NCBI RefSeq assembly: GCF_004137085.1
Contig: NZ_QYBC01000001.1
Location: 124,001 to 188,000 of the forward strand
Source of the DNA: Lichenibacterium ramalinae
GTDB lineage: Bacteria > Pseudomonadota > Alphaproteobacteria > Rhizobiales > Beijerinckiaceae
DNA length: 64,000 bases
Reading direction: 5' to 3'
Part shown: positions 1 to 64,000 of the stretch, one piece after another
Layout of the letters: each line of letters starts with the position of its first letter
How positions within the stretch are numbered: position 1 is the stretch's first letter
Program-made: the position numbers and the translations under genes
The notes under the pieces: generated by a model
The model's database searches: none
What the model was told of the DNA's origin: nothing
The model's input: the letters and a program-made list of their open reading frames with translations, nothing else

Positions 1-235
1 CCCTGGCCAAGAGCAGCATCGGATCGCCCGGGATCGCCCCGGCGGTCCCGATCAGGCGCCACGGGCGACCGGCGGGGTACAAACGTCACCTACCCCGACC
101 TGCAACAGAAGATAAGGCCCGGGCGCGGCGATTTGTGGATCGCACGCGCGCTCCGCCCTGTCATTGGCCGCTCCGCGGCCGACATATCCCGAGCGGGGCG
201 GCGAGGGCCGCCGCGCCAGCGAGGGAGAGGTCGGG
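1..235. other. Left-edge stretch without a supported gene
   Basis: No reading frame here looks like a real protein; the frames present are shadows. A minus-strand ATG at position 19 could open a gene that leaves the window to the left, but only six codons are visible, so it is not called. The last 100 bases presumably hold the promoter of the monooxygenase-like gene that follows. Confidence 0.4.
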
Positions 236-568
236 ATGTTCATCGCCATGAACAGGTTCAAGGTGGTCAAGGGCGAGGAGAAAGCCTTCGAGGACCTGTG
301 GCTCAACCGCGAGAGCCACCTCGACACGGTGCCGGGCTTCGTCGAGTTCCACATGCTGCGGGGCCCCGAGCGCGACGACCACACGCTCTACTCGTCCCAC
401 ACGATCTGGGCCGACCGGGACAGTTTCTCGGCCTGGACGACGTCCCAGCAGTTCCGCTCGGCCCACGGCGGCGCCGGTTCCACGCGGCAGATGTACCTCG
501 GCCACCCCGAGTTCGAGGGCTTCGACGTCATCCAGACCCTGGCGAGCCGGAGCGGTGCGGCGACGTGA
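236..568 (+). CDS. ABM-domain (antibiotic biosynthesis monooxygenase-like) protein
   Basis: 110-residue soluble protein that fits a single antibiotic biosynthesis monooxygenase (ABM) fold, the dimeric ferredoxin-like barrel of HmoA/IsdG haem oxygenases and cofactor-free quinol monooxygenases. It opens with MFIAMNRFKV, continues through a PGFVEFHMLRGP strand-turn and has the conserved W in SAWTTSQQF around residue 65. The ATG at 236 is preceded by a GGGAGAGGTC ribosome-binding stretch; an in-frame upstream ATG at 164 would only add a poorly conserved arginine-rich tail. The strong match of the N-terminal half to HmoA-like proteins suggests haem turnover, but the substrate cannot be read from sequence. 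It stands alone, 155 bases before the next gene. Confidence 0.75.
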   Translation: MFIAMNRFKVVKGEEKAFEDLWLNRESHLDTVPGFVEFHMLRGPERDDHTLYSSHTIWADRDSFSAWTTSQQFRSAHGGAGSTRQMYLGHPEFEGFDVIQTLASRSGAAT

Positions 569-723
569 ACCGAACCCTTCGGTACGGTTAAGCGTTGGTT
601 GCCCGCATGTCCTTGCGGCATTGCCTTGGGGCGAAAGTCGGTCGATGTCTATCGCGAGGCGTGCGACGGTGCGAATCGCTCGCGCGGCCGGCCGCCGGAC
701 GATCTTTTTGGGGAGATAGGGTG

Positions 724-1233
724 ATGCGCGTGAACGGCGATCGTTTCGGGCTCCGCGGGCTCGCCGCGGCCCTGCCCCTCGCGGCTCTGCTGACGGGCGC
801 GAGCCTGGCCCCGGCCTTCGCGGCCGGGCCCTTCACGGGCTTTCCGGGCGAGTGGACGGGCTCGGGCGACATCACGATGTCGGACGGCTCGCACGACCGG
901 ATCAAGTGCAAGGCGAGCTACTCGGTCGGGCCGAGCGGCCAGGCGCTGAACATCAACGTCAATTGCGCCAGCGACAGCTACCGGGTGAACATCATCGCCA
1001 ACGTCGTGGCGCAGGGGGAGAACTTCTCGGGCACCTGGCGCGAAACCACGCGACAGGTCGACGGCGACGTTTCCGGGCGGGTGCCGGCGCCGGGCCAGTA
1101 CCAGGCCAGCCTCAAGGGCACGGGCTTCGGGATCGAGCTCGCCGCCAGCAGCAACGGGCACCAGCAGGCCATCACCATCGTGTCGCAGGGCACCGACGTC
1201 CAGAACGTCAAGATCACGCTGCGCAAGGCCTGA
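724..1233 (+). CDS. Secreted protein of unknown function
   Basis: 169 residues. The N-terminus is a classical Sec signal peptide: a short basic segment, a hydrophobic core LAAALPLAALLTGASL and an AFA-A cleavage site near residue 34. The mature part is rich in Gly, Ser and beta-prone segments (GEWTGSGDITMSDGS, GTWRETTRQVDG) with two cysteines near residues 59 and 80 that could pair in the periplasm. This looks like a small beta-barrel or beta-sandwich protein of the kind often found as conserved hypotheticals in Hyphomicrobiales. I recognise no family. The ATG at 724 follows a GGGAGATAGGGTG ribosome-binding stretch. It converges on cpaE, with a hairpin between the two. Confidence 0.7.
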   Translation: MRVNGDRFGLRGLAAALPLAALLTGASLAPAFAAGPFTGFPGEWTGSGDITMSDGSHDRIKCKASYSVGPSGQALNINVNCASDSYRVNIIANVVAQGENFSGTWRETTRQVDGDVSGRVPAPGQYQASLKGTGFGIELAASSNGHQQAITIVSQGTDVQNVKITLRKA

Positions 1234-1235
1234 GC

Positions 1236-1269
1236 ACCGCCCGGGCGCGGCACGGCCGCGCCCGGCGGT
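1236..1269. terminator. Bidirectional hairpin between convergent genes
   Basis: An inverted repeat with arms at 1236-1250 and 1256-1269 (one unpaired base) and a five-base loop fills the 37-base gap between the secreted protein and cpaE. The arms are almost pure G+C. Its position between two convergent stop codons supports a shared terminator, although a strong T tract is lacking on either side. Confidence 0.6.
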
Positions 1270-1270
1270 T

Positions 1271-2539
1271 TCAGGAGGCCTTGAGGCGGGCGAGCCGGGA
1301 CACCAGCGGATCGAACAGGGTCCGCTTGCCGCGGCGCGGCTCGCTGCGCCCCATGACGGTCCGGGCGATCTCGTTGAAGGTTTCGGCGACGCGGCCGCCG
1401 GGCTCGACCTCCCCGAGCATCTGGCCGTTGTTCGACGCCGTGCCGAACAGCTTGGCGTCGAAGGGCAGCGTGGCGCTCGGCTGCAGGTCCAGGGATTTTG
1501 CGAAATCCGAGGCGGCGATCTCGGGCCGCTTGGGCACGCCGATGCCGTTCAGCACTAGCTTGGGGACGGCGTCGTTCGGCCGCCCGTTCTTCAGGACGTC
1601 GATGAGGTTCTTGGCGTTGCGCAGGTTGGCGAGGTCCGGCGCCGCCACCACGATGACCTCGTCGGCCCCGATCAGGGCCCGCCGGCTCCAGGCCGTCCAG
1701 CCGTGCGGCACGTCCAGCACCACGACCGGCACGGTCGCCCGCAGGATGTCGAAGAGGCCGTCGAAGGCCGTCTCGGTGAAGTCGTAGGGCCGCTCCAGCA
1801 GGGCCGGGGCGGCCAGGATGGAGAGACGGTCCGTGCACTTGGACAGGAGCCGGTCCACCAGGTTGGCGTCCAGCCGGTCCGGGGCGAAAACCGCCTCGGC
1901 GATGCCCTGGGGCGGGTCCTGGTTGAAGTCGAGTCCGGCCGTCCCGTAGGGCAGGTCGAGGTCGACGATGGTGGTGGCGACGTCGAAGAGGCGCGAGATC
2001 GACCAGGCGACGTTGTGGGCCAGCGTCGAGGCGCCGACGCCGCCCTTGGCCCCGGCGACGGCGATGACGCGGCCGATGGGGTTGGCGGTGCCGTGGTGGT
2101 AGAGCTGCGACAGGGCCTGCACGAAGTCGAGCACGGCGAAGGGCGCCACGAGATAGTCGCTGACGCCGCGGCTGATCAGTTCCCGGTAGAGGACGATGTC
2201 GTTGAGCCGCCCGATCACCACCACCTTGGTGCCGCTGTCGCAGTACTCCGCCAGCTTGTCGAGGTGGTCGACGAGCGTGCTTCGGTCGCCGTTGGTTTCG
2301 ATGACGATGAGGTTCGGCGTCGGGGAGATGCGGTAGGCTTCGACGGCGGCCGGGGCCCCGCCCATGTGGACCTTGACGTGGGCCCGGCTCATGCGGCGGT
2401 CCGCGATGGCCTCGTTCATCAGCCCGGCGATCTCGGCGGTCTCGCAGAAGGCCTGGACCGAGATGCGCGGCAGGGGCGGGATGGCCCGGGCCGCGGCGGA
2501 TTCGGCGAGGGCGCGGGCGGGGACGGGAACGTCGGTCAT
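1271..2539 (-). CDS. cpaE: Tad pilus localisation ATPase-like protein CpaE/TadZ
   Basis: 422 residues. Residues about 28-145 form a receiver-like domain and the rest is a MinD/ParA-type ATPase, the architecture of CpaE/TadZ, which places the Tad pilus machine at the cell pole. The Walker A loop reads VAGAKGGVGASTLAHN: the second lysine of the usual KGGVGKST is alanine, a feature typical of CpaE, so ATP turnover may be weak or absent. The switch region VDLDLPYGTAGLDFN follows. The ATG at 2539 shares one base with the stop of cpaD (TGATG), showing translational coupling. It is the last gene of the cpaBCDE run; cpaF, its usual next neighbour, is absent here and lies about 60 kb away. Confidence 0.95.
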   Translation of the reverse strand: MTDVPVPARALAESAAARAIPPLPRISVQAFCETAEIAGLMNEAIADRRMSRAHVKVHMGGAPAAVEAYRISPTPNLIVIETNGDRSTLVDHLDKLAEYCDSGTKVVVIGRLNDIVLYRELISRGVSDYLVAPFAVLDFVQALSQLYHHGTANPIGRVIAVAGAKGGVGASTLAHNVAWSISRLFDVATTIVDLDLPYGTAGLDFNQDPPQGIAEAVFAPDRLDANLVDRLLSKCTDRLSILAAPALLERPYDFTETAFDGLFDILRATVPVVVLDVPHGWTAWSRRALIGADEVIVVAAPDLANLRNAKNLIDVLKNGRPNDAVPKLVLNGIGVPKRPEIAASDFAKSLDLQPSATLPFDAKLFGTASNNGQMLGEVEPGGRVAETFNEIARTVMGRSEPRRGKRTLFDPLVSRLARLKAS

Positions 2540-3309
2540 CAGTTGTTTCCGACAGCGCCGATCGGCGACAGGGATGTCCGGGTCCAGCTCGTGCTGGGAT
2601 CGAGGCCGAGCGGGGTGGGACTGGTCTGGTCGCCGCGCAGGTCCTTGATGGCCCGCGTCCGCATCACGACGTCGCTGGGGTCCTCGGCCCGGGGCCGCAC
2701 GAGGTCGCGCGGGTCGTCCATCTGGGCCGCCAGCGTCTGCTGCGTGGCGCAGCCGAGGTTGTAGTAGGTGCGGTTCTCCCACCCGTCGGTCGACGAGCCC
2801 GAGGCGAGGTCGCTGGGCCAGTCGCCGCAGCGGCTGGCCGCCCGCGCCTGCAGCTTGACGAAGCTGACGCGCAGCACCGAGGCGAGCTTGGCATCCGTCG
2901 TGACATAGGAGCCGACCTCGATGTCGCCGGTCACGCCCGAGGCCGCCAGCCCGCGGCGCACGGCCGTGAGCGTGGCGTCGGCGGCATGGGCGTTGCCGGG
3001 CCCGCGCGGCACCAGCACCTGGATCAGGCCCTCGCCATGCGCCCGGTAGTCGGCCGAGAAGGCTTCGAGGTCGTGCTTCTGGCGGTAGTCGAGCTGTCCG
3101 CCCACCCCGATGAGGAAGATGTCGATCGCCTGCCGGGCGTTCACCAGGGCCACGGGGTGGCGCTCGTGATAGTCGGCCGGGATCGCCGAGGTGGCGACGG
3201 CGCGGTCGGGGTGGGAGCAGCCGGCGACGGGAAGCGCCAGCACGGCGAAGAGCGCGGCGGCGGCGGCATGCCGGCGGGTCGGCAGCGCGGGCAGGAAGGG
3301 TGCTGTCAT
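2539..3309 (-). CDS. cpaD: Tad pilus lipoprotein CpaD
   Basis: 256 residues. The N-terminus is a lipoprotein signal peptide, with hydrophobic core AAAALFAVLALP and lipobox VAGC, so the protein should be anchored by lipid on the periplasmic side. The rest matches CpaD, which supports the outer-membrane secretin channel of Tad pili: a periplasmic domain with YRQKHDLEAFSADYRAHG and a C-terminal part carrying the NRTYYNLGCATQQTLAAQ segment that is highly typical of CpaD. The start at 3309 was chosen over an earlier ATG at 3351 because it places the lipobox at a normal distance. It follows cpaC after 38 bases and overlaps cpaE by one base. Confidence 0.92.
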   Translation of the reverse strand: MTAPFLPALPTRRHAAAAALFAVLALPVAGCSHPDRAVATSAIPADYHERHPVALVNARQAIDIFLIGVGGQLDYRQKHDLEAFSADYRAHGEGLIQVLVPRGPGNAHAADATLTAVRRGLAASGVTGDIEVGSYVTTDAKLASVLRVSFVKLQARAASRCGDWPSDLASGSSTDGWENRTYYNLGCATQQTLAAQMDDPRDLVRPRAEDPSDVVMRTRAIKDLRGDQTSPTPLGLDPSTSWTRTSLSPIGAVGNN

Positions 3310-3347
3310 GGCGGGGATCCCGGTGGGGCGACGGGCGGAGCGGCCGT

Positions 3348-4991
3348 TCAATCGTTGATGAAGCCGACGCGGCCCCGGTAGCCCCTGGCGAGCTCCGGGT
3401 TGCCCGCCGTCGAGTAGATCCGGTTCATGCGGCCGAGCAGCCAGGACTGGGGGTCGCTCGGGTCGGTGAAGCCGTCGTCCGGCTTGCTGACCTGGTCGGG
3501 CCGCAGCGTCTTGGCGAGGTAGGGCGTGACGATGATCATCAGTTCGGACTCCTGCCGCTGGTAGTCCCGCGAGCGGAAGAGCGCGCCGAGGATCGGCAGG
3601 TTCATCAGCCCGGGCGTGCCCGAGATGGCCTGCTGGCTCGCCTGCTGGATGAGGCCGGCCGTCACGATGGAGCCGCCGGACGGCAGTTCCACCGTCGTGA
3701 CGTTGGTGCGGTTGCGGAACCCGACGGTGTTGGCGCAGCCGGACGCGGAAGCGTAGCTCGGGTCGGGTTCCGCCACCTGGGTCTCGATGTGCAGCGAGAT
3801 GCGCCCCTCCGACAGCACCGTGGGGGTGAAGTTCAGCGTCACGCCATAGGGCGTCTGCGTGTAGGTGGTGGTGCAGACCTTGGTGGTCGGATCGATGGAG
3901 CTGCTGGTGGCGAGGGGCAGCGTGCCGCCGGCGGTGAAGCGCGCCGACTCGCCCGAGACCGCCGTCACGTTGGGTTCGGCCAGCACATGGGCCACGCCGG
4001 TGCGTTCGAGCGCCTGGATGGTGGAATTGAGGGCGTTCTTCTGCCCGACCCAGCTCAGGGCCGCGTTGAGCCCGTTGGAATAGGCGGAACTCCCGACGTT
4101 GTAGCTGTTGTTGGCGCTCGGCAGGCCGAAGCTGCTCGCCGAGCCGGAGAAGCCGCCGGTGTTGACGCTGCCGCCGGTGAGGCTGATGCCGAGCTGCTTC
4201 AGCACGGTGCGCTGCACCTCCACCACCTGCACCTTCAGCGTCACCTGGTCCTGGCCGCGGATCACCAGCGAGTTGATGATGGAACCGCTGACCACGATGG
4301 GCGTGCTCGAGAACGAGACGCTGGAGCCGCCGCCCGACGAGGACGCGCCCCCGCCCGCCCCCACGGCCGTGTAGCCCGTGAAGGCGCTGGCGATGTCGTA
4401 GGCGCGCTGCGCGTCGACCGCCGACGCCACGGTGCCGGTGAGGATGATGGTGTCGTCCACCGCCTGCACCCGGATGTCGTTGTCGGGCATCACGGTCTTG
4501 AGGATGCCGGACAGCTCGCCGATGTCGCGCCCGATCACGTTGATCTCGAGCGTGGCGAGCTGCCGGCCGCCCTTGTCGAGGGCGAAGATGGTGGTGGGCC
4601 CCTTCGTCAGCGCCATCACGTAGAGGCGGCGGGCCGAGCGGACCACGGCGTTGGCGACTTCCGGCCGGCCGACGAAGACCTCGGCGGCGTCCTCCGGCAG
4701 GTCCACGATGATGGACTTGCCGACCGGCATGGTGAAGCGCTGGGTCCGGGCGTCCGGGGGGACGGCCAGGAACGGGGGAGCGGGTGTCGAGGAGGCGTTC
4801 CTGACCTTCGGCACCAGCACGGGGGCCTGGGCCAGGGCCGGCACGGGCGGCACGGCGAGGGCGAGCGCCGCCGCGAGGGCGAGGCCCTGGGCGCCCGGCG
4901 AAGCCGCGACCAGGCCGGGTCCGACGGTCGCCGGCGCGAGCACGCCGCGCAGGGCGGCCGCGGCGGAGCGCAGGGAGCGGGGACGCGTCAT
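3348..4991 (-). CDS. cpaC: Tad pilus outer-membrane secretin CpaC/RcpA
   Basis: 547 residues. A long signal sequence (to about residue 55) is followed by the pilus-formation N-terminal domain (FTMPVGKSIIVDLPEDAAEV onward, about 85-155), a BON-like segment (GILKTVMPDNDIRVQAVDDT, about 165-225) and a C-terminal secretin domain that includes VLAEPNVTAVSGESARFTAG and a final beta-rich pore region. It should form the multimeric outer-membrane channel of the Tad pilus. Glycine-serine-rich linkers occur around residues 217-230 and 275-300. The start overlaps the end of cpaB by four bases (ATGA). Length and order of domains are normal for CpaC. Confidence 0.95.
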   Translation of the reverse strand: MTRPRSLRSAAAALRGVLAPATVGPGLVAASPGAQGLALAAALALAVPPVPALAQAPVLVPKVRNASSTPAPPFLAVPPDARTQRFTMPVGKSIIVDLPEDAAEVFVGRPEVANAVVRSARRLYVMALTKGPTTIFALDKGGRQLATLEINVIGRDIGELSGILKTVMPDNDIRVQAVDDTIILTGTVASAVDAQRAYDIASAFTGYTAVGAGGGASSSGGGSSVSFSSTPIVVSGSIINSLVIRGQDQVTLKVQVVEVQRTVLKQLGISLTGGSVNTGGFSGSASSFGLPSANNSYNVGSSAYSNGLNAALSWVGQKNALNSTIQALERTGVAHVLAEPNVTAVSGESARFTAGGTLPLATSSSIDPTTKVCTTTYTQTPYGVTLNFTPTVLSEGRISLHIETQVAEPDPSYASASGCANTVGFRNRTNVTTVELPSGGSIVTAGLIQQASQQAISGTPGLMNLPILGALFRSRDYQRQESELMIIVTPYLAKTLRPDQVSKPDDGFTDPSDPQSWLLGRMNRIYSTAGNPELARGYRGRVGFIND

Positions 4992-5800
4992 CGGCCGTGG
5001 TCCTCGCTGATGTTGCCGTAGCGCACGACCGAGAGCCCGTGGCTGGCCTGCCGCGCCGCCACGGTGCCGGCCTGGTGGGCGTCGAGCATCGAGCGGAGCA
5101 CGAGGGACAATTGCCCGGTGCGCTGCGCCAGGATGACGACCTCGGCCTGCTCGGGGTCGAGCTCCAGGGTGGCGTTGGAGCCCACCACCACGGGCTGGCC
5201 GTTCTTCTCCTGGACGTTCTGGCCGATGGCCAGGACCTTGACGTTGCTGAGGAGCGTGTCGGTCAGGTAGTTGTCGCCGCCCGTCGGCGCGGCGCCGGGC
5301 TTGGGCTCCTGGCGATAGGTGCGGACCACGTCGACGCGGTCGTTGGGCAGGATGAAGCCGCCCGCCGTGGTGGCGCCCTGGCTGTCGATGTTGATGGCGA
5401 CGGCGCGCATGCCGGTCGGCAGGATCGCCGACATGAAGCCGGAATTGTCGCCCTTGATGAGCTTCTCGGTCCGCACGAGCTCGCCCTGGAACAGGGCGCT
5501 GCGGACGATGGAGCCCTTCAGCTCCTCGAAGGCCTGGGGTTTCTGGCTCCTGCGCAGCGTGTTGGCCGGCACGCTGTCCTTCGGCCAGCTCTGCCAGGCG
5601 AGGTCGCTCTCGGCGATCTTGGTCCCGAGCGGCAGGTCGCGGGCGGCCGCCACCACGTCGTCCGTCGTGGGCGGCGGCGGCGGGGGCGGCAGGGCGGCGA
5701 CCGGGGCCGGCGGCGGTGTGCCGGGGCCGGTCGCCAGCATGAAGGCCCCGCCGGCGGCGGCCAGCGCCAGGAACAGAACGATGATGCGCGACTTCTTCAT
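4988..5800 (-). CDS. cpaB: Tad pilus assembly protein CpaB/RcpC
   Basis: 270 residues. An N-terminal membrane anchor or signal (MKKSRIIVLFLALAAAGGAFML) precedes a proline-rich linker and a SAF domain (DDVVAAARDLPLGTKIAESD, about 48-110), then the RcpC domain with RAVAINIDSQGATTAGGFILPNDRVDVV. CpaB/RcpC is a periplasmic component that works with the CpaC secretin. It is the first gene of the cpaBCDE run on this strand, and a CtrA-like box lies about 60-75 bases upstream of its ATG. No cpaA precedes it; the prepilin peptidase is encoded 4.8 kb away. Confidence 0.95.
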   Translation of the reverse strand: MKKSRIIVLFLALAAAGGAFMLATGPGTPPPAPVAALPPPPPPPTTDDVVAAARDLPLGTKIAESDLAWQSWPKDSVPANTLRRSQKPQAFEELKGSIVRSALFQGELVRTEKLIKGDNSGFMSAILPTGMRAVAINIDSQGATTAGGFILPNDRVDVVRTYRQEPKPGAAPTGGDNYLTDTLLSNVKVLAIGQNVQEKNGQPVVVGSNATLELDPEQAEVVILAQRTGQLSLVLRSMLDAHQAGTVAARQASHGLSVVRYGNISEDHGR

Positions 5801-5860
5801 GACCTGGCCTGGGGGCGCGCCGGGACCGGCTCGCTTCGTCCCGGACTCAATCAGCCAAAG

Positions 5861-5876
5861 GTCAAGTTATGGTTAA
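5861..5876 (-). promoter_or_regulatory. CtrA-like box upstream of cpaB
   Basis: On the minus strand the sequence reads TTAACCATAACTTGAC, which matches the CtrA consensus TTAA-N7-TTAAC with one mismatch in the second half. It lies 61-76 bases upstream of the cpaB start codon, a usual place for activation. In several alphaproteobacteria the pilus genes belong to the CtrA regulon, which makes this reading plausible but not proven. Confidence 0.5.
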
Positions 5877-5892
5877 TCGATCCTGACCGAGT

Positions 5893-7902
5893 TTAAGGGG
5901 ACGGGGCCGGAAGCACGGCCCCGGAGGCCGCGCAGGCCACGACGGTGAAGACGTCGGTCGTGCGCCAGGCCAGTCGGCCGTCCGCCTCGGCGAGGTGCCG
6001 GAACGGCACCGGCGGGGACCAGAGCCGGGCTTCCGTCCCGGGCGGGGCGGCGGCGAGCTGCGAACCCGGCGCCACGAGGCCGGCGGGTCGGCGCGGGTCG
6101 GCGCAGAACCGCGTCACGGCCTCCGGGGTCAACCGCACGGCGTCGCCCTGCCCGCTCCCGGCCGCCAGGGACACGTCGGACGGGCGCGCGAAGCCCAGCC
6201 CGAGGAGCAACCGCGCGCGGTCGGCCCATTCCAGCGCGAGGCCGCGCGAGAACAGGCCCGGCGCCCCCTGCACGGCGTTGAAGAAGGCCGGCCGGCGCGC
6301 CAGGAACCAGGTTTCGCTGTCGTCGCCGATCCACAGCAAGCCGCCCGGCCCGGGCGGGAGGGCGTCGTCGAGCGCGGCGGCGCCGCCACGGGCGTCGACG
6401 ACGCGGCGCTCGTCGTTCCGGCTGTCCCAGACGAGAGCCGCCAGCGCGGCGGCGAGGACCACCCCGGCGCCGAGGGCGAGCCGGCGGGAGCGTCGCGCCG
6501 GCCCAGCGCCCGGCGCCAGCGCCAGGGCGGCCGCGGCGGCCACGAGCGGCGACCCCACGGCGCCGGAGGCCAGGACGTAGGGCCAGGGCCCGACGGCCGT
6601 CCAGGCCCGGCCGAGCGGCAGCAGCAGCGCCACCACGGCGGCGGCGCCGACCAGCGCCGCCGACCCGGCGAAGACCAGCGCGGCGCCGAGCGCCCAGGCT
6701 GCGACCCGGGGCGACACGGCCCGGAGGCGGCCGGCCGCCGACAGGGCCGCGAGCCCGAGGGCGAGGCCGGCCAGCGCGACCGCGAGCCCGGGCTCCGGCT
6801 GGGTCGCCCAGGCGCCGACCAGCGCCGCCAGCGTCAGCCGCGCGCCGGCGTCGCCGCGCCACAGCCCGACCACCGACAGCATCAGGCCGGCATTGCCCAA
6901 CACGCCGAGCAGCCACAGCGCCCGCCAGGGCTGCAGCTGGGTCACGAGGACGCTCATCACGCGGTCGCCGAACAGCAGCGACAGCACGAGGCCGGCGAGG
7001 GCCACGCCGGTGCCGCCCCAGAACAGCGCGCGCACGCCCCCCGGCGTGCCGCCCGGCCGATCCCCCGCGAGCCCGCCGGCGAGGATCGCGGCCGCGGCCC
7101 GGCAGGCGATGGGTGCGAAGGCATCGGCGGGCCAGAGCGTCGGGAACAGGTTCACGCTGCGCGCCCGCAGCACGTCCGCCCAGGCCGGATCCATGACGAC
7201 GAACAGCCGGTCGAACAGCGGCAGGCCGCAGGCCGCCGCCAGCAGGCCGGCGGCGAGGGCGGCGGCGAGCCCGACGGCGAGCGGCGCGACCCGGCGGGCG
7301 CTTCCCAACACCAACAGGGCCGCCAGCGCGAAGCCGGGCAGCGCCATCAGCGGATGCAGGCCGGCGGCGAGCACCAGCAGGGCGAGGCCGGCGAGCGGCC
7401 GGCGCGCCAGCAGCGCCGCCAGCCCGCCCAGCACGGCGGCTTCGGCGAAGAGGCGCGGCGTGGCGATGGCTTCGGCATAGCCGAAGGTGCCGCCCGTGCC
7501 GTAGTCGGCCGGAAGCGCCAGAACGGCGAGCACGACCGCGGCGGCGACCCGGTCCGGCGCCAGCCGGCGCGCCAGCGCCACGGCGGCCGCCAGCCAGGCG
7601 AGGAGCCCGATCCCGACGAGCGCCATCGAGACCCGGTCGGGGGGAGCTGCGCCGAGCAGCGCGCGCATCAGCGGCCGCAGCAGGCTGAAACCCGTCTGGG
7701 CGTCCTCGGAGAACAGCAGGTCGCGCCCGAGCCCGCCGGGATCGCGGTCGGCGAGGCCCCGCCCGATGTAGATCCGCGCGTCCTGGACGAGGCCGGCATA
7801 GGGGTGCAGGACCAGCATCGCCGGCACCAGCAGCGCCCAGGTGGCGAGCGGCCCAGTGCGCCAGCGCGGCGGGGGCCTCGTCGGGGTCTCGGTCTGCGCC
7901 AT
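5893..7902 (-). CDS. Large polytopic membrane protein of unknown function
   Basis: 669 residues. After a short proline- and arginine-rich cytoplasmic start the protein holds at least a dozen hydrophobic alpha-helical segments (for example WALLVPAMLVLHPYAGLV, ALLVLAAGLHPLMALPGFAL, VALAGLVLSLLFG), followed by a C-terminal soluble part of about 170 residues from SRNDERRVVDARGG on. This layout, many membrane spans then an extracytoplasmic tail, recalls GT-C type glycosyltransferases and lipid-linked sugar flippases, but I see no diagnostic catalytic motif. The segment LVQDARIYIGRGLADRDP near residue 40 lies in the first periplasmic loop, where GT-C enzymes place their acidic residues. It diverges from the GtrA-like gene, 144 bases apart. 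Confidence 0.6.
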   Translation of the reverse strand: MAQTETPTRPPPRWRTGPLATWALLVPAMLVLHPYAGLVQDARIYIGRGLADRDPGGLGRDLLFSEDAQTGFSLLRPLMRALLGAAPPDRVSMALVGIGLLAWLAAAVALARRLAPDRVAAAVVLAVLALPADYGTGGTFGYAEAIATPRLFAEAAVLGGLAALLARRPLAGLALLVLAAGLHPLMALPGFALAALLVLGSARRVAPLAVGLAAALAAGLLAAACGLPLFDRLFVVMDPAWADVLRARSVNLFPTLWPADAFAPIACRAAAAILAGGLAGDRPGGTPGGVRALFWGGTGVALAGLVLSLLFGDRVMSVLVTQLQPWRALWLLGVLGNAGLMLSVVGLWRGDAGARLTLAALVGAWATQPEPGLAVALAGLALGLAALSAAGRLRAVSPRVAAWALGAALVFAGSAALVGAAAVVALLLPLGRAWTAVGPWPYVLASGAVGSPLVAAAAALALAPGAGPARRSRRLALGAGVVLAAALAALVWDSRNDERRVVDARGGAAALDDALPPGPGGLLWIGDDSETWFLARRPAFFNAVQGAPGLFSRGLALEWADRARLLLGLGFARPSDVSLAAGSGQGDAVRLTPEAVTRFCADPRRPAGLVAPGSQLAAAPPGTEARLWSPPVPFRHLAEADGRLAWRTTDVFTVVACAASGAVLPAPSP

Positions 7903-8046
7903 GGGTCGGCCTCGTCGGGGGCGGCCTCGCCGCCCGGCCGGCCCGGGGCGATCGGCCTCCTGGTAGGAGAGCGATCCTTAAGGGCGGGTTCCGGGCCGGG
8001 CGAGGCCGAAAGGCCGTGTTTACCTCGTCTCAAGGTCCCGGGCCCC

Positions 8047-8499
8047 ATGCTGTCGGCCATGACCCAGATGGCAGACAGCGGCCGCGCCAGGCCGAGCTTC
8101 GCGAGCGGCGGCCGCCGGGCCGAACTGCGGCGCGCCGCGCTGTTCCTGGCCGTCGGCGGCCTCGGCCTCGCCGCCGATGCCGCGATCTTCTCGGCGCTGC
8201 AGGGGCTCGACGCGTCGCGGCCGGCCGCCCGGGCGGCGTCGCTGGCCTGCGCGACGCTCGTCACCTTCGCGCTGAACCGGCGCTACACCTTCGCCGCCAC
8301 GGCGCGGCGCGGCGGCGGCGACCTCGCCCGCTACGCCGCCGTGACCCTGCTCGCCCAGGGGTTCAGCTACGCCCTGTTCCTCGCCCTGTCGGCCGCGGCG
8401 CCCGCGCTGCCGGCCCTCGCGGCTCTGGTGGCGGCGGCGGCGGCCGCCACGCTGCTGTCCTTCACGGGCCAGCGCTTCTTCACCTTCCGCGGCGCCTGA
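8047..8499 (+). CDS. GtrA-family membrane protein
   Basis: 150 residues with four predicted membrane spans, matching the GtrA family: small membrane proteins thought to move or hold polyprenyl-linked sugars for cell-surface polysaccharide synthesis. Typical elements are FLAVGGLGLAADAAIFSAL (first span), LVTFALNRRYTFAA (the conserved NxxxTF segment after span two) and the C-terminal SFTGQRFFTFRGA. ATGs at 8047, 8059 and 8068 are all in frame, and no clear ribosome-binding site separates them, so the start is uncertain by up to seven residues. The flavoenzyme gene begins 27 bases after its stop, suggesting one transcript. Confidence 0.8.
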   Translation: MLSAMTQMADSGRARPSFASGGRRAELRRAALFLAVGGLGLAADAAIFSALQGLDASRPAARAASLACATLVTFALNRRYTFAATARRGGGDLARYAAVTLLAQGFSYALFLALSAAAPALPALAALVAAAAAATLLSFTGQRFFTFRGA

Positions 8500-8526
8500 C
8501 GCCGACCCCTCCCGAGACCCGAGCGC

Positions 8527-10032
8527 ATGCGCCCCGATACCGATATCCTGATCGTCGGGGCCGGCCCGGCCGGGCTGACGGCCGGCTACCTCCTGGCCAA
8601 GGCTGGACGGGACGTGCTCGTCGCCGAGCGGGACCCGCGCTACGTCGGCGGCATCAGCCGCACGGTGGACTACAAGGGCTTTCTGTTCGACATCGGCGGA
8701 CACCGCTTCTTCTCGAAGTCGCGCGAAGTCGTGGCGCTCTGGGACGAGCTCCTGCCGGACGACTTCGTCGAGCGGCCGCGCCTGTCGCGGATCTTCTACG
8801 GCGGCAAGTTCTACGCCTATCCCCTCAAGGCCTTCGAGGCGCTGCGCAACCTCGGCCTGCTCACCAGCACGGCCTGCATCGCATCCTACGCCCTCGCCAA
8901 GCTGCGGCCGGTGGCGGCCCCGCGCACGTTCCACGAGTGGGTGCGCAACAACTTCGGCGAGCGGCTGTTCTCCATCTTCTTCAAGACCTACACCGAGAAG
9001 GTGTGGGGCCTGTCCTGCGACGAGATCTCGGCCGATTGGGCGGCGCAGCGCATCAAGGGCCTCGACCTGTTCTCGGCCGTGATCGACGGGCTGCGCCGCT
9101 CCCTGAAGCTCAAGCGGCGCGACGGCACCGCCACCAAGACGCTGATCGAGTCCTTCCGCTACCCGCGCCGCGGCCCCGGCATGATGTGGGAGGCGGCGGC
9201 CGCCAAGATCGCGGCCCGCGGCGGCCGCATCGCCATGGACCGCAGCCTCGACACGCTGGCCTGGGATGCCGGCACCGGGCTCTGGACCGCCGTCTTCGTA
9301 TCGGGCGCCGGCGAGCGCTCCACCGTCACGGCGCGCCACGTGGTCTCCTCGGCGGCGATCCACGACCTCGTCGACGCCCTGCGCCCCGCCCCCATCAGCA
9401 AGCTGCACGCCCGGGCGTTGCGCTACCGCGACTTCCTCACCGTGGCGCTGATCGCCCGGACGGAGCGCGACTTCCCGGACAACTGGGTCTACATCCACGA
9501 CCCCGCCGTCCATGTCGGCCGGGTGCAGAATTTCCGCTCCTGGTCGCCCGAGCTCATCCCGGAGCTGGGGCACACCTGCCTGGGCCTCGAATATTTCTGC
9601 TTCGAGGGCGACGGCTTTTGGGCCGCCACCGACGCCGACCTCGTGGCGCTCGCCAAGCGCGAGATCGACCACATCGGCCTGATCTCGTCGGCGGACGTGG
9701 TGGACGCCTGCGTGGTGCGGCAGCCGAAGGCCTACCCGGTCTACGACGAGGGCTATGCCGACAAGGTCGCCACGGTGCGGCTCGAACTCGAGCGCGACTA
9801 TCCGACCCTGCACATGGTGGGGCGCAACGGCCTGCACAAATACAACAACCAGGACCATGCCATGATGACCGCCATGCTGACGGTCGAGAACATCCTGGCG
9901 GGGGAGCGGAAGTTCGACGTGTGGCAGGTCAACGAGGACGCCGAATATGGCGAAAGCGGCCACGCCGGGGCGCGCGAGGCCCTGAAGAGCGAGCGGCTGG
10001 TGCCGCGCCGCGTGGGTGCCGCCGCCGCCTGA
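8527..10032 (+). CDS. UDP-galactopyranose-mutase-like FAD oxidoreductase
   Basis: 501 residues. It starts with a dinucleotide-binding motif (ILIVGAGPAGLTAGYLLA) and continues with an ADP-ribose-binding acid and VGGISRTVDYKGFLFDIGGH, a signature shared by protoporphyrinogen-oxidase-like amine oxidases and UDP-galactopyranose mutases. The segment TYTEKVWGLSCDEISADWAAQRIKG is typical of the NAD(P)/FAD oxidoreductases that neighbour polysaccharide genes. The closing segment NGLHKYNNQDHAMMTAMLTVENI forms part of the FAD site. With GtrA 27 bases upstream, a role in making or modifying an envelope sugar is likely, but the substrate is unknown. A strong terminator follows. Confidence 0.75.
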   Translation: MRPDTDILIVGAGPAGLTAGYLLAKAGRDVLVAERDPRYVGGISRTVDYKGFLFDIGGHRFFSKSREVVALWDELLPDDFVERPRLSRIFYGGKFYAYPLKAFEALRNLGLLTSTACIASYALAKLRPVAAPRTFHEWVRNNFGERLFSIFFKTYTEKVWGLSCDEISADWAAQRIKGLDLFSAVIDGLRRSLKLKRRDGTATKTLIESFRYPRRGPGMMWEAAAAKIAARGGRIAMDRSLDTLAWDAGTGLWTAVFVSGAGERSTVTARHVVSSAAIHDLVDALRPAPISKLHARALRYRDFLTVALIARTERDFPDNWVYIHDPAVHVGRVQNFRSWSPELIPELGHTCLGLEYFCFEGDGFWAATDADLVALAKREIDHIGLISSADVVDACVVRQPKAYPVYDEGYADKVATVRLELERDYPTLHMVGRNGLHKYNNQDHAMMTAMLTVENILAGERKFDVWQVNEDAEYGESGHAGAREALKSERLVPRRVGAAAA

Positions 10033-10086
10033 GGCGGGCGGCGGCCGCGCCCAAGCGGGGCAGACCGGCCCCCTACCCTCAAACCG

Positions 10087-10118
10087 CGACGGCCCCGGCG
10101 GGAACGCCGGGGCCGTCG
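10087..10118. terminator. Bidirectional terminator hairpin
   Basis: A perfect 14-base inverted repeat (10087-10100 and 10105-10118) with a four-base GGAA loop sits between the flavoenzyme and cpaA, which converge. Only two T follow on the plus strand, so termination may rely on stem strength. Confidence 0.75.
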
Positions 10119-10150
10119 TTGCGTCTGGGACAGGAAGCCGGGACGGCCCG

Positions 10151-10660
10151 TCAGGCGTGGGCGGCCGCCAACCAGGCTGCCGTCTCGGGATAGAGCGCCA
10201 ACCCGGCCACCGCGAGGGCGATGCCGTAGGGCACGCCGTTCCCGGCCGTGTGGATCCGCACCGCCCAGGCGCGCGTCGCCAGGAGCGGCGGCAGGTCGCG
10301 TTTGCGCAGCATCAGGATGCCGAGCGTCAGCCCCGCCCCCAGGATGGAGGCGGCGAGGCCGTATTCATAAAGGTTCGCCCAGCCCAGCCAGACCGCGGTC
10401 GAAGCCGCCAGCTTGGCATCGCCGCCGCCGATCCAGCCGAAGGCGAAGAGCGCGAAGGTGAGGACCAGCACGGCGGCACCGCAGGCCAGGTGCATGGTCA
10501 GCAGCGTGGCGAGGGGCATGCCGGACGCGAGCGCGACCGCCGCGAAGCCCAGCACCAGCGCGATCGACACCCGGTTGGAGATGGTCATCGTCAGGAGGTC
10601 AGAGGCCGCCGAATAGGCCATCAGCAGCGGAAACAGCACCAGAACGACGATGACCAGCAT
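10151..10660 (-). CDS. cpaA: Prepilin peptidase CpaA
   Basis: 169 residues, all membrane-embedded. The two catalytic aspartates of A24 aspartic prepilin peptidases are visible: one in YSAASDLLTMTISNR near residue 21 and one in the GxGD motif of FGWIGGGDAKLAAS near residue 79. The length is that of the short CpaA/TadV type lacking the methylase domain of PilD. It should cut the leader of the two Flp pilins encoded just upstream and of pseudopilins. It is transcribed in the same direction as the pilins but about 485 bases downstream of the nearer one, with repeat DNA between, so it probably has its own promoter. Confidence 0.93.
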   Translation of the reverse strand: MLVIVVLVLFPLLMAYSAASDLLTMTISNRVSIALVLGFAAVALASGMPLATLLTMHLACGAAVLVLTFALFAFGWIGGGDAKLAASTAVWLGWANLYEYGLAASILGAGLTLGILMLRKRDLPPLLATRAWAVRIHTAGNGVPYGIALAVAGLALYPETAAWLAAAHA

Positions 10661-10743
10661 GGCGCGCCTCGGACCTAGAGCAGATCGCGATCAGGTCGAG
10701 TCACCCGATCGCGTCACGATGCTCGCAAAAACATAGCGATAAT

Positions 10744-10845
10744 GCAGTATCGGCTTTCCCCGAGCCGCCTTGGCGACTGCAAGCCGATGAAACTGCTCTC
10801 GACTCGAAGCTGGAGCGCATTCGCCGAAGGCGAAAGCGTGCTAGA
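10744..10845 (+). repeat. Dispersed palindromic repeat R1, copy 1
   Basis: About 100 bases that match, in inverted orientation, the stretch at 48707-48790. The shared core runs from GTATCGGCTTTCCC through AAGCCGATGAAA to CGAAGCTGGAGCG, with roughly four of five bases alike. Inside the core, ATCGGCTT (10749-10756) and AAGCCGAT (10781-10788) form the arms of a stem, so this is a REP-like element. This copy carries an extra 15-base block that the second copy lacks. Confidence 0.7.
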
Positions 10846-10888
10846 GCTGAAATCGCGAGCCAAGGCGAGCCGCGACAGTTCCAGAGCC

Positions 10889-10986
10889 TGTCGGGCCATC
10901 GTTGAAGCGGAGCTTCGACGTGGTCCCGCGAACAGGCCATGCGTTGCAACTGGCCGGTGCCGGCAGCAGCATGACACGTGCCAGGG
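10889..10986 (+). repeat. Dispersed repeat R2, copy 1
   Basis: The segment begins near GTCGGGCCATCGTTGAAGCG and contains the palindrome GAAGCGGAGCTTC, then GAACAGGC and GTGCCGGCAGCAGCATG. The same order of blocks occurs at 12826-12915. The third related palindrome is the hairpin at 11529-11557. The blocks are short and the similarity between them patchy, so this is a weak family. Confidence 0.45.
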
Positions 10987-11145
10987 CGCTTTCGTGATCG
11001 ACGACGAAGGGCCGGCGGACGGACCAACGGATCCGGCCCTTCTCAGGCGTGGAAGCCGGGCGGCCCGGTCGTGCGGGTCGCCGGGGAAGCAGAGAGGCCC
11101 GGCGTACCGGACCGAAGCCGACCCGGCGACCGCGCCGTGCTCGGC

Positions 11146-11307
11146 TCAGGTCAGGGCGCTCTGGATCTTGAGGAACTTTGTGTTCAGTTCCTTGCCGATG
11201 GTGGTCAGGACCGTGATGAGGACGACGCTGATGAGGCCGGCGATCAGGCCGTACTCGATGGCGGTCGCTCCGGACTCGTCTGCGGCGAAGCGCTTGATGG
11301 CGTTCAT
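11146..11307 (-). CDS. flp: Flp-type type IVb pilin (first copy)
   Basis: 53 residues, the major subunit type of Tad pili. After a 13-residue leader ending in DESG comes the Flp motif ATAIEYGLIAGLISVVLITV, with Glu+5 and Tyr+6 of the mature protein; CpaA should cut before this hydrophobic stretch. The tail GKELNTKFLKIQSALT is short, as in other Flp pilins. The ATG at 11307 is chosen because any upstream start would put an arginine-rich stretch in front of the leader. A promoter-like block shared with the second pilin lies about 50-90 bases upstream. Confidence 0.93.
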   Translation of the reverse strand: MNAIKRFAADESGATAIEYGLIAGLISVVLITVLTTIGKELNTKFLKIQSALT

Positions 11308-11354
11308 GGGGGCTCCAGTCTGTTGAACCTTCACCCACGCGCGAATATGCGCCC

Positions 11355-11398
11355 GGGCTGAGGCCAAACTAGGTCCCAGGGATTGCAAAGCCGTTAAA
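11355..11398 (-). promoter_or_regulatory. Pilin promoter block, copy 1
   Basis: On the minus strand this 44-base block starts TTTAACGGCTTTGCAA and ends ACCTAGTTTGG...CAGCCC. It matches base for base at most positions the block at 11834-11877 ahead of the second pilin. The leading TTAA followed seven bases later by GCAA resembles a decayed CtrA box. Confidence 0.55.
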
Positions 11399-11528
11399 CG
11401 GACGAGCGAGCGCGCGCCGACCCAAACGGGTCGACGACCCGTTCGGACCCACGGTCCCACCAAACATCATGTCCCGAAGCGGACCGTCGCCCGCCGGAGG
11501 CTCACTCCGGCCGCCGTGTCACCCCGAG

Positions 11529-11557
11529 CTTATGTTGAAGCGCAGCTTCAACATAAG
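11529..11557. terminator. 13-base-pair stem-loop downstream of the second pilin
   Basis: Perfect inverted repeat: CTTATGTTGAAGC (11529-11541), a three-base loop, and GCTTCAACATAAG (11545-11557). It lies about 60 bases after the second pilin stop codon on the minus strand and could end or stabilise that transcript. There is no T tract. A second, 8-base-pair stem (11425-11432 with 11436-11443) lies further on. The core GAAGCGCAGCTTC resembles repeat R2. Confidence 0.5.
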
Positions 11558-11614
11558 GCTCTGGACGAACTCGCTGTTTCGCTTCGGCCCACGCCCGCGA
11601 TCGCGCGACGTCCC

Positions 11615-11779
11615 TTAGGTCCCAAGGGCGGTCGAGATCGTGGTGAACTTGGTGTTGAGCTTGGTGCCGATAGCGCCCAGCACCGTGATGATGACCACGC
11701 TGATGAGACCGGCGATCAGGCCGTATTCGATGGCGGTGGCGCCGGACTCGTCGTTGGCAAAGCGCTTGATGATGTTCAT
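11615..11779 (-). CDS. flp: Flp-type type IVb pilin (second copy)
   Basis: 54 residues. The sequence begins MNIIKRFANDESG, the leader, followed by ATAIEYGLIAGLISVVIITV with the Glu+5/Tyr+6 Flp motif and a short tail TKLNTKFTTISTALGT. It is about 75% identical to the first pilin, with differences concentrated in the tail, so the two arose by duplication. A longer frame that overlaps it on the same strand (about 11502-11807) is a shadow in another register. The ATG at 11779 is preceded by a GAGCACC stretch and by its own promoter block. Confidence 0.92.
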   Translation of the reverse strand: MNIIKRFANDESGATAIEYGLIAGLISVVIITVLGAIGTKLNTKFTTISTALGT

Positions 11780-11833
11780 GGGGTGCTCCTGGCTTTGAGA
11801 CCTTCACCCGCCAGCCACACCAGCGGTGGGCTC

Positions 11834-11877
11834 GGGATGAAGCAAACCTAGGTTTCAGAGCTTGAAGAGCCGTTAAT
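11834..11877 (-). promoter_or_regulatory. Pilin promoter block, copy 2
   Basis: Minus strand: ATTAACGGCTCTTCAA at the upstream end and ACCTAGGTTTGC...CATCCC at the other, matching the block ahead of the first pilin. The TTAA lies about 95 bases before the second pilin start. TTAACG-CTCTTC is also found on the plus strand at 12074-12086, ahead of the CpaC N-domain gene. Confidence 0.55.
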
Positions 11878-12134
11878 GCGGCAGTCCAAACCGATCACCG
11901 TGCCGGGTTTCGGAGCTGTCTCTGCCCGGCGAAGACTTCCATCCCGCCATCGAACACCAAAGCTCGGAGGCTTTGTTCCATCTCTGAGCGTTTTTATCCG
12001 GCTTCCGTGGCTCGAACACAACGTCATGTTGTCCGAGCCGGCGGCAGGCTGCGACCTCACGCAGTGAGGGTTCGTTAACGCTCTTCCGACAGTGTTGCTC
12101 GGAGGTGATGGACAGCGATCGGAGGACCTCGGCC

Positions 12135-12647
12135 ATGCGACCCGCTCGCATCCCGCCGTCGATGGGACGGAGACGGCCACGGGCCCTGCTGGCCCTGGCC
12201 TTCGGGGCTCTGCTGGCCGGCGCCAGCGCGGCGCAGGCACAGGAGACCGCCCTGACGGTGCTGCTCGACCGCGCCCAGATCATGGCCTATCCGCCCACCA
12301 CCGCGACCATCATCGTGGGCAACCCGATCATCGCCGATGTGACCATGTTGAGGAACACCGGACAGGTGATCCTGACCGGCAAGGGGTTCGGCGACACCAA
12401 CCTCCTGTTCCTCGACGGGCACGGCGCCATCCTGCAGGAGGCCCGCATCCGGGTCCGGGAGTCGCCCTCCGTGATGGTGGTCCAGCGCGGGGTCGACCGT
12501 GAAACCTTCGCCTGCCACCCGCGCTGCGAACCCACGGTGGCGCTCGGCGACAGCACCGCCTTCCTCCAGCGCACCATCGGCGACATCCAGGCCCGCAACG
12601 CCCAGGCGACCGGAGCCGCCGCGGCGACCGGCGGCGGCCAGCACTGA
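12135..12647 (+). CDS. Secreted stand-alone pilus-formation N-terminal domain protein
   Basis: 170 residues: a twin-basic start, a Sec signal (LLALAFGALLAGASAAQAQ) and one domain matching the N-terminal region of CpaC secretins (ALTVLLDRAQIMAYPPTTAT, GNPIIADVTMLRNTGQVILT, GKGFGDTNLLFLDGHGAILQ). There is no BON or secretin domain, so it is a free periplasmic partner, perhaps at the base of the channel. Two cysteines (CHPRC) lie near residue 135. The ATG at 12135 has a GGAGG nine bases upstream (12121-12125); starts at 12105 and 12108 have poorer spacing. Its location beside the pilins supports a role in Tad pilus assembly. Confidence 0.85.
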   Translation: MRPARIPPSMGRRRPRALLALAFGALLAGASAAQAQETALTVLLDRAQIMAYPPTTATIIVGNPIIADVTMLRNTGQVILTGKGFGDTNLLFLDGHGAILQEARIRVRESPSVMVVQRGVDRETFACHPRCEPTVALGDSTAFLQRTIGDIQARNAQATGAAAATGGGQH

Positions 12648-12652
12648 ATGCT

Positions 12653-12702
12653 CGTGACCGAAGGCCCGTGACTCCGAGCAGGAGCTTGCGGGCACGGGTT
12701 CG
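12653..12702 (+). repeat. Post-stop repeat R3, copy 1
   Basis: GTGACCGAAGGCCCG starts 8 bases after the TGA stop of the preceding gene and CACGGGTTCG closes the element. The first block recurs exactly at 60953, again right after a stop codon, and in a variant form at 41170. Confidence 0.5.
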
Positions 12703-12825
12703 CCCCCTTCACAAACCCTGAGCCCGCCTGACGCCCTCGTCGGGGCGGAGTTTCAGCTTGGGTCCGCGATGGGAGCGCGGTGGCGTTCGGCCACTTCGCT
12801 TCGACGCCTGTCGGCACGGGAGCCC

Positions 12826-12915
12826 GTCAGGCTGTCGCCGAAGCGGAGCTTCGACTGAACCTGTGAACAGGCGCGCATCCGAGAGCTGGCGTGTGTCGGC
12901 AGCGGCATGCCGCGC
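12826..12915 (+). repeat. Dispersed repeat R2, copy 2
   Basis: CCCGTCAGGCTGTCGCCGAAG, the palindrome GAAGCGGAGCTTC, GAACAGGC and GTGTCGGCAGCGGCATG follow in the same order and spacing as at 10889-10986. Intergenic, no coding potential seen. Confidence 0.45.
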
Positions 12916-13109
12916 CTCGACGGGGCGCGCCCGCCCGAAGGGTGCCGCAGAGGGCGCAAGACGGGCTTGGCGCCCGCCGGCGACCCACGTCCGGAATGCG
13001 GTGCCGGCCGGCGCCCGGCTCTCGATGGCAAGCGGGAAGCACTGCGCCGCTGGCGACAGTGTTCCGGGGCCATAGCGAGACGCGGCACGCGGCCCGCGTC
13101 GGCGGGGGA

Positions 13110-13421
13110 TCAGCCGGCGAACATCCAGTCGAAGGCCGCCATCGGCGCGGCCGCGCGCGGGGCCTCCTCGCGCCGGCGAACGGCGCCCGGCGAGGGGACC
13201 GACACCGGCGCTACGGCGTGGGCGCCGCGCAGGTCGAGGTAGCGGCGGCACTTGAGCATCACGGGGGCGACCTGCGTGGGCTCGACGCGGGCGATGGTGC
13301 GGGTGAGCGCCGGCACGGCACCGCGGAAGAGGTCGAGCACGATGTCGACGCGCCCCTCCGCGGCAGCGCGGTGCGTCAGGGCGTACCGGACGGTGTTGGT
13401 GAAATCGGGGAAGGCGTCCAT
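13110..13421 (-). CDS. Small protein of unknown function under a CtrA-type promoter
   Basis: 103 residues, soluble, no signal peptide or membrane span. The first 65 residues (MDAFPDFTNTVRYALTHRAA, then DLFRGAVPALTRTIARVEPT) look alpha-helical; the rest is a proline- and alanine-rich low-complexity stretch ending AAFDWMFAG. I recognise no family. The ATG at 13421 is supported by a GGGAGACGACAG stretch upstream; an earlier ATG at 13466 lies inside the putative promoter. A perfect CtrA consensus box lies 52-67 bases upstream. Its nearest functional neighbours are the pilin genes, so a link to pilus or cell-cycle functions is possible but inferred. Confidence 0.6.
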   Translation of the reverse strand: MDAFPDFTNTVRYALTHRAAAEGRVDIVLDLFRGAVPALTRTIARVEPTQVAPVMLKCRRYLDLRGAHAVAPVSVPSPGAVRRREEAPRAAAPMAAFDWMFAG

Positions 13422-13472
13422 GCTCTGTCGTCTCCCGCGGGAGTCTGCGATGACGGAAGATCGCACGGCATG

Positions 13473-13488
13473 GTTAATCCGCGGTTAA
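13473..13488 (-). promoter_or_regulatory. Perfect CtrA consensus box
   Basis: On the minus strand it reads TTAACCGCGGATTAAC, an exact match to TTAA-N7-TTAAC, the binding sequence of the cell-cycle regulator CtrA. It sits 52-67 bases upstream of the start codon of the 103-residue gene at 13110-13421 and about the same distance downstream of no other start. The pairing of an exact box with a suitable distance makes control of that gene likely. Confidence 0.7.
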
Positions 13489-13515
13489 AGCCGCCGGCGG
13501 AGGGGCGGACCGCCC

Positions 13516-13884
13516 TCACTCGTCCCAGGGCTGGCACACCTTCGGCACCACAACGGTGGCGGAACCCGCCGCGAGTTCCAGGATGCATTCGAAGTGATGC
13601 GTGGCGTCGCGGATCACCAGCGTGTCCTTGGCCTCGCCGAACAGGACCTCGTAGCTGTCCCGGTTGTGCGTGCCCTCGCCGCAGGGCGCCTTGCGGCCGA
13701 TCTCCCGGCCTGACTTGTTGTGCAGCGGCTGGCCGGCGTCGTTGAACCAGACGTAGCAGCCCTTGAAATCCGGGGATTCTCCGACCTGGAAGGCGGCCGC
13801 CGACCCCGCCATGGCGACCGCCGCCACGGGGGCCAGGCCCGCCACGACGATGGCGGACAGGAAGCGGCGGAACGCAGGCGACAT
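13516..13884 (-). CDS. Secreted cysteine-containing protein of unknown function
   Basis: 122 residues. A signal peptide (MSPAFRRFLSAIVVAGLAPV, cleavage near SAAA-F) leads to a mature domain of about 90 residues with four cysteines (FKGCYVWF, KAPCGEG, HFECILEL, KVCQPWDE), which probably form two disulfides in the periplasm. I recognise no named family. The start at 13884 follows GAGG at normal spacing; an in-frame ATG at 13911 would extend the signal region by nine basic residues. It ends 27 bases before the region carrying the CtrA box, so the two small genes are separately promoted. Confidence 0.65.
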   Translation of the reverse strand: MSPAFRRFLSAIVVAGLAPVAAVAMAGSAAAFQVGESPDFKGCYVWFNDAGQPLHNKSGREIGRKAPCGEGTHNRDSYEVLFGEAKDTLVIRDATHHFECILELAAGSATVVVPKVCQPWDE

Positions 13885-13986
13885 GACAACCTCGACGGGA
13901 CGGCGCCTCATGCGGCGCGCGCCTTCCCTATCACCGGGGCGCCGCCCGCGCCACACGCGGTGGCGCTGCGTAGGGAAGAGCCCCCC

Positions 13987-15243
13987 TCACCGCCACAGGC
14001 CGGCGACGCCGGCATAGAGGCCCAGCGCAACCGTGACGGCGATCACCGCCGCCACCACGACGTTGTAGACGCCGCTGAGCCGGAAGGGCTCGGGCAGACG
14101 CCGCGCCAGGAGATACAGGAAGCCCAGCACGATGGGCAGCAACAGGGCATTGAGCACCTGTACGCCGACCGCCAGCGACACGATGTCCACCCCAACGACG
14201 ATGAAGGCGGCACCCGCCACCAGCACGGCCGCATAGGCGACATAGAACCATGGCGCCTCGCCCATGGGCTGGTCGAGCGCATGGCCGAAGCCCAGCAGTT
14301 CGCCGAGCGTGCGGGCCGCCGTCAGCGTCACCACGATGGCGGCGACCAGCGCCGCGCCCGAGATGCCGACGCCGAAGGCGACCCGGCCGGCCGCCGTGCC
14401 CAGGACCGGCGTCAGCGCGTCGGCGATCTGCTGCACGGTGTCGAGCGACCCGGTCCCGCCGCGGTGCTGCAGCGCCGCCGCGCAGGCCACCACCACGGCC
14501 GCCATCACCAGTTGGGTGACCACGGCCCCGATGGCGGTGTCGACCCGCTCCGTCGCGATGTCGCTCGCCTTCAGGCTCTTCTCGACCACGGAGGACTGCT
14601 GGTAGAAGACCATCCAAGGCATGATGACGGCACCGATGTTGGCCGACACCAGCAGCATGTATTTGGGATCGGTCAGCGGGATCGACACGGCCTGGCGGCC
14701 CATCTCGCCGAGATCGGGATGGGCCCAGACGGCGACGCCCAGGAACACCACCTCGAAGGCGCCGGCGCCGAGCGCGATCCGCTCGACCGAGCGGTAGGAC
14801 CCCGTCACCGCCATCGCCGTCAGCGCCACCACCACGATGGCCATCGATGCCCAGGACGGCAGGCCCAGCATGGCGCCGACGCCGGCGAGCCCGCCCATCT
14901 CGGTCAGCAGGGCGCCGATACAGGCCACCACCAGGGTCGACACCGAGACCCAGGCCCAGAACGTGCCGAAGTGGCGGCGGATGAGGCCGGCATGGCTTTC
15001 GCCCGTGACGGCGCCGAGCCGAACCGTGAGCTCCTGGACGATGTAGAGCACCGGCACGAGGACGAGTTGCAGCCACAGCAGGCGGTAGCCCCATTGCGCC
15101 CCGCTCTGCGCCGCCGTGACGAGGCTGCCGGCATCCGTGTCGGCCAGCATCGCCACGAGGCCCGGCCCCGCGATGGCCGCCAGGTGGCGCCACGAGAAGG
15201 TGCCGATGCCCCGGGCCGGGGCCGTGCGCCGCGTGTCGTCCAT
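13987..15243 (-). CDS. Nramp-family divalent metal transporter with altered metal-site motifs
   Basis: 418 residues with about eleven membrane spans and the overall SLC11/Nramp pattern (AGPGLVAMLADTDAGSLVTA in span 1, GQ/ES loop GESHAGLIRRHF, span 6 NIGAVIMPWMVFYQQS). The metal-binding motif DPGN of span 1 is DAGS here, and the span 6 motif MPH is MPW, while the binding methionine is kept. These changes take it out of the classical MntH group, so manganese should not be assumed; a different divalent cation is possible. The gene stands alone, with no manganese riboswitch or MntR-type palindrome that I can see in the 140 bases upstream. Confidence 0.8.
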   Translation of the reverse strand: MDDTRRTAPARGIGTFSWRHLAAIAGPGLVAMLADTDAGSLVTAAQSGAQWGYRLLWLQLVLVPVLYIVQELTVRLGAVTGESHAGLIRRHFGTFWAWVSVSTLVVACIGALLTEMGGLAGVGAMLGLPSWASMAIVVVALTAMAVTGSYRSVERIALGAGAFEVVFLGVAVWAHPDLGEMGRQAVSIPLTDPKYMLLVSANIGAVIMPWMVFYQQSSVVEKSLKASDIATERVDTAIGAVVTQLVMAAVVVACAAALQHRGGTGSLDTVQQIADALTPVLGTAAGRVAFGVGISGAALVAAIVVTLTAARTLGELLGFGHALDQPMGEAPWFYVAYAAVLVAGAAFIVVGVDIVSLAVGVQVLNALLLPIVLGFLYLLARRLPEPFRLSGVYNVVVAAVIAVTVALGLYAGVAGLWR

Positions 15244-15384
15244 CGATCCTGCTTCCCGGCCCGCGGCTCGACCGGCCAGCCGCCCGGGCGTCGGAGACCG
15301 TGGGCGACGGCCGGCCCCGTCGCGCCCCGGCCCTACGCCCGCCCGCGCCGGGAAGTTGCACGGGCGGCAGGCGACCCGGTGACG

Positions 15385-16854
15385 CTACTGGAGCGGGGCG
15401 CCGTTGATCTTGACCGGTCCGCCGCCGAACTCGATCAGCCAGCCCAGGCTGCCGTCGGGGTTGGGCTTGGCGAGGTTCTTGGCCAGCACCAGCGGGCCGA
15501 GCACCTGGCCGGCACCCGGATCGGTGGCGGCCAGCGCCTGCAGGGCCGCGATCTCCTTGTCGAGCCCCGTCCCCGTGACGGTGACGCGGCCCGCGAAGGC
15601 CGGCGCGAAGCTCGCCTGCCCGTCCATCCTGAGGTCCAGCATGGCCGTGGTCAGCCGGCTCGGCGCCAGCGTCACGGTGCCGTTGCCGGGCCAGAGCGCC
15701 CGGCCGGCGACGGCCTTCTGGTCGGGGGTGATGACCACGTCCTTGGCGAGGTCGACGGCGTTCACGGTCGCCAGCGCCGCCTCGGCGGCGTGGAAGCCGT
15801 CCACCGTCACGTGGAGGTCGAGGGCAGTCGGCACGAGGCCCGACGACCACGGCGGGAGCTGCCCGGGCGGCACGGCGAGGTCCGAAAGGGAGAGCGCCAC
15901 GGCGGCACGGCCCGTCGCGGCGAGGCCCGAGGCATCGATGCCGGCGGCGAAGGACTTCGTCGAGACGACGCCGACCGGCGTCGACGCCGCCAGCACGGGC
16001 AAGGTGGCCTTCAGCTTCAAGCTGTCGACATAGGGCAGTCCGGCGCGCAGCAGGCCCTTGAGGTCGTCCTGGGCCGCCACCAGGCTGTCGTGGGTCGGGT
16101 GGGCGACGACGAAGGCCCAAAGGTCGAGGAGGGCGCCGGCGCGCAGGCTGCCCAGGCTCACGTCCTGGACGCTGCTCGGCGCCGTGACGGTGATCGCCGT
16201 GCCGGTCCGGCTCGGCGGCGGCACGGCGGGGTTGCCCGGGGTGGTGCCGGCCGGGGCCGGCGCCGCCTTGAGCATGATGTCGGAGGCGAAACCGGTCGCG
16301 GCGTAGTGGGCCGTGGTCGTCACGGTGCCGCCCTCGGCGGCGACGCCGGTGCCCGCCCAGGTCGCCGTCTCGCTGCGGGTGTTCTGGTCCAGGGTCGGCG
16401 AGGTCCGCACGGTGGTGGTGCCGGCCTGGTGCTGGTCGAAGCTCGCGAAGGTTCTGAGCTTCGGGTCGTAGACCCCGTCGAAGCTGCTGGACGTCGCCGC
16501 GAAGCTCAGCGTCTGGTTGCCGGCATGCACCACCATCGGCGGGCTGTCGTCGCCGTGGACCTTCCAGGTGCCGTCGGGCTGCGGCGTCAGCAGCGTCTTC
16601 GACGTGTAGGGGTCGAAGGTGATGCCGAAGCTGTCGAGGCCCGCCGCGGCGCGCTTCACGTCCACCGTCACGGCGTAGGACTCGCCCGCCGGCACCACGC
16701 TCACGCCGCTCGGCTGGCCGGGCGCCGGGTGACTGACATAGCGCTCGAAGAGCGCCGTCAGCCGGGCCGCCTCCTCCGGTGTCGCCGGGGCGGCCGCGGC
16801 CGATACGATCGGGATCGCGGCGACGGCGAGACCTATCAGGAGCGTTCTGGCCAT
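15385..16854 (-). CDS. Secreted protein of unknown function
   Basis: 489 residues with a clear signal peptide (MARTLLIGLAVAAIPIVSAA, cleavage before APATPEE). The mature protein is predicted to be mostly beta, with alternating hydrophobic strands and many Thr/Ser/Gly (SVVPAGESYAVTVDVKRAA, FGITFDPYTSKTLLTPQPDG, LNV-like repeats). It ends with a GNGTVTLAPSRLTTAMLDLR segment and a final EFGGGPVKINGAPLQ. This resembles the large group of alphaproteobacterial periplasmic DUF proteins with repeated beta-sandwich units; I cannot name a family. The start at 16854 gives a normal signal; an upstream ATG would add 59 residues of basic shadow sequence. Confidence 0.65.
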   Translation of the reverse strand: MARTLLIGLAVAAIPIVSAAAAPATPEEAARLTALFERYVSHPAPGQPSGVSVVPAGESYAVTVDVKRAAAGLDSFGITFDPYTSKTLLTPQPDGTWKVHGDDSPPMVVHAGNQTLSFAATSSSFDGVYDPKLRTFASFDQHQAGTTTVRTSPTLDQNTRSETATWAGTGVAAEGGTVTTTAHYAATGFASDIMLKAAPAPAGTTPGNPAVPPPSRTGTAITVTAPSSVQDVSLGSLRAGALLDLWAFVVAHPTHDSLVAAQDDLKGLLRAGLPYVDSLKLKATLPVLAASTPVGVVSTKSFAAGIDASGLAATGRAAVALSLSDLAVPPGQLPPWSSGLVPTALDLHVTVDGFHAAEAALATVNAVDLAKDVVITPDQKAVAGRALWPGNGTVTLAPSRLTTAMLDLRMDGQASFAPAFAGRVTVTGTGLDKEIAALQALAATDPGAGQVLGPLVLAKNLAKPNPDGSLGWLIEFGGGPVKINGAPLQ

Positions 16855-17090
16855 CGGGCCCTCTCGGTTGAATGCCCAATCGGCGGGCGGAGCGGCGCGG
16901 CGGCCGGAGCGGCGCACCATAGAGCAGGTCCGGCCTGCCAGGAAGGCGGCGTCGCCGGCCGGGCCGGGCCGGCATTGCAGTGCGGGATGGCGCGAAACCG
17001 AACGGCCCGCCGGGCGTTGTGCCTGCGACAATACGGCCGGCTGCCGCGACGAGCGCAGCCGCGTCGCCTCCGACGCAGGGCATCTCGATC

Positions 17091-17576
17091 ATGATGGGCT
17101 TCACCACTCGCGGCACGGTTCGCCGCATGGCGCGGGTCGCCATCGCCGGTGCGGCGATGATGGCCGCCGTCCAGGGCGCATCGGCCGACGACGCCGGCGT
17201 CCACGACTTCTTCTCGGCCATCTTCGGCGGCGGCCAGACCCAGGCGGCGCCCGCGTCCGAGTCGGCCGCCCCGGCACCCGGCTACGACGCGCCCATGCGC
17301 CGCGCGTCGCGGCCCCTCACCGTCCGGCTGCACCGGCCGAAGCCCAGGATCGTCTACGTCGATGCCCCGACCAAGCCGGCCCCCGTCTCGATCTTCGAGG
17401 ACAGGACGCTGCGGCGCGGCGACGCCGTGATGACCGCCAAGGGCGTGCGGATCTTCGCGGGTTCGAGCAGCTGGCCCTATTCGGAACGGGACTTCGTCGG
17501 CCTGACGGATGCCAGCCAGGTCAGCAAGGACACGTCCAAAGTCCTGGCCCAGCTCGACAAGCTGCCGCGCGGCTGA
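17091..17576 (+). CDS. Secreted conserved hypothetical protein
   Basis: 161 residues. A long N-terminal region includes a signal core (MARVAIAGAAMMAAVQGASA) followed by DDAGVHDFFSAIFGGGQTQ, a proline-rich linker and a C-terminal domain PRIVYVDAPTKPAPVSIFED, GDAVMTAKGVRIFAGSSSWP and YSERDFVGLTDASQVSK. Proteins with this arrangement are common as conserved hypotheticals in Hyphomicrobiales; their function is unknown. Starts at 17091, 17094 or 17127 are possible, the last giving the most normal signal peptide. It diverges from the secreted-protein gene to its left, sharing a roughly 230-base intergenic region. Confidence 0.65.
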   Translation: MMGFTTRGTVRRMARVAIAGAAMMAAVQGASADDAGVHDFFSAIFGGGQTQAAPASESAAPAPGYDAPMRRASRPLTVRLHRPKPRIVYVDAPTKPAPVSIFEDRTLRRGDAVMTAKGVRIFAGSSSWPYSERDFVGLTDASQVSKDTSKVLAQLDKLPRG

Positions 17577-17667
17577 CCCGCGACGGTGCCGCGGCCCAGC
17601 CGGGTGGAACCCGGGCGGCTTCGGCGCATTGTGGTGTCGAACAATCCGTGAACATGAGGCGCAGGCC

Positions 17668-17910
17668 ATGGCCGACGACACCGACCACCCCGACCACAAT
17701 CCCAAGCTGGATCCCGATCCGGGCTCCAACACCGTCAAGGACCCGGACAACTGGACCACGGGCGGCGAGCCCATGACGGGCGCCCAGGCCTCCTACCTCA
17801 AGACGCTGTCCGAGGAGGTGAAGGAGGAGGACGAGGGTTACGAGGACGGGCTCACCAAGGCCGAAGCCTCGAAGCGCATCGACGCCCTGAAGAAGAAGGC
17901 CGGACACTGA
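17668..17910 (+). CDS. DUF3072 small acidic protein
   Basis: 80 residues, very acidic at the start (MADDTDHPDHNPKLDPDPGS) and basic at the end. The core KDPDNWTTGGEPMTGAQASY and LKTLSEEVKEEDEGYEDGLT followed by KAEASKRIDALKKKAG matches DUF3072, a family of short helical proteins widespread in soil alphaproteobacteria. A direct role is not established. A GAGGCGCAGGCC stretch precedes the ATG. The TspO gene follows 80 bases later in the same direction. Confidence 0.8.
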   Translation: MADDTDHPDHNPKLDPDPGSNTVKDPDNWTTGGEPMTGAQASYLKTLSEEVKEEDEGYEDGLTKAEASKRIDALKKKAGH

Positions 17911-17990
17911 GCCGAGCCGGCACCCTCGCCGCCACATCCATCCGGCCGCGCCCCACCCGGCGCGTCCGTCTGCGCGACGCCGCTGGCGCC

Positions 17991-18431
17991 GTGCTGGTCG
18001 TCGGTGCCGCGACGGCCTGGACGGCCGCCATGGCGCTGTCGAACCTGCGTTGGTACTCGGGCCTGCTGAAGCCGACCTTCGCGCCCGGACCCTGGCTGGC
18101 CGCCCTGATCGGGCTGGTGTTGGCCGTCACGGTGGCCTGGGGCCTCATCCGCATCCTCGGCCGCCCCGACTACCTGCCGGACCGGCCCGGGGCGCTGCGC
18201 ATGGCCTGGATCGCCCTCGGCCTGTCGGTCCTGTGGTCGTGGCTGTTCTTCGCCGGACGCCACCCGAGCCTGGCGCTGGCCGTGGCGGGCGGGCTCGGCA
18301 TCGCGGCGGCCTGGGCCGCCCTGCGCTGCGCCGCCGTCGACCGCCGCGCCGGCCTGCTGTTCCTGCCCTTCACGCTGGCGGCGATCTTCGTCTTCCTGCT
18401 CGACCTGTCGATCGCGCTGCGCAACGGCTGA
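17991..18431 (+). CDS. TspO/MBR family membrane protein
   Basis: 146 residues with five membrane spans, the number and spacing of the TspO/peripheral benzodiazepine receptor family. The signature WYSGLLKPTFAPGPWLAALI (about 22-41) matches the conserved loop after span 1, and the conserved tryptophans are seen in LSVLWSWLFFAG. TspO proteins bind tetrapyrroles and affect porphyrin export or oxidative stress. The GTG at 17991 is the only conventional start in frame, but it begins inside the first span; translation from an unusual CTG near 17907 would add about 28 residues, so the N-terminus is uncertain. Confidence 0.75.
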   Translation: MLVVGAATAWTAAMALSNLRWYSGLLKPTFAPGPWLAALIGLVLAVTVAWGLIRILGRPDYLPDRPGALRMAWIALGLSVLWSWLFFAGRHPSLALAVAGGLGIAAAWAALRCAAVDRRAGLLFLPFTLAAIFVFLLDLSIALRNG

Positions 18432-18465
18432 CGGCCGTCTGTCCCCGGCGGATCCCCCGGCGAGG

Positions 18466-19011
18466 TCAGCCTTCCACCACGCCGATGAACGGCAATTGCC
18501 GGAAGCGGTGGGCGGCATCCATGCCGTAGCCGACGACGAAGAGGTCCGGGCAGGTGAAGCCGACGACGTCGGCTTCGAAGGCGACGGCGCGCTTGCCGGG
18601 CTTCTCCAGCATCACCGCCACCAGCACCCGCCGGGCGCCTCGTGCGAGCAGCAGGTCACGGGCGAAGGCCAGGGTGCGGCCGGATTCGAGGATGTCGTCG
18701 ATCAGCAGCACGTCGCGACCGGCGACGTCGGATTCGATGTCGCGCACCACCGTGACGGTGCCGGAGGAGGTGGTGCCCGCCCCGTAGCTCGACAGGTGGA
18801 TGAACTCCACCTGCGGGGCGAGGCCGGCGCCGTGCAGCGCGCGCAGCAGGTCGGCGGCGAACATGAAGGAGCCCTTGAGCACCGCGACGGCGAGGAGGTC
18901 CCGCGGCGCGAGCTCCGCGATCTCCCCGGCGATGCCGCGCGTCCGCGCCGCGATCGTTTCGGCGTCGTAGAGCGTGCGGATGGCGGGCTCGGTCACGGCA
19001 TCACCTGTCAC
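18466..19011 (-). CDS. hpt: Hypoxanthine phosphoribosyltransferase
   Basis: 181 residues. It should convert hypoxanthine (and guanine) with PRPP to IMP or GMP in purine salvage. The PRPP-binding motif VLLIDDILESGRTL is complete (about 100-113), and the flexible-loop segment HLSSYGAGTTSSGTVTVV and the base-site YGMDAAHRFRQLPFIGVV near the C-terminus fit Hpt rather than other phosphoribosyltransferases. The ATG at 19011 overlaps the 3' end of the zinc-ribbon gene by 11 bases, indicating joint transcription on the minus strand; a GTG five codons later is an alternative. Confidence 0.92.
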   Translation of the reverse strand: MTGDAVTEPAIRTLYDAETIAARTRGIAGEIAELAPRDLLAVAVLKGSFMFAADLLRALHGAGLAPQVEFIHLSSYGAGTTSSGTVTVVRDIESDVAGRDVLLIDDILESGRTLAFARDLLLARGARRVLVAVMLEKPGKRAVAFEADVVGFTCPDLFVVGYGMDAAHRFRQLPFIGVVEG

Positions 19012-19750
19012 CCGGCATCACCTCCGCCACATGGCGTTCGGCCGCGTGTCGCGCCCCGGCCGGAGCTTCGGCGAAACTGACGGCGAGGTCCTGCCCGTCG
19101 CGCGGCGGAGCGGAGAGCCGGCTGCGGAACTGGACCGTTTCCCCCACGGCGAGCTGGGCTTTCGGCGCGGGCGAGGTCCAGTAATAGAGCTCGCGACGGC
19201 TTTTGTCGCGGACCACGATGCGCAGGGCCGGGACGGCGGTGGGACCGGCGCGGAGGTTTGTGATCTGCCCCTCGAGCGTCAGCGTCGGGGGGCCGTCGCC
19301 GGTCACGATGGTGGAGCGGATCTCGCCGAGGCTGAGCCCGCTGAGGTTCACCGGCAGGCCCAGCGTGGCGAACACGGCCTGGCTCGGCGGGAAGGCGGCG
19401 ACGAGGCTGGCCTTGGCGGCCACCGCCGCCATGCCGGAGCCGAGCAGCGCCACCGCCAGCACCGAGGCGGCGACGCCCGGGGGCAGCCGCAGGCGGGAGC
19501 CGCGCTGCTGGCCACGGGTGTCGCGCTTGGGCGCCGCAGCACGGGCCGGAGCGCGGCGGGAGAAGCGCGCCGCCGCCACGATCTCGGGGCCGGCCGACGG
19601 GGTGTCGCGGGGCGGCGCCACGGCGGCGGCGGGCGGAGGGTCGAAGACCCAGGCGTCGCGGCAATGGGCGCAGCGCAGGATCTGCCCGGCGGGCAGCAGT
19701 TCGAGAGCGATATCGTAGCCGCTCGCGCAGGTGGGGCACCGGACCAGCAT
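19001..19750 (-). CDS. MJ0042-type zinc-ribbon membrane protein
   Basis: 249 residues. The N-terminus is a CPTCASGYDI-CAHC zinc ribbon of the MJ0042 type (CxxC at 5-8 and 30-33). A linker rich in Pro, Ala and Arg follows, then one membrane span (ASVLAVALLGSGMAAVAAK, about 118-136) and a C-terminal extracytoplasmic domain of about 100 residues. The start MLVRCPTC at 19750 is that of relatives; the upstream ATG would add only basic shadow residues. It diverges from ftsE and overlaps hpt, a placement commonly seen in Hyphomicrobiales. Function unknown; its link to division is inference from position. Confidence 0.8.
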   Translation of the reverse strand: MLVRCPTCASGYDIALELLPAGQILRCAHCRDAWVFDPPPAAAVAPPRDTPSAGPEIVAAARFSRRAPARAAAPKRDTRGQQRGSRLRLPPGVAASVLAVALLGSGMAAVAAKASLVAAFPPSQAVFATLGLPVNLSGLSLGEIRSTIVTGDGPPTLTLEGQITNLRAGPTAVPALRIVVRDKSRRELYYWTSPAPKAQLAVGETVQFRSRLSAPPRDGQDLAVSFAEAPAGARHAAERHVAEVMPGDR

Positions 19751-19823
19751 GGTTTGCCGCGTGTCGGAGGGGGAGGCTGGACGCCGGGACGCGTCCTCTG
19801 TCCCCCCAGGAAGCGCCAACGTG

Positions 19824-19839
19824 GTTAAGGCGCGGTTAC
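19824..19839 (-). promoter_or_regulatory. CtrA-like box between the zinc-ribbon gene and ftsE
   Basis: The minus strand reads GTAACCGCGCCTTAAC: a perfect second half TTAAC and a one-mismatch first half (GTAA for TTAA) with the correct 7-base spacer. It lies 47-62 bases upstream of the ftsE start and 74-89 bases upstream of the zinc-ribbon start, so it could serve either gene. Confidence 0.45.
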
Positions 19840-19885
19840 GCGGCCCGTGCTAAGGTCGGTCTCGTCAGGGGAATCGGGGAAGGCC

Positions 19886-20548
19886 TTGGTCCGCTTCGAG
19901 AACGTCGGCTTGCGCTACGACATGGGGGCCGAGATCCTCAAGGACCTGTCGTTCTCCATCGCGCCGGAAAGCTTCCAGTTCCTCACCGGCCCTTCGGGCG
20001 CCGGCAAGACGACGCTGCTGCGGCTGATGCTGCTCTCGTTGAAGCCGACCCGCGGCCTCATCACGCTGTTCGGCCGCGACGCCGCCACGCTCGACAAGGA
20101 CGCCGTGACGGGCCTCAGGCGCCGCATCGGCGTGGTGTTCCAGGATTTCCGCCTGCTCGACCACCTCACCACCTACGAGAACGTGGCGCTGCCGCTGCGC
20201 GTCCAGGGCCGCGAGGAGGCGGGCTACCGGGCCGAGGTGGTGGAACTCCTGCGCTGGGTGGGGCTCGGCGAGCGGATGGGGGCCCACCCGCCGGTGCTGT
20301 CCGGCGGCGAGAAGCAGCGCGCCGCTATCGCCCGGGCCCTCATCATGCGGCCGGAGCTGCTGCTGGCCGACGAGCCCACCGGCAACGTCGACCCGCCGCT
20401 GGCGCGCCGCCTGCTGCGGCTCTTCATGGAGTTGCACAGGTCCGGCACCGCCGTGGTGATCGCCACGCACGACCTCGCCCTCATGGACCAGTTCAGCCAC
20501 ATCCGCCGCCTCGTGCTCGGCGACCGCAGGCTCACCGTGTATGAGTGA
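19886..20548 (+). CDS. ftsE: Cell division ATP-binding protein FtsE
   Basis: 220 residues, an ABC ATPase that pairs with FtsX and regulates cell-wall hydrolases at the division site. The Walker A GPSGAGKTTLL (about 36-46), Q-loop VVFQDFRLLDH, ABC signature LSGGEKQRAAIARAL and Walker B ELLLADEPTGNVD are all present. The likely start is the TTG at 19886, because LVRFENVGLRYDMG matches the usual FtsE N-terminus MIRFENV and a GGGGAAGG stretch precedes it; the GTG at 19847 would add 13 residues. Its end overlaps ftsX by eight bases. A CtrA-like box lies about 50 bases upstream. Confidence 0.93.
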   Translation: MVRFENVGLRYDMGAEILKDLSFSIAPESFQFLTGPSGAGKTTLLRLMLLSLKPTRGLITLFGRDAATLDKDAVTGLRRRIGVVFQDFRLLDHLTTYENVALPLRVQGREEAGYRAEVVELLRWVGLGERMGAHPPVLSGGEKQRAAIARALIMRPELLLADEPTGNVDPPLARRLLRLFMELHRSGTAVVIATHDLALMDQFSHIRRLVLGDRRLTVYE

Positions 20549-21479
20549 AGCCGCGCCGGAGCCGGCCGCAGTGCCGCGGCCGCGGCGCGAGGTGCCGCTG
20601 GTGCCGGCCGCCTCCATCGCGGGCCGTGCCCTCGTCAGCGTGATCGCCATCATGACCTTCCTGGCCGCGCTGGCGGCCGGCGGGGCGCTGCTGGTGGCGG
20701 GCACGTCGCGCGACTGGCAGGCGGCGGTGTCGCGCGAAGCCACCGTCCAGGTGCGCCCGATGCCGGGGCGCGACATCGATGCTGATGTCGCCCGGGCCGC
20801 CGAGGTGGCCCGCGCCGCGCCCGGCCTCGCCGCGGTCGAACCCTTCGACAAGGGCCAGGCGGAGAAGCTGCTCGAGCCCTGGCTCGGCACCGGGCTCGAC
20901 CTCGGCGACCTGCCGATCCCGCGGCTGATCGTTCTGCGGCTCGCGCCGGGCGCGCGGCTCGACGGGCCGGCCCTCGCCGCCGCCCTCGCCGCCGCCCTGC
21001 CCGACGCCACGCTCGACGACCACGCGGCATGGCAGGGGCGCCTGTCCGCCATGGCCGACGCGCTGGTCGGCATCGCGGGCGTCGTCGTGCTGCTGGTGCT
21101 GACGGCGCTCGGCCTCGCCGTGGCCTTCGCCACGCGCGGCGTCATGGCGGGCAACCGCGAGATCATCGGCGTGCTGCATTTCGTCGGCGCCGAGGACCGG
21201 TTCATCGCGCGCGAGTTCCAGCGCCACTTCCTGAGGCTGGGGTTGCAGGGCGCGGGCCTCGGCGGCGGGCTCGCCGCCCTCGCCTTCCTCGTCGCCAACC
21301 TCGTCACCGCCCACCTCGCCGGCGGCGCCGGGGCCGACGAGGTCGAGGCCCTATTCGGCACCTTCGCGCTCGGCCCGCGCGGCTACGGCGCCATCGCCGC
21401 CATCGCGCTCGGCACCGCGCTGGCCACGGGATGGATGTCGCGCGCCATCGTGTTCCGGCACCTGCGGGGGCTGGGATGA
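20541..21479 (+). CDS. ftsX: Cell division membrane protein FtsX
   Basis: 312 residues. The predicted topology is that of FtsX: a cytoplasmic N-terminus, one span (SVIAIMTFLAALAAGGALLV), a periplasmic domain of about 120 residues (QAAVSREATVQVRPMPG onward) and three C-terminal spans with the FtsX permease domain (GNREIIGVLHFVGAEDRFIARE, KFQRHFLRLGL-type loop). It partners FtsE, and the ATG at 20541 overlaps the ftsE stop by eight bases (ATGAGTGA). The YdcF-like gene follows 74 bases later, an order often seen in Hyphomicrobiales. Confidence 0.92.
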   Translation: MSEAAPEPAAVPRPRREVPLVPAASIAGRALVSVIAIMTFLAALAAGGALLVAGTSRDWQAAVSREATVQVRPMPGRDIDADVARAAEVARAAPGLAAVEPFDKGQAEKLLEPWLGTGLDLGDLPIPRLIVLRLAPGARLDGPALAAALAAALPDATLDDHAAWQGRLSAMADALVGIAGVVVLLVLTALGLAVAFATRGVMAGNREIIGVLHFVGAEDRFIAREFQRHFLRLGLQGAGLGGGLAALAFLVANLVTAHLAGGAGADEVEALFGTFALGPRGYGAIAAIALGTALATGWMSRAIVFRHLRGLG

Positions 21480-21553
21480 GGGCGCCACCGCCCGAACATC
21501 CGCACCGGCATCGCGTTAACCCTTCCGATACCATGGGGCGATGAAGATCCGGG

Positions 21554-22234
21554 ATGGACAGCGGGACGGGACGGCGCGTGAGCAGGATCCTGACGGTGGC
21601 GACCCTCGGGTTGAGCCTGTGCCTGGCGGGCGGGCTCGCGCTCGCCTGGAGCTTCGGCTCCTTCCTCGACCGGATCGCCGCCGTGGAAACGCCGGTCACC
21701 GGCCACACCGAGGGCGCGGTGGCGCTGACCGGGGGGGCCGACCGCATCGCCGATGCCGTCGAGATCCTGGCCCAGGGCCACGCCGACAAGCTGCTCATCA
21801 CGGGCGTCAACCCGGCCACGACGCCGGGCGAGATCGTCCGCCGGACGCCGGCGGCGCGCGGGCTCATCGACTGCTGCATCGCGCTCGGCTACGACGCCGC
21901 CAACACGGTGGGCAACGCGGCCGAGACCGAGCGCTGGGTCCGGGCCAACCACATCCGCTCGCTGATCGTGGTGACGTCGAACTACCACATGCCGCGTGCC
22001 CTGGCGGAGATGAGCTCGGCCCTGCCCGGCATCGAACTCGTGCCCCACCCCGTCGTGTCCGAGCACGGGCGCCTGCACCCCTGGTGGACCGACGCCGCCA
22101 GCACGCGGTTGATTCTGTGGGAATGGATCAAGTTCAACGCCGCGACGCTGCGCATCGGCATCGCGTCCCCGCCGGCCGGCGAGCCGCTGGCCGAGGCCGG
22201 CCGCGCGGCGCCTCGGCCCGATCGGGCCGGCTGA
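21554..22234 (+). CDS. YdcF/SanA/ElyC-family (DUF218) membrane protein
   Basis: 226 residues. An N-terminal membrane anchor (ILTVATLGLSLCLAGGLALAW) precedes a DUF218 domain (about 55-215) with the conserved ALTGGADRIADAVEIL, LITGVNP and VVTSNYHMPRALAEM segments. Members such as ElyC and SanA influence envelope lipid-carrier use and barrier function. The 3' end runs into a tandem repeat, and the last codons (PRPDRAG) already belong to it: the unit coding for the last residues plus stop and spacer is repeated downstream. The location after ftsEX suits a role in envelope growth. Confidence 0.85.
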   Translation: MDSGTGRRVSRILTVATLGLSLCLAGGLALAWSFGSFLDRIAAVETPVTGHTEGAVALTGGADRIADAVEILAQGHADKLLITGVNPATTPGEIVRRTPAARGLIDCCIALGYDAANTVGNAAETERWVRANHIRSLIVVTSNYHMPRALAEMSSALPGIELVPHPVVSEHGRLHPWWTDAASTRLILWEWIKFNAATLRIGIASPPAGEPLAEAGRAAPRPDRAG

Positions 22235-22360
22235 ACCCACCCCCCCAATCGGGCCGGCTGAACCCACCCCCCGATCGGGCCGGCTGAACCCACCCCCCGA
22301 TCGGGCCGGCTGACCCACCCCCCGACCGAGCCGTCTGACCCACCCCTCGACCGGGCCCGC
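22218..22360 (+). repeat. Six-unit tandem repeat over the end of the YdcF gene
   Basis: The unit CGATCGGGCCGGCTGAACCC followed by a run of ACCCCCC occurs about six times, with period 27, 26, 26, 25 and 25. The first unit encodes the last residues and stop of the YdcF gene. Each following unit carries a TGA in the same place, so any slippage would still end the protein early. The last two units have drifted (CCGACCGAGCCGTCTGA). This is a variable-number-type repeat by structure. Confidence 0.9.
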
Positions 22361-22416
22361 CGCCCCCGCACCCCGTGGGATGCGGGGGCGGCCGGAATGG
22401 CGTAGAGGTCCCGGCC

Positions 22417-23265
22417 ATGAACTATCGCCACGCCTTCCACGCCGGCAACTTCGCCGATGTCGTCAAGCACGCACTGCTGGCCCGCATCCTCGCCTACATG
22501 ATCGCCAAGCCGGCCCCGCTGCGCTTCGTCGACACCCATGCGGGGCTCGGCGTCTACGACCTGTCGGGCGACGAGGCGAGCCGCACGGGCGAGTGGCGCG
22601 GGGGCATCGGCCGCCTCGCCGCCGCCGCCGTGCCGGCCGACCTCGGCGAGATCCTGGCCCCCTACCTCGCCGCCGTCGGCCCCGCGGGGCCCGATGGCAG
22701 CTGGCGTACCTACCCGGGCTCCCCGGCCGTCGCCCAATGGTTGCTGCGGCCGGAGGACCGACTGACGCTCTGCGAGCTCCATCCGGAGGACGTCGAGACG
22801 CTGCGCGCCAACATGGGCCGGGACCGGCGCGTGCGGGTGCTGGCCGGCGACGGCTACGGCGCGCTCAACGCCGCCCTGCCGCCGCCCGAACGCCGCGGCC
22901 TCGTGCTGATCGACCCGCCCTTCGAGAAGCCGGGCGAGTTCGACGCCCTTCAGGCAGCGCTGGTGCGGGCCTATCGCAAATGGCCGACCGGCACCTACAT
23001 GGCCTGGTATCCGCTGAAGGACCGCGCCGCGGTCGGCCGCTTCGTCAACGGGGTCGCGGTGGCGGGCCTGCGCCGCATCCTGCAGATCCACCTCCTGGTT
23101 GGCGACCCCGACGGCGGCCCGCTGGCGGGCTCCGGCCTCGTGGTGATCAACCCGCCCTTCACCCTGAAGGCGGAGGCCGAAGCCCTGCTGCCCTGGCTGG
23201 CGGCGACGCTGGGCCGGCCGGGCGAGCCTACCGAATGGACGGCGCGCTGGCTCGCCGGCGAGTGA
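22417..23265 (+). CDS. rlmJ: 23S rRNA (adenine-2030-N6)-methyltransferase RlmJ
   Basis: 282 residues, a SAM-dependent methyltransferase acting on 23S rRNA A2030. The start MNYRHAFHAGNFADVVKHAL is nearly invariant in RlmJ. DTHAGLGVYDLSG (about 38-50) forms the SAM site, and the catalytic IDPPFEKPGEF (about 165) matches the [D/N]PP[F/Y] motif of N6-adenine methylases. The end holds GSGLVVINPPFTLKAEAEAL. The in-frame upstream ATG at 22375 adds 14 residues that no relative has, so 22417 is chosen. It follows the tandem repeat closely, and a PLP decarboxylase follows 98 bases on. Confidence 0.94.
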   Translation: MNYRHAFHAGNFADVVKHALLARILAYMIAKPAPLRFVDTHAGLGVYDLSGDEASRTGEWRGGIGRLAAAAVPADLGEILAPYLAAVGPAGPDGSWRTYPGSPAVAQWLLRPEDRLTLCELHPEDVETLRANMGRDRRVRVLAGDGYGALNAALPPPERRGLVLIDPPFEKPGEFDALQAALVRAYRKWPTGTYMAWYPLKDRAAVGRFVNGVAVAGLRRILQIHLLVGDPDGGPLAGSGLVVINPPFTLKAEAEALLPWLAATLGRPGEPTEWTARWLAGE

Positions 23266-23362
23266 CGCCGTCGGCGTCCGTCACGCCAGTGTCGCACTCC
23301 GCTCCGATTGAACCCTCCCGGTCCGGCGCGCGCGCGGCCGGAGAAGCACAGGAGACCGCCCC

Positions 23363-25771
23363 TTGGATTTCACCCGTCGCTTCACCGTGCTGATGTGCAC
23401 CCCCACCTTCGACCCGGACGACCTCGAGGGGCGGCGCATCGAGCAGATCGTCGGGGCGGTGGAAAAATCGGGCTTCGAGGTCATCCGGGCACGGCGCGTC
23501 GAGGATGCCGCCATCGCGGTGCAGACCGACGCCGCCATCGGCTGCATGGTGGTGGACTGGGGCAAGCGCGGCTTCGAGGGCAAGACCGCGGCCCTCGTCA
23601 ACCTCATGCGCAAGCGCGGGCTCGAGATGCCCATCGTGGTGATGGTGCGCCGGAAACGCCTGGAAGACATTCCCGTCGAGGTCGTCGACTTCATCGACGG
23701 CTACATCTTCCTCGCCGAGGAGACGCCGGACTTCATCGCCCGCGGCCTCGTCAGCCGCGTCAAGCAGTATGCCGACACGCTGAAGACGCCCTTCTTCGGC
23801 GCGCTCGTCGACTACGCCGAGCAGGGCAACCAACTCTGGACATGCCCGGGCCACAACGGCGGCGTCTTCTACAACCGTTCGCCCATCGGCCGCATCTTCG
23901 TCGAGCACCTCGGGGAAGCCATCTTCCGCGACGACATCGACAATTCCGTGCTCGACCTCGGCGACCTGCTGGTCCACGAGGGGCCGGCGCTGCAGGCGCA
24001 GCGCGAGGCCGCCGCCATCTTCGGGGCGGAGCGCACCTATTTCGTGCTGAACGGCACCTCGGCCTCCAACAAGGTCGTGCTGAACGCGCTGGTGGCCGAG
24101 GGCGACCTCGTGCTCTTCGACCGCAACAACCACAAGGCCGCGCTGCATGGCGCGCTGTTCCTCGGCGAGGGCATCCCGATCTTCCTGCCGACGGACCGCA
24201 ACCCCTACGGGCTCATCGGGCCCATCTTCGCCGAAGCCTTCGACGAGGCCGCCATCCGCGAGCGCATCCGCACGAACCCGCTCGTGACCGATCCCGAGGC
24301 CTGGCGGCGCGAGCGGCCGTTCCGGGTCGCCGTGATCGAGCAATGCACCTACGACGGCACGATCTACTCGGCCGAGCAGATCGTCGCCAAGATCGGCCAC
24401 CTCTGCGACTACATCCTGTTCGACGAGGCCTGGGCCGGCTTCATGAAGTTCCACCCGCTCTTCGCGGGGCGCTTCGCCATGGGGCTCAAGGACCTCGGTC
24501 CCGGTTCGCCCGGCATCATCGCCACCCAATCGGCCCACAAGCAGCTCGCGTCCTTCTCGCAGGCGTCGCAGATCCACACCAAGGACGGCCATATCCGCGG
24601 CCAGGACCGGCGCGTCGAGCACCGGCGCATGAACGAGAGCTTCCTGCTCCACGCCTCCACCTCGCCGTTCTACCCGATCTTCGCCTCGCTCGACGTCGGC
24701 GCCCAGATGATGAAGGGCCGGTCCGGCCAGGTACTGTGGGACGACACGGTGCGGCTCGGCATCGAGCTGCGCAAGAAGATCCGGGCGATCCGCCGCGAGT
24801 TCGAGAGCAAGGAGGAGGATCCGGGCAAGCGCTGGTTCTTCGAGTGCTTCGTGCCCGACACCGTGCCGATGCCCGCCACCGAGGACGAGCCCGCCGGCGA
24901 CGTGCCCTGGGACAGCGTGCCGACCGACGACCTCGCCAGCGACCCGCGCTTCTGGACGCTCGACCCCGGCGCCGGCTGGCACGGCTTCCGCCACGTGGCG
25001 CCAGGCTTCGCCATGACGGACCCCAACAAGCTCACGATCCTGACACCGGGCTTCGACCGGGCGACGGGCGACTATGCCGATTATGGCATCCCGGCCCCGG
25101 TGGTGGCGCAGTACCTGCGCGAGAACCGTATCGTGCCGGAGAAGAACGACCTCAACTCCATGCTGTTCCTGCTGACGCCGGGCGTGGAATCGTCGAAGGC
25201 CGGCACGCTCATCTCGGCCATGGTGGCGTTCAAGCGGCTGCACGACGAGGATGCGCCGGTCGAGGAGGTCATGCCGGACTTCGTGCGCCGCCGCCGCGCC
25301 CGATACGGCGGCATGCGCATCCAGGAGCTCTGCCGCGCCTTCCACGACTTCCACCGCAGCCACGGCACGAGCCGGCTGCAGCGCGCCATGTTCTCCCCCG
25401 AGCACCTGCCCGAGATGGTGGTGCCGCCGCACGAGGCCGTGCGGGCCCTGGTGCGCAACCGCGTCGACTACGTGCCGATCGAGGAGGCCGAAGGCCGCAT
25501 CGTGACGACGCTGATGCTGGTCTACCCGCCGGGCATCGGCGTGCTGGTGCCGGGCGAACGCATCGGGCCGCGGGCCAAGCCCATGCTCGACTATTTCAAG
25601 ATGTTCGAGGAAAGCTCCAACCGCTTCCCCGGGCTCGACGCCGAGATCCAGGGCGTCTACCGCGAGGTCGACCCGGGCGGCCGCATCCGCTTCTACACCT
25701 ACGTGATGCGCGAGGGCGGCGGCCGGGCGCCGGGCGGCGCTTCGGCGGGGGCACGGGGGCGGCGGGACTGA
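23363..25771 (+). CDS. Ornithine/lysine/arginine decarboxylase-type PLP enzyme
   Basis: 802 residues, the long fold type I (prokaryotic) amino acid decarboxylase. The N-terminal wing (about 1-130) is the receiver-like domain of inducible decarboxylases. The PLP domain has TCPGHNGGVFYNRSP, the schiff-base lysine in IIATQSAHKQLASF (Lys393), HTKDGH after it, and the C-terminal domain with LLTPGVESSKAGTLISAM. The fold is clear, but I cannot tell the substrate (arginine, ornithine or lysine) from sequence. Translation probably starts at the TTG at 23363, eight bases after GGAG. The acetyltransferase start overlaps its stop (TGATG). Confidence 0.9.
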   Translation: MDFTRRFTVLMCTPTFDPDDLEGRRIEQIVGAVEKSGFEVIRARRVEDAAIAVQTDAAIGCMVVDWGKRGFEGKTAALVNLMRKRGLEMPIVVMVRRKRLEDIPVEVVDFIDGYIFLAEETPDFIARGLVSRVKQYADTLKTPFFGALVDYAEQGNQLWTCPGHNGGVFYNRSPIGRIFVEHLGEAIFRDDIDNSVLDLGDLLVHEGPALQAQREAAAIFGAERTYFVLNGTSASNKVVLNALVAEGDLVLFDRNNHKAALHGALFLGEGIPIFLPTDRNPYGLIGPIFAEAFDEAAIRERIRTNPLVTDPEAWRRERPFRVAVIEQCTYDGTIYSAEQIVAKIGHLCDYILFDEAWAGFMKFHPLFAGRFAMGLKDLGPGSPGIIATQSAHKQLASFSQASQIHTKDGHIRGQDRRVEHRRMNESFLLHASTSPFYPIFASLDVGAQMMKGRSGQVLWDDTVRLGIELRKKIRAIRREFESKEEDPGKRWFFECFVPDTVPMPATEDEPAGDVPWDSVPTDDLASDPRFWTLDPGAGWHGFRHVAPGFAMTDPNKLTILTPGFDRATGDYADYGIPAPVVAQYLRENRIVPEKNDLNSMLFLLTPGVESSKAGTLISAMVAFKRLHDEDAPVEEVMPDFVRRRRARYGGMRIQELCRAFHDFHRSHGTSRLQRAMFSPEHLPEMVVPPHEAVRALVRNRVDYVPIEEAEGRIVTTLMLVYPPGIGVLVPGERIGPRAKPMLDYFKMFEESSNRFPGLDAEIQGVYREVDPGGRIRFYTYVMREGGGRAPGGASAGARGRRD

Positions 25772-26364
25772 TGGACGCGACGACGACCGACCGCACGCTG
25801 ACGATCCGCCCGTCGACCGATGCGGACGTGCCCGCCATGGTGGCGATCTACAGCTACCATATCGGCCGCGGCATCGGGGACCTCGGGAGCTACGAGGCCG
25901 ATGCCGTGGATGCCGAGGACCTGAAGCGCCGGCGGCGCAACATGCGCCACAAGCGCCTGCCCCACCTCGTGGCGGAGCTGGCGGGCGAGGTCGCCGCCTA
26001 CGCCTATGCGGTGCCGTTCCGCAAGCGCCCCGCCTACCGCTACACGGTGAAGCACTCGATCTACGTCCACCCCAGCCGGGTGGGGCTCGGCATCGGCCGG
26101 CGGCTGCTGCCGGCGCTGGTCGACGCCTGTGCGGCCGGCGGCTTTCGGCAGATGATCGGCTATATCGACGGCGCCAACGAAGCCTCGCTCCACCTGCACG
26201 AGGCCTGCGGCTTCCGCCGCGTCGGCCTGCTGCCGGCCGTGGCCTACAAGTTCGGCCATTGGGCCGACAGCATCATGGTGCAGCGCGCACTGGGCGATGG
26301 CGACGCCAACCTGCCCGAACCCCTTCCCGAACCCCTGCGGGGCGCGGCGCGCGGCGCGGCCTGA
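25771..26364 (+). CDS. GNAT N-acetyltransferase of the phosphinothricin type
   Basis: 197 residues. The GNAT fold is seen in TIRPSTDADVPAMVAIYSYH at the start, KHSIYVHPSRVGLGIGRRLLP with the acetyl-CoA binding Q/RxxGxG/A pattern (RVGLGIG), and SLHLHEACGFRRVGLLPAVA near the end. The arrangement matches phosphinothricin acetyltransferase (PAT)-like enzymes, which acetylate amines of amino-acid-like compounds. The ATG shares bases with the decarboxylase stop (TGATG), so the two are translated together; an acetyltransferase for the decarboxylase product is a natural guess but not shown. The tail after 170 is a Pro/Glu-rich extension. Confidence 0.85.
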   Translation: MDATTTDRTLTIRPSTDADVPAMVAIYSYHIGRGIGDLGSYEADAVDAEDLKRRRRNMRHKRLPHLVAELAGEVAAYAYAVPFRKRPAYRYTVKHSIYVHPSRVGLGIGRRLLPALVDACAAGGFRQMIGYIDGANEASLHLHEACGFRRVGLLPAVAYKFGHWADSIMVQRALGDGDANLPEPLPEPLRGAARGAA

Positions 26365-26461
26365 CACGGGCACGGCCGGGTCCGACTCCGGGCCCGAGCC
26401 GGCCGGATGAACTTTTAAGCATCGCCCCAAGTTACTCAACCATCGACAAGGGGAGTTCGAC

Positions 26462-26713
26462 ATGCGGCATTTGATGATAGCGGCGCTTTGCGCCGGGGCG
26501 CTGGTGGCGGATTCGCAGGCGGCCGAGGCGCGTGGCTGCATCACGGGCGCGATCATCGGCGGGATCGCCGGCCACGCCGTGCATCACGGCATCGCCGGGG
26601 CCGCGGCCGGCTGCGCGGCGGGCTCGGGCGCCTCGCACTATTATCGCGCGCACAAGAGCCGCAGCGCGCTGCAGCGCGACCAGCGCGCCGTGACCCCGTC
26701 CGTCGCCCAGTGA
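26462..26713 (+). CDS. Small secreted glycine-zipper protein
   Basis: 83 residues. The signal peptide MRHLMIAALCAGALVADSQA leads to GCITGAIIGGIAGHAVHHGI and AGAAAGCAAGSGASH, a glycine-zipper-type stretch that could insert in the outer membrane, then a basic tail. A GGGGAG ribosome-binding site precedes the ATG. Many Hyphomicrobiales carry such short glycine-zipper proteins; the role is unknown. It converges on the minus-strand unit at 26789-27024, and a weak 7-base-pair stem (26724-26748) follows it. Confidence 0.75.
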   Translation: MRHLMIAALCAGALVADSQAAEARGCITGAIIGGIAGHAVHHGIAGAAAGCAAGSGASHYYRAHKSRSALQRDQRAVTPSVAQ

Positions 26714-26788
26714 CGCCAGCGTCGGGCCGGGACATCCCGGTCCGGCCCGCTCGCCAGGCGAGCATCGGACACCGAGATCGCTCGCCTT

Positions 26789-26828
26789 GAAAACAAAGAA
26801 GCCGCGGGACCCTCACGGGCGCCGCGGC
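26789..26828 (-). terminator. Intrinsic terminator of the minus-strand mini-unit
   Basis: On the minus strand GCCGCGG (26822-26828) pairs with CCGCGGC (26801-26807); CCCGTGAGGG inside the loop extends the structure. It is followed by TTCTTTGTTTTC (26800-26789), a good T-rich tail. This is a textbook intrinsic terminator for transcription from right to left. Confidence 0.8.
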
Positions 26829-26837
26829 TCATATCAG

Positions 26838-26863
26838 GCTCTCGTGCTAAGTCGATCGAGAGC
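26838..26863 (-). other. Stem-loop inside the minus-strand mini-unit
   Basis: CGAGAGC at 26857-26863 pairs with GCTCTCG at 26838-26844 around a 12-base loop. It lies between the 19-codon frame and the terminator, so the transcript ends in two stems. Two alternative pairings (GTGCT with AGCAC) compete in the same stretch. Confidence 0.5.
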
Positions 26864-26900
26864 ACGAAGCATTGTCAGCCGTTGTGCGGCCCAGAACTCG

Positions 26901-26960
26901 TTACGCGGACTTCACCGAAGAGAAGACCAGAGCCCCACACAGCATGAAACAATGAGACAC
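26901..26960 (-). CDS. Candidate 19-residue small ORF with perfect Shine-Dalgarno
   Basis: A GTG-initiated frame of 19 codons ending in TAA; the peptide reads MSHCFMLCGALVFSSVKSA. The Shine-Dalgarno AAGGAGGTGATC (26963-26974) is a full complement of the 16S 3' end and stands with seven bases between GGAGG and the GTG, the optimum. The peptide is hydrophobic in its middle with two cysteines, and could be a leader peptide or a small membrane peptide. No biosynthetic gene follows, so it is not a classical attenuator. The open frame is short enough to arise by chance; the strength of the ribosome-binding site, not the frame, is the evidence. Confidence 0.45.
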   Translation of the reverse strand: MSHCFMLCGALVFSSVKSA

Positions 26961-26996
26961 TAGATCACCTCCTTCCGTTTGGTTGACGATGAGGTG

Positions 26997-27024
26997 AGTT
27001 TACACGCCTTTTGCCGGATGGCAA
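26997..27024 (-). promoter_or_regulatory. Housekeeping-type promoter of the mini-unit
   Basis: On the minus strand TTGCCA (-35-like, 27019-27024), 16 bases, then TAAACT (-10-like, 26997-27002). The start of transcription would fall about at 26990, giving an RNA of about 200 bases that ends at the terminator near 26789. The Shine-Dalgarno lies some 15-30 bases after the expected start. Confidence 0.55.
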
Positions 27025-27089
27025 GCGAGCCCGACCGAGACAAATCGCCGGCCTTGCAGCTTCGTCCACAGCACATAAGGCGGCACCCG

Positions 27090-27563
27090 TCACAGGAAGG
27101 TGAGCTGCGCGTCGCGCGCCACCGGGGCCGCCATGCGCGTCCCACCCTTGCCACGCTCGGCCGCGGGAACGGGCTTGCCGTCCGCCCGCGGGCGGGGCTT
27201 GCGCAGCGGCGCCGTCGCCTTGGGGCCGGCCGCGATCCTCGCCTTGGCCTTGTCGCGGGCCTTGGCCTCCGGGGCATTCGGGTCGCCGTCGAGCCACTTG
27301 CCGCGCTTGATGACCTCGTTGACCCGTCCCTGGTTCACCCCGACCTTGAAGGCGATCTCCTGCTGGGTCATGCCGGTGGAGCCGTGCAGCTCGAGGATGC
27401 GGCGCGCGAGATCCGGCGTCATCTTCTGGCCGGTCAGGCGGCGGGCCGGCGCCACGGCGGAGCGCTTGGCGCGGTCCCGCTCCTTCAGGCCCTGGAGGAT
27501 GGCCAGCGCCATCGACATGCCCTGGTCGCGCAACGCGTCCTCGAATTCCCTCAGCGTCGTCAT
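27090..27563 (-). CDS. HTH protein of unknown function with clamp-binding-like C-terminus
   Basis: 157 residues. The core PDLARRILELHGSTGMTQQE IAFKVGVNQGR VNEVIKRGKW (about 47-90) is a helix-turn-helix of the sigma-70 region 4 or lambda-repressor type. A long basic and proline-rich tail follows, and the last residues are QLTFL, which resembles the QLxLF motif by which proteins dock on the DNA polymerase beta clamp. The start MTTLREFEDALRDQGMS at 27563 fits a helical N-terminus; an earlier ATG at 27629 overlaps the paired DnaA boxes. Alone on the strand, it faces the spore photoproduct lyase-like gene; a link to replication is inferred from the boxes and the tail. Confidence 0.65.
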   Translation of the reverse strand: MTTLREFEDALRDQGMSMALAILQGLKERDRAKRSAVAPARRLTGQKMTPDLARRILELHGSTGMTQQEIAFKVGVNQGRVNEVIKRGKWLDGDPNAPEAKARDKAKARIAAGPKATAPLRKPRPRADGKPVPAAERGKGGTRMAAPVARDAQLTFL

Positions 27564-27629
27564 GGCTTGGCCTCGCCCTGCATCGTTCTCTTGGGGACAA
27601 GGTAGTTCCGTTCCCGTTTCGTTCAACAC

Positions 27630-27649
27630 TTCTCCACAGGTTATCCACA
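27630..27649 (+). promoter_or_regulatory. Two tandem DnaA boxes
   Basis: TTCTCCACA (27630-27638) and TTATCCACA (27641-27649), spaced 11 bases start to start, thus one helical turn apart and in direct repeat; both are followed by GG. The second is an exact DnaA-box consensus. They lie 67-86 bases upstream of the HTH gene start at 27563 and about 115 bases upstream of the lyase-like gene, and could make either respond to DnaA. Confidence 0.6.
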
Positions 27650-27763
27650 GGTTCGCGAGATTCCGGGCTTGCGGGGCGAGGCGGCCCGGGCATCCGCCCT
27701 CCCCGGTGAGGCATTTCGTGCCGCTCGGATCCTTCCCGGGGCCGCTGCCGTTCGCCTGAGGCC

Positions 27764-28837
27764 ATGCACGACATCTCCGCCCCGGGCTTCCTCAGCGTCG
27801 ACACGATCTACCTCGAGCCGGCCGTGGAAGGCTTCGCGCGCGGCCGCGAGATCCTGGCGCGCTTCCCCGCGGCGCGGCGCATCCCGGTCGCGTCGCATTG
27901 GCGGATCCCTGAACTGCACGGCAACGAGGGCCTCGCCGAGGACTGGCTGCACAGCAAACGCACCACCCTGGTGCTGGGCGTGAAGAAGGGGCTCGCCATG
28001 CGGCCCAACGGCCGCAGCGCCGATTTCATCGCGCCTTCGACGTCGAACGGCTGCGCCATGGCCTGCGCCTACTGCTACGTGCCCCGCCGGAAGGGCTACG
28101 CCAACCCGATCTCGCTCTTCGTCAACGTCGAGGAGGTCGCCGCCGCCATCGCGCGCCACGCGCGCAAGCTCGGGCCCAAGCCCGAGCCCGACCAGGTGGA
28201 CCCCGTCGACTGGGTCTACGACATCGGCGAGAACGGCGACCTGTCGGTCGACGCCATGCTGTCGGACAACGTGCGCGACCTCGTGGCCCTGTTCCGGGCG
28301 ACGCCCCACGCCAAGGGCTCCTTCGCCACCAAGGCGGTGAACCGCGACCTCCTGGCCTACGACCCCGGCGGCAAGACGCGGGTCCGCTTCTCGCTGATGC
28401 CGGAGCGGGTCGCCCGGGTGGTGGATGTCCGCACCAGCCCCATGGCGGCGCGGATCGCCGCCATCGACGACTTCGTGCGGGCCGGCTACGAGGTCCACGT
28501 CAATTTCTCGCCCGTGATCCTGTATCCGGGCTGGGAAGCCGACTACCGGGCGCTGTTCGAGGCCGTGGATGCCGCGCTGTCGCCGGAGGCCAAGCGCCAG
28601 CTCAAGGCCGAGATCATCATGCTGACCCACAATGCGGCGCTGCACGAGGTCAACCTGCGCTGGCACCCCAAGGCCGAGGACTGGCTTTGGACGCCCGATA
28701 TCCAGGAAACCAAGCTGAGCGAGGGCGGCCAGGAGAACCTGCGCTACCGCACGGGCTGGAAGGGCCGCTGGCTCGCCCGCTTCAAGGCGCTGCTGGCCGA
28801 AACCCTGCCCTATTGCACGGTGCGCTACGCTTTCTGA
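27764..28837 (+). CDS. Spore photoproduct lyase-like radical SAM protein
   Basis: 357 residues. The radical SAM cluster motif CxxxCxxC is present as CAMACAYC (Cys97, Cys101, Cys104) and is flanked by FIAPSTSNG and YVPRRKGYANP, as in spore photoproduct lyases (SplB), which repair the UV lesion of spore DNA. C-terminal elements such as LRWHPKAEDWLWTPDIQETK and TGWKGRWLARFKALLAE match too. Organisms of this type make no spores, so a related DNA-repair or other function is expected. The ATG at 27764 has no strong ribosome-binding site. The final 60 residues contain no further cysteines. The DnaA-box pair is about 115 bases upstream. Confidence 0.85.
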   Translation: MHDISAPGFLSVDTIYLEPAVEGFARGREILARFPAARRIPVASHWRIPELHGNEGLAEDWLHSKRTTLVLGVKKGLAMRPNGRSADFIAPSTSNGCAMACAYCYVPRRKGYANPISLFVNVEEVAAAIARHARKLGPKPEPDQVDPVDWVYDIGENGDLSVDAMLSDNVRDLVALFRATPHAKGSFATKAVNRDLLAYDPGGKTRVRFSLMPERVARVVDVRTSPMAARIAAIDDFVRAGYEVHVNFSPVILYPGWEADYRALFEAVDAALSPEAKRQLKAEIIMLTHNAALHEVNLRWHPKAEDWLWTPDIQETKLSEGGQENLRYRTGWKGRWLARFKALLAETLPYCTVRYAF

Positions 28838-28934
28838 CGCGGGACGGAGCGGGAACCTAAACGGGCGGAACCGCGTCGATTTCGAGCCGATGGGCCGGCA
28901 CCAACGGCCTGCGGCGCCGAGGGACGGACACGCC

Positions 28935-29231
28935 ATGAACCACAGCAACGACGCCGCCATCCGGGCGCGGGCCTACCAGCTCTGGCAGGAAAGCGGCTAT
29001 GCCGACGGCTCGCAGGACGCCCATTGGCGCCAGGCCGAACGCGAGGTCGCGGCGCGGGCCCAGGCGGGCGAGGACAGGCACGGGACGGACCCGAACGGGA
29101 CAGGACCGAGCGGGGCGGACCGGGACGGCGAAGCCGCCGCCTCCCGGGTTCGGCCGCGCGGCACGCCCGGGCGCCACAGCGACGGCATGAGCACCTTTCC
29201 GTCGGTGCTGGATCCGGCACCGGCCAAATAG
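28935..29231 (+). CDS. DUF2934 family protein
   Basis: 98 residues. The first third holds the DUF2934 pattern AIRARAYQLWQESGYADGSQDAHWRQAE, a helical motif found in many alphaproteobacteria; the rest is a Gly/Asp/Arg-rich low-complexity tail. The ATG at 28935 follows a GAGGGACGGACACGCC stretch; a start at 28890 would prefix 15 basic residues. It lies 97 bases after the lyase-like gene and converges on malate synthase. Function unknown. Confidence 0.75.
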   Translation: MNHSNDAAIRARAYQLWQESGYADGSQDAHWRQAEREVAARAQAGEDRHGTDPNGTGPSGADRDGEAAASRVRPRGTPGRHSDGMSTFPSVLDPAPAK

Positions 29232-29307
29232 GCGGGATGGGCGGCGCCGGGGCGCCGGACCCGCCGGGAGGCCGTCGCGCCGACGCGCGGCCGCCTCCCC
29301 GGCCGTC

Positions 29308-31476
29308 TCACCCGGCCAGCATCGCCGCCGCCCGCTTGGCCGCCCGCCGACGCTCGTGCAGCACGAACTCGGTGTAGCCGTTCGGCTGCGCCCGACCCTC
29401 GAAGACGAGGTCCGACGCCGCCCGGAAGGCTTCGCCGTCGAAGCCCGGCGCCATGTCGCGATAGTCCGGGTCGGCGGCGTTCTGCCGGTCCACCACGGCC
29501 GCCATGCGGCGCAGCGTTTCGCGCACCTGGGCCTCCGTCACGATGCCGTGCGCCAGCCAGTTGGCGACGTGCTGGGACGAGATGCGCAGCGTCGCCCGGT
29601 CCTCCATGAGGCCGACGTCGTGGATGTCGGGCACCTTCGAGCAGCCGACGCCCATGTCCACCCAGCGCACCACATAGCCGAGGATGCCCTGGAGGTTGTT
29701 GTCGAGCTCCTGCTGCACGGCGTCCGGCGCCCAGTTGGAGGTCGACACCGGCACGGTCAGCAGGTCCTCGAGGCGCGCCGGGGCGCGGCTGCGCAGCTCG
29801 CCCTGGCGGGCCGCCACGTCGGTCTCGTGGTAGTGCATGGCGTGCAGCGTCGCGGCGGTCGGCGAGGGCACCCAGGCCGTCGTGGCGCCGGCCTTGGGGT
29901 GGCCGCCCTTCTGGGCCAGCATGTCGGCCATCCGGTCGGGCGCCGCCCACATGCCCTTGCCGATCTGGGCGCGCCCCGGCAGGCCGAGCTTCAGCCCCAC
30001 GTCGACGTTGTTGTTCTCGTAGGCCTTGATCCAGGCCGTGCCCTTCATGTCGTCCTTGCGGACGACCGGGCCGGCTTCCATGTCGGTGTGGATCTCGTCG
30101 CCGGTGCGGTCGAGGAAGCCCGTGTTGATGAAGACCACGCGGTCCTTGGCGGCCAGGATGGCCTGGGCGAGGTTGGCCGAGGTGCGGCGCTCCTCGTCCA
30201 TGATGCCCATCTTGACGCTGTTGGCGGGAAGGCCGGCGAGCTGCTCGACGCGGCCGAACAGCGCGTCCGTCAGCGCCACCTCGTCGGGGCCATGCATCTT
30301 GGGCTTGACGATGTAGATCGAGCCGGCGCGGCTGTTGCGCCTGGCCGCGAGGTCCGCCTTGGCGATCAGCACCGACACGGCGGCGTCGAGGAAGCCCTCG
30401 GGCGTCTCGGCCCCGTCCAGCGTCACGATGTCGGTGAACATGTGGTGGCCGACGTTGCGGATCAGCATGAGCGAGCGGCCCGGCACCGTCACGGTGCCGC
30501 CACCCGGCGCCGTGTAGCGGCGATCCTCGTTCATGCGGCGCTCGACGGTCTTGCCCCCCTTGGGGAAGGACGCCACCAGCGTGCCGTTCACCAGGCCGTG
30601 CCAGTTGCGGTAAAGCTCCGCCTTGTCGTCGGCGTCCACCACGGCCACGGAATCCTCCATATCCATGATGGTGGAGACGGCGGATTCGAGCACGACGTCG
30701 GACAGGCCGGCCGGATCGGTGCGACCGACCGTGGTGGAGCGGTCGAAGACCAGCTCGACGCCGAGACCGTTGTGGCGCAGCAGCACGGTCTTCGGGGCCG
30801 AAGCCTCGCCCGTGTAGCCGACCAGCGTCGCGGCATCGGCGAGGCCGGTCGTGCGGCCGTCCTTCAGCGTGGCGGCGACGCCGCCCGACACGATGGCGAG
30901 GCCGGCGAGGTCGGTATAGGAGGCGCCCGCCAGCGGCACGGCGCCGTCGAGGAAGGTCTTGGCCTTGGCGATGACCTGGGCGCCCCGGGCCTCGTTGTAG
31001 CCCCGGCCGGTGACGGCGGCATCGCCCTCGTGCGCCACCGCGTCGGTGCCGTAGAGTGCGTCGTAGAGCGAGCCCCAGCGGGCGTTGGCGGCGTTGAGCG
31101 CGTAGCGGGCGTTCGACATGGGGACGACGAGCTGCGGGCCGGCCTGGCGGGCGATCTCGTCGTCGACATTGCCGGTCGTCACCGCGCCGGCGGGGGCGTC
31201 GGGCAGCAGGTAGCCGATCTCGCGCAGGAAGCCCATGTAGTGGGCCTGGTCGAGCGGCTGCCCGCGGCGCTCCTTGTGGTAGCCGTCGATCTTGGCCTGG
31301 AGCTCGTCGCGCCGCGCCAGCAGCGCCGTCAGGCGCGGGCCGAGGTCCTTCAGGATGGCGGCATAGCCGGCCCAGAAGTCCTGCGCGGCGACGCCGGCGC
31401 CGGGGAAGACCTCGCCCACGAGGAAGTCCTGCAGCGGCTTGGCGACGCTCAAGCCCGCGATGTCGATCCTGTCCAT
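29308..31476 (-). CDS. glcB: Malate synthase G
   Basis: 722 residues, the length expected for isoform G, which condenses glyoxylate with acetyl-CoA to malate. Recognised elements are the start [40 protein letters not shown], the active-site region [20 protein letters not shown] and [20 protein letters not shown], then [20 protein letters not shown] with the active-site aspartate region. Lysine and arginine residues of the glyoxylate site are in place. A GGGGAGG ribosome-binding stretch precedes the ATG at 31476; the earlier frame with 127 extra residues is a shadow. The gene stands alone; glcDEF are not nearby. Confidence 0.95.
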
Positions 31477-31576
31477 GTCGGCCTCCCCTTGGCAACGTGT
31501 CTGCGACCCATGTGACGCGACGGGGGCGCGATGGCCAGGGGAGCGGCGCGCAAAAGTGATTTGCCGGCCCGGCGCC

Positions 31577-32179
31577 TCACCGTCCCGGCAGGCCCACCTC
31601 GCCGAAGCCGGCCGCCTCCATACGCAGGTGGACCTTGTTCTGCAGGCTCGAATCCTGCCCCTTGGCGAGGAGGGCGACGTTGTCGGCCACGGCCTCGCAC
31701 AGCGTCTCGACCCAGGCGCGCTCGCCCTTGCCGAAGTCGTTGAGCACGAAGCCGTGCACCAGGGCCTTGTCGCCGGGGTGGCCGATGCCGAGGCGCAGGC
31801 GGCGGTAATCGTTGCCGAGATGGGCCGTGATGGAGCGCAGGCCGTTGTGGCCGGCATTGCCGCCGCCCGTCTTCACGCGGAGCTTGCCGGGCGCGAGGTC
31901 GAGTTCGTCGTGCAGCACGGCGATGTCGGGCAGGCCGAGCTTGAAGAAGCGCGCCGCCGCCCCGACGGCTTGGCCGCTGTCGTTCATGAAGGTCGTGGGC
32001 TTCAGCAGCACGATCTTCTCGCCCTCGACCGTGCATTCGGCCACCAGCCCCTGGAAGCGGGCCCGGAAGGGCGTGGCGCGATGCGCCCGGGCGACGGCGT
32101 CGATCGCCATGAAGCCGATGTTGTGCCGGTTGCCGGCATAGGGGCCGCCGGGATTGCCGAGGCCGACGAGGAGCAGCAT
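31577..32179 (-). CDS. pth: Peptidyl-tRNA hydrolase
   Basis: 200 residues. Pth releases peptides from tRNAs that dropped off ribosomes. Conserved are [20 protein letters not shown] with the catalytic His20, [23 protein letters not shown] and [12 protein letters not shown]. It follows rplY on the minus strand with a terminator between, a pair found together in many Proteobacteria. The terminator suggests partly separate transcription, or attenuated read-through. Confidence 0.95.
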
Positions 32180-32207
32180 CGCGATGTGTCCGGTGGTTTG
32201 CTCAAGA

Positions 32208-32233
32208 AAACGCCCGCCGAAGCGGGCGTTTTC
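32208..32233. terminator. Terminator between rplY and pth
   Basis: Perfect 11-base inverted repeat AAAACGCCCGC (32208-32218) and GCGGGCGTTTT (32223-32233) with a four-base loop. On the minus strand, in the direction of rplY, the stem is followed by TTTTC, a good terminator. Confidence 0.85.
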
Positions 32234-32254
32234 CGATCGGTCAGGCGGACCGCC

Positions 32255-32923
32255 TCACTTCTTCGGCGGGGCCTTCTTGCCGCCCTTGGCACCGGCCGCG
32301 GCCTTGGCCTCGGCGGCCGCCGCGGCGGCGGCGTCGTCGGCATTGGCCTCGGCGAGGCCCGACGGCGCCACGATCGTGGCCAGGGTGAAGTCGCGGTCGC
32401 GCAGGACGGGCGCGCAGCCCTCCGGCAGCACGACGGCCGAGATGTGCAGCGAGCCGCCGATGTCGAGCGTCGACAGGTCGGCCGTGACGCTGTCCGGGAT
32501 GTTGTCGGCCGGCACCAGCATCTCCACCGTGTGGCGGACGACGTTGACGGTGCCGCCGCGCTTCACGCCCGGCGCCTGATCGACGTTGACGAGGTTCAGC
32601 GGGATCTCGAGGCGAAGCTTCGAGCCGGGCTTGAGCCGCAGGAAGTCGACGTGGACCGGGAGGTCCTTCACCTTGTCGAGCTGGTAGTCGCGCGGGATGA
32701 CGCGCTCCTTGCGGCCCTCGACGTCGATCTCGAAGATCGTGGTGAGGAAGTGGCCGGCATAGATGTGGCGGTGGGCGTCGCGGAAGTTCAGCGAGATCGC
32801 CTCGGGCGCGTCGCCGCCCCCGTAGATCACGGCCGGCACGCGGCCCTCGCGGCGGATGCTGCGGGAGGCCCCCTTGCCGAGCCCGCTGCGTGCCACGGCC
32901 GCGATGGTCTTGGTCGCTGCCAT
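32255..32923 (-). CDS. rplY: 50S ribosomal protein L25/general stress protein Ctc
   Basis: 222 residues: a 5S rRNA-binding L25 N-domain (about 1-95; [20 protein letters not shown]) and a C-terminal TL5/Ctc-type beta domain (about 96-190; [33 protein letters not shown]), followed by an alanine- and lysine-rich tail ([20 protein letters not shown]). The start [18 protein letters not shown] at 32923 fits relatives; an upstream ATG would add 23 residues. It lies ahead of pth, and a terminator follows. Confidence 0.93.
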
Positions 32924-33116
32924 CAGTTCAATCCTCGAAAATGCGAAACGGCCGCCCGATGCGGCCGTGCGAAGGCGCGTCCGTGCCTCCAAGGGTGTCG
33001 GCGGACGCGAGCGCGGGTCTTACGCGGCACGGCGCCGGATGGCAAGGCACGGCCTTGCGCGGATCCGTCGTCGTCGCCACACCAGCGGGATCCATCCCTC
33101 CAGGAACATCACCGCC

Positions 33117-33356
33117 ATGGACCGCACCCGCAGGCCGCGCGACCCCTTCGCCGCCGCCGAAGCCGTCTTCAGCAAGACGGCGCCCAAGGCTGCCGCACCC
33201 GCGGCGCCCGCCAAGCCGGCCGCCATCCCGGGCGCCCGCCAGAGCGTGACGCTGCGCATCGACGAGGACGTGCTGGACCGTTTCCAGGAGGACGGCCCCG
33301 GCTGGCAGGACCGCATCAACGCGGCGCTCAGGGCCGCGGCCGGCCTCGACTCCTAG
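33117..33356 (+). CDS. Orphan BrnA-type antitoxin-like protein
   Basis: 79 residues. The C-terminal half SVTLRIDEDVLDRFQEDGPG and WQDRINAALRAAAGLD matches the ribbon-helix-helix BrnA antitoxin pattern (VTLRxDxDVLDxFxxxGPGxQxRIN). The N-terminal half is basic and alanine-proline rich (DPFAAAEAVFSKTAPKAAAP). No BrnT toxin frame lies in front of it, where the toxin gene usually stands, nor behind it. It may be a lone DNA-binding regulator or a remnant of a toxin-antitoxin pair. An AGGAAC stretch precedes the ATG. Confidence 0.7.
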   Translation: MDRTRRPRDPFAAAEAVFSKTAPKAAAPAAPAKPAAIPGARQSVTLRIDEDVLDRFQEDGPGWQDRINAALRAAAGLDS

Positions 33357-33360
33357 CCTC

Positions 33361-36345
33361 TCAATCGATCAGGCCGCGGATCCGGTCGGCGAGGTCGTCG
33401 ATGGCGAAGGGCTTGGTGAGCACCTCCATGCCGGGGTCGAGGTGGCCGTTGCCCACCACGGCATTCTCGGCATAGCCGGTGATGAACAGCACCTTGAGGC
33501 CCGGCCGCAGCACCCGGGCGGCATCCGCCACCTGCCGGCCGTTCATGCCGCCCGGAAGGCCCACGTCGGTGATGAGCAGGTCGACGCGGGCCCGCCCTTC
33601 CAGCACCTTGAGGCCGGCGGGGCCGTCCTCGGCCTCGATGGCGGCGTAGCCGAGGTCGGCCAGCACGTCCGCCACCAGCATGCGGACGGTCGGCTCGTCG
33701 TCCACCACCAGCACGGTTTCGCCGTCGACGGCCCGCGGCGCTTCGCCGGACCGGTCCCCGCCCGACCCGGGTTCGCCCCGCTCGCCGTAGTGGCGCGGGA
33801 GGTAGACGCACACCATCGTGCCCTGGCCGACCTCGGAATAGATCCTGACCTGGCCGCCGGACTGGCGGGCGAAGCCGTAGATCATCGACAGGCCGAGGCC
33901 GGTGCCCTGCCCCAGCGGCTTGGTGGTGAAGAACGGGTCGAAGGCGCGCGCCACCACGTGGGGCGGCATGCCGGTGCCGGTGTCGCTCACGCAGAGCGAC
34001 AGGTATTGGCCGGGCGGCAGGTCGCGCTCGCGGGCGGCGCGCTCGTCCATCCAGCGGTTGCCGGTCTCGACCGTGAGGCGCCCGTCGTCCGGCATGGCAT
34101 CGCGGGCGTTGATGGCGAGGTTCAGCAGCGCGTTCTCGAGCTGGTTGGGGTCGACCAGCGCCGTCCACAGCCCCACGCTGCCGACCACTTCGAGCGTGAT
34201 GGCGGGCCCGACGGTGCGGCGGATCAGGTCCGCCATGTCGTGGATGAGGCGGTTCACGTCGGTGGGCCGCGGGTCCAGCGTCTGCCGGCGCGAGAAGGCC
34301 AGCAGCCGGTGGGTCAGGGCGGCGGCGCGTTTCGAGGCGCCCTGGGCCGCCACGACATAGCGCTCGATGTCGTCGATGCGGCCCTGGCGCACGCGGGCGC
34401 CGAGCAGTTCGAGGCTGCCCGAGATGCCGGTGAGCAGGTTGTTGAAGTCGTGCGCCAGGCCGCCGGTGAGCTGGCCCACGGCCTCCATCTTCTGCGACTG
34501 GCGCAGGGCCTCCTCGGCCTGGTGCTGCTCGGTGACGTCGCGGCCGACGATGAAGAAGTCCTCGCCGGCCGGCACGGCGTTCCACATCAGCATGCGGTAC
34601 TCGCCCTCGCGCGTGCGGATGCGGTCGAGGAAGCCCGTCACGCTTTCGCCGGCCCGCAGCCGCGCCATCACCCGCAGGGTCTCGGCATGGTCGGCCGGGT
34701 CGATGATGTCGAGGAAGGGACGGCTCAGCAGGGTCGCCCGGTCCCAGCCGAGGCTGCGCCCCCAGGCCGGGTTGACCTCCTTCAGCGTGCCGTCGAGCCC
34801 CGCCGTGCCCATGAGGTCGTTGGTGGTGGCCCAAAGCCGGTTGCGCTCGCGCGTGCGGGCGTCGACCTCGGCTTCGAGCGACAGCGTCAGGGCGCGCAGC
34901 GACGCTTCGGCCCGCCGCCGCTCGATGGCGACGCGGGTGCGCTCGGCGAGGTCGCGCATGAAGCCGATCTCGTCCGGCGTCCAGTGCCGCACCTCGGCGT
35001 TGTTGACGAAGAGCAGCGCGACGAGGCCGGACGATTCGGTGACGGGCAGGTTGAGGAAGGACCGCGCGTCGATGGCGACCAGTTCCTCCGCCCGATCCGC
35101 CGTGCGCGCGTCGGTCCGGGCATCGACCACGGCGGCGAGCCGCCCTTCCTTCAGGTCGTCGATGTAGGAGCCGTAGTGGCGGAAATGCAGCAGGCCGGCG
35201 ATGCTCCGCACGCCGGGGGCGTTCCAGTCCCGCGAGATCGTGACGGTTTCGGCCGCGAGGTCGACCGTGCCGTAGCCGGCGCGGCTCACCGACAGGGTCC
35301 GGCCCAGGATCCCGGCGGCCGCGGAGGCCAGGTCGTCGGCATCGTCGAGGTCGCGGATCCGGTCGCTGAGTTCGACCATGGCGAGACGGCGGATGTCCTC
35401 GACCTTGCGGGCCGTGACGTCGAGGCAGACGCCGGCCATGCGCAGGGCCCGGCCGTCGATGTCGCGCATCACCTGGGCCCGCATGTGGAGCCAACGGGTG
35501 GCGCCGGCGGGCGTGACGATGCGGAACTCGACGTCGTAGTCGGCCCCTTCCGCGATGCTGTGGCGCCGCGCCGCGGCCCGCACCGCCCGGTCCTCGGGGT
35601 GGATGGCGGCCTCGAGATCGGCCGTGGTCAGGGGATCGGATCGGTCCCGCCCGAAGTTCTCGCGGGTGATACTCGACGAGGTCAGGTCCCCGCTCTCGAG
35701 GTCCTGCTCCCAGATGCCGAGCCGACCGGCCTCGGCGGCGAAGTTCAGCCGCGCCGTGCTTTCCTGCTGGATGTGCAGCCGGTCCGACACTTCCGCCATC
35801 AGGGCGGCGTTGTGGGTTTCGAGCCCTTCCAGCCGCTCGCGCTCCAGCGTCACGTCGACCTGGCTGGCGAAAAAATACGCGAGTTCCCCGACGCCGTTGC
35901 GCACCGGCGCCATCAGCAGGCGGTTCCAGAAGGTTTCGCCCGACTTGCGATAGTTGAGGATGTCGATCCGCACCGGCTCGCGGCGGTCGACGGCGGCGCG
36001 GATCCGCGCCACCGTCTCGGGGTCGGTCTCGGGCCCCTGGAGGAAGCGGCAGTTGCGGCCGACGATCTCGTCGCGCGTGTGGCCGGTCAGGCGGCAGAAG
36101 GCGTCGTTGACGAAGACGATCGGGTTGTCGGGCAGGCGCGGGTTGGAGATCACCATGGGCATGCGGGTGGCACGGACCGCCGCCGCGAAGGGGTCGGTGC
36201 CGCCGTCGTTTCCGGTGATCTCGTCCACGATCCTGGCGTCGTCGCGGGCCAGGATGGCGGCGGCGCTGTTGCGACGGAGGCTGTCGTTCAGCGCCTCCAG
36301 CTCCGCGATGCGCCGGCGGAGGCCGTCCGTCTCCGATTCAGCCAT
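33361..36345 (-). CDS. LOV-domain hybrid sensor histidine kinase
   Basis: 994 residues, soluble. Order: a coiled-coil start; a LOV domain (about 51-165) with the photoactive GRNCRFLQG (Cys99) and [17 protein letters not shown] (about 200-315, with [21 protein letters not shown]); GAF (about 320-480); PAS (about 515-620, [20 protein letters not shown]); HisKA with phospho-acceptor [20 protein letters not shown] (His632); HATPase ([13 protein letters not shown]-type N-box, [19 protein letters not shown]); and a receiver domain with Asp927 in ITDVGLPGG. It should sense blue light through FMN and pass phosphate along its own receiver. It diverges from a substrate-binding-like gene; no separate response regulator is adjacent. 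Confidence 0.95.
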
Positions 36346-36539
36346 GTCCGCGCAGGAACGGGGCAGCCGGCGGGACCGGCGAATCGGGGTGGCCCTCGGC
36401 GGGGCGGATGGCGGTTATCATAGGAGAGTCGTAACCGGACCGCCGCAGGGTGTCACGCCGCACGGCGGTTCCGGGGCTCATCGTCGCAGGCGCGCGGGAG
36501 TTCGACGGCCCGCGCGGGATGCCGCAGGAGGTCCGACGC

Positions 36540-37397
36540 TTGGCACGCCCGACCCGAACCGCCCGCCCGCCAGGAGCCGTCCTCCGGGCGGCCGCCATCC
36601 TCCCGGCGCTGCTCGCCCCCGCGGCGGCCGACGAGGCCGGGGCGCCGCCGGCACGCCTGACCGTCGCGGTGCCGCCCGGCTCCGGCCCCACGGCGGGCTT
36701 CGACCGCGACCTCTTCGCCGTCCTGGCCGTCGACATCGGGTCGGGGATCACGGTCGTGGAAGCGCCGCCCGCGGCCGCGCTGGCGGGGCTCGACGGCGGG
36801 CGCTTCGATGTCGCGGCCGGCCCGTTCGCGCCCGGCGAGGCCGCGGGGCGACGCGCCCTGCCGCCCGTGGCGACCGGCGGCGAGGCCCTGCTCAAGCGGC
36901 GGGGCGACGGCGCCCTCCTGGAGGCGGCGGACATCGCCGGCAAGCGGATCGGCGTCCCGGATGCCGCCGTCGGGGCGTCGGTCCGGAGGCTCGCGGCCGC
37001 GCTGAAGGCCCGCGTCACCCTGCACGGGAGCTTCCGGCCCGGCGACGGCGAGGGGGACCTCGCGGCCGGTCACGTCGCAGCGCTGGCGGGTTCGGTCGAG
37101 GCCATGGCGGCGGCCGCCCTGGCACGGCCGGGCGCCGTCGAGGTGGTGGGGCCGCCCTTCGGCGCCGCGCCGCGCCTCGCCCCCGTCATGCGCCCGGGGC
37201 CGGAGGCCGACCGCCTGGCCGGGGTCGTCGCCGGCGCCCTGCGGCGCATGCGGGCGGACGGGCGCCTGGCGGCGCTGCAGCGGCGGTGGTTCGGCCTCGC
37301 CTTCGACCCGCCCGCCGACGTTCCGGTCCCGTCGCCCATCACCTCGCCCGCCCCGGCGCCCCTGCTCGGCGGCACGCCGCGGCCGGGGAGGCACTGA
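36540..37397 (+). CDS. Periplasmic solute-binding-like protein
   Basis: 285 residues. After a twin-basic signal (RTARPPGAVLRAAAILPALLAP with cleavage before ADEAG) comes a bacterial extracellular binding domain of family 3 type: RLTVAVPPGSGPTAGFDRDL, VEAPPAAALAGLDGGRFDVAA, ADIAGKRIGVPDAAVG, and a closing RADGRLAALQRRWFG. The TTG at 36540 is the likely start, because AGGAGG (36526-36531) stands eight bases upstream. An ATG at 36519 in the same frame lies upstream of that ribosome-binding site. No permease or ATPase genes lie beside it, so it may serve as a sensor or the solute side of another system. It diverges from the LOV kinase. Confidence 0.7.
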   Translation: MARPTRTARPPGAVLRAAAILPALLAPAAADEAGAPPARLTVAVPPGSGPTAGFDRDLFAVLAVDIGSGITVVEAPPAAALAGLDGGRFDVAAGPFAPGEAAGRRALPPVATGGEALLKRRGDGALLEAADIAGKRIGVPDAAVGASVRRLAAALKARVTLHGSFRPGDGEGDLAAGHVAALAGSVEAMAAAALARPGAVEVVGPPFGAAPRLAPVMRPGPEADRLAGVVAGALRRMRADGRLAALQRRWFGLAFDPPADVPVPSPITSPAPAPLLGGTPRPGRH

Positions 37398-37407
37398 CGC
37401 TTCGGGG

Positions 37408-37980
37408 TCAGGCGCGCCGCGGCCACATGCGGGCCAGGACGCCGTCGCGCCGCACGAACTGGTGCCAGGCCACGGCCGCCACATGCAGCCCCACCACGGT
37501 GTAGATGGCCCAGGCCCCGTAGCGGTGCAGGTCCTCGGCGACGGGCACGGCAGCCTTGTCGACGGGCAGCAGGCGCGGCCACTGGAACAGCCAGAAGAAC
37601 GGCAGCGAATAGCCGCCCATGGCCGAAAAGGCGTAGCCGGTCAGCGGCAGGAGCAGCATCAGGCCGTAGAGCCCCACATGGGCGCCCGCGGCGGCGGCGT
37701 GGTTGAGCCGCCCCATCCGCTCGGCATAGGGCGGCGCGGCGCGGGCGAGCCGGTAGGCGATGCGGAGCACGGCGAGCACCAGCGCCGTCATGCCGAGCGA
37801 CTTGTGCCATTCCAGCAGGTAGCGCCGCACCGGCGTGCCGGGCGCCTGATAGGCGCAGTAGAGCCCGATCAGCATGGCGGCGACGATGATGGCCGCCATG
37901 GTCCAATGGAAGGCGCGGTGCGCCCGGTCGTAATGGGGTGCGGTGGCGGGGGCGCGGGCGGCGAGGTCGTAGGTGGTCAT
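37408..37980 (-). CDS. Cytochrome b561-family membrane protein
   Basis: 190 residues with four membrane spans. Histidines that bind haem b occur in HYDRAHRAFHWTMAAI (about 17-26), EWHKSLGMTALVLAVLR (about 58) and near the C-terminus in GLHVAAVAWHQFV (about 165-175). This is the small bacterial cytochrome b561 type (YodB/CybB-like), probably transferring electrons between quinol and periplasmic partners. A long upstream in-frame extension is a shadow; the ATG at 37980 has GAG five bases ahead. It diverges from the P450 gene. Confidence 0.88.
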   Translation of the reverse strand: MTTYDLAARAPATAPHYDRAHRAFHWTMAAIIVAAMLIGLYCAYQAPGTPVRRYLLEWHKSLGMTALVLAVLRIAYRLARAAPPYAERMGRLNHAAAAGAHVGLYGLMLLLPLTGYAFSAMGGYSLPFFWLFQWPRLLPVDKAAVPVAEDLHRYGAWAIYTVVGLHVAAVAWHQFVRRDGVLARMWPRRA

Positions 37981-38218
37981 CTCGGGTCCGGTGTCGGGGC
38001 GGCCCCGGTGCGGGCCGCGGCTTCCTGCCTGCCGAGACGCCCGAGCTCGCGGGCGGAATTGCGGCACGACGGCCCCCGCCGCCGGGCCGGCGACCGATTC
38101 GCCGCCGGTGTGGCGCCGCCGCCCGCGCCACCGCCCCGCAACGACGCCGGGAGCCCGCCTCCCCGACGGCGCCGCAATCCTGGTCTTCAAGGGTGGAACA
38201 CGATCGGAGCCGCCCCCC

Positions 38219-39442
38219 ATGACTGCCCCAGACGCGCCCTTTCCCTTCTGGGACGAGGCCCGCCGCGCCGACCCCTACGCCTTCTACGCGGCGCTGCGGC
38301 GCGACCGGCCGGTCGTGCGCGCCACCGTGCCGGGCCGCGGCACCGTCTGGGTGGTGACGCGCTACGCCGACGTCGCGGCGCTGCTCAAGGACCCGCGCTT
38401 CTCCAACGACCGGCGCGGGGCCGGCGTGCCCTCGCCCTTCTTCGGCGGGCTGCCGATGCCGCGCGGCATCCGCACGCTGTCCAGCACGATGGTGGGTGCC
38501 GACGATCCCCGGCACGCGCGGTTGCGCGGCCTCGTCGGCCGGGCCTTCACGCCGCGCCGCATCGCGGAGCTGGAAGGGCGGATCCGCGCCATCGCATCGG
38601 CGCTGCTCGACCGCGCGATGCCGGCGGGCCGCATGGACCTCATCGCCGACTTCGCCCTGCCCCTGCCCTTCACGGTCATCGCCGAACTGCTCGGCGTGCC
38701 GGACGACCGGCGGGCCGAGTTCCGGCGCCGCGTGGGCGGGTTGCTGTCGCCGCCCCGGTCGGTGCTGTGGCGGCTGGGGCTGTGGCTGCCGAAGCTGCTG
38801 CGCCTCGTCGGCTTCTTCGAGCGGCTCGTCGCCATGCGCCGGCGCGCGCCCGACGACGGGCTGATCTCGGCGCTGATCGCGGTCGAGGACGACGGCGGGC
38901 GCCTGTCGGGCCAGGAACTCACCGCCATGGTGTTCCTGCTGTTCTTCGCCGGGCACGAGACGACCGTGAACCTCATCGGCAACGGGCAGTTGGCGCTGTT
39001 CGACCACCCGGACGAGATGGCCCGGCTGCGGGCCGAGCCGGCGTTGATGCCCACCGCCATCGAGGAACTGCTGCGCTTCACCAACCCGGTCGAGGCCGTC
39101 GCCATGCGCTACACGCGCGAGCCCGTGACGCTGGCCGGCGTGGCGCTGCCGGCGCGCGCCACCGTGATGGGGCTGATCTCCTCGGCCAACCGCGACGGCG
39201 ACGCCTTTCCGCATCCCGACCGGCTCGACCTCGGGCGGCGCGACAACCGCCACCTCGCGCTCGGCGCCGGCGCGCATTACTGCCTGGGCGCCAACCTCGC
39301 CCGCCTCGAAGCCCGCGTGGCCTTCGAGAGCCTGATGGAGCGCCTGCCGGGCCTGCGCATCGACGGCCCGCGCGATGCGCTGGAGTGGCGCCCCCCCGGC
39401 GCCCTGCGCGGCCTCCGCCGCCTGCCGGTGCGCTGGGACTGA
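38219..39442 (+). CDS. Cytochrome P450
   Basis: 407 residues, soluble, class I bacterial type. Diagnostic motifs: I-helix LFFAGHETTVNLIG, K-helix IEELLRFTNPV (ExxR) with MRYTREPV after it, and the heme loop LALGAGAHYCLGANLAR, in which Cys355 is the thiolate ligand; the usual phenylalanine of FGxGxHxC is alanine. Residues 1-80 hold FPFWDEARRADPYAFYAALR and FSNDRRGAGVPSPFFGG. No ferredoxin or ferredoxin reductase lies next to it, so it uses distant partners. Substrate unknown. A GGAG stretch lies upstream of the ATG at 38219. Confidence 0.93.
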   Translation: MTAPDAPFPFWDEARRADPYAFYAALRRDRPVVRATVPGRGTVWVVTRYADVAALLKDPRFSNDRRGAGVPSPFFGGLPMPRGIRTLSSTMVGADDPRHARLRGLVGRAFTPRRIAELEGRIRAIASALLDRAMPAGRMDLIADFALPLPFTVIAELLGVPDDRRAEFRRRVGGLLSPPRSVLWRLGLWLPKLLRLVGFFERLVAMRRRAPDDGLISALIAVEDDGGRLSGQELTAMVFLLFFAGHETTVNLIGNGQLALFDHPDEMARLRAEPALMPTAIEELLRFTNPVEAVAMRYTREPVTLAGVALPARATVMGLISSANRDGDAFPHPDRLDLGRRDNRHLALGAGAHYCLGANLARLEARVAFESLMERLPGLRIDGPRDALEWRPPGALRGLRRLPVRWD

Positions 39443-39478
39443 ACGGCTCCGCGCGGCGGAACCGCGCCGCCCCTCGCG

Positions 39479-40825
39479 TCAGGGCCGGTCCGGGCCGTCG
39501 GCGGTGCCGGGCGCGAAGGTGGCGCGCTCCAGCGCGGGGAAGCGCCAGCCCTGGAGCGCGCCCCGGACCAGCAGGAAGCCGAGCAGGGCCATCCACAGGC
39601 CGGCATTGCCGAAGGGCCGCAGCGCGAAGAACAGGCCGAGGTAGACGGCGAGCGAGACCAGCATGAGGTCGCGCATGGCGCGCGTCCAGGTCGCGCCGAT
39701 GAACACGCCGTCGAAGGCGAAGGCCATGGCGCCGCAGATCGGGGTCAGGGCCGCGAATCCGAGGGAGCCGCGTGCCGCTTCCCGCACCGCCTCGCTCGTC
39801 GACACGGTGTCGATGAAGGAGCCCCCGCCCACGAAGGCCAGGAGCGACACGCCCGCCGAGAAGACCAGGCACCAGAAGCCGGCCAGCACCACGGCACGGC
39901 GGAAGCCGGCGGCGTCGCGCGCCCCGACCGATTGGCCGCACATCTGCTCGGCCGCCGTGGCGAAGCCGTCGAGGAAGAAGGCCGAGACGAGGAAGAGGTT
40001 CATCAGCACGGCATTGGCGGCCAGCACCACGTCGCCGCCCCGCGCGCCCTGGGCGGTGAAGAAGGCGAAGGCGAAGATCAGCGACGCCGAGCGGATCATG
40101 ATGTCGCGGTTGACCCCCACCATGTGGCGCAGGGCGGCGCGGTCGGCGAGGCGACGCCAATCCACGGCGAAGCGCCCCTCGAGCCGCCACAGCACGGCGA
40201 GGCCGGCCGCGGCGCCGAGCGCCTCCGCCGTGAGGGTGCCCAGGGCCGAGCCCCTGACGCCGAGGCCCGCCAGCGCCACCAGCCCGACGTTGAGGGCCAT
40301 GTTGACGAGGTTGATCAGCACCTGCAGGCCGAGCCCGATGTCGGTGCGGCCCCGCCCGATCACCGCTCCCAGCACGACGTAGTTGACGAGCGCGAAGGGG
40401 GCCGACCAGATCCGGATGTCGTAATAGGCGCGGGCCGCCCCGGTCACGGCGGGCGTGGCATCGAGCGCCGCGAAGGCCACCCAGGCGATGGGCTTCTGCA
40501 GCAGCACGACGAGCGCGGCGAGGGCGAGGGCGAGCAGCAGCGCCCGCAGCAGCGTCGCGCGTTCGGCGTCGCGGTCGCCGGCGCCCACGGCCTGGGCGGT
40601 CAGGCCGGCGGTGCCGAGCCGCAGGAAGCCCAGCGCCCAGAACACGAAGTCGAAGATGACGGCCGCGGCCGCGATGGCGCCGAGCAGCGCGGGCTGGCCG
40701 AGCCGCCCGATGACGGCCGCGTCGACGAAGCCGAGCAGCGGCGTCGACATGTGGGCCAGCGTCATGGGCAGGGCGAGGCGGATCACCGCCGCATGGGTGA
40801 CGACGGCACGTCTCGTCTCGGTCAT
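39479..40825 (-). CDS. MATE-family efflux transporter
   Basis: 448 residues with twelve membrane spans in two MatE halves. Characteristic are MTLAHMSTPLLGFVDAAVIG at the start (first span with the Asp-containing loop), FWALGFLRLGTAGLTAQAVG (span 2, the GTAGLTAQA motif of the DinF/NorM-type family) and an equivalent half starting near residue 235 with MVGVNRDIMIRSASL. MATE proteins expel drugs or metabolites using sodium or proton gradients. The GTAGLTAQAVG signature brings it close to the DinF branch. It stands alone; a divergently read short gene lies 128 bases away. Confidence 0.92.
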   Translation of the reverse strand: MTETRRAVVTHAAVIRLALPMTLAHMSTPLLGFVDAAVIGRLGQPALLGAIAAAAVIFDFVFWALGFLRLGTAGLTAQAVGAGDRDAERATLLRALLLALALAALVVLLQKPIAWVAFAALDATPAVTGAARAYYDIRIWSAPFALVNYVVLGAVIGRGRTDIGLGLQVLINLVNMALNVGLVALAGLGVRGSALGTLTAEALGAAAGLAVLWRLEGRFAVDWRRLADRAALRHMVGVNRDIMIRSASLIFAFAFFTAQGARGGDVVLAANAVLMNLFLVSAFFLDGFATAAEQMCGQSVGARDAAGFRRAVVLAGFWCLVFSAGVSLLAFVGGGSFIDTVSTSEAVREAARGSLGFAALTPICGAMAFAFDGVFIGATWTRAMRDLMLVSLAVYLGLFFALRPFGNAGLWMALLGFLLVRGALQGWRFPALERATFAPGTADGPDRP

Positions 40826-40953
40826 GGCGTCTCGGTCATGGCGTCTCGCTCATCCGCTGCGGGCGGCACCGGCGCCCCCGATGTGCCGCATGGCACGGCG
40901 GTTGCCTAACGATTCGCGGCGGAGCCGCCCAGGCGCGGCGCGGGAGGCGGATC

Positions 40954-41166
40954 ATGACGCAGACGAGCGGCGACCCTGTGGTGACGAGGCGCTTCGTCCA
41001 TTCCAACGGGACGGTGTCGCATTTCCATGTCAGGGGCGGCCGCGTGCTCCTGACGAGCGTGCATCCCGAGCACAGCGGCAACCCGGCCGAGATGGACCAG
41101 GCCGAACTGCTGCGCGCCTGGGACGCCGTGGCGGCCGAGGCCAGGGCCGACGGCCTGATCGCCTGA
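40954..41166 (+). CDS. Small protein of unknown function
   Basis: 70 residues. No signal peptide or membrane span. It reads like a compact alpha/beta domain: PVVTRRFVHSNGTVSHFHVR (beta) then RVLLTSVHPEHSGNPAEMDQ and a helical end AELLRAWDAVAAEARADG. The ATG at 40954 follows a GGAGGCGGATC stretch at good spacing, so expression is likely. I recognise no family. Repeat R3 begins immediately after its stop codon. Confidence 0.6.
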   Translation: MTQTSGDPVVTRRFVHSNGTVSHFHVRGGRVLLTSVHPEHSGNPAEMDQAELLRAWDAVAAEARADGLIA

Positions 41167-41224
41167 GCGTTCGGGGACGAAGGCCCGTTTCGCTCGGCAA
41201 CGGACGCGATCCCGTCACGGGTTC
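41164..41224 (+). repeat. Post-stop repeat R3, copy 2 (variant)
   Basis: The stop codon is followed after five bases by GGGGACGAAGGCCCG, a variant of the R3 head; GCGATCCCGTCACGGGTTCG ends it at about 41224. The tail (CGATCCCGTCACG) also occurs in the copy at 60953. No gene is seen between here and the channel gene at 41314. Confidence 0.5.
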
Positions 41225-41313
41225 GAGGGGCCGACCGGCTCCGATGCCTCGGCGGGCATCGGTGTCGCGTCCGCCCCGACGCGGACCCCGGCGGAGCCGG
41301 GGTCGCCTCGGTG

Positions 41314-42156
41314 CTATTCGGCGGCCCGCATCGCCGGGGACAGCGCCTCGCCCTTGCGGGACGCGCCGGTGCGGGCGTGGGTGGCGTAGAGCATCAGGCC
41401 GGTGAAGGCGATGCCGCCGACGATGTTGCCCACCAGGGTCGGGATCTCGTTCCAGATCAGGTAGTCGAGCACCGAGAAATGACCGCCCATCAGCAGCGCC
41501 GACGGGAACAGGAACATGTTCACGACCGAATGCTCGAACGTCATGAAGAAGAACACCGTGATGGGCATCCACATGGCGATGACCTTGCCGGGCACCGAGG
41601 TCGACAACATGGCGCCGATGACGCCCGTCGACACCATCCAGTTGCACATCATGGCGCGGACGAAGAGCGTCAGCATGCCGGAAGCGCCGTACTTCTCGTA
41701 ACCGAGGGTGCGGGCTTCGCCGATGCCGGCGATGAACTTGCCGACGGCGTTGGGCTCGGTGGCGAAGCCGAAGGTGAACACGATGGCCATCATCACCGCC
41801 ACCGTGAGGGCCCCGGCGAAATTGCCCAGGAACACCACGACCCAGTTGCGCAGCACGCCCCCGACCGTGACGCCGGGACGCCGGTCGAGCAGCGCCAGGG
41901 GCGTCAGCACCACGACGCCGGTCAGGAGGTCGTAGCCCAGCAGGTACAGCATCGAGAAGCCGACCGGAAAGAGCAGAGCCCCGACGAGCGGCTGTCCGGT
42001 CGACTGGTTGATGGTGACGGCAAAAGCGGCAGCCAGGGCCAGGATGGCGCCCGCCATATAGGCGCGGATGAAAGCATCCTTCGTCGCCATGAAGACCTTG
42101 GCTTCGCCCGCGTCGATGGCCTTCCTCACGAAATCCGCTGGGGCGACATATGCCAT
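41314..42156 (-). CDS. Formate/nitrite transporter-family channel
   Basis: 280 residues with six membrane spans, an FNT pentameric channel for small monovalent anions such as formate, nitrite or hydrosulfide. The start MAYVAPADFVRKAIDAGEAK and the loops LGYDLLTGVVVLTPLALLDR and FLGNFAGALTVAVMMAIVFT match the family; MTFEHSVVNMFLFPSALLMG holds the conserved central His pair region (HSVVNM). Which anion it passes cannot be told. The gene stands alone: no nitrite reductase or pyruvate-formate lyase lies nearby. A GAGGAGTTCAGCACA stretch precedes the ATG. Confidence 0.92.
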   Translation of the reverse strand: MAYVAPADFVRKAIDAGEAKVFMATKDAFIRAYMAGAILALAAAFAVTINQSTGQPLVGALLFPVGFSMLYLLGYDLLTGVVVLTPLALLDRRPGVTVGGVLRNWVVVFLGNFAGALTVAVMMAIVFTFGFATEPNAVGKFIAGIGEARTLGYEKYGASGMLTLFVRAMMCNWMVSTGVIGAMLSTSVPGKVIAMWMPITVFFFMTFEHSVVNMFLFPSALLMGGHFSVLDYLIWNEIPTLVGNIVGGIAFTGLMLYATHARTGASRKGEALSPAMRAAE

Positions 42157-42245
42157 TGTGCTGAACTCCTCGACTGAAGTGTGGCGAGAAGCAGGCGCCG
42201 TGCCAGTCGCGTCGCCGCCGTGGCGGCGACGCGGCGGCGCGCCCG

Positions 42246-42875
42246 TCAGTATTCGGTGGCCTTGAAGCTGTCGCGCGCCGTGATGGCGTCCCACCAGCCG
42301 GCGACGCCCTGCAGCGCCATGAACGCGTCCCGATGGGGCGTCATCACCACATAGGCCATGATGGGGGCGAGGTAGAGGTCGGCGAGGCTGACGTCGGCGC
42401 CGGCGATGAATCGGTCGCCGCCCCGGATCTTCATGATCTCGTCCAGCACGCGCCGGCCCTGCGTCAGCCCTTCGGCATGCATGGCCTCGTTCCGGCCGCC
42501 GACGAAATCCGGGAAGAGGTGGTAGGCCACGACGCCGCCGATGAGGGCGCCGTAGCCGTAGCTGTCGAGGATGCTGACCGTCATGGCGGAGCGGGCCATG
42601 GCCTTGGGTTCGGCGGGGATCAGCCGCCGGCCCGGCAGGACGGCGTCGAGGTAGGCGGCGATGGCCGGTGTCTCGATGACGCGGAACCCGTCGACGTCGA
42701 CGACCGGCACCTTACCGAAGGGGTGCCGGGCGAGGTGCTCGGGCGACTTCGGCTCGCCCGCCAGGACGTTGACCGGCACCTGCTCGATGTCGGTGACGCA
42801 CTTCTCGGCGAGCAGCATCTTCACGGTGCGCACGTAGGTGGAATTGTTGAATCCCCACAATTTGATGGCCGGCAT
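42246..42875 (-). CDS. Glutathione S-transferase family protein
   Basis: 209 residues. The N-terminal thioredoxin-like domain has KLWGFNNSTYVRTVKMLLAE with the catalytic Ser in the NSTY turn (about 12), the cis-proline in HPFGKVPVVDVDG, and the glutathione-contacting VIETPAIAAYLD. The all-helical C-terminal domain runs from about 95. It probably conjugates glutathione to electrophiles or acts as a peroxidase. An AGGAGGACGACC ribosome-binding stretch precedes the start at 42875. The two ATGs further upstream are shadow. It diverges from the SDR gene at 43067. Confidence 0.9.
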   Translation of the reverse strand: MPAIKLWGFNNSTYVRTVKMLLAEKCVTDIEQVPVNVLAGEPKSPEHLARHPFGKVPVVDVDGFRVIETPAIAAYLDAVLPGRRLIPAEPKAMARSAMTVSILDSYGYGALIGGVVAYHLFPDFVGGRNEAMHAEGLTQGRRVLDEIMKIRGGDRFIAGADVSLADLYLAPIMAYVVMTPHRDAFMALQGVAGWWDAITARDSFKATEY

Positions 42876-43066
42876 GGTCGTCCTCCTGCGTTTCCCCAGG
42901 GAGGATGGAACCGGGCGGGCGCGGGTCAAGGGCGCGGCGCGCGGCGGGCGGCGTCATCCGTCGCAGGTTCCGCCCCTGCGGCCCTCGGCCGCCGCGGGGC
43001 GACCGGAGGCCGGTCCGCGGCATTGGGACGGTGACACCGGAACCACGACGACACCACGAGGACGCC

Positions 43067-43978
43067 ATGACCGACGCCGCCGCCGCCGCCGCCCGCCTGC
43101 GCATGCAGGACCCGCGCAAGCAGTACCCGCAGCCGCCCTTCCCAAAGCAGCCGCAGGGCGCGCCCGGCCTGGCCCGGGCCATGGACCCCAAGCCCGACCA
43201 CGGCGAGACCAGCTACAAGGGCTACGGGCGCCTGCAGGGACGCAAGGCCCTGGTGACGGGCGCGGATTCGGGCATCGGCCGGGCGGCCGCCATCGCCTTC
43301 GCCCGCGAGGGGGCCGACGTGGCCCTGAGCTACCTCGCCGACGAGCAGGCCGACGCCCAGGAAGTGCAGGCGGTGATCGAGGCCGATGGCCGCAAGTGCA
43401 TCCTGCTGCCGGGCGACATCAAGGACGAGAGCTGGTGCGGCGAACTCGTGGCCCGGGCGGTCTCGGGGCTCGGCGGGCTCGACATCCTGGTCAACAACGC
43501 CGGCAAGCAGGTGAACCAGCCCGACGTGCAGGACATCACGACCGAGCAGTTCGACCAGACGATGAAGACCAACCTCTACGCGATGTTCTGGATCACCAAG
43601 GCGGCGCTCCAGCACATGCCGCCGGGTGCCGCCATCATCAACACGGCCTCGGTCCAGGGGTTCAGCCCCTCCGAGGGGCTGCTCGACTATGCCACCACCA
43701 AGGCGGGCATCCTGGCCTTCACCAAGGCGCTGGCCAAGCAGCAGATCGAGCGCGGCATCCGCGTCAACGCCGTGGCGCCGGGCCCGTTCTGGACGGCGCT
43801 GCAGCCGTCCGGCGGCCAGACGCAGGAGAAGCTGGAAACATTCGGCAGCGCCGTGCCGCTCGGCCGCCCCGGCCAGCCCGTCGAACTCGCGCCCGTCTAC
43901 GTCTTCCTGGCCTCGCAGGAGGCCAGCTACGTCACGGGCGAGACCTATGCGGCGACGGGCGGCAAGGGCACGGCCTGA
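43067..43978 (+). CDS. SDR oxidoreductase of the YghA/DR-like (extended N-terminus) type
   Basis: 303 residues. A long N-terminal extension (RMQDPRKQYPQPPFPKQPQG, typical of the YghA group) precedes the SDR fold: the cofactor loop ALVTGADSGIGRAAAIAFA, the NNAG motif, ASVQGFSPSEGLLDYATTKAG with Ser, Tyr-x3-Lys and a VAPGPFWT loop. It oxidises or reduces an alcohol or carbonyl with NAD(P); the substrate is unknown. The ATG at 43067 is preceded by GAGGACGCC. It diverges from the GST gene and is followed after 77 bases by a small hypothetical. Confidence 0.92.
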   Translation: MTDAAAAAARLRMQDPRKQYPQPPFPKQPQGAPGLARAMDPKPDHGETSYKGYGRLQGRKALVTGADSGIGRAAAIAFAREGADVALSYLADEQADAQEVQAVIEADGRKCILLPGDIKDESWCGELVARAVSGLGGLDILVNNAGKQVNQPDVQDITTEQFDQTMKTNLYAMFWITKAALQHMPPGAAIINTASVQGFSPSEGLLDYATTKAGILAFTKALAKQQIERGIRVNAVAPGPFWTALQPSGGQTQEKLETFGSAVPLGRPGQPVELAPVYVFLASQEASYVTGETYAATGGKGTA

Positions 43979-44055
43979 CGGCCGGAGAACCCCTTCTGTC
44001 GGGCGGGCGTTCAGCCGCCACGCCCTCCCCCCGAAGCCGACGGGACCGATCCTCC

Positions 44056-44391
44056 ATGAGTCGAAGCCAGATCCGCGAGACCCCCACAGACCCCGAGACG
44101 CCGCCGACGGGCGGCCCCCAGCCCGAGCCCGACCGGGCCGGGCAGCGCCGACCCTTCACGCGGGCGGCGCTCGACGCCGCCCTCGCCCGACGACGGGAGA
44201 TCGCCGCGCAGCCGAAACCGCCGCTCGGCGCCCTCGACCTCTTCATCGTCCGCGGCGCCGCCTGCGGCAACGATTTCGGCTGGGAGATCCGCCGCTTCGG
44301 CGCCATCGTGGTGGCCCGCAGCCCCGAAGGCTATCCCGGCCCCGCCGCGGCGCGCCAGGCCGGCGAGGCGGCGCTGCGACGCCTCGGCTGA
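44056..44391 (+). CDS. Small protein of unknown function
   Basis: 111 residues. The N-terminal third is proline-rich and charged (TPTDPETPPTGGPQPEPDRA), the C-terminal half more folded: PLGALDLFIVRGAACGNDFG and IRRFGAIVVARSPEGYPG, followed by a helix (GEAALRRLG). No signal peptide or membrane span. I recognise no family. The ATG at 44056 has no clear ribosome-binding site other than a GGACCGATCC stretch. It lies 77 bases after the SDR gene and may share its transcript. Confidence 0.5.
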   Translation: MSRSQIRETPTDPETPPTGGPQPEPDRAGQRRPFTRAALDAALARRREIAAQPKPPLGALDLFIVRGAACGNDFGWEIRRFGAIVVARSPEGYPGPAAARQAGEAALRRLG

Positions 44392-44494
44392 CGGGCGGGC
44401 GCCCGTCCCTTGCCTGGGCGGCGCCCGCCGTGCACCCTGCGGCCATGCCGGGTCACGGCGCACGGCCCGAAGGCCGCCAGGGGAGAGAACGTCC

Positions 44495-45484
44495 ATGCAC
44501 ATCTTGGTCATCGGCGCGGCCGGCATGGTGGGGCGCAAGCTCGTGGCGAAGCTCGCGCGGGACGGCGGGCCGGGCGGGCGGGCGATCGACACCCTGACGC
44601 TCGTCGACGTCGTGCCGCCGGCGGTGCCGGAGGGCTTCTCCGGCAGTGCCGAGGCCGTCACGGCGGACCTGTCGGCGCCGGGCGAGGCCGAAGCGCTGGT
44701 GGCGCGGCGGCCCGACATCGTGTTCCACCTCGCCGCCGTGGTGTCGGGCGAAGCCGAGGCGGATTTCGACAAGGGATACCGCATCAACCTCGACGGCACG
44801 CGATATCTGTTCGAGGCGATCCGCCAGGAGGGCCTGAAGGCGCCCTACAAGCCCCGCGTGGTCTTCACGTCGTCGATCGCGGTCTTCGGCGCCCCCTTCC
44901 CCGACCGCATCCACGACGAGTTCTTCACGACGCCGCTGACCAGCTACGGCACCCAGAAGGCCATCGGCGAACTCCTGCTCTCCGACTACAGCCGCCGCGG
45001 CTTCTTCGACGGGATCGGCATCCGCCTGCCGACCATCTGCATCCGCCCCGGCAAACCCAACCTCGCGGCCTCGGGCTTCTTCTCCGGCATCCTGCGCGAA
45101 CCGCTCGCCGGCCGGGAAGCGGTGCTGCCGGTTTCGGAGGACGTCCGCCACTGGTTCGCGAGCCCGCGGGCCGCGGTGGGCTTCCTCGTCCATGCCGCGG
45201 AGGTCGACACGGCGGCGCTGGGCGACCGGCGCAACATCAGCCTGCCCGGCCTGTCGGCCACGGTCGGCGAGGAGATCGCGGCGCTCCGGCGCGTCGGCGG
45301 CGACAAGGCCGTGGCGCTGATCCGGCGCGAGCCCGACCCCACCATCGCCCGCATCGTGGCGGGCTGGGCGCAGGACTTCGACACGCGCCGGGCCGAAGCG
45401 CTGGGCTTCCGCGCCGAGACGAGCTTCGACGCCATCGTGCGGGCCCATGTCGAGGACGAACTCGGCGGGGTCGTGGGCGGTTGA
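44495..45484 (+). CDS. denD: D-erythronate dehydrogenase-like NAD epimerase/dehydratase
   Basis: 329 residues, extended SDR type. The nucleotide loop MHILVIGAAGMVGRKLVAKL, the VFTSSIAVFG catalytic serine region and SYGTQKAIGELL (Tyr-x3-Lys) fit the active site, and RLPTICIRPGKPNLAASGFF matches the DenD group, which oxidises D-erythronate at C2 in tetronate catabolism. No OtnK kinase or OtnI/OtnC partner is seen here, so the wider path is not shown. An AGGGGAGAG ribosome-binding stretch is upstream of the ATG. It begins an operon with the EamA transporter (TTG overlap) and an SDR. Confidence 0.8.
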   Translation: MHILVIGAAGMVGRKLVAKLARDGGPGGRAIDTLTLVDVVPPAVPEGFSGSAEAVTADLSAPGEAEALVARRPDIVFHLAAVVSGEAEADFDKGYRINLDGTRYLFEAIRQEGLKAPYKPRVVFTSSIAVFGAPFPDRIHDEFFTTPLTSYGTQKAIGELLLSDYSRRGFFDGIGIRLPTICIRPGKPNLAASGFFSGILREPLAGREAVLPVSEDVRHWFASPRAAVGFLVHAAEVDTAALGDRRNISLPGLSATVGEEIAALRRVGGDKAVALIRREPDPTIARIVAGWAQDFDTRRAEALGFRAETSFDAIVRAHVEDELGGVVGG

Positions 45485-46371
45485 GGCAGGGGGCCGCCGC
45501 GGACGGCGGCACGGTCCTCACCGGCATCGCGCTGGCGTCCTGCGGCTATTCGCTGTTCTCGCTGCAGGACGCCGTCGTCAAGTGGCTGGTCGCCGGCTAT
45601 CCCGTGTCCGAGATCCTGTTCCTGCGCTCCCTCGTCATCGTGGGCATCACGCTGGCGGCAGGGGGCGGGCCGCGGCTGCTGCGCAGCGCCGCCCGCAGCC
45701 GCAACAAGGGGCCGCTCGCGCTGCGGGGCCTCCTCATCCTGGTCGCCTGGCTGCTGTTCTATTCGGCGGCGGCGCGGATGGGGCTCGCCGAGATCACCAC
45801 GCTGTACTTCGCCGCGCCGGTCATCGCGGTCTCGCTCTCGGCCCTGGTGCTCAAGGAGCGCGTCGGGGCGGCGCGCTGGGGCGCGGTGGGCACGGGCTTC
45901 GCCGGCGTGGCGGTGGCGGCGGGTCCCCTCGGGGCGCTGCAGCCTGGGCCGGCCGTGGCGGCGCTCGCCGCCGCCGCCTGCTGGGGCACCAGCACCGTGC
46001 TGGTGCGCTGGATCGGCCGCACGGATTCGACCCTGGTGCAGATGCTGTCCAGCAACGCCATCTTCGTCGCCGGCTCCCTGCCTCCGCTGTTCTGGCTGTG
46101 GCGCAGCCCCGACCCCGCCAGCCTCGCCCTGATGCTGGGCCTCGGCCTCGTCGGCGGGCTCGGGCAATACCTGCTGTTCGAAGGGTTCCGCTACGCGCCG
46201 GCCTCGGCCCTGGCCCCCGTCGAATATACCGGGCTTGTCTGGGCCGGGGTCTACGGCTACGCGATCTGGGCCGACATCCCCGGCCCCGGCACGGTCGCGG
46301 GCGCCGCCCTCATCGTTGCGGGCAGCCTGGGTCTGGTCTGGTCCGAGCGGCGGCGCGCGGCAACGACATAG
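45481..46371 (+). CDS. DMT-superfamily (EamA) transporter
   Basis: 296 residues with ten membrane spans in two EamA repeats ([20 protein letters not shown] at the start; [20 protein letters not shown] opening the second). EamA proteins export amino acids, nucleotides or other metabolites. Translation likely starts at the TTG at 45481, which overlaps the denD stop (TTGA) in the manner of coupled genes; no ATG lies close by in frame. It sits between denD and an SDR, so it may move the substrate or product of the same path. Confidence 0.85.
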
Positions 46372-46387
46372 AGGGGGAGGAACCGCC

Positions 46388-47137
46388 ATGGCGGACAGCA
46401 AGGGCATCGCACTCGTGACGGGTGCGGGATCGGGCATCGGGGAAGCCGTGGCGGTGGCGCTGGCGTCCGCGGGCTTCACCACCGTGCTGACGGGCCGCCG
46501 GCGCGACGCGCTGGAGCGGGTGGCGGGCGTCATCGGGCCCCGGGCCGCCGTGGTCCCCGCCGACCTCACCGACCCGGGTTCGGTCGCGGCGCTGTTCGCC
46601 GCCGTGAAGGCCGACCACGGGCGGCTCGACGTGCTGTTCAACAACGCCGGCACCAACGCGCCCCCCGTCGACCTCGAGGACCTCACGCTGGACCAGTGGC
46701 GCGGCGTCATCGACACCAACGTGACGGGCGTCTTCCTGTGCATCCAGGAGGCCTTCCGCATCATGAAGGCGCAGGAACCCCGCGGCGGCCGCATCATCAA
46801 CAACGGCTCGATCTCGTCGACCATGCCGCGGCCGAACTCAGCCCCCTATACGGCGTCGAAACACGCCGTGACGGGCCTCACCCGCGCGGCCTCGCTCGAC
46901 GGCCGCAAATACGGCATCGCGGTCGGGCAGATCGACATCGGCAACACGCTGACGCCCATGGCGGCGAAGATGCAGGGCGGCGTGCTGCAGGCCGACCTGA
47001 CGATCAAGCCGGAGCCGACCTTCGACGTGAAGCATGTCGCCGATGCCGTGGTCTACATGGCGGGCCTGCCGCTCGACGCCAACGTCCAGTCCATGACGAT
47101 CCTGGCCACCACCATGCCCTACGTGGGCCGCGGCTGA
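46388..47137 (+). CDS. Short-chain dehydrogenase/reductase
   Basis: 249 residues. The classical SDR signature is complete: [19 protein letters not shown] (cofactor), NNAG, the catalytic [20 protein letters not shown] (Ser, Tyr-x3-Lys), and a C-terminal [17 protein letters not shown]. An aspartate-free second strand followed by [11 protein letters not shown] suggests NADP binding. A GGGGGAGG ribosome-binding stretch lies just before the ATG. It is the last gene of the denD operon, ended by a hairpin, and probably works on a related sugar acid, but that is inference. Confidence 0.9.
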
Positions 47138-47145
47138 ACGCGCGA

Positions 47146-47170
47146 ACGCCCCGGACGAGGTCCGGGGCGT
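47146..47170. terminator. Terminator after the denD operon
   Basis: Perfect 11-base stem ACGCCCCGGAC (47146-47156), loop GAG, GTCCGGGGCGT (47160-47170), nine bases after the SDR stop codon. CGGGTATTCC follows. Likely the shared end of this operon, with the DUF1236 gene converging on it. Confidence 0.75.
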
Positions 47171-47257
47171 CGGGTATTCCAAGTCGAAGACGTCGAGCCA
47201 TGGGGCCCGACGTCGCCTGACCCGTATGTCAGTGACCTTGGAGGGCCTGGCCCGCCG

Positions 47258-47719
47258 TCACTCGATGATCTCGACCACCCGACGGGTGGCGGGATCGACG
47301 ATCACGGGACGCTCGTTCACCACCGTGTAACGATAGCCGGGCTTCGTCGCGTATTCGGTCGGGACCTCGTAATAGGTCACGCCTTCCCGCGGCAGCACGA
47401 CGCCGGGGTGCAGGCTTTCGGCGTAGTGGAACGACGGGCGGTGCTCGCGGACCACGTATTCACGGAAACGCGGACGCTCGTTGACGCCCAGCACGTCTCC
47501 CACGATGCCGGTCGCGGTGCCGACGGCACCCGTGACGGCGCCGACGCCGGCGCCGACCGCGCCACCCACGATGCCGCCGACGGGGCCGGCCGCGTTCTCG
47601 CCCTGGGCCGCGCCGCGCTGCGCGCCGTTGACGGTGCCGTTCACGACCTGGGCCTGGACGGCGATGGGGGCCGCGAGCGTCGCGGCGGCGAAGACGGCGA
47701 CGATGATGGTATTGCGCAT
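47258..47719 (-). CDS. DUF1236 secreted protein
   Basis: 153 residues. The signal peptide ends QAQ (MRNTIIVAVFAAATLAAPIAV); a glycine-zipper-like stretch (GAAQGENAAGPVGGIVGGAV, repeated GxxxG) follows, then two DUF1236 motifs, REYVVREHRPSFHY and TYYEVPTEYATKPGYRYTVV. DUF1236 proteins are common periplasmic or outer-membrane proteins in Hyphomicrobiales, without a known role. A strong AAGGAG stands at correct spacing from the ATG at 47719. Alone on this strand, in a region of about 240 bases shared with the HAD gene. Confidence 0.88.
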   Translation of the reverse strand: MRNTIIVAVFAAATLAAPIAVQAQVVNGTVNGAQRGAAQGENAAGPVGGIVGGAVGAGVGAVTGAVGTATGIVGDVLGVNERPRFREYVVREHRPSFHYAESLHPGVVLPREGVTYYEVPTEYATKPGYRYTVVNERPVIVDPATRRVVEIIE

Positions 47720-47980
47720 GAAGAACTCCTTGTTCGCCTAGCCGACCAACGTAACGCCAGATTTTTGGTTCCTAACCGCCTTGATTTTGTGCAGTCGCCG
47801 GTGGAGACACCCCTTGCGTGGGATTTTTTCCCACGTTAAATCGATGACGTCACGCCGCGCGCCCCACCCGCGCCGTGGCCGTCGGGGAGGGCTTTGCCCC
47901 CACTCTGTCCTCCCCGATGCATCCGCGGCCGCCGCCTCCGGCCCTGGCGGCCCGCCGGACCGCCGTGCTAGTGCGGCGCC

Positions 47981-48709
47981 ATGCACGTTCCGCCCGCCCC
48001 CCTCGCCGCGCTCCTCTTCGACAAGGACGGCACGCTCGTCGATTTCGACCTCACCTGGGGCCGCGCCGGCCACGCCGTCATGCTGGCGCTCGGCGGCGGC
48101 GACGCCGCGGCCGTGGCGCGGCTGGCCGAGGCCATGCACTACGATGTCGCGGCGTTGCGCTTCGCCCCGTCCTCGCCGCTGATCGCGGGCGCGCCCGACA
48201 CCTATGTCCACCTGTGGGCTGAAGCCCTGGGGCGGAGCGACGACGCTGTGCTGCTGGACGAGATGAATGCCGCCTTCACCGACGCGACGCTGCGGGCGCT
48301 GGCGCCGATCGGCACGCCCGAGGCGGTGCTGCTGGCGCTGAAGGGCCGCGGCCTGAAGCTCGGCCTCGCCACCAACGACGGCGAAGCCAGCGCGCGGCGC
48401 CAGCTCGCCGCTCTCGGTCTCGACGCCCACATGGACTTCATCGCCGGCTACGACACGGGCCATGGCGGGAAGCCGGACCCCGGCATGGTGCTGGCCTTCG
48501 CGGCGGCGACCGGCGTCGCGCCGGGACGCATCGGCATGGTGGGCGACAGCCACCTCGACCTCGTCTCGGCCCGCGCCGCCGGAGCGGTGGCCATCGCGGT
48601 GCTGACCGGGCCGGCGCGGCGCGACGAGCTGGCGCCGCTCGCCGACCACGTGATCGACGGCATCGCCGACCTGCCGGCCCTGGTCGACAGGCTGTCGGGC
48701 ACGGCATAG
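47981..48709 (+). CDS. HAD-superfamily phosphatase (phosphoglycolate phosphatase-like)
   Basis: 242 residues. Motif I is LLFDKDGTLVDFDLTW with the nucleophile Asp, motif II LGLATNDGEAS, and motif IV GRIGMVGDSHLDLVSARAAG. The helical cap domain runs from about 20 to 100. The closest well-known family is phosphoglycolate phosphatase (Gph), but the loop after motif I differs from the GD motif typical of Gph, so the substrate stays open. Repeat R1 copy 2 begins at its stop codon. A LacI-type regulator gene converges from the right. Confidence 0.85.
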   Translation: MHVPPAPLAALLFDKDGTLVDFDLTWGRAGHAVMLALGGGDAAAVARLAEAMHYDVAALRFAPSSPLIAGAPDTYVHLWAEALGRSDDAVLLDEMNAAFTDATLRALAPIGTPEAVLLALKGRGLKLGLATNDGEASARRQLAALGLDAHMDFIAGYDTGHGGKPDPGMVLAFAAATGVAPGRIGMVGDSHLDLVSARAAGAVAIAVLTGPARRDELAPLADHVIDGIADLPALVDRLSGTA

Positions 48710-48790
48710 AGCGCTTCCGCTCCAGCTTCGGATCGAGACGTTTTCATCGGCTTGGAGCCGTGAAGGCGACTCCGGGAAAGCCGATACGGC
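48707..48790 (-). repeat. Dispersed palindromic repeat R1, copy 2
   Basis: Read on the minus strand it matches the R1 copy at 10744-10845: TATCGGCTTTCCC, then AAGCCGATGAAA, then CGAAGCTGGAGCGGAAGCGC. The stem arms ATCGGCTT (48746-48753) and AAGCCGAT (48778-48785) are present. It begins on the stop codon of the HAD gene and lacks the 15-base block of copy 1. Confidence 0.7.
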
Positions 48791-48907
48791 TCCGGGCCTC
48801 GGCCCGTCCGCGGCGCGGTTCAGCCGATCGTGCGCCGCCAGCGGCACGGTGCGTGTCGGAGGCCGATGCCGGACAGGCCGTGCCGGCGACGGACCGCGGC
48901 GCCCGGC

Positions 48908-49939
48908 TCAGTCCGGGGCCGGGCCGGTCGATCGGCGAAGGACCAGTTCGGGCTCGAGCCGGACGCGCGGCGGATGCAGCGCGGCATGACCGAGCCGGGC
49001 GAACAGCATCTCCGCCGCGATGGTTCCCTGCCGCACCCCATCGGTGCGGATGGTCGTCAGGGCAGGCGTGAGCCAGGGCGCGAAAGGAAGATCGTCGAAG
49101 CCCACCACCGACAGGTCCTCCGGGACGCGGCGGCCCAGGGCCCGCGCCGCGCTCAGCACGCCGATGGCGATCGTGTCGTTGCCGGCGAACACGGCCGTGA
49201 GGTCGGGGCGTCGCTCAAGCAGGGTCGTCGCCGCCCGATGGCCGCTTTCGGCGCTGAAGTTGCCGTCCGTGATGGCGTCCTCGTCGAGGTGAAGGTCGTG
49301 CCCGACCATGGCGGCCCCGAGCGCGGCCAGCCGCGCATCCCGCGACGTGTAGCCCCGCGGCGAGAACGTGACCGCGCCGATCCGGCGATGCCCCAGCGCC
49401 ACGACATGCTCCACGGCCGCGCCGATCGCCGCTCGCGTCGTGAACGTCACCGACACCTCGTCCTTGTGCCGGACGGAGCCGACCAGAACGAGTGGAAAGC
49501 CCTTCTCGATCAGCGACACCAGCGCCTCGTCCCCGACGCGCGGGTTGAGCACGATCAGCCCATCGATGCGCCGCGACTCGACGAGGTGGTCGTAGGCGCC
49601 CGGCCGCTCCTCCGCCCCCAGCCCCTCCACCAGGACGTGGAAGCCCATCTCGCGGTTGGCTCGCTCGATCCCGTAGAGGATCTGCGGGATGAAGGCGTCG
49701 ACGAGGAGGATCGACGGATCGGACACCACGAGACCGATCGTCTCGCTGTTGCCGCTCACCAGCATGCGCGCCGCGGAATTGGGCTTGTAGCCGAGATCCT
49801 CGGCGGCACGCATCACCCGCTTCCGTGTCTCGGGGCTGAGCGCCACCCGTCCCGAACCGCTGAGGACGAGCGACACTGTGGTGCGGGACACGCCCGCTCG
49901 CCGCGCGACGTCGTGGCTGGTGATGCGAGGTCGACTCAC
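48908..49939 (-). CDS. LacI-family transcriptional regulator
   Basis: 343 residues. The N-terminal helix-turn-helix ITSHDVARRAGVSRTTVSLV (about 6-25) is followed by the hinge YKPNSAARMLVSG and a periplasmic-binding-like sensor domain (about 60-330; LVVSDPSILLVDAFIPQILY, FAGNDTIAIGVLSAARALG, VVGFDDLPFAPWLTPALTTI). It diverges from the ABC-importer operon, and the perfect palindrome at 50058-50075 in the gap is the probable operator. The inducer should be the transported sugar or a derivative. Its own start at 49939 (ATGAGTCGACC) lies within 120 bases of the operator, so it may repress itself. Confidence 0.93.
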   Translation of the reverse strand: MSRPRITSHDVARRAGVSRTTVSLVLSGSGRVALSPETRKRVMRAAEDLGYKPNSAARMLVSGNSETIGLVVSDPSILLVDAFIPQILYGIERANREMGFHVLVEGLGAEERPGAYDHLVESRRIDGLIVLNPRVGDEALVSLIEKGFPLVLVGSVRHKDEVSVTFTTRAAIGAAVEHVVALGHRRIGAVTFSPRGYTSRDARLAALGAAMVGHDLHLDEDAITDGNFSAESGHRAATTLLERRPDLTAVFAGNDTIAIGVLSAARALGRRVPEDLSVVGFDDLPFAPWLTPALTTIRTDGVRQGTIAAEMLFARLGHAALHPPRVRLEPELVLRRSTGPAPD

Positions 49940-50025
49940 GTCTTCTCCGGGCGTCTGGCGGGATGGTCGACCCTACGGCACCCATTCAATCGTCGTCGGG
50001 GCGCGCCCACAAGGGCGAAACACGC

Positions 50026-50054
50026 TTGACACCCCACATGGGACGCCATTAGCT
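50026..50054 (+). promoter_or_regulatory. Promoter of the sugar-importer operon
   Basis: TTGACA at 50026-50031 is a perfect -35 hexamer; a weak -10 (TTAGCT at 50049-50054 after 17 bases, or TAGCTT) follows. The LacI-type palindrome starts four bases after the -10, overlapping the transcription start. This places repression at the point of initiation. Confidence 0.55.
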
Positions 50055-50057
50055 TTC

Positions 50058-50075
50058 TACTAACACGTGTTAGTA
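50058..50075. promoter_or_regulatory. LacI-type operator palindrome
   Basis: TACTAACACGTGTTAGTA is a perfect 18-base palindrome with the central CG that LacI-family regulators usually contact. It lies between the divergent LacI-family gene and the importer genes, next to the -10 region. A second partial half-site (ACGTGTCAG) lies at about 50095-50103. Confidence 0.8.
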
Positions 50076-50149
50076 ACACGCATTTAATGAACTAAAACGT
50101 GTCAGGTGCGCCGGCGCGGGCATTTTTCGCCAATCTCGGGGGGGAGTTC

Positions 50150-51055
50150 ATGGCGGCGAAGACGAGGGTCGTCACGCGGGCTGGCCGGCGGCGAAGGGAG
50201 GCGATCGCGGGTCTTCTGTTCGTGGCGCCCGCCACGGTCGGGTTCCTGGCCTTCTACCTGCTGCCGACGGTGAGGGCGTTCCAGATCAGCCTCACCGACT
50301 GGAGCCTGCTCCGCGCCCCGAACGTCGTCGGCCTCGCCAACTACAGGCGCATGATCGGCGACCCGGCCTTCTGGCATTCGGCCTGGGTGACTCTGACCTA
50401 CGTCCTCTACAACATCCCGCTGCAGACGGCGCTCGGCCTGTTGCTGGCGGTCCTGTCCGACAGGCTCGCGCGGTCGGTCGCACTTCGGGCGGTGATCATC
50501 GCGCCCTACCTCATGTCCAACGTCGTAGCCGGGCTCGTCTGGATGCTGCTGCTCGACCCGATCCTGGGCCTGACCAATGCTTGGCTGGCTCATGTCGGCC
50601 TTCCGCGGCAAGGCTTCCTGTCCTCTCCCGACGAGGCGATGGCCTCCGTCGCGGCGATCTCGATCTGGCGCAACACCGGCTTGACCGCCCTGCTGTTCTA
50701 CGCCGGCCTGCAGGCGATCCCGAAGCATCTCTACGAGGCGGCGCGGCTCGAGGGCGCGGATGAATGGAGCATGTTCCGCCGCATCACCTTGCCGTTGCTT
50801 CGCCCGGTGCTGGCCTTCGTCCTCGTCACCAGCCTCGTCGGGTCCTTCCAAGTCTTCGACGTCATCGCGGTGACGACCGAAGGCGGCCCGGCCCAGTCCA
50901 CCCGGGCCATCCTTTGGTACATCTACGAGAATGCCTTCAAGTTCCACAAGATGGGCTACGCCTCGGCGATCTCCGTGACATTGTTCTCCGTCCTGATCCT
51001 GGTCACACTGCTGCAGATGCGCCTCTTGAGGGCGGATCACTCCGATCTCGACTGA
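50150..51055 (+). CDS. ABC sugar transporter permease (MalF/UgpA-like)
   Basis: 301 residues with six membrane spans. Inner-membrane permease of a CUT1-type carbohydrate importer; the EAA loop YEAARLEGADEWSMFRRITL fits the interaction with the ATPase. The start MAAKTRVVTRAGRRRREAIA at 50150 follows GGGGGGGAG; an in-frame ATG at 50099 lies between promoter and this site. First gene of the operon, followed after seven bases by the second permease. Confidence 0.93.
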   Translation: MAAKTRVVTRAGRRRREAIAGLLFVAPATVGFLAFYLLPTVRAFQISLTDWSLLRAPNVVGLANYRRMIGDPAFWHSAWVTLTYVLYNIPLQTALGLLLAVLSDRLARSVALRAVIIAPYLMSNVVAGLVWMLLLDPILGLTNAWLAHVGLPRQGFLSSPDEAMASVAAISIWRNTGLTALLFYAGLQAIPKHLYEAARLEGADEWSMFRRITLPLLRPVLAFVLVTSLVGSFQVFDVIAVTTEGGPAQSTRAILWYIYENAFKFHKMGYASAISVTLFSVLILVTLLQMRLLRADHSDLD

Positions 51056-51062
51056 GGCCGCC

Positions 51063-51935
51063 ATGACCAAGCTGTCTCCCCAGGCCTTTCTCGGCTACGC
51101 CATCCTGGCGTTGTTCGTGGTCCTGTCGCTGCTTCCGCTGTGGATGTCGCTGAAGATCGGCCTGTCCTACCCCACCGACGTCTTCGGCGATGCCGAGCGG
51201 CTGGGCATGACCTCGCTGACGTTCGGCAACGTCCTGCGCGTCATGGGCCTGCCGTCGGACATCCAACTGACGGCCTTCCGCGCCGCGCCGATCGACTTCA
51301 CCGTCGCGTTGCGCAACAGCCTGATCTACACCGTCCTGACGGTCACCGGGCAGATCTTCTTCTCGGCGCTGGCCGGCTATGCTTTCGCGCGGATGCGGTT
51401 TCCCGGCCGGGACCTGCTGTTCTTCGCCTTCCTGGCCGCCGCCATGATCCCCGGCATCGTGCTGTTCATTCCCAACTTCATCCTGGTGAAGGACCTCGGC
51501 CTGCTGAACACCTTCGCCGGCATGGTCGCGCCGACGATCCTGATGACGCCCTTCGCGGTCTTCTTCCTGCGGCAGTTCTTCATGACGGCGCCCAAGGAAC
51601 TGGACGAGGCGGCCCGCCTCGAAGGCGCCTCCGCCTTCCAGATCTTCTGGCGCGTCGCCCTGCCGATCCAGAAGGGACCGATCGCCACACTGGCCATCCT
51701 GTTGACGATCAACTCCTGGAACGACTTCTTCTGGCCGTTCCTGGTGGGACGCGATCCGGATGTCCGGGTCATGGCCGTGGCTCTGGCGGACTTCATCAGC
51801 CAGACCGGCCGCGGCACGCCCGATTGGACCGGGTTGATGGCTGCCGTGACGCTGTCGACCATCCCGGTCCTCGTCATGCTGGTCGTGTTCGGGCGGCAGA
51901 TCGTCGAATCGCTGCAGACCAGCGGGATGAAATGA
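51063..51935 (+). CDS. ABC sugar transporter permease (MalG/UgpE-like)
   Basis: 290 residues with six membrane spans and the EAA loop DEAARLEGASAFQIFWRVAL (about 180-200). It pairs with the preceding permease to form the channel. MTKLSPQAFLGYAILALFVV forms the first span. An AGGCCGCC stretch sits before the ATG at 51063, seven bases after the upstream stop, so the two permeases are translated together. The binding-protein gene follows 37 bases on. Confidence 0.93.
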   Translation: MTKLSPQAFLGYAILALFVVLSLLPLWMSLKIGLSYPTDVFGDAERLGMTSLTFGNVLRVMGLPSDIQLTAFRAAPIDFTVALRNSLIYTVLTVTGQIFFSALAGYAFARMRFPGRDLLFFAFLAAAMIPGIVLFIPNFILVKDLGLLNTFAGMVAPTILMTPFAVFFLRQFFMTAPKELDEAARLEGASAFQIFWRVALPIQKGPIATLAILLTINSWNDFFWPFLVGRDPDVRVMAVALADFISQTGRGTPDWTGLMAAVTLSTIPVLVMLVVFGRQIVESLQTSGMK

Positions 51936-51972
51936 TTCCGGACAATACCGGATCAAGAGGGGGAAACATCGC

Positions 51973-53289
51973 ATGAGGACTTTCAGGCGCGCAGCGCTCT
52001 TGGCCTGCACGGCCGTGACGATAATGGGCGCGGCGCCGGCCCGCGCTGCGGACGTCACCGTCGAGTACTGGATGTGGGACGGCAACCAGGCGCCGATCTA
52101 TCGACAATGCGCGGATCGGTTCGAAGCCGACAATCCCGGCATCAAGATCCACATCACCCAGGACAGCTGGGACAATTACTGGACGACGCTCAACACGGCC
52201 TTCGTCGCCGGCACCGCGCCCGACGTCTTCGTGAACCACATCACCCGCTTTCCTGAGTTTCTCGCCAACGACATCCTGGCCGACCTGACGCCCCGGATCG
52301 CGGCCGACACCTACGACATGGGGTCCTATCTCCCCGGCTTGGCCGAGAACTGGAACAAGGACGCTCACCAATGGGGCCTGCCCAAAAACTGGGACACGGT
52401 CGCCCTGGTCTACAACAAGGCGATGCTGGCCGATGCGGGCGTGACGGAAGACGAGATGCGCGATCTCGACTGGAACCCCGAGAACGGCGGCTCGTTCGGC
52501 AAGGTCGTCGCCCGCCTCACGGTGGACCGGAACGGCAAGCATGGCCTTGACCCCGGCTTCGACAAGTCCAAGGTCGCCGTCTACGGCTGGGCGACAGATC
52601 CGGTCGACGGCTACGGCCAGAACCAGTGGAGCTTCCTGGCGGCCTCCGCCGGCTTCAAATACATCTCCCAGCGTTGGGGCACGACCTACGAGTACGACAG
52701 CCCCGCGCTGGTCAAGACGCTGACGTGGCTGCACGACCTCGCCTCCAAGCAGGGCTATGCCATCGGCCAGGAGAACCTCGGCAACCTCAAGGCCGTCGCC
52801 CTGTTCTCGGCCGGCAAGGTGGCTCTCGTGCCCGATGGCTCGTGGATGATCGCCGCCTACCGGGACAATGCCAAGGCCGACTTCGGCTTCGCGCCGGTGC
52901 CGAAGGGACCTGACGGTCGCCGCTCCATGTTCAACGGCCTCGCCGACAGCATCTGGTCGGGCTCCAAGCACAAGGACGAAGCCTGGAAGTGGGTGAAGTA
53001 CCTGGGCGGCTCCGCGTGCCAGACGCTGGTCGGCGCCTCGGGCGTCGTGTTCCCGGCGCGCCCCGAGGCCGACAGGACGGCCGAGGCCGCCTATCGGGCC
53101 AAGGGGCTGAACGTTTCGGCCTTCACCATGGTGGCGACACCCGCCACGACCTTTCCGTTCCCGATCACGGATCACAGCTCCGAGATCTCGGCGATCCTGA
53201 AGACCGCCGTCGAGAACGTCATGCTGGGCCAGGGCAAGCCGGCGCAGATCCTCAAGAACGCCAACGACCAGGTCGACGGCATGTTCTGA
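51973..53289 (+). CDS. ABC sugar transporter periplasmic binding protein
   Basis: 438 residues. The signal peptide (RRAALLACTAVTIMGAAPARA-A) leads to a family 1 extracellular solute-binding protein: VTVEYWMWDGNQAPIYRQCA, LPKNWDTVALVYNKAMLADA, MFNGLADSIWSGSKHKDEAW and WVKYLGGSACQTLVGASGVV. It should capture an oligosaccharide or glycoside in the periplasm. The TadA-like order permease-permease-binding protein is unusual, as most CUT1 operons have the binding protein first. A GAGGGGG stretch precedes the ATG. The GH4 gene lies 99 bases downstream. Confidence 0.92.
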   Translation: MRTFRRAALLACTAVTIMGAAPARAADVTVEYWMWDGNQAPIYRQCADRFEADNPGIKIHITQDSWDNYWTTLNTAFVAGTAPDVFVNHITRFPEFLANDILADLTPRIAADTYDMGSYLPGLAENWNKDAHQWGLPKNWDTVALVYNKAMLADAGVTEDEMRDLDWNPENGGSFGKVVARLTVDRNGKHGLDPGFDKSKVAVYGWATDPVDGYGQNQWSFLAASAGFKYISQRWGTTYEYDSPALVKTLTWLHDLASKQGYAIGQENLGNLKAVALFSAGKVALVPDGSWMIAAYRDNAKADFGFAPVPKGPDGRRSMFNGLADSIWSGSKHKDEAWKWVKYLGGSACQTLVGASGVVFPARPEADRTAEAAYRAKGLNVSAFTMVATPATTFPFPITDHSSEISAILKTAVENVMLGQGKPAQILKNANDQVDGMF

Positions 53290-53388
53290 ACCCGCGGCGC
53301 CGCCCCGCCCACGGCCGGAGCGGACGGCAAGCCGCCGCCGCTTCGCCCCCCACCCCACCAGCAGACGATTGGCCCGGAGAGTTCAAAG

Positions 53389-54735
53389 ATGCGCCGCCTC
53401 AAAATCGCCTTCATCGGTGCAGGTTCCACGACGTTCATGAAGAACATCGTCGGCGACGTGCTCCACCGCCCGGCCCTGAAGGATGCCGTCATCGCCCTGA
53501 TGGACATCGATCCGGAACGGCTGGCCGAAAGCGAGGTCGTCGCCGGCAAGCTCGTGCGGGCACTCTCGACCGGCACCACGATCGAGACCTACACGGATCA
53601 GCGCAAGGCGCTCGACGCCGCCGATTTCGTCGTGGTCGCCTTCCAGATCGGCGGCTTCGAGCCCTGCACCGTCACCGACTTCGACATCCCCAAGCAGTTC
53701 GGCCTGCGCCAAACCATCGCCGATACGCTCGGCATCGGCGGCATCATGCGCGGCCTGCGGACCGTGCCCCACCTGTGGTCCATCTGCGCCGACATGATGC
53801 AGGTCTGCCCGAACGCCGTGCTTCTGCAATACGTGAACCCCATGGCGATCAACACCTGGGCGATCGCCGAGAGATTCCCCTCCATCCGCCAGGTCGGCCT
53901 GTGCCATTCCGTCCAGCACACCGCAGCCGAGCTTGCCCGCGACCTGGAGATCCCGGTCGCGGAACTGCGCTACCGCACGGCCGGCATCAATCACATGGCG
54001 TTCTACCTGAACTTCGAGCGGCGCTTGCCGGACGGGTCCTATCGCGACCTTTATCCCGATCTTCTGGCCGGCTACCGCGACGGCCGCTACCCCAAGCCGT
54101 CGAGCTGGAATCCACGCTGCCCGAACAAGGTGCGCTACGAGATGATGACGCGGCTCGGTTATTTCGTCACCGAAAGCTCCGAGCATTTCGCCGAATACAC
54201 GCCCTGGTTCATCAAGCAGGGCCGCGAGGACCTGATCGAGAAGTTCGGCATCCCGCTGGATGAGTATCCCAAGCGATGCGTCGAGCAGATTGCCCGGTGG
54301 AAGGAGGAATCGCGAGCGCTCGGCAACCAGAGCCTCGATGTCGGGGAGAGCCACGAATATGCCTCGTCCATCATCAACTCGGTATGGACGGGCGAGCCCT
54401 CGGTCATCTACGGCAACGTGCGCAACAACGGCTGCATCAGCTCGTTGCCGCAGAATTGTGCGGTGGAGGTGCCGTGCCTCGTCGATGGGAACGGCATCCA
54501 GCCGACCTACATCGGCGAGCTGCCGACCCAGCTCACGGCCCTGATCCGCACCAACATCAACGTCCAGGAGCTGACCGTGAAGGCGCTCGTGACGGAAAAG
54601 CGCGAGCACATCTATCACGCCGCCATGATGGACCCCCATACCGCGGCCGAGCTGGATCTCGACCAGATCTGGAGCCTCGTCGACAAGCTGACCGCCGCCC
54701 ACGGCGACTGGCTGCCGCGATGGGCGCGCGCCTGA
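53389..54735 (+). CDS. GH4 family alpha-galactosidase (MelA-type)
   Basis: 448 residues, an NAD- and Mn-dependent glycoside hydrolase. The NAD loop KIAFIGAGSTTFMKNIVGDV, YVNPMAINTWAIAERFP, the active-site LCHSVQHTAAEL (with the cysteine and histidine that bind the metal) and AGINHMAFYLNFERRLP are all in place. The CHSV form of the motif goes with alpha-galactosidases and some alpha-glucosidases rather than phospho-glycosidases or glucuronidases. The protein is cytoplasmic, so the importer delivers intact alpha-galactosides such as melibiose or raffinose. The start follows a GGAGAGTTCAAAG stretch. Confidence 0.9.
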   Translation: MRRLKIAFIGAGSTTFMKNIVGDVLHRPALKDAVIALMDIDPERLAESEVVAGKLVRALSTGTTIETYTDQRKALDAADFVVVAFQIGGFEPCTVTDFDIPKQFGLRQTIADTLGIGGIMRGLRTVPHLWSICADMMQVCPNAVLLQYVNPMAINTWAIAERFPSIRQVGLCHSVQHTAAELARDLEIPVAELRYRTAGINHMAFYLNFERRLPDGSYRDLYPDLLAGYRDGRYPKPSSWNPRCPNKVRYEMMTRLGYFVTESSEHFAEYTPWFIKQGREDLIEKFGIPLDEYPKRCVEQIARWKEESRALGNQSLDVGESHEYASSIINSVWTGEPSVIYGNVRNNGCISSLPQNCAVEVPCLVDGNGIQPTYIGELPTQLTALIRTNINVQELTVKALVTEKREHIYHAAMMDPHTAAELDLDQIWSLVDKLTAAHGDWLPRWARA

Positions 54736-54824
54736 ACCGATCGAGCAGAGCCCGGGGGAGCGCCGCCAGGCCCGCTTCCTCGGACCGACCCCGGAAACGC
54801 GCGAGACCAGAGGGTCCAAGCCCC

Positions 54825-55913
54825 GTGTCATTCCTCAGCATCGACCGAGTCACCAAGCAGTTCGGCATCGTCCAAGTCATCAAGGGCGTGTCGATCGAAG
54901 CCCGAAAAGGCGAGTTCATCGTCTTCGTCGGCCCGTCCGGCTGCGGCAAATCCACGTTGCTCAGGATGATCGCGGGGCTGGAGGAGACCTCGGGCGGCAC
55001 GATCGCCATCGACGGCGAGGACGTGACCCACGCCGATCCGGCGCGACGCCACATCGCCATGGTGTTTCAATCCTACGCCCTGTTTCCGCATCTGAACGTG
55101 TTCGACAACATCGCCTTCGGCATGCAGATCAAGAAGGTCCCCAGGGCGGAGATCAGGAGCCGTGTCGAGGAGGCCGCCCGCATCCTGCGGATCGAGCCGT
55201 TGCTCGACCGCAAACCCAGGCAGCTTTCCGGTGGGCAGCGCCAACGGGCGGCGATCGGCCGGGCCATCGTGCGCAAACCCAAGATCTTCCTGTTCGACGA
55301 ACCGCTCTCGAACCTCGATGCCGAGCTCCGCACGCGGATGCGCGTGGAGATCGCCAGGCTGCACCAGGCGATCGGCGCGACCATGATCTACGTGACGCAC
55401 GACCAGGTCGAGGCCATGACCCTCGCGGACCGGATCGTCGTGCTGCGCAACGGCCTGGTCGAGCAGACCGGCTCGCCGTCCGAACTCTACGACCGGCCGC
55501 GCAACCTGTTCGTCGCGGGGTTCCTGGGGAGCCCCCGCATGGCGCTCCTGCCGGCCCGCGTGATCCGTGGCGGCCCCGACCAGCTGACCCTGTCCTGCCC
55601 GGCCTGCACGGGGCCCGAGATCGACGTGCCGGGTCCGTTTCGACGGGAGGTGCGATCGGGCGAGCCGGTCACGCTGGGGCTGCGTCCGGAAACGCTCCGC
55701 TGGGATGCCGCGGACCCGATGCTGACGGTCCGCGTGGAGATCACGGAGAACCTCGGCGGCTCGACCCTCGTGCACGCGACGACGTCGGATCACCAGGCCT
55801 TGATCATGACGGCGGCCGAGCGGCTCGCCGTCACCCCCGGCACCCTCATGCCCTTGTCGTTCGGCGGCCACCCCCACGTCTTCGACGGCGAGGGCGAGAC
55901 GCTGCGACCCTGA
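54825..55913 (+). CDS. ABC sugar importer ATPase (MalK/UgpC-like)
   Basis: 362 residues. The ATPase domain has Walker A GPSGCGKSTLLRMI (about 40-53), the Q-loop VFQSYALFPHLNV, signature LSGGQRQRAAIGRAI, Walker B KIFLFDEPLSNLD and the switch His in MIYVTHDQVEAM. The C-terminal TOBE domain (about 240-360) is that of CUT1 importers. The frame opens with GTG at 54825; the long in-frame extension before it is a shadow. It completes the importer, 89 bases after the GH4 gene. Confidence 0.95.
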   Translation: MSFLSIDRVTKQFGIVQVIKGVSIEARKGEFIVFVGPSGCGKSTLLRMIAGLEETSGGTIAIDGEDVTHADPARRHIAMVFQSYALFPHLNVFDNIAFGMQIKKVPRAEIRSRVEEAARILRIEPLLDRKPRQLSGGQRQRAAIGRAIVRKPKIFLFDEPLSNLDAELRTRMRVEIARLHQAIGATMIYVTHDQVEAMTLADRIVVLRNGLVEQTGSPSELYDRPRNLFVAGFLGSPRMALLPARVIRGGPDQLTLSCPACTGPEIDVPGPFRREVRSGEPVTLGLRPETLRWDAADPMLTVRVEITENLGGSTLVHATTSDHQALIMTAAERLAVTPGTLMPLSFGGHPHVFDGEGETLRP

Positions 55914-56079
55914 CCGTCGAAGCCCGGAGCCCGTGGAGCGGATCACGCGGCGAGCGCCGGTGCGTGTCGGCGAGGACAGGACACAGGTCGGGCCGCCTGG
56001 GCCTCGGGCGACACCGCCTCCGCTTCGACGCGAGAGCCGTGTCGCCGCTGCGGCGGGCGTGTTCGCTCGTCGGGACGCC

Positions 56080-56433
56080 TCAGCGCGGCGCTCGCTCCGG
56101 CCGGGCCAGCCGGTCGATCTTGGCCGCCATCACGAGGTCGTTGAGGTGCAGGCCGCCGATGGCGTGGGTGGTCAGCGACATCTCGGCGTAGCCCCAGCCG
56201 AAGGCGATGTCGGGATGGTGGTTCTCGGCCTCGGCGAGGGCGGAAACCCGGACCACGAGGTCCAGGGCCTCGGCGAAGGTCCCGAAGGTCAGGCGGCGGG
56301 ACAGGCGCGTGCCGTCCGGCGACACGGTCCAGGCCGGAACGCGGGCGGCCAGGCGCTCGGCCTCGTCCCGCGCCAGGGGCGGGGCGCCGCGCCGGCAGGG
56401 CACGCAGGCCCGGTCCGCCAGCCCGTCCGTCAC
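56080..56433 (-). CDS. phhB: Pterin-4a-carbinolamine dehydratase
   Basis: 117 residues. The signature WTVSPDGTRLSRRLTFGTFA and FGWGYAEMSLTTHAIGGLHL, with the catalytic histidines in ENHHPDIAFGWG (about 72) and HAIGGLHLND, belongs to pterin-4a-carbinolamine dehydratase (PhhB/DCoH). It regenerates tetrahydropterin for aromatic amino acid hydroxylases, though no phenylalanine hydroxylase gene is nearby. The GTG start at 56433 overlaps the stop of the peptidase gene (GTGA), indicating joint translation; the N-terminal 30 residues (RACVPCRRGAPPLARDEAER) match the family extension. Confidence 0.88.
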   Translation of the reverse strand: MTDGLADRACVPCRRGAPPLARDEAERLAARVPAWTVSPDGTRLSRRLTFGTFAEALDLVVRVSALAEAENHHPDIAFGWGYAEMSLTTHAIGGLHLNDLVMAAKIDRLARPERAPR

Positions 56434-57809
56434 GGCACGGCGCGTTCGGCCAGGAGGTCGAAGAGCAGGCGCGCCGTCTGCGCCTCGCCCCCGTCCGGGC
56501 GGCCCGGCTTGGCGGTGGGGTTCCAGCCGTAGAGGTCGAAGTGGAGGTGCGGCACCCCGGGCGCGACGAAGCGGTCGAGGAACAGGGCCGCCGTGATCGA
56601 CCCCGCGAAGGAGCCGCCCGGCGCGTTGTTGAGGTCGGACACGGTGCCGTCGAGCAGGGCATCGTAGGGGCGCCAGAGCGGCATGCGCCAGACGGGGTCG
56701 TGCGCCGCGGCCGCATGGCGCGTCACCGCCGCCGCCACCGCCTCGTCGTCCGTGTAGAAGGCCGGCAGGTCCGGGCCGAGCGCGACCCGTGCCGCGCCCG
56801 TCAGGGTGGCGAAGTCCACGAGGAGGCCGGGCTTGTCCTCGCAGGCCAGCGTCAAGGCGTCCGCCAGCACGAGCCGGCCCTCCGCGTCGGTGTTGCCGAT
56901 CTCGACCGTGAGCCCTTTGCGGCTGCGATAGACGTCGCCGGGGCGGAAGGCCGTGGCCGAGATGGCGTTCTCGACGATGGGCAGGAGCACGCGCAGCCGG
57001 ATCGCCAGGCCCGCATCCATCACCATGTCGGCGAGGCCCAGCGCCGTCGCGGCCCCCGCCATGTCCTTCTTCATCAGCGCCATGCCGGACGCCGGCTTGA
57101 TGTCGAGCCCGCCGGTATCGAAGGTGACGCCCTTGCCGACGAGCGTCACCGTGGGGGCATCGGCCGGCCCCCAGGCGAGGTCGACGAGCCGCGGCGGCTG
57201 GTGGGCGGCCTGGCCCACGGCATGGATCAGCGGGAAGTCGCGCTCCAGCACCTCGCCCCGCACCGTGCGGGCGCTGGCGCCGTGGCGGCGGGCGAGGTCG
57301 AGGGCGGCGGCTTCCAGCGCATCCGGCGCCATGTCGTTGGCTGGGGTGTTGACGAGGTTGCGGGCGAGCGTGATGCCGCGGGCGATCCGCTCCAGCCGCC
57401 CGGCATCGACCCCGGCGGGCGCGACGAGCCGCGGGCCTTCGGGCGGGGCGCTCCTGTAGCGCGAGAAGCGGTAGCCCGACAGCAGCCAGGACAGGGCGGC
57501 GAGGTCCGGCCGCGCGGGCCCGGGCTCGGCGAAGCGGTAGGTGCCGGGCGGCAGCAGCGTCGCCAGCTGGCCCGGCGCCAGCGGGTCGTGCAGGCGCGCG
57601 TCCGGCGGCTCGACCCCGTAGAGGACGGCGCCGAGCCGGCCGCCGGCACCCGGCAGCATGGCCCGCTGGCCGGGCTTGCCCTCGAAGCCGAGCGCGGCCG
57701 CGAAGGCCGCGGCCCCCGGCTCGAGGCGCTCCGCCGCCGCCGGCCACGCGTCCTTGGCGATGCAGTGGATCGGGGTCGAGGCGGCGTCGGGATCGGCGAA
57801 CAGCGACAT
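56430..57809 (-). CDS. M17 leucyl aminopeptidase family protein
   Basis: 459 residues. The catalytic half contains VTLVGKGVTFDTGGLDIKPA with metal-binding residues, the conserved MKKDMAGAATALGLA and the signature NTDAEGRLVLADAL, with the third metal-binding Asp (DFATLTGAARVALG) further on. It is cytoplasmic, bimetallic, and releases N-terminal residues from peptides. The N-terminal half (about 1-150) is less conserved, as usual for the short M17 members (around 450-460 residues). It is the first gene of a two-gene operon with phhB. It diverges from tadD, whose CtrA-like box lies in the shared region. Confidence 0.92.
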   Translation of the reverse strand: MSLFADPDAASTPIHCIAKDAWPAAAERLEPGAAAFAAALGFEGKPGQRAMLPGAGGRLGAVLYGVEPPDARLHDPLAPGQLATLLPPGTYRFAEPGPARPDLAALSWLLSGYRFSRYRSAPPEGPRLVAPAGVDAGRLERIARGITLARNLVNTPANDMAPDALEAAALDLARRHGASARTVRGEVLERDFPLIHAVGQAAHQPPRLVDLAWGPADAPTVTLVGKGVTFDTGGLDIKPASGMALMKKDMAGAATALGLADMVMDAGLAIRLRVLLPIVENAISATAFRPGDVYRSRKGLTVEIGNTDAEGRLVLADALTLACEDKPGLLVDFATLTGAARVALGPDLPAFYTDDEAVAAAVTRHAAAAHDPVWRMPLWRPYDALLDGTVSDLNNAPGGSFAGSITAALFLDRFVAPGVPHLHFDLYGWNPTAKPGRPDGGEAQTARLLFDLLAERAVP

Positions 57810-57841
57810 GCGGGGGAGCTCCAGCGACCGGCCAGGGCCGG

Positions 57842-57856
57842 TTAACGGTGCGTTAG
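57842..57856 (+). promoter_or_regulatory. CtrA-like box upstream of tadD
   Basis: TTAACGGTGCGTTAG: TTAA, seven bases, TTAG, close to the CtrA consensus TTAA-N7-TTAAC with one mismatch in the second half. It lies 68-82 bases upstream of the tadD ATG and 33-47 bases upstream of the peptidase start on the other strand. Confidence 0.4.
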
Positions 57857-57923
57857 GGTTGACGACCTATCACCGTCCCGATCGAGGATCGTCCCGATCC
57901 GGAGCAGGAAGGCCGCCGCAGCC

Positions 57924-58763
57924 ATGCCAAGCTATGCCGTGTTTCGGGGGGGAGCAAACCGCGGGCGCGGACTCCTGACGGCCCTGGCTCTGGCGGCCTC
58001 CCTGGCCGGCTGCACCACCGACCAGGACCAGACGGGCGCCATCGCCCTCACCGTCGCCCCCCTGCCCCAGGGCCAGGCCGCACTGCGCGACTACGCCGCC
58101 ACCTGGGGCCGCAAGCACGACGCCGACCCCGGCGACGTCCCGGCGGCCATCAACTATGCCCGGGGCCTGCGCGCCCTCACCCAATATGCCCAGGCGACGG
58201 CCGTGCTCGAGGCCGCCGTCGCCCGGCACCCGAGCGAGCTGTCGCTGCTGGCCGCCTACGGCAAGGCCCTGGCCGATGCCGGGCGCCCGCGCGAAGCCAT
58301 GGACGTGCTGGGCCGGGCCCACACGCCGGACAAGCCGGACTGGACGGTGCTGTCCGCCCAGGGCTCCGTGGCGGACCAACTCGGCGACCATCCGGGCGCC
58401 GTGAACTATTACGAGGCGGCGTTGAAGCTGCGGCCGGGCGAGCCCACGGTGCTGTCGAACCTCGGCCTGTCCTATGCGCTCGCCAAGGACCTCACCCGGG
58501 CGGAGGACATCCTGAAGCTCGCCGCCGCCGATCCCCGGGCCGACATGCGGGTGCGGCAGAACTTCGCCCTCGTCCTGTCGCTCGAGGGCAAGTTCAAGCA
58601 GGCCGAGGGCGTGGCCGCCACCGACCTGTCGCCGTCCGATGCGACGGCGAGCGTCGACGCCATCCGCCAGATGATCGCCAGCGACGCGCGCTGGCGCGGC
58701 GTCGGCCAGGGCGGGCCGTCCCGCGTGCCGGTGCGGCCGGCGCCGGGGCCGGCCGCCGGCTGA
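57924..58763 (+). CDS. tadD: TadD-like TPR lipoprotein of the Tad pilus system
   Basis: 279 residues. A lipoprotein signal (LTALALAASLAGCTT with lipobox LAGC) is followed by TPR repeats: YARGLRALTQYAQATAVLEA, GKALADAGRPREAMDVLGRA, GSVADQLGDHPGAVNYYEAA and LGLSYALAKDLTRAEDILKL. This is the layout of TadD, the pilotin-like lipoprotein that helps insert the CpaC secretin in the outer membrane. The start at 57924 fits the lipobox distance. It stands away from all other cpa/tad genes here, with a CtrA-like box upstream. Confidence 0.85.
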   Translation: MPSYAVFRGGANRGRGLLTALALAASLAGCTTDQDQTGAIALTVAPLPQGQAALRDYAATWGRKHDADPGDVPAAINYARGLRALTQYAQATAVLEAAVARHPSELSLLAAYGKALADAGRPREAMDVLGRAHTPDKPDWTVLSAQGSVADQLGDHPGAVNYYEAALKLRPGEPTVLSNLGLSYALAKDLTRAEDILKLAAADPRADMRVRQNFALVLSLEGKFKQAEGVAATDLSPSDATASVDAIRQMIASDARWRGVGQGGPSRVPVRPAPGPAAG

Positions 58764-58770
58764 GGGCGGA

Positions 58771-59250
58771 TCAGGCTTCGGCGCGCTGCAGGGCCGGCAT
58801 GGGCTCGGACGGCACGAAGCCGTCCTGGCCGGCGGGCCGGCGCAGGCGATCCCGCAGCCCGTGCGCGGCCCGCGACAGGAGCGCCAGCGGCTTGGGCAAC
58901 TGGCGCCGGAAGAAGGCGAGCTTGCGCACGTGGGTCTCCACCGTCCAGTGCACGACGGCACCGGCGGGGAAGAAGACGACGTCGCCCGGGCCGAGCCGCC
59001 GCGCCGGCGCCACGCCGTCGTCGAGCACGACCGAGCCTTCGAGGATGTGGATCGTCTCGTCGATGTCGTAGCGCCACTCGAACTGGCCCGGCGTGCAGTC
59101 CCAGATGAGCGTGCAGGCGGTGCGGTCGTCGCTGCGCGACAACTCGGCGTTGCGGGCGACGGGGTTGCCGCCGCGGATCCAGTCGGGCTGGATCGGCGCT
59201 GATTTCAACTCGACGGACGTTTGGCCGTGGACGATGGCGGTGGCCGGCAC
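58771..59250 (-). CDS. Cupin-domain protein
   Basis: 159 residues. A single cupin barrel: CTLIWDCTPGQFEWRYDIDE and TIHILEGSVVLDDGVAPARR, then PGDVVFFPAGAVVHWTVETH. The pattern resembles Cupin_3 proteins of the ureidoglycine-aminohydrolase and EutQ type, but the metal ligands are not fully those of enzymes, so it may bind a ligand. A C-terminal tail of about 50 residues (QLPKPLALLSRAAHGLRDRL) is basic. The ATG at 59250 follows an AGGAGCC stretch; the gene stands alone. Function unknown. Confidence 0.8.
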   Translation of the reverse strand: MPATAIVHGQTSVELKSAPIQPDWIRGGNPVARNAELSRSDDRTACTLIWDCTPGQFEWRYDIDETIHILEGSVVLDDGVAPARRLGPGDVVFFPAGAVVHWTVETHVRKLAFFRRQLPKPLALLSRAAHGLRDRLRRPAGQDGFVPSEPMPALQRAEA

Positions 59251-59533
59251 GCGAGGCTCCTGTTCGACGAAGAACGATCAATAGGCCTCTCGGCCCCCAC
59301 GCCATCCACCATAGATGCGCGGCCCTCGACCGCAACAGTATAGAGCGCTCGACAACAGATGAACCTACTTCAATGTTAACGACAACCTTCGCAAACCCCA
59401 CGTCCGTCGCGGTGGCGGGCGCCGGGCGCCTCGGGCGGCGGGGCCCGCGCGACGCCCGTCTGGATCGGCCGCCGTTTAGGCGCTAAAGCCACGGCGTGTT
59501 CCCGTCCCCTCCCGGCCATCCAGGGTGCCCGTC

Positions 59534-60946
<1,413 letters not shown>

Positions 60947-60952
60947 GAATCC

Positions 60953-61030
60953 GTGACCGAAGGCCCGCGTCCCAAGACGAAGAGACCTGTCTCGGCGTCT
61001 TCGGGCGAGGGCCTTCCGCCCCGCGTTCGA
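60953..61030 (+). repeat. Post-stop repeat R3, copy 3
   Basis: GTGACCGAAGGCCCG begins seven bases after the TGA of fumC, identical to the head at 12653. GATCCCGTCACG near 61028-61039 closes it and pairs weakly with the CGTGAC of the head. It may serve as a terminator or as a mobile miniature element; nothing else is seen in the 146 bases before tadC. Confidence 0.5.
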
Positions 61031-61092
61031 TCCCGTCACGACCTCTGACAGGGCGACCACGCGCGCCGGCCCGGGCCGGCGCGCATTCCCCC

Positions 61093-62070
61093 CTACTTGG
61101 CCACCGCCATCACCTGGAGCACGGCGGGCGTGCCGATGATGACGAAGAGCACGGGCAGGAAGAACAGGATCATGGGCACGGTGAGCTTGGGAGGCAGCGA
61201 GGCGGCCTTCTTCTCAGCCTCCATCATGCGGGTGTCGCGCCCCTCCTGCGACAGCACGCGGAGCGCGGCGCCGAGCGGCGTGCCGTATTTCTCCGACTGG
61301 ATCATCACGGTGGCGAGCGATTTCACGAGTTCGAGCCCCGTCCGGCCGGCGAAGTTCTCGAAGGCCTGGCGGCGGTCGGGCAGGTAGGACATCTCCGCCA
61401 TGGTGAGGGTCATCTCCTCCGCCATGGGGATCGACTGGGTGCCGATCTCGGAGGCGACCTTGCGCCCCGCATGTTCGAGCGACATGCCCGCCTCGACGCA
61501 GATCAGCAGCAGGTCGAGCGTGTCGGGGAACGCCTGGCGCAGGGACTTCTGCCGCTTGGAGATCGTGTTCGACAGCGAGATCTCCGGCGCCTTGATGCCG
61601 AGATAGGCGCCGCCGAGGATGATGCCGAGCTTGAAGCCGATCGACATGTCCGGCGAGGCCAGGACCAGCACGTAGGCCAGCGCCAGCGCCAGGCCGATCA
61701 CGGGGGCGACGAGGCGGAAGAACAGGAACGTGACCTCGGCGCCGTGGCCGCGGAAACCCGCCATGGCGAGCTTCTGCTTGGCGGTGTCGGTGCCGAGCCA
61801 CTTGGAGGCGCTGAACCCCTCGACGATGCGCGACATGAAGGCCTTGGCCTCGGGGCGCAGGTTGGCCTTCCCGCCCTTGGCCATCTTGTCGCGCTCGCGC
61901 GCCCGGATGCGCTCGCGTTCGGACGAGACCTGCTTCATCCGCTTGCCCAGCGTGTCGCTTTCGAGCATCGGCATCACGAGCGTGATGATGGTGGCGGCCG
62001 CCGCGATGGCGGCGAGCAGGCCGGCCATGAAGTGCTGGTCCGACAGCCTGCCGTAGATCTCGTCCATCAT
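61093..62070 (-). CDS. tadC: Tad pilus inner-membrane protein TadC
   Basis: 325 residues, a type II secretion F-domain protein that forms the inner-membrane platform of the Tad pilus with TadB. It has two N-terminal spans (FMAGLLAAIAAAATIITLVM and LVAPVIGLALALAYVLVL) and the F-domain with PDTLDLLLICVEAGMSLEHA, then GIQSIPMAEEMTLTMAEM-type pattern and a C-terminal span. The ATG at 62070 is immediately followed by another ATG; either may serve. It follows tadB after 82 bases. The last gene of the tadABC run in this direction. Confidence 0.93.
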   Translation of the reverse strand: MMDEIYGRLSDQHFMAGLLAAIAAAATIITLVMPMLESDTLGKRMKQVSSERERIRARERDKMAKGGKANLRPEAKAFMSRIVEGFSASKWLGTDTAKQKLAMAGFRGHGAEVTFLFFRLVAPVIGLALALAYVLVLASPDMSIGFKLGIILGGAYLGIKAPEISLSNTISKRQKSLRQAFPDTLDLLLICVEAGMSLEHAGRKVASEIGTQSIPMAEEMTLTMAEMSYLPDRRQAFENFAGRTGLELVKSLATVMIQSEKYGTPLGAALRVLSQEGRDTRMMEAEKKAASLPPKLTVPMILFFLPVLFVIIGTPAVLQVMAVAK

Positions 62071-62152
62071 GGTTCCCGCCTCCTGCCGCTCCCGGCCGTG
62101 CTCCGGCGCTCCTCGGCCGCCCCCGGCTCCTGGCCGTGATGCGCTGGCCGCG

Positions 62153-63145
62153 TCAGATGTCGAAGTTGATCATCTTCTTCATGACGAAGATGCCGATGCT
62201 CATCCAGAACAAACCAGCCGCCATCATCATGCGGCCCGTGGACGTGGTCCACAGCAGGGAAATATAGTCGGGCGAAACGACCCAGACCAAGGTGCCGACG
62301 ACGAAGGGCAGGCAGCCGATGATGCCGGCGGAAGCCTTGGCTTCCGACGACACGGCCTTGATCTTACCCTTCATCTTCTTGCGTTCGCGGATGACGCGCG
62401 ACAGGTTGCCGAGCGCCTCGGTCAGGTTACCGCCCGCCTTCTGCTGAATGCCGATCACGATGGCGAAGAAGTTCGTCTCCGTGATGGGCACGCGTTCGGC
62501 CATGCGCTCCACGGCCTCGCCCACGCTGAGCCCCATGGTCTGGGCCTCCACCACCCGCCGGAACTCGGAGCGCAGCGGCTCGGCCGCCTCCGACGCGATG
62601 ACGCGCAGGCAGTCGCCGAGCGGCAGCCCGGCCTTGATGCCGCGGATCACGACGTCGACGGCATTGGGGAACTCGTTGATGATCTTGGCGAGCCGCCGCT
62701 TCTTCAGGTGGTTCAGGATCCAGGACGGCAGGCCGAAGCCGGCGACGAGCGCCGCCGCGGCCGCGATGGCGATGCTGTCCTCGACGATGTAGACGAGCGC
62801 CCCGAGCACGACGGCGGCGATGCCGGAGCCCACGAGGTAGCTTTGCCGGCTCCAGTCGAGCCCGGCCTGCTGGATCCTGATCTCCAGCGTCGCCTTCCTG
62901 GCCTTGCCGCGCTGCTCGACCTCCTTCAGGCTGTCGGAAACCTGCTTGCGGCGGCTGGCGGCATCGACGACGCGGTCCGTCGAGCGCTTGGTGCGCGGGG
63001 TGGCGACCGCCACGCGGCGCTTCTCGGCCTTGATGTCGCCCGACAGGTAGGGGCTCAGCACGAACAGCACGCAGGCGAGCGCCACGAGGCCGAGCCCGTA
63101 GGTGACGACCATGTGCGGGCTGACGGCCGGGAGCGCCATGGTCAT
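62153..63145 (-). CDS. tadB: Tad pilus inner-membrane protein TadB
   Basis: 330 residues, with the F-domain (about 150-280; EFPNAVDVVIRGIKAGLPLG, VEAQTMGLSVGEAVERMAER, IGIQQKAGGNLTEALGNLSR) and three or four membrane spans (TYGLGLVALACVLFVLSPYL at the N-terminus, FLPFVVGTLVWVVSPDYISL near the end). It pairs with TadC. Its start overlaps the stop of cpaF by four bases (ATGA). An in-frame ATG two codons later is an alternative. Confidence 0.94.
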   Translation of the reverse strand: MTMALPAVSPHMVVTYGLGLVALACVLFVLSPYLSGDIKAEKRRVAVATPRTKRSTDRVVDAASRRKQVSDSLKEVEQRGKARKATLEIRIQQAGLDWSRQSYLVGSGIAAVVLGALVYIVEDSIAIAAAAALVAGFGLPSWILNHLKKRRLAKIINEFPNAVDVVIRGIKAGLPLGDCLRVIASEAAEPLRSEFRRVVEAQTMGLSVGEAVERMAERVPITETNFFAIVIGIQQKAGGNLTEALGNLSRVIRERKKMKGKIKAVSSEAKASAGIIGCLPFVVGTLVWVVSPDYISLLWTTSTGRMMMAAGLFWMSIGIFVMKKMINFDI

Positions 63146-64000
63146 AGCCGGCCCACCTCCTTGGGATCGGCCCGGTCGAGGGCGGCGGCGAGCCGCTCGT
63201 CCTCCCCGTAGTAGCGGGCCCGCTCCATGAAGCGCGGCTGGCCGATCCCGGTCGAGCGATGGCGTCCCTTGAGCTTGCCCTGCGCGTCCTCGCCCAGGAT
63301 GTCGTAGAGGATCACGTCCTGGGTGATGATGACGTCGCCCTCGAGGCCCAGGACTTCCGTGACGTGGGTGATGCGGCGCGACCCGTCGCGCAGGCGCGTC
63401 GCCTGGATGACGATGTCGATGGAGGTCACGATCATCTCGCGGATGGTGCGCGAGGGGAGCGAGAAGCCCCCCATGGTGATCATGGATTCCAAGCGGCTCA
63501 GGGCTTCGCGCGGCGAGTTGGCGTGGAGCGTGCCCATGGAACCGTCGTGGCCGGTGTTCATGGCCTGGAGCAGGTCGAAGGCTTCGGGTCCGCGCACCTC
63601 GCCCACGATGATGCGTTCCGGCCGCATGCGGAGGCAGTTGCGCACGAGGTCGCGCATCGTGATGGCGCCGGTCCCCTCGAGGTTGGGCGGGCGCGTCTCG
63701 AGCCGCACCGTGTGGGGCTGCTGGAGCTGCAGTTCGGCCGCGTCCTCGCAGGTGATCACCCGCTCGTCGTGCTCGATGTAGTTGGTCAGGCAGTTGAGCA
63801 GGGTCGTCTTGCCCGAGCCCGTGCCGCCCGAGATCAGGACGTTGCAGCGCACCTTGCCGATGACCTTCAGCACCTCGGCGCCGTCGGGCGAAATGGCGCC
63901 GAACTTGACGAGCTGGTCGAGCGTCAGCTTGTCCTTCTTGAACTTTCGGATGGTGAGGGCGGGGCCGTCGATGGCGAGGGGCGGCGCGATGACGTTGACG
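63142..64000 (-). CDS. cpaF: Tad pilus ATPase CpaF/TadA, 3' part
   Basis: The last 285 residues of the pilus secretion ATPase, which runs off the right edge of the window. Its Walker [21 protein letters not shown], the Asp box [15 protein letters not shown], Walker [21 protein letters not shown] and [20 protein letters not shown] are all typical of CpaF/TadA. Upstream of that, [20 protein letters not shown] belongs to the linker before the ATPase core. CpaF powers assembly and retraction of Tad pili. The frame is open to position 64000, so the true start lies outside. Confidence 0.97.

Follow-up and report, generated by a model that had tools for sequence, protein, structure and literature searches.

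The closest described relative of the locus analyzed here is CC2171 (Rfam RF01867), a Caulobacter small RNA whose family Rfam files as non-coding and represents by a nested consensus with neither a reading frame nor a helix between the Shine-Dalgarno (SD) sequence and an anti-SD. CC2171 was reportedly first described by Landt et al. in 2008. A literature search, outside whose scope that original description lay, found no reading frame or SD:anti-SD helix described for the family, and the accessible portions of PMC5082802, PMC12559287, and PMC2245857 contain nothing on it. Several features of the locus are known from other systems. In the DUF1127 attenuator of S. meliloti (PMC12218461), the ribosome-binding site of a short upstream ORF pairs with the ORF's own codons and the RNA, not the peptide, matters; its authors propose that ribosome availability is sensed. 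That system is a gene leader with probable Rho-dependent termination and no intrinsic terminator, whereas the unit reported here is a stand-alone one with an intrinsic terminator. Type I toxin mRNAs such as aapA3 of H. pylori, as presented in the available part of PMC6733600, likewise possess an in-ORF anti-SD, a long-distance helix between the 5' and 3' ends, and successive structures, but there the toxin peptide is the product, whereas the peptide of the CC2171 family is not conserved. The dual-function attenuator RNA rnTrpL/peTrpL is likewise a small regulatory RNA whose very short ORF is translated; in the text available (PMC10117765) it differs in being leaderless, derived from a trp attenuator, and devoid of an extended SD. 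Translation of presumed non-coding RNAs has precedents, too. Schrader et al. (2014) report translation of two Caulobacter RNAs that had earlier been predicted to be non-coding (PMC4117421), and an S. meliloti Ribo-seq study reports that 33% of 54 unannotated translated small ORFs fall on annotated small RNAs (PMC10117765). It is possible that translation of the CC2171 family was already described within those Caulobacter or S. meliloti sets. A survey of small-RNA-coded peptides includes the S. meliloti genome, and its accessible passage does not carry the CC2171 family name (PMC5521070). Beyond what is known of the family, sequence comparison points to three new features: selection on the reading frame, a peptide that is almost free to change, and an anti-SD helix that crosses the known one.

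The window is the whole stretch of DNA analyzed, 64,000 nucleotides in length, and the first-pass annotation had placed a compact minus-strand transcription unit at 26789-27024. This unit proved real: all listed bases were confirmed, and a promoter and terminator scan, the fold, and conservation in congeners agreed with it. In 26700-27100, the single promoter-like site was on the minus strand (shuffled sequences gave a mean of 0.0) and consisted of a -35 hexamer TTGCCA (27019..27024), also found in both congeners, and a -10 hexamer TAAACT (26997..27002) after a 16-nt spacer and 30 nt upstream of GGAGG. Transcription is expected to start approximately 7 bases beyond the -10 box. The extended SD AAGGAGGTGATC (26963..26974), which is complementary to the 16S rRNA 3' tail, would form the 5' strand of a helix termed helix B. 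Its spacing had been given as seven bases before the start codon, which holds for GGAGG; the 12-mer as a whole ends 2 bases before GTG. The short ORF (26901..26960) runs from GTG at 26960-26958 through 19 codons (MSHCFMLCGALVFSSVKSA) to TAA at 26903-26901. Codons 3-5 contain CATTGTT (26948..26954), the 5' arm of helix A according to the fold and to compensatory changes in relatives, and its 3' arm GACAATG (26870..26876), identical in both congeners, was located by the fold and by a covariance model described below. A candidate internal anti-SD that imitates the 16S tail, CTGGTCTTCTCT in codons 11-14 (26919..26930), was positioned from the relatives; as the 3' strand of helix B it is degenerate in this lineage and would form a weak duplex. 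Folding of the transcript further predicted a lineage-specific stem-loop between helix A and the terminator (26838..26866), which is 15 bases shorter in two congeneric relatives. The intrinsic terminator (26790..26829) comprises a stem at 26829-26800, identical in both congeners, and a T-rich tail, and the inner part of this GC-rich stem was the single terminator-like site in the scanned region (shuffled mean, 0.4). All of these features lie on the minus strand. The transcript fold was better than those of 200/200 dinucleotide shuffles (z -2.9), and 72 consecutive bases, from the ORF body through the 3' arm to 34 bases past the stop, were identical to the window's in two congeneric genomes, with diverged flanks.

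Two other interpretations of local sequence were discarded. The plus-strand GATCACCTCCTT resembles a 16S 3' end, but a 16S rRNA gene remnant was rejected because the window had no Rfam match at curated cut-offs and the surrounding bases differ from the 16S 3' end of a congener. An upstream anti-SD, CTCACCTCAT, which pairs with the SD in the fold of the window sequence, was set aside because it lies mostly between the -10 box and the expected transcription start and its letters are not kept in the two congeners.

Contrary to the earlier statement that no described family fits, the unit is, as far as profile and structure comparison can tell, a divergent homologue of the alphaproteobacterial RF01867. 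While the search at curated cut-offs found no match in the window, a relaxed search matched the locus to RF01867 with 45.6 bits (E 1.8e-6), under the curated 75 bits; in that search, RF01867 was found in 15/15 related loci, five of them above 75 bits. We built a covariance model, R1, from 21 of the 22 above-cut-off RF01867 hits among the order's genomes (L039 omitted; none of the window's genus). R1 matched the element over its full length (model positions 1-167 of 167) at 26843..26984 on the minus strand with 42.2 bits (E 7.2e-11), the only match in the window and in its own genome. The window unit has in common with RF01867 the 5' block AAGGAGGTGATC..GTGTCTCATTG, helix A, and the terminator, with CATTGT at 26954-26949, GACAATG at 26876-26870, and the terminator stem at 26829-26800. 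It differs in its score below the curated threshold and in the extra stem-loop, which here separates the 3' arm from the terminator.

At E 0.001, a search of 249 genomes of the order detected RF01867 homologues in 131, with 22 hits scoring above the cut-off. The pattern AAGGAGGTGATCNNRTGTC occurred in 81/387 genomes of the class and in 79/397 of the phylum, five of those 79 outside the class, and the pattern GGAGGTGATCNNGTGTCTCA in at least 120 stretches of genome contigs, the listed titles of which include Hyphomicrobiales, Caulobacterales, Acetobacteraceae, and Azospirillum. These distributions suggest a mainly alphaproteobacterial family with, as a rule, one match per genome. From RF01867 hits, 60 regions were fetched, and 56 contained a recognizable element with a frame of 14-31 codons. 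A second RF01867 match in the window's own genome (C28, E 1e-4; L229) was not accepted as the element, its best site having 6 mismatches; L220 was likewise rejected, L204 and L219 were without any site, and a second model match in L077 came from the 3' half, which an insertion had displaced, rather than from a tandem copy. Two Skermanella plasmids (NZ_CP086114.1 and NZ_CP086109.1) each gave two separate matches to family queries, which are possible paralogues on one replicon. Plasmid records that matched two queries were Azospirillum, Skermanella, and Methylobacterium replicons, with no listed gene under the match in a gene table that is incomplete, and among phage records the Methylobacterium-type element (L025) had one match, covering 16% of the query.

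For structural comparison we used an alignment of 21 CC2171 members (A1; L039 omitted) and a larger one (A2) of 104 rows from 100 sources, 4 rows of which are second or terminator-only matches. For comparison of frames and energies, 250 elements with full flanks were dereplicated to 196, all of them selected for GGAGGTG[AG]TC..[AG]TGTC, so that this set cannot show conservation of those letters. The terminator stem covaries across the family. The best -10-like hexamer lay 28-32 nt upstream of GGAGG in 151/196 elements, so its distance recurs, but its scores were little above those of shuffled sequence (8 or more of 12 in 83/196 elements versus 60/196 shuffled). The earlier description of a compact independent unit resembling a short messenger or dual-function RNA fits the relatives well, in which SD, frame, and terminator recur.

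The start codon was GTG in 154 and ATG in 42 of the 196 elements, and 194 of them reached an in-frame stop at codon 14-35. After omission of 5 loci with short flanks and merging of near-identical elements (85% identity, 164 to 122), the first in-frame stop fell at codon 19-28 in 116/122 elements, compared with a mean of 16.4 and a maximum of 26 in 200 shuffles and with 12 and 21 elements in frames +1 and +2, respectively. The anchor was located in 87 elements of the TCTCA subgroup, and in 72 of these the distance from the start to the anti-SD, which varied widely in length, was 2 mod 3, while the distance from the anti-SD to the 3' arm, which spans the stop, was spread over the three phases as 31/28/21 (80 elements). 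Length changes thus appear to keep the codon phase within the frame and not across the stop, which is the strongest of the comparative tests of translation. As shown by this comparison, the CC2171 family would be a translated mini-mRNA whose frame is open and in phase across Alphaproteobacteria.

The peptide itself seems to be under little constraint. In 35 disjoint pairs of close relatives, differences numbered 90/92/93 at codon positions 1/2/3, and the synonymous share was 0.28 against an expected 0.22 (p 0.015), a slight excess that leaves room for some weak constraint on the peptide. Since the frame is kept while differences are equal over the codon positions, translation appears to be selected and the peptide hardly so. 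The first-pass annotation had stressed a small hydrophobic peptide with two cysteines and proposed that its codons be examined for synonymous-only change; neither point was borne out. The first Cys codon lies inside an RNA helix, the second Cys is absent from most relatives, and both ORF differences among three congeneric species alter the residue. A database search gave 0 matches for six family peptides in NCBIfam and Pfam up to E 1. Residues do recur in the largest subgroup (MSHC, P, R, W, A, S, E), and an ordinary small mRNA in which a 19-25-residue peptide (MSHC...TW..AS..) does the work would account for them as well as for the kept frame and the synonymous excess. We nevertheless regard such a micropeptide as unlikely, because the codon positions vary equally and the within-genus differences change residues, and because several of the recurrent residues overlap RNA constraints: helix A covers H-C and helix B covers W-I, W being replaced by R where the SD side is CCGG, and other subgroups encode unrelated peptides, e.g. 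MSSEI...EQPL or VSFTKRCHLAGIAR.

Helix A, which is already present in the Rfam model, pairs codons 2-5 with bases near the 3' end, in many elements immediately before the terminator. Its arms show the compensations CAUUGUC:GACAAUG, CAUCGC:GCGAUG, CAUAGU:ACUAUG, CAAUGUC:GACAUUG, CAUUUGUC:GACAAAUG, and CAUGAGAU:AUCUCAUG. In the alignment, 94.6% of its cells were paired (19-76% when slid), with 25 doubly changed cells versus 6.0 in shuffled columns, and an element's own arms bound each other better than swapped arms (-16.3 versus -14.2; 194 elements, two of the 196 with longer frames being omitted).

Helix B would join the SD to an anti-SD inside the frame. In most members above the cut-off, the start is preceded by GAAAGGAGGTGATCCAG, which is complementary to the 16S 3' end over 17 nt. 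Two patterns for the 16S tail had no match in the contigs searched of the window's own genome and none in the congener G001, and the congener G003 was used, whose 16S rRNA ends in CTGCGGCTGGATCACCTCCTTTCT. Around codons 10-16, the ORF contains an imitation of that tail, in the form of CCTGGATC-NNN-GCCTC or a variant. Its duplex energy with the element's own SD averaged -18.3, compared with -14.1 for shuffled ORF bodies; the anti-SDs of other family members were nearly as good (-17.7). The best SD-complementary stretch lay inside the ORF in 150/196 elements, with a median of -16.1 versus -12.1 for scrambled SDs, which were scanned at half density. Furthermore, the position of the anti-SD tracked that of the stop codon (rho 0.42, p 7e-10; 196 elements), whereas scrambled SDs were spread broadly. 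RNAalifold applied to A1 selected the SD:anti-SD helix unprompted, and its two halves had 94.5% and 80.8% of cells paired, compared with 37-48% when the whole structure was slid by 1-3 columns. On A2, helix B was paired in 84.7% of cells (30-48% when slid) and had 15 doubly changed cells versus 3.6 in shuffles; the paired share itself was barely above that of column shuffles (84.7 versus 83.6%) because the SD side is almost invariant. In the window's own copy, the helix B duplex is poor (-14.6). Replacement letters would give tighter binding, and the motif's TGG lies outside its usual setting. In a subtype with 14-codon frames (L182, L185, L187, and L188), a 3' arm CCAGCGAG present in part of the loci complements CTCGCTGG, which overlaps the anti-SD CACCTC, so that the 3' end and the SD would compete for the same anti-SD.

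The base preceding the start codon, left free in the searches, is paired with another column in R1 and gives a further view of helix B. Where this base is not A, a fitting partner was found in 15/15 rows (9 G-C, 3 C-G, 1 U-A, and 2 G-U). The Watson-Crick changes there numbered 13, versus 2.7 in shuffles (maximum 8 in 10,000); nine of the 13 are G-C, and by title Acetobacteraceae account for six of these nine. Of the 83 rows in which the start is preceded by A, 63 pair and 20 do not. In a model-free G-test on 136 TCTCA-subgroup sequences aligned by MAFFT, the pair ranked 14th (z 6.9), and the pairs above it belong to the terminator and helix A and include some without structural sense. When the two bases before the start were swapped, the own letters were better in 32 of the 48 non-CA elements, compared with 28/48 for a control region. 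By class, CG, CC, and TC gained from their own letters, CT was approximately equal, and TA, TG, GA, and AA lost; CG letters suited CA elements as well as CA letters did. We also computed the unpaired probability of GGAGG in 191 elements (the 196 minus 5). For RNAs ending at the stop it averaged 0.20, versus 0.25 for shuffled ORF bodies; at full length it was 0.28, and nested folding favored helix A over helix B. By these values, thermodynamics support masking of the SD only weakly.

Helices A and B cross, which implies either a pseudoknot or mutually exclusive states, that is, a two-state switch. With a frame that is open, a peptide that is nearly free, and an SD able to pair with an in-frame copy of the 16S tail, being translated looks to be what counts, rather than the peptide. 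The reading that we favor, and consider somewhat probable, is a stand-alone, self-masking mini-mRNA that reports ribosome engagement, with the act of translation as signal or output and the peptide as a by-product. Such an RNA would have two or more states. The nascent RNA would expose the SD first, and the anti-SD would emerge some 40 nt later. A prompt ribosome would run through the anti-SD and keep the SD open; if no ribosome arrived, the SD would pair with the anti-SD in helix B, after which the 3' end would clamp codons 3-5 in helix A, which would lock the start codon in either a pseudoknot or a succession of structures. Because the SD matches the 16S tail over such a length, 30S subunits may be able to compete with the imitation of this tail that the RNA carries. 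As a ribosome opens the site and its absence closes it, translation would set the state of the RNA, and the folded or ribosome-bound form may then act in trans or simply set the lifetime of the RNA. A more specific version is possible, and we put it forward only tentatively: a class-wide RNA that gauges free ribosomes through competition between the 30S subunit and its own 16S-tail imitation, in which the crossing 5'-3' helix is the locked state, the frame serves only to give ribosomes a means of unlocking the RNA, and whether it is locked or open drives an effect in trans. Under the broader reading, members of a family now classed as non-coding appear to be translated throughout the class, with translation itself as the conserved trait because the frame is selected and the peptide hardly, and possibly with a built-in gauge of ribosome availability. 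RF01867 would then need re-annotation with the frame and the crossing helix, and model strains such as Caulobacter crescentus and Methylobacterium would permit a direct test.

Complementarity to the 16S tail over as many as 17 nt may instead mark a decoy, a sponge for 30S subunits in which the frame only releases bound ribosomes. Complementarity to the entire tail and an own unit with a terminator are what such a decoy would show, but a sponge needs no in-frame anti-SD, and the covariation of the frame end with the anti-SD position (rho 0.42) makes this quite unlikely. The classification in Rfam as 'Gene; sRNA' represents a further possibility, a non-coding RNA acting in trans on which SD and frame are incidental. 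In its favor, a published table of small RNAs includes an M. huakuii member, sequenced at 215 nt (PMC5596092), and Schrader et al. (2014; PMC4117421) state that most Caulobacter non-coding RNA regions are untranslated. Stops at codon 19-28 in 116/122 elements, against at most 26/122 in shuffles, and a phase kept only inside the frame leave this reading very improbable.

A self-masking mini-mRNA, as favored above, would be a gene of its own, and the genomic context bears on this point. Downstream in the window lies a convergent ORF (26462-26713, plus strand) with a weak glycine-zipper match below the Pfam cut-off, and the ORF upstream is on the same strand and has a weak match to sigma-70 region 4, also below the Pfam cut-off. 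Crude single-linkage clustering of all ORFs over 195 loci revealed no general gene neighbor: the two clusters that cover the most loci (42 and 39) are mixtures of sides or strands and of many frames, and the largest one-sided clusters comprise 13 loci upstream and 11 downstream on the same strand. Since there is no general neighbor, the unit is most likely its own gene. The unit might instead be the leader or attenuator of a gene that follows it, in the manner of trpL or the DUF1127 upstream ORF of S. meliloti. Its list of parts is that of the DUF1127 leader, in which the ribosome-binding site of an upstream ORF pairs with codons of the same ORF (PMC12218461); given the convergent ORF next downstream in the window and a largest downstream same-strand cluster of 11/195 loci in this crude clustering, we consider such a role highly improbable. 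A type I toxin mRNA, whose toxic peptide is silenced by the fold, would share the folding logic of the aapA3 mRNA with its in-ORF anti-SD and 5'-3' long-distance helix (PMC6733600, accessible part), but it is scarcely credible for a peptide that is not conserved and, by eye, not consistently hydrophobic.

Two neighbors recur in part of the loci. A divergent prfC gene (peptide chain release factor 3) adjoins the element upstream in 13 loci, six of them Microvirga by title (L023, L045, L079, L086, L096, L101, L131, L134, L137, L143, L152, L164, and L173), and a further 11 loci, of which six are Bosea by title, have an RNase-R-like gene downstream; in each of the two clusters, a single protein was identified by name. 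Both act in translation or RNA quality control, and their association with the element may be due to chance. Elsewhere in the window, a tandem array at 22217-22357 consists of 5.5 copies of the 26-bp unit CCCGATCGGGCCGGCTGAACCCACCC with 92% matches. On the plus strand, an Orn/Lys/Arg decarboxylase gene (23363-25771) is directly followed by a GNAT acetyltransferase gene (25771-26364), both assigned by Pfam, an arrangement that resembles a two-gene amine operon, and 27764-28837 encodes a spore photoproduct lyase family protein (Pfam SPL) in this alphaproteobacterial genome.
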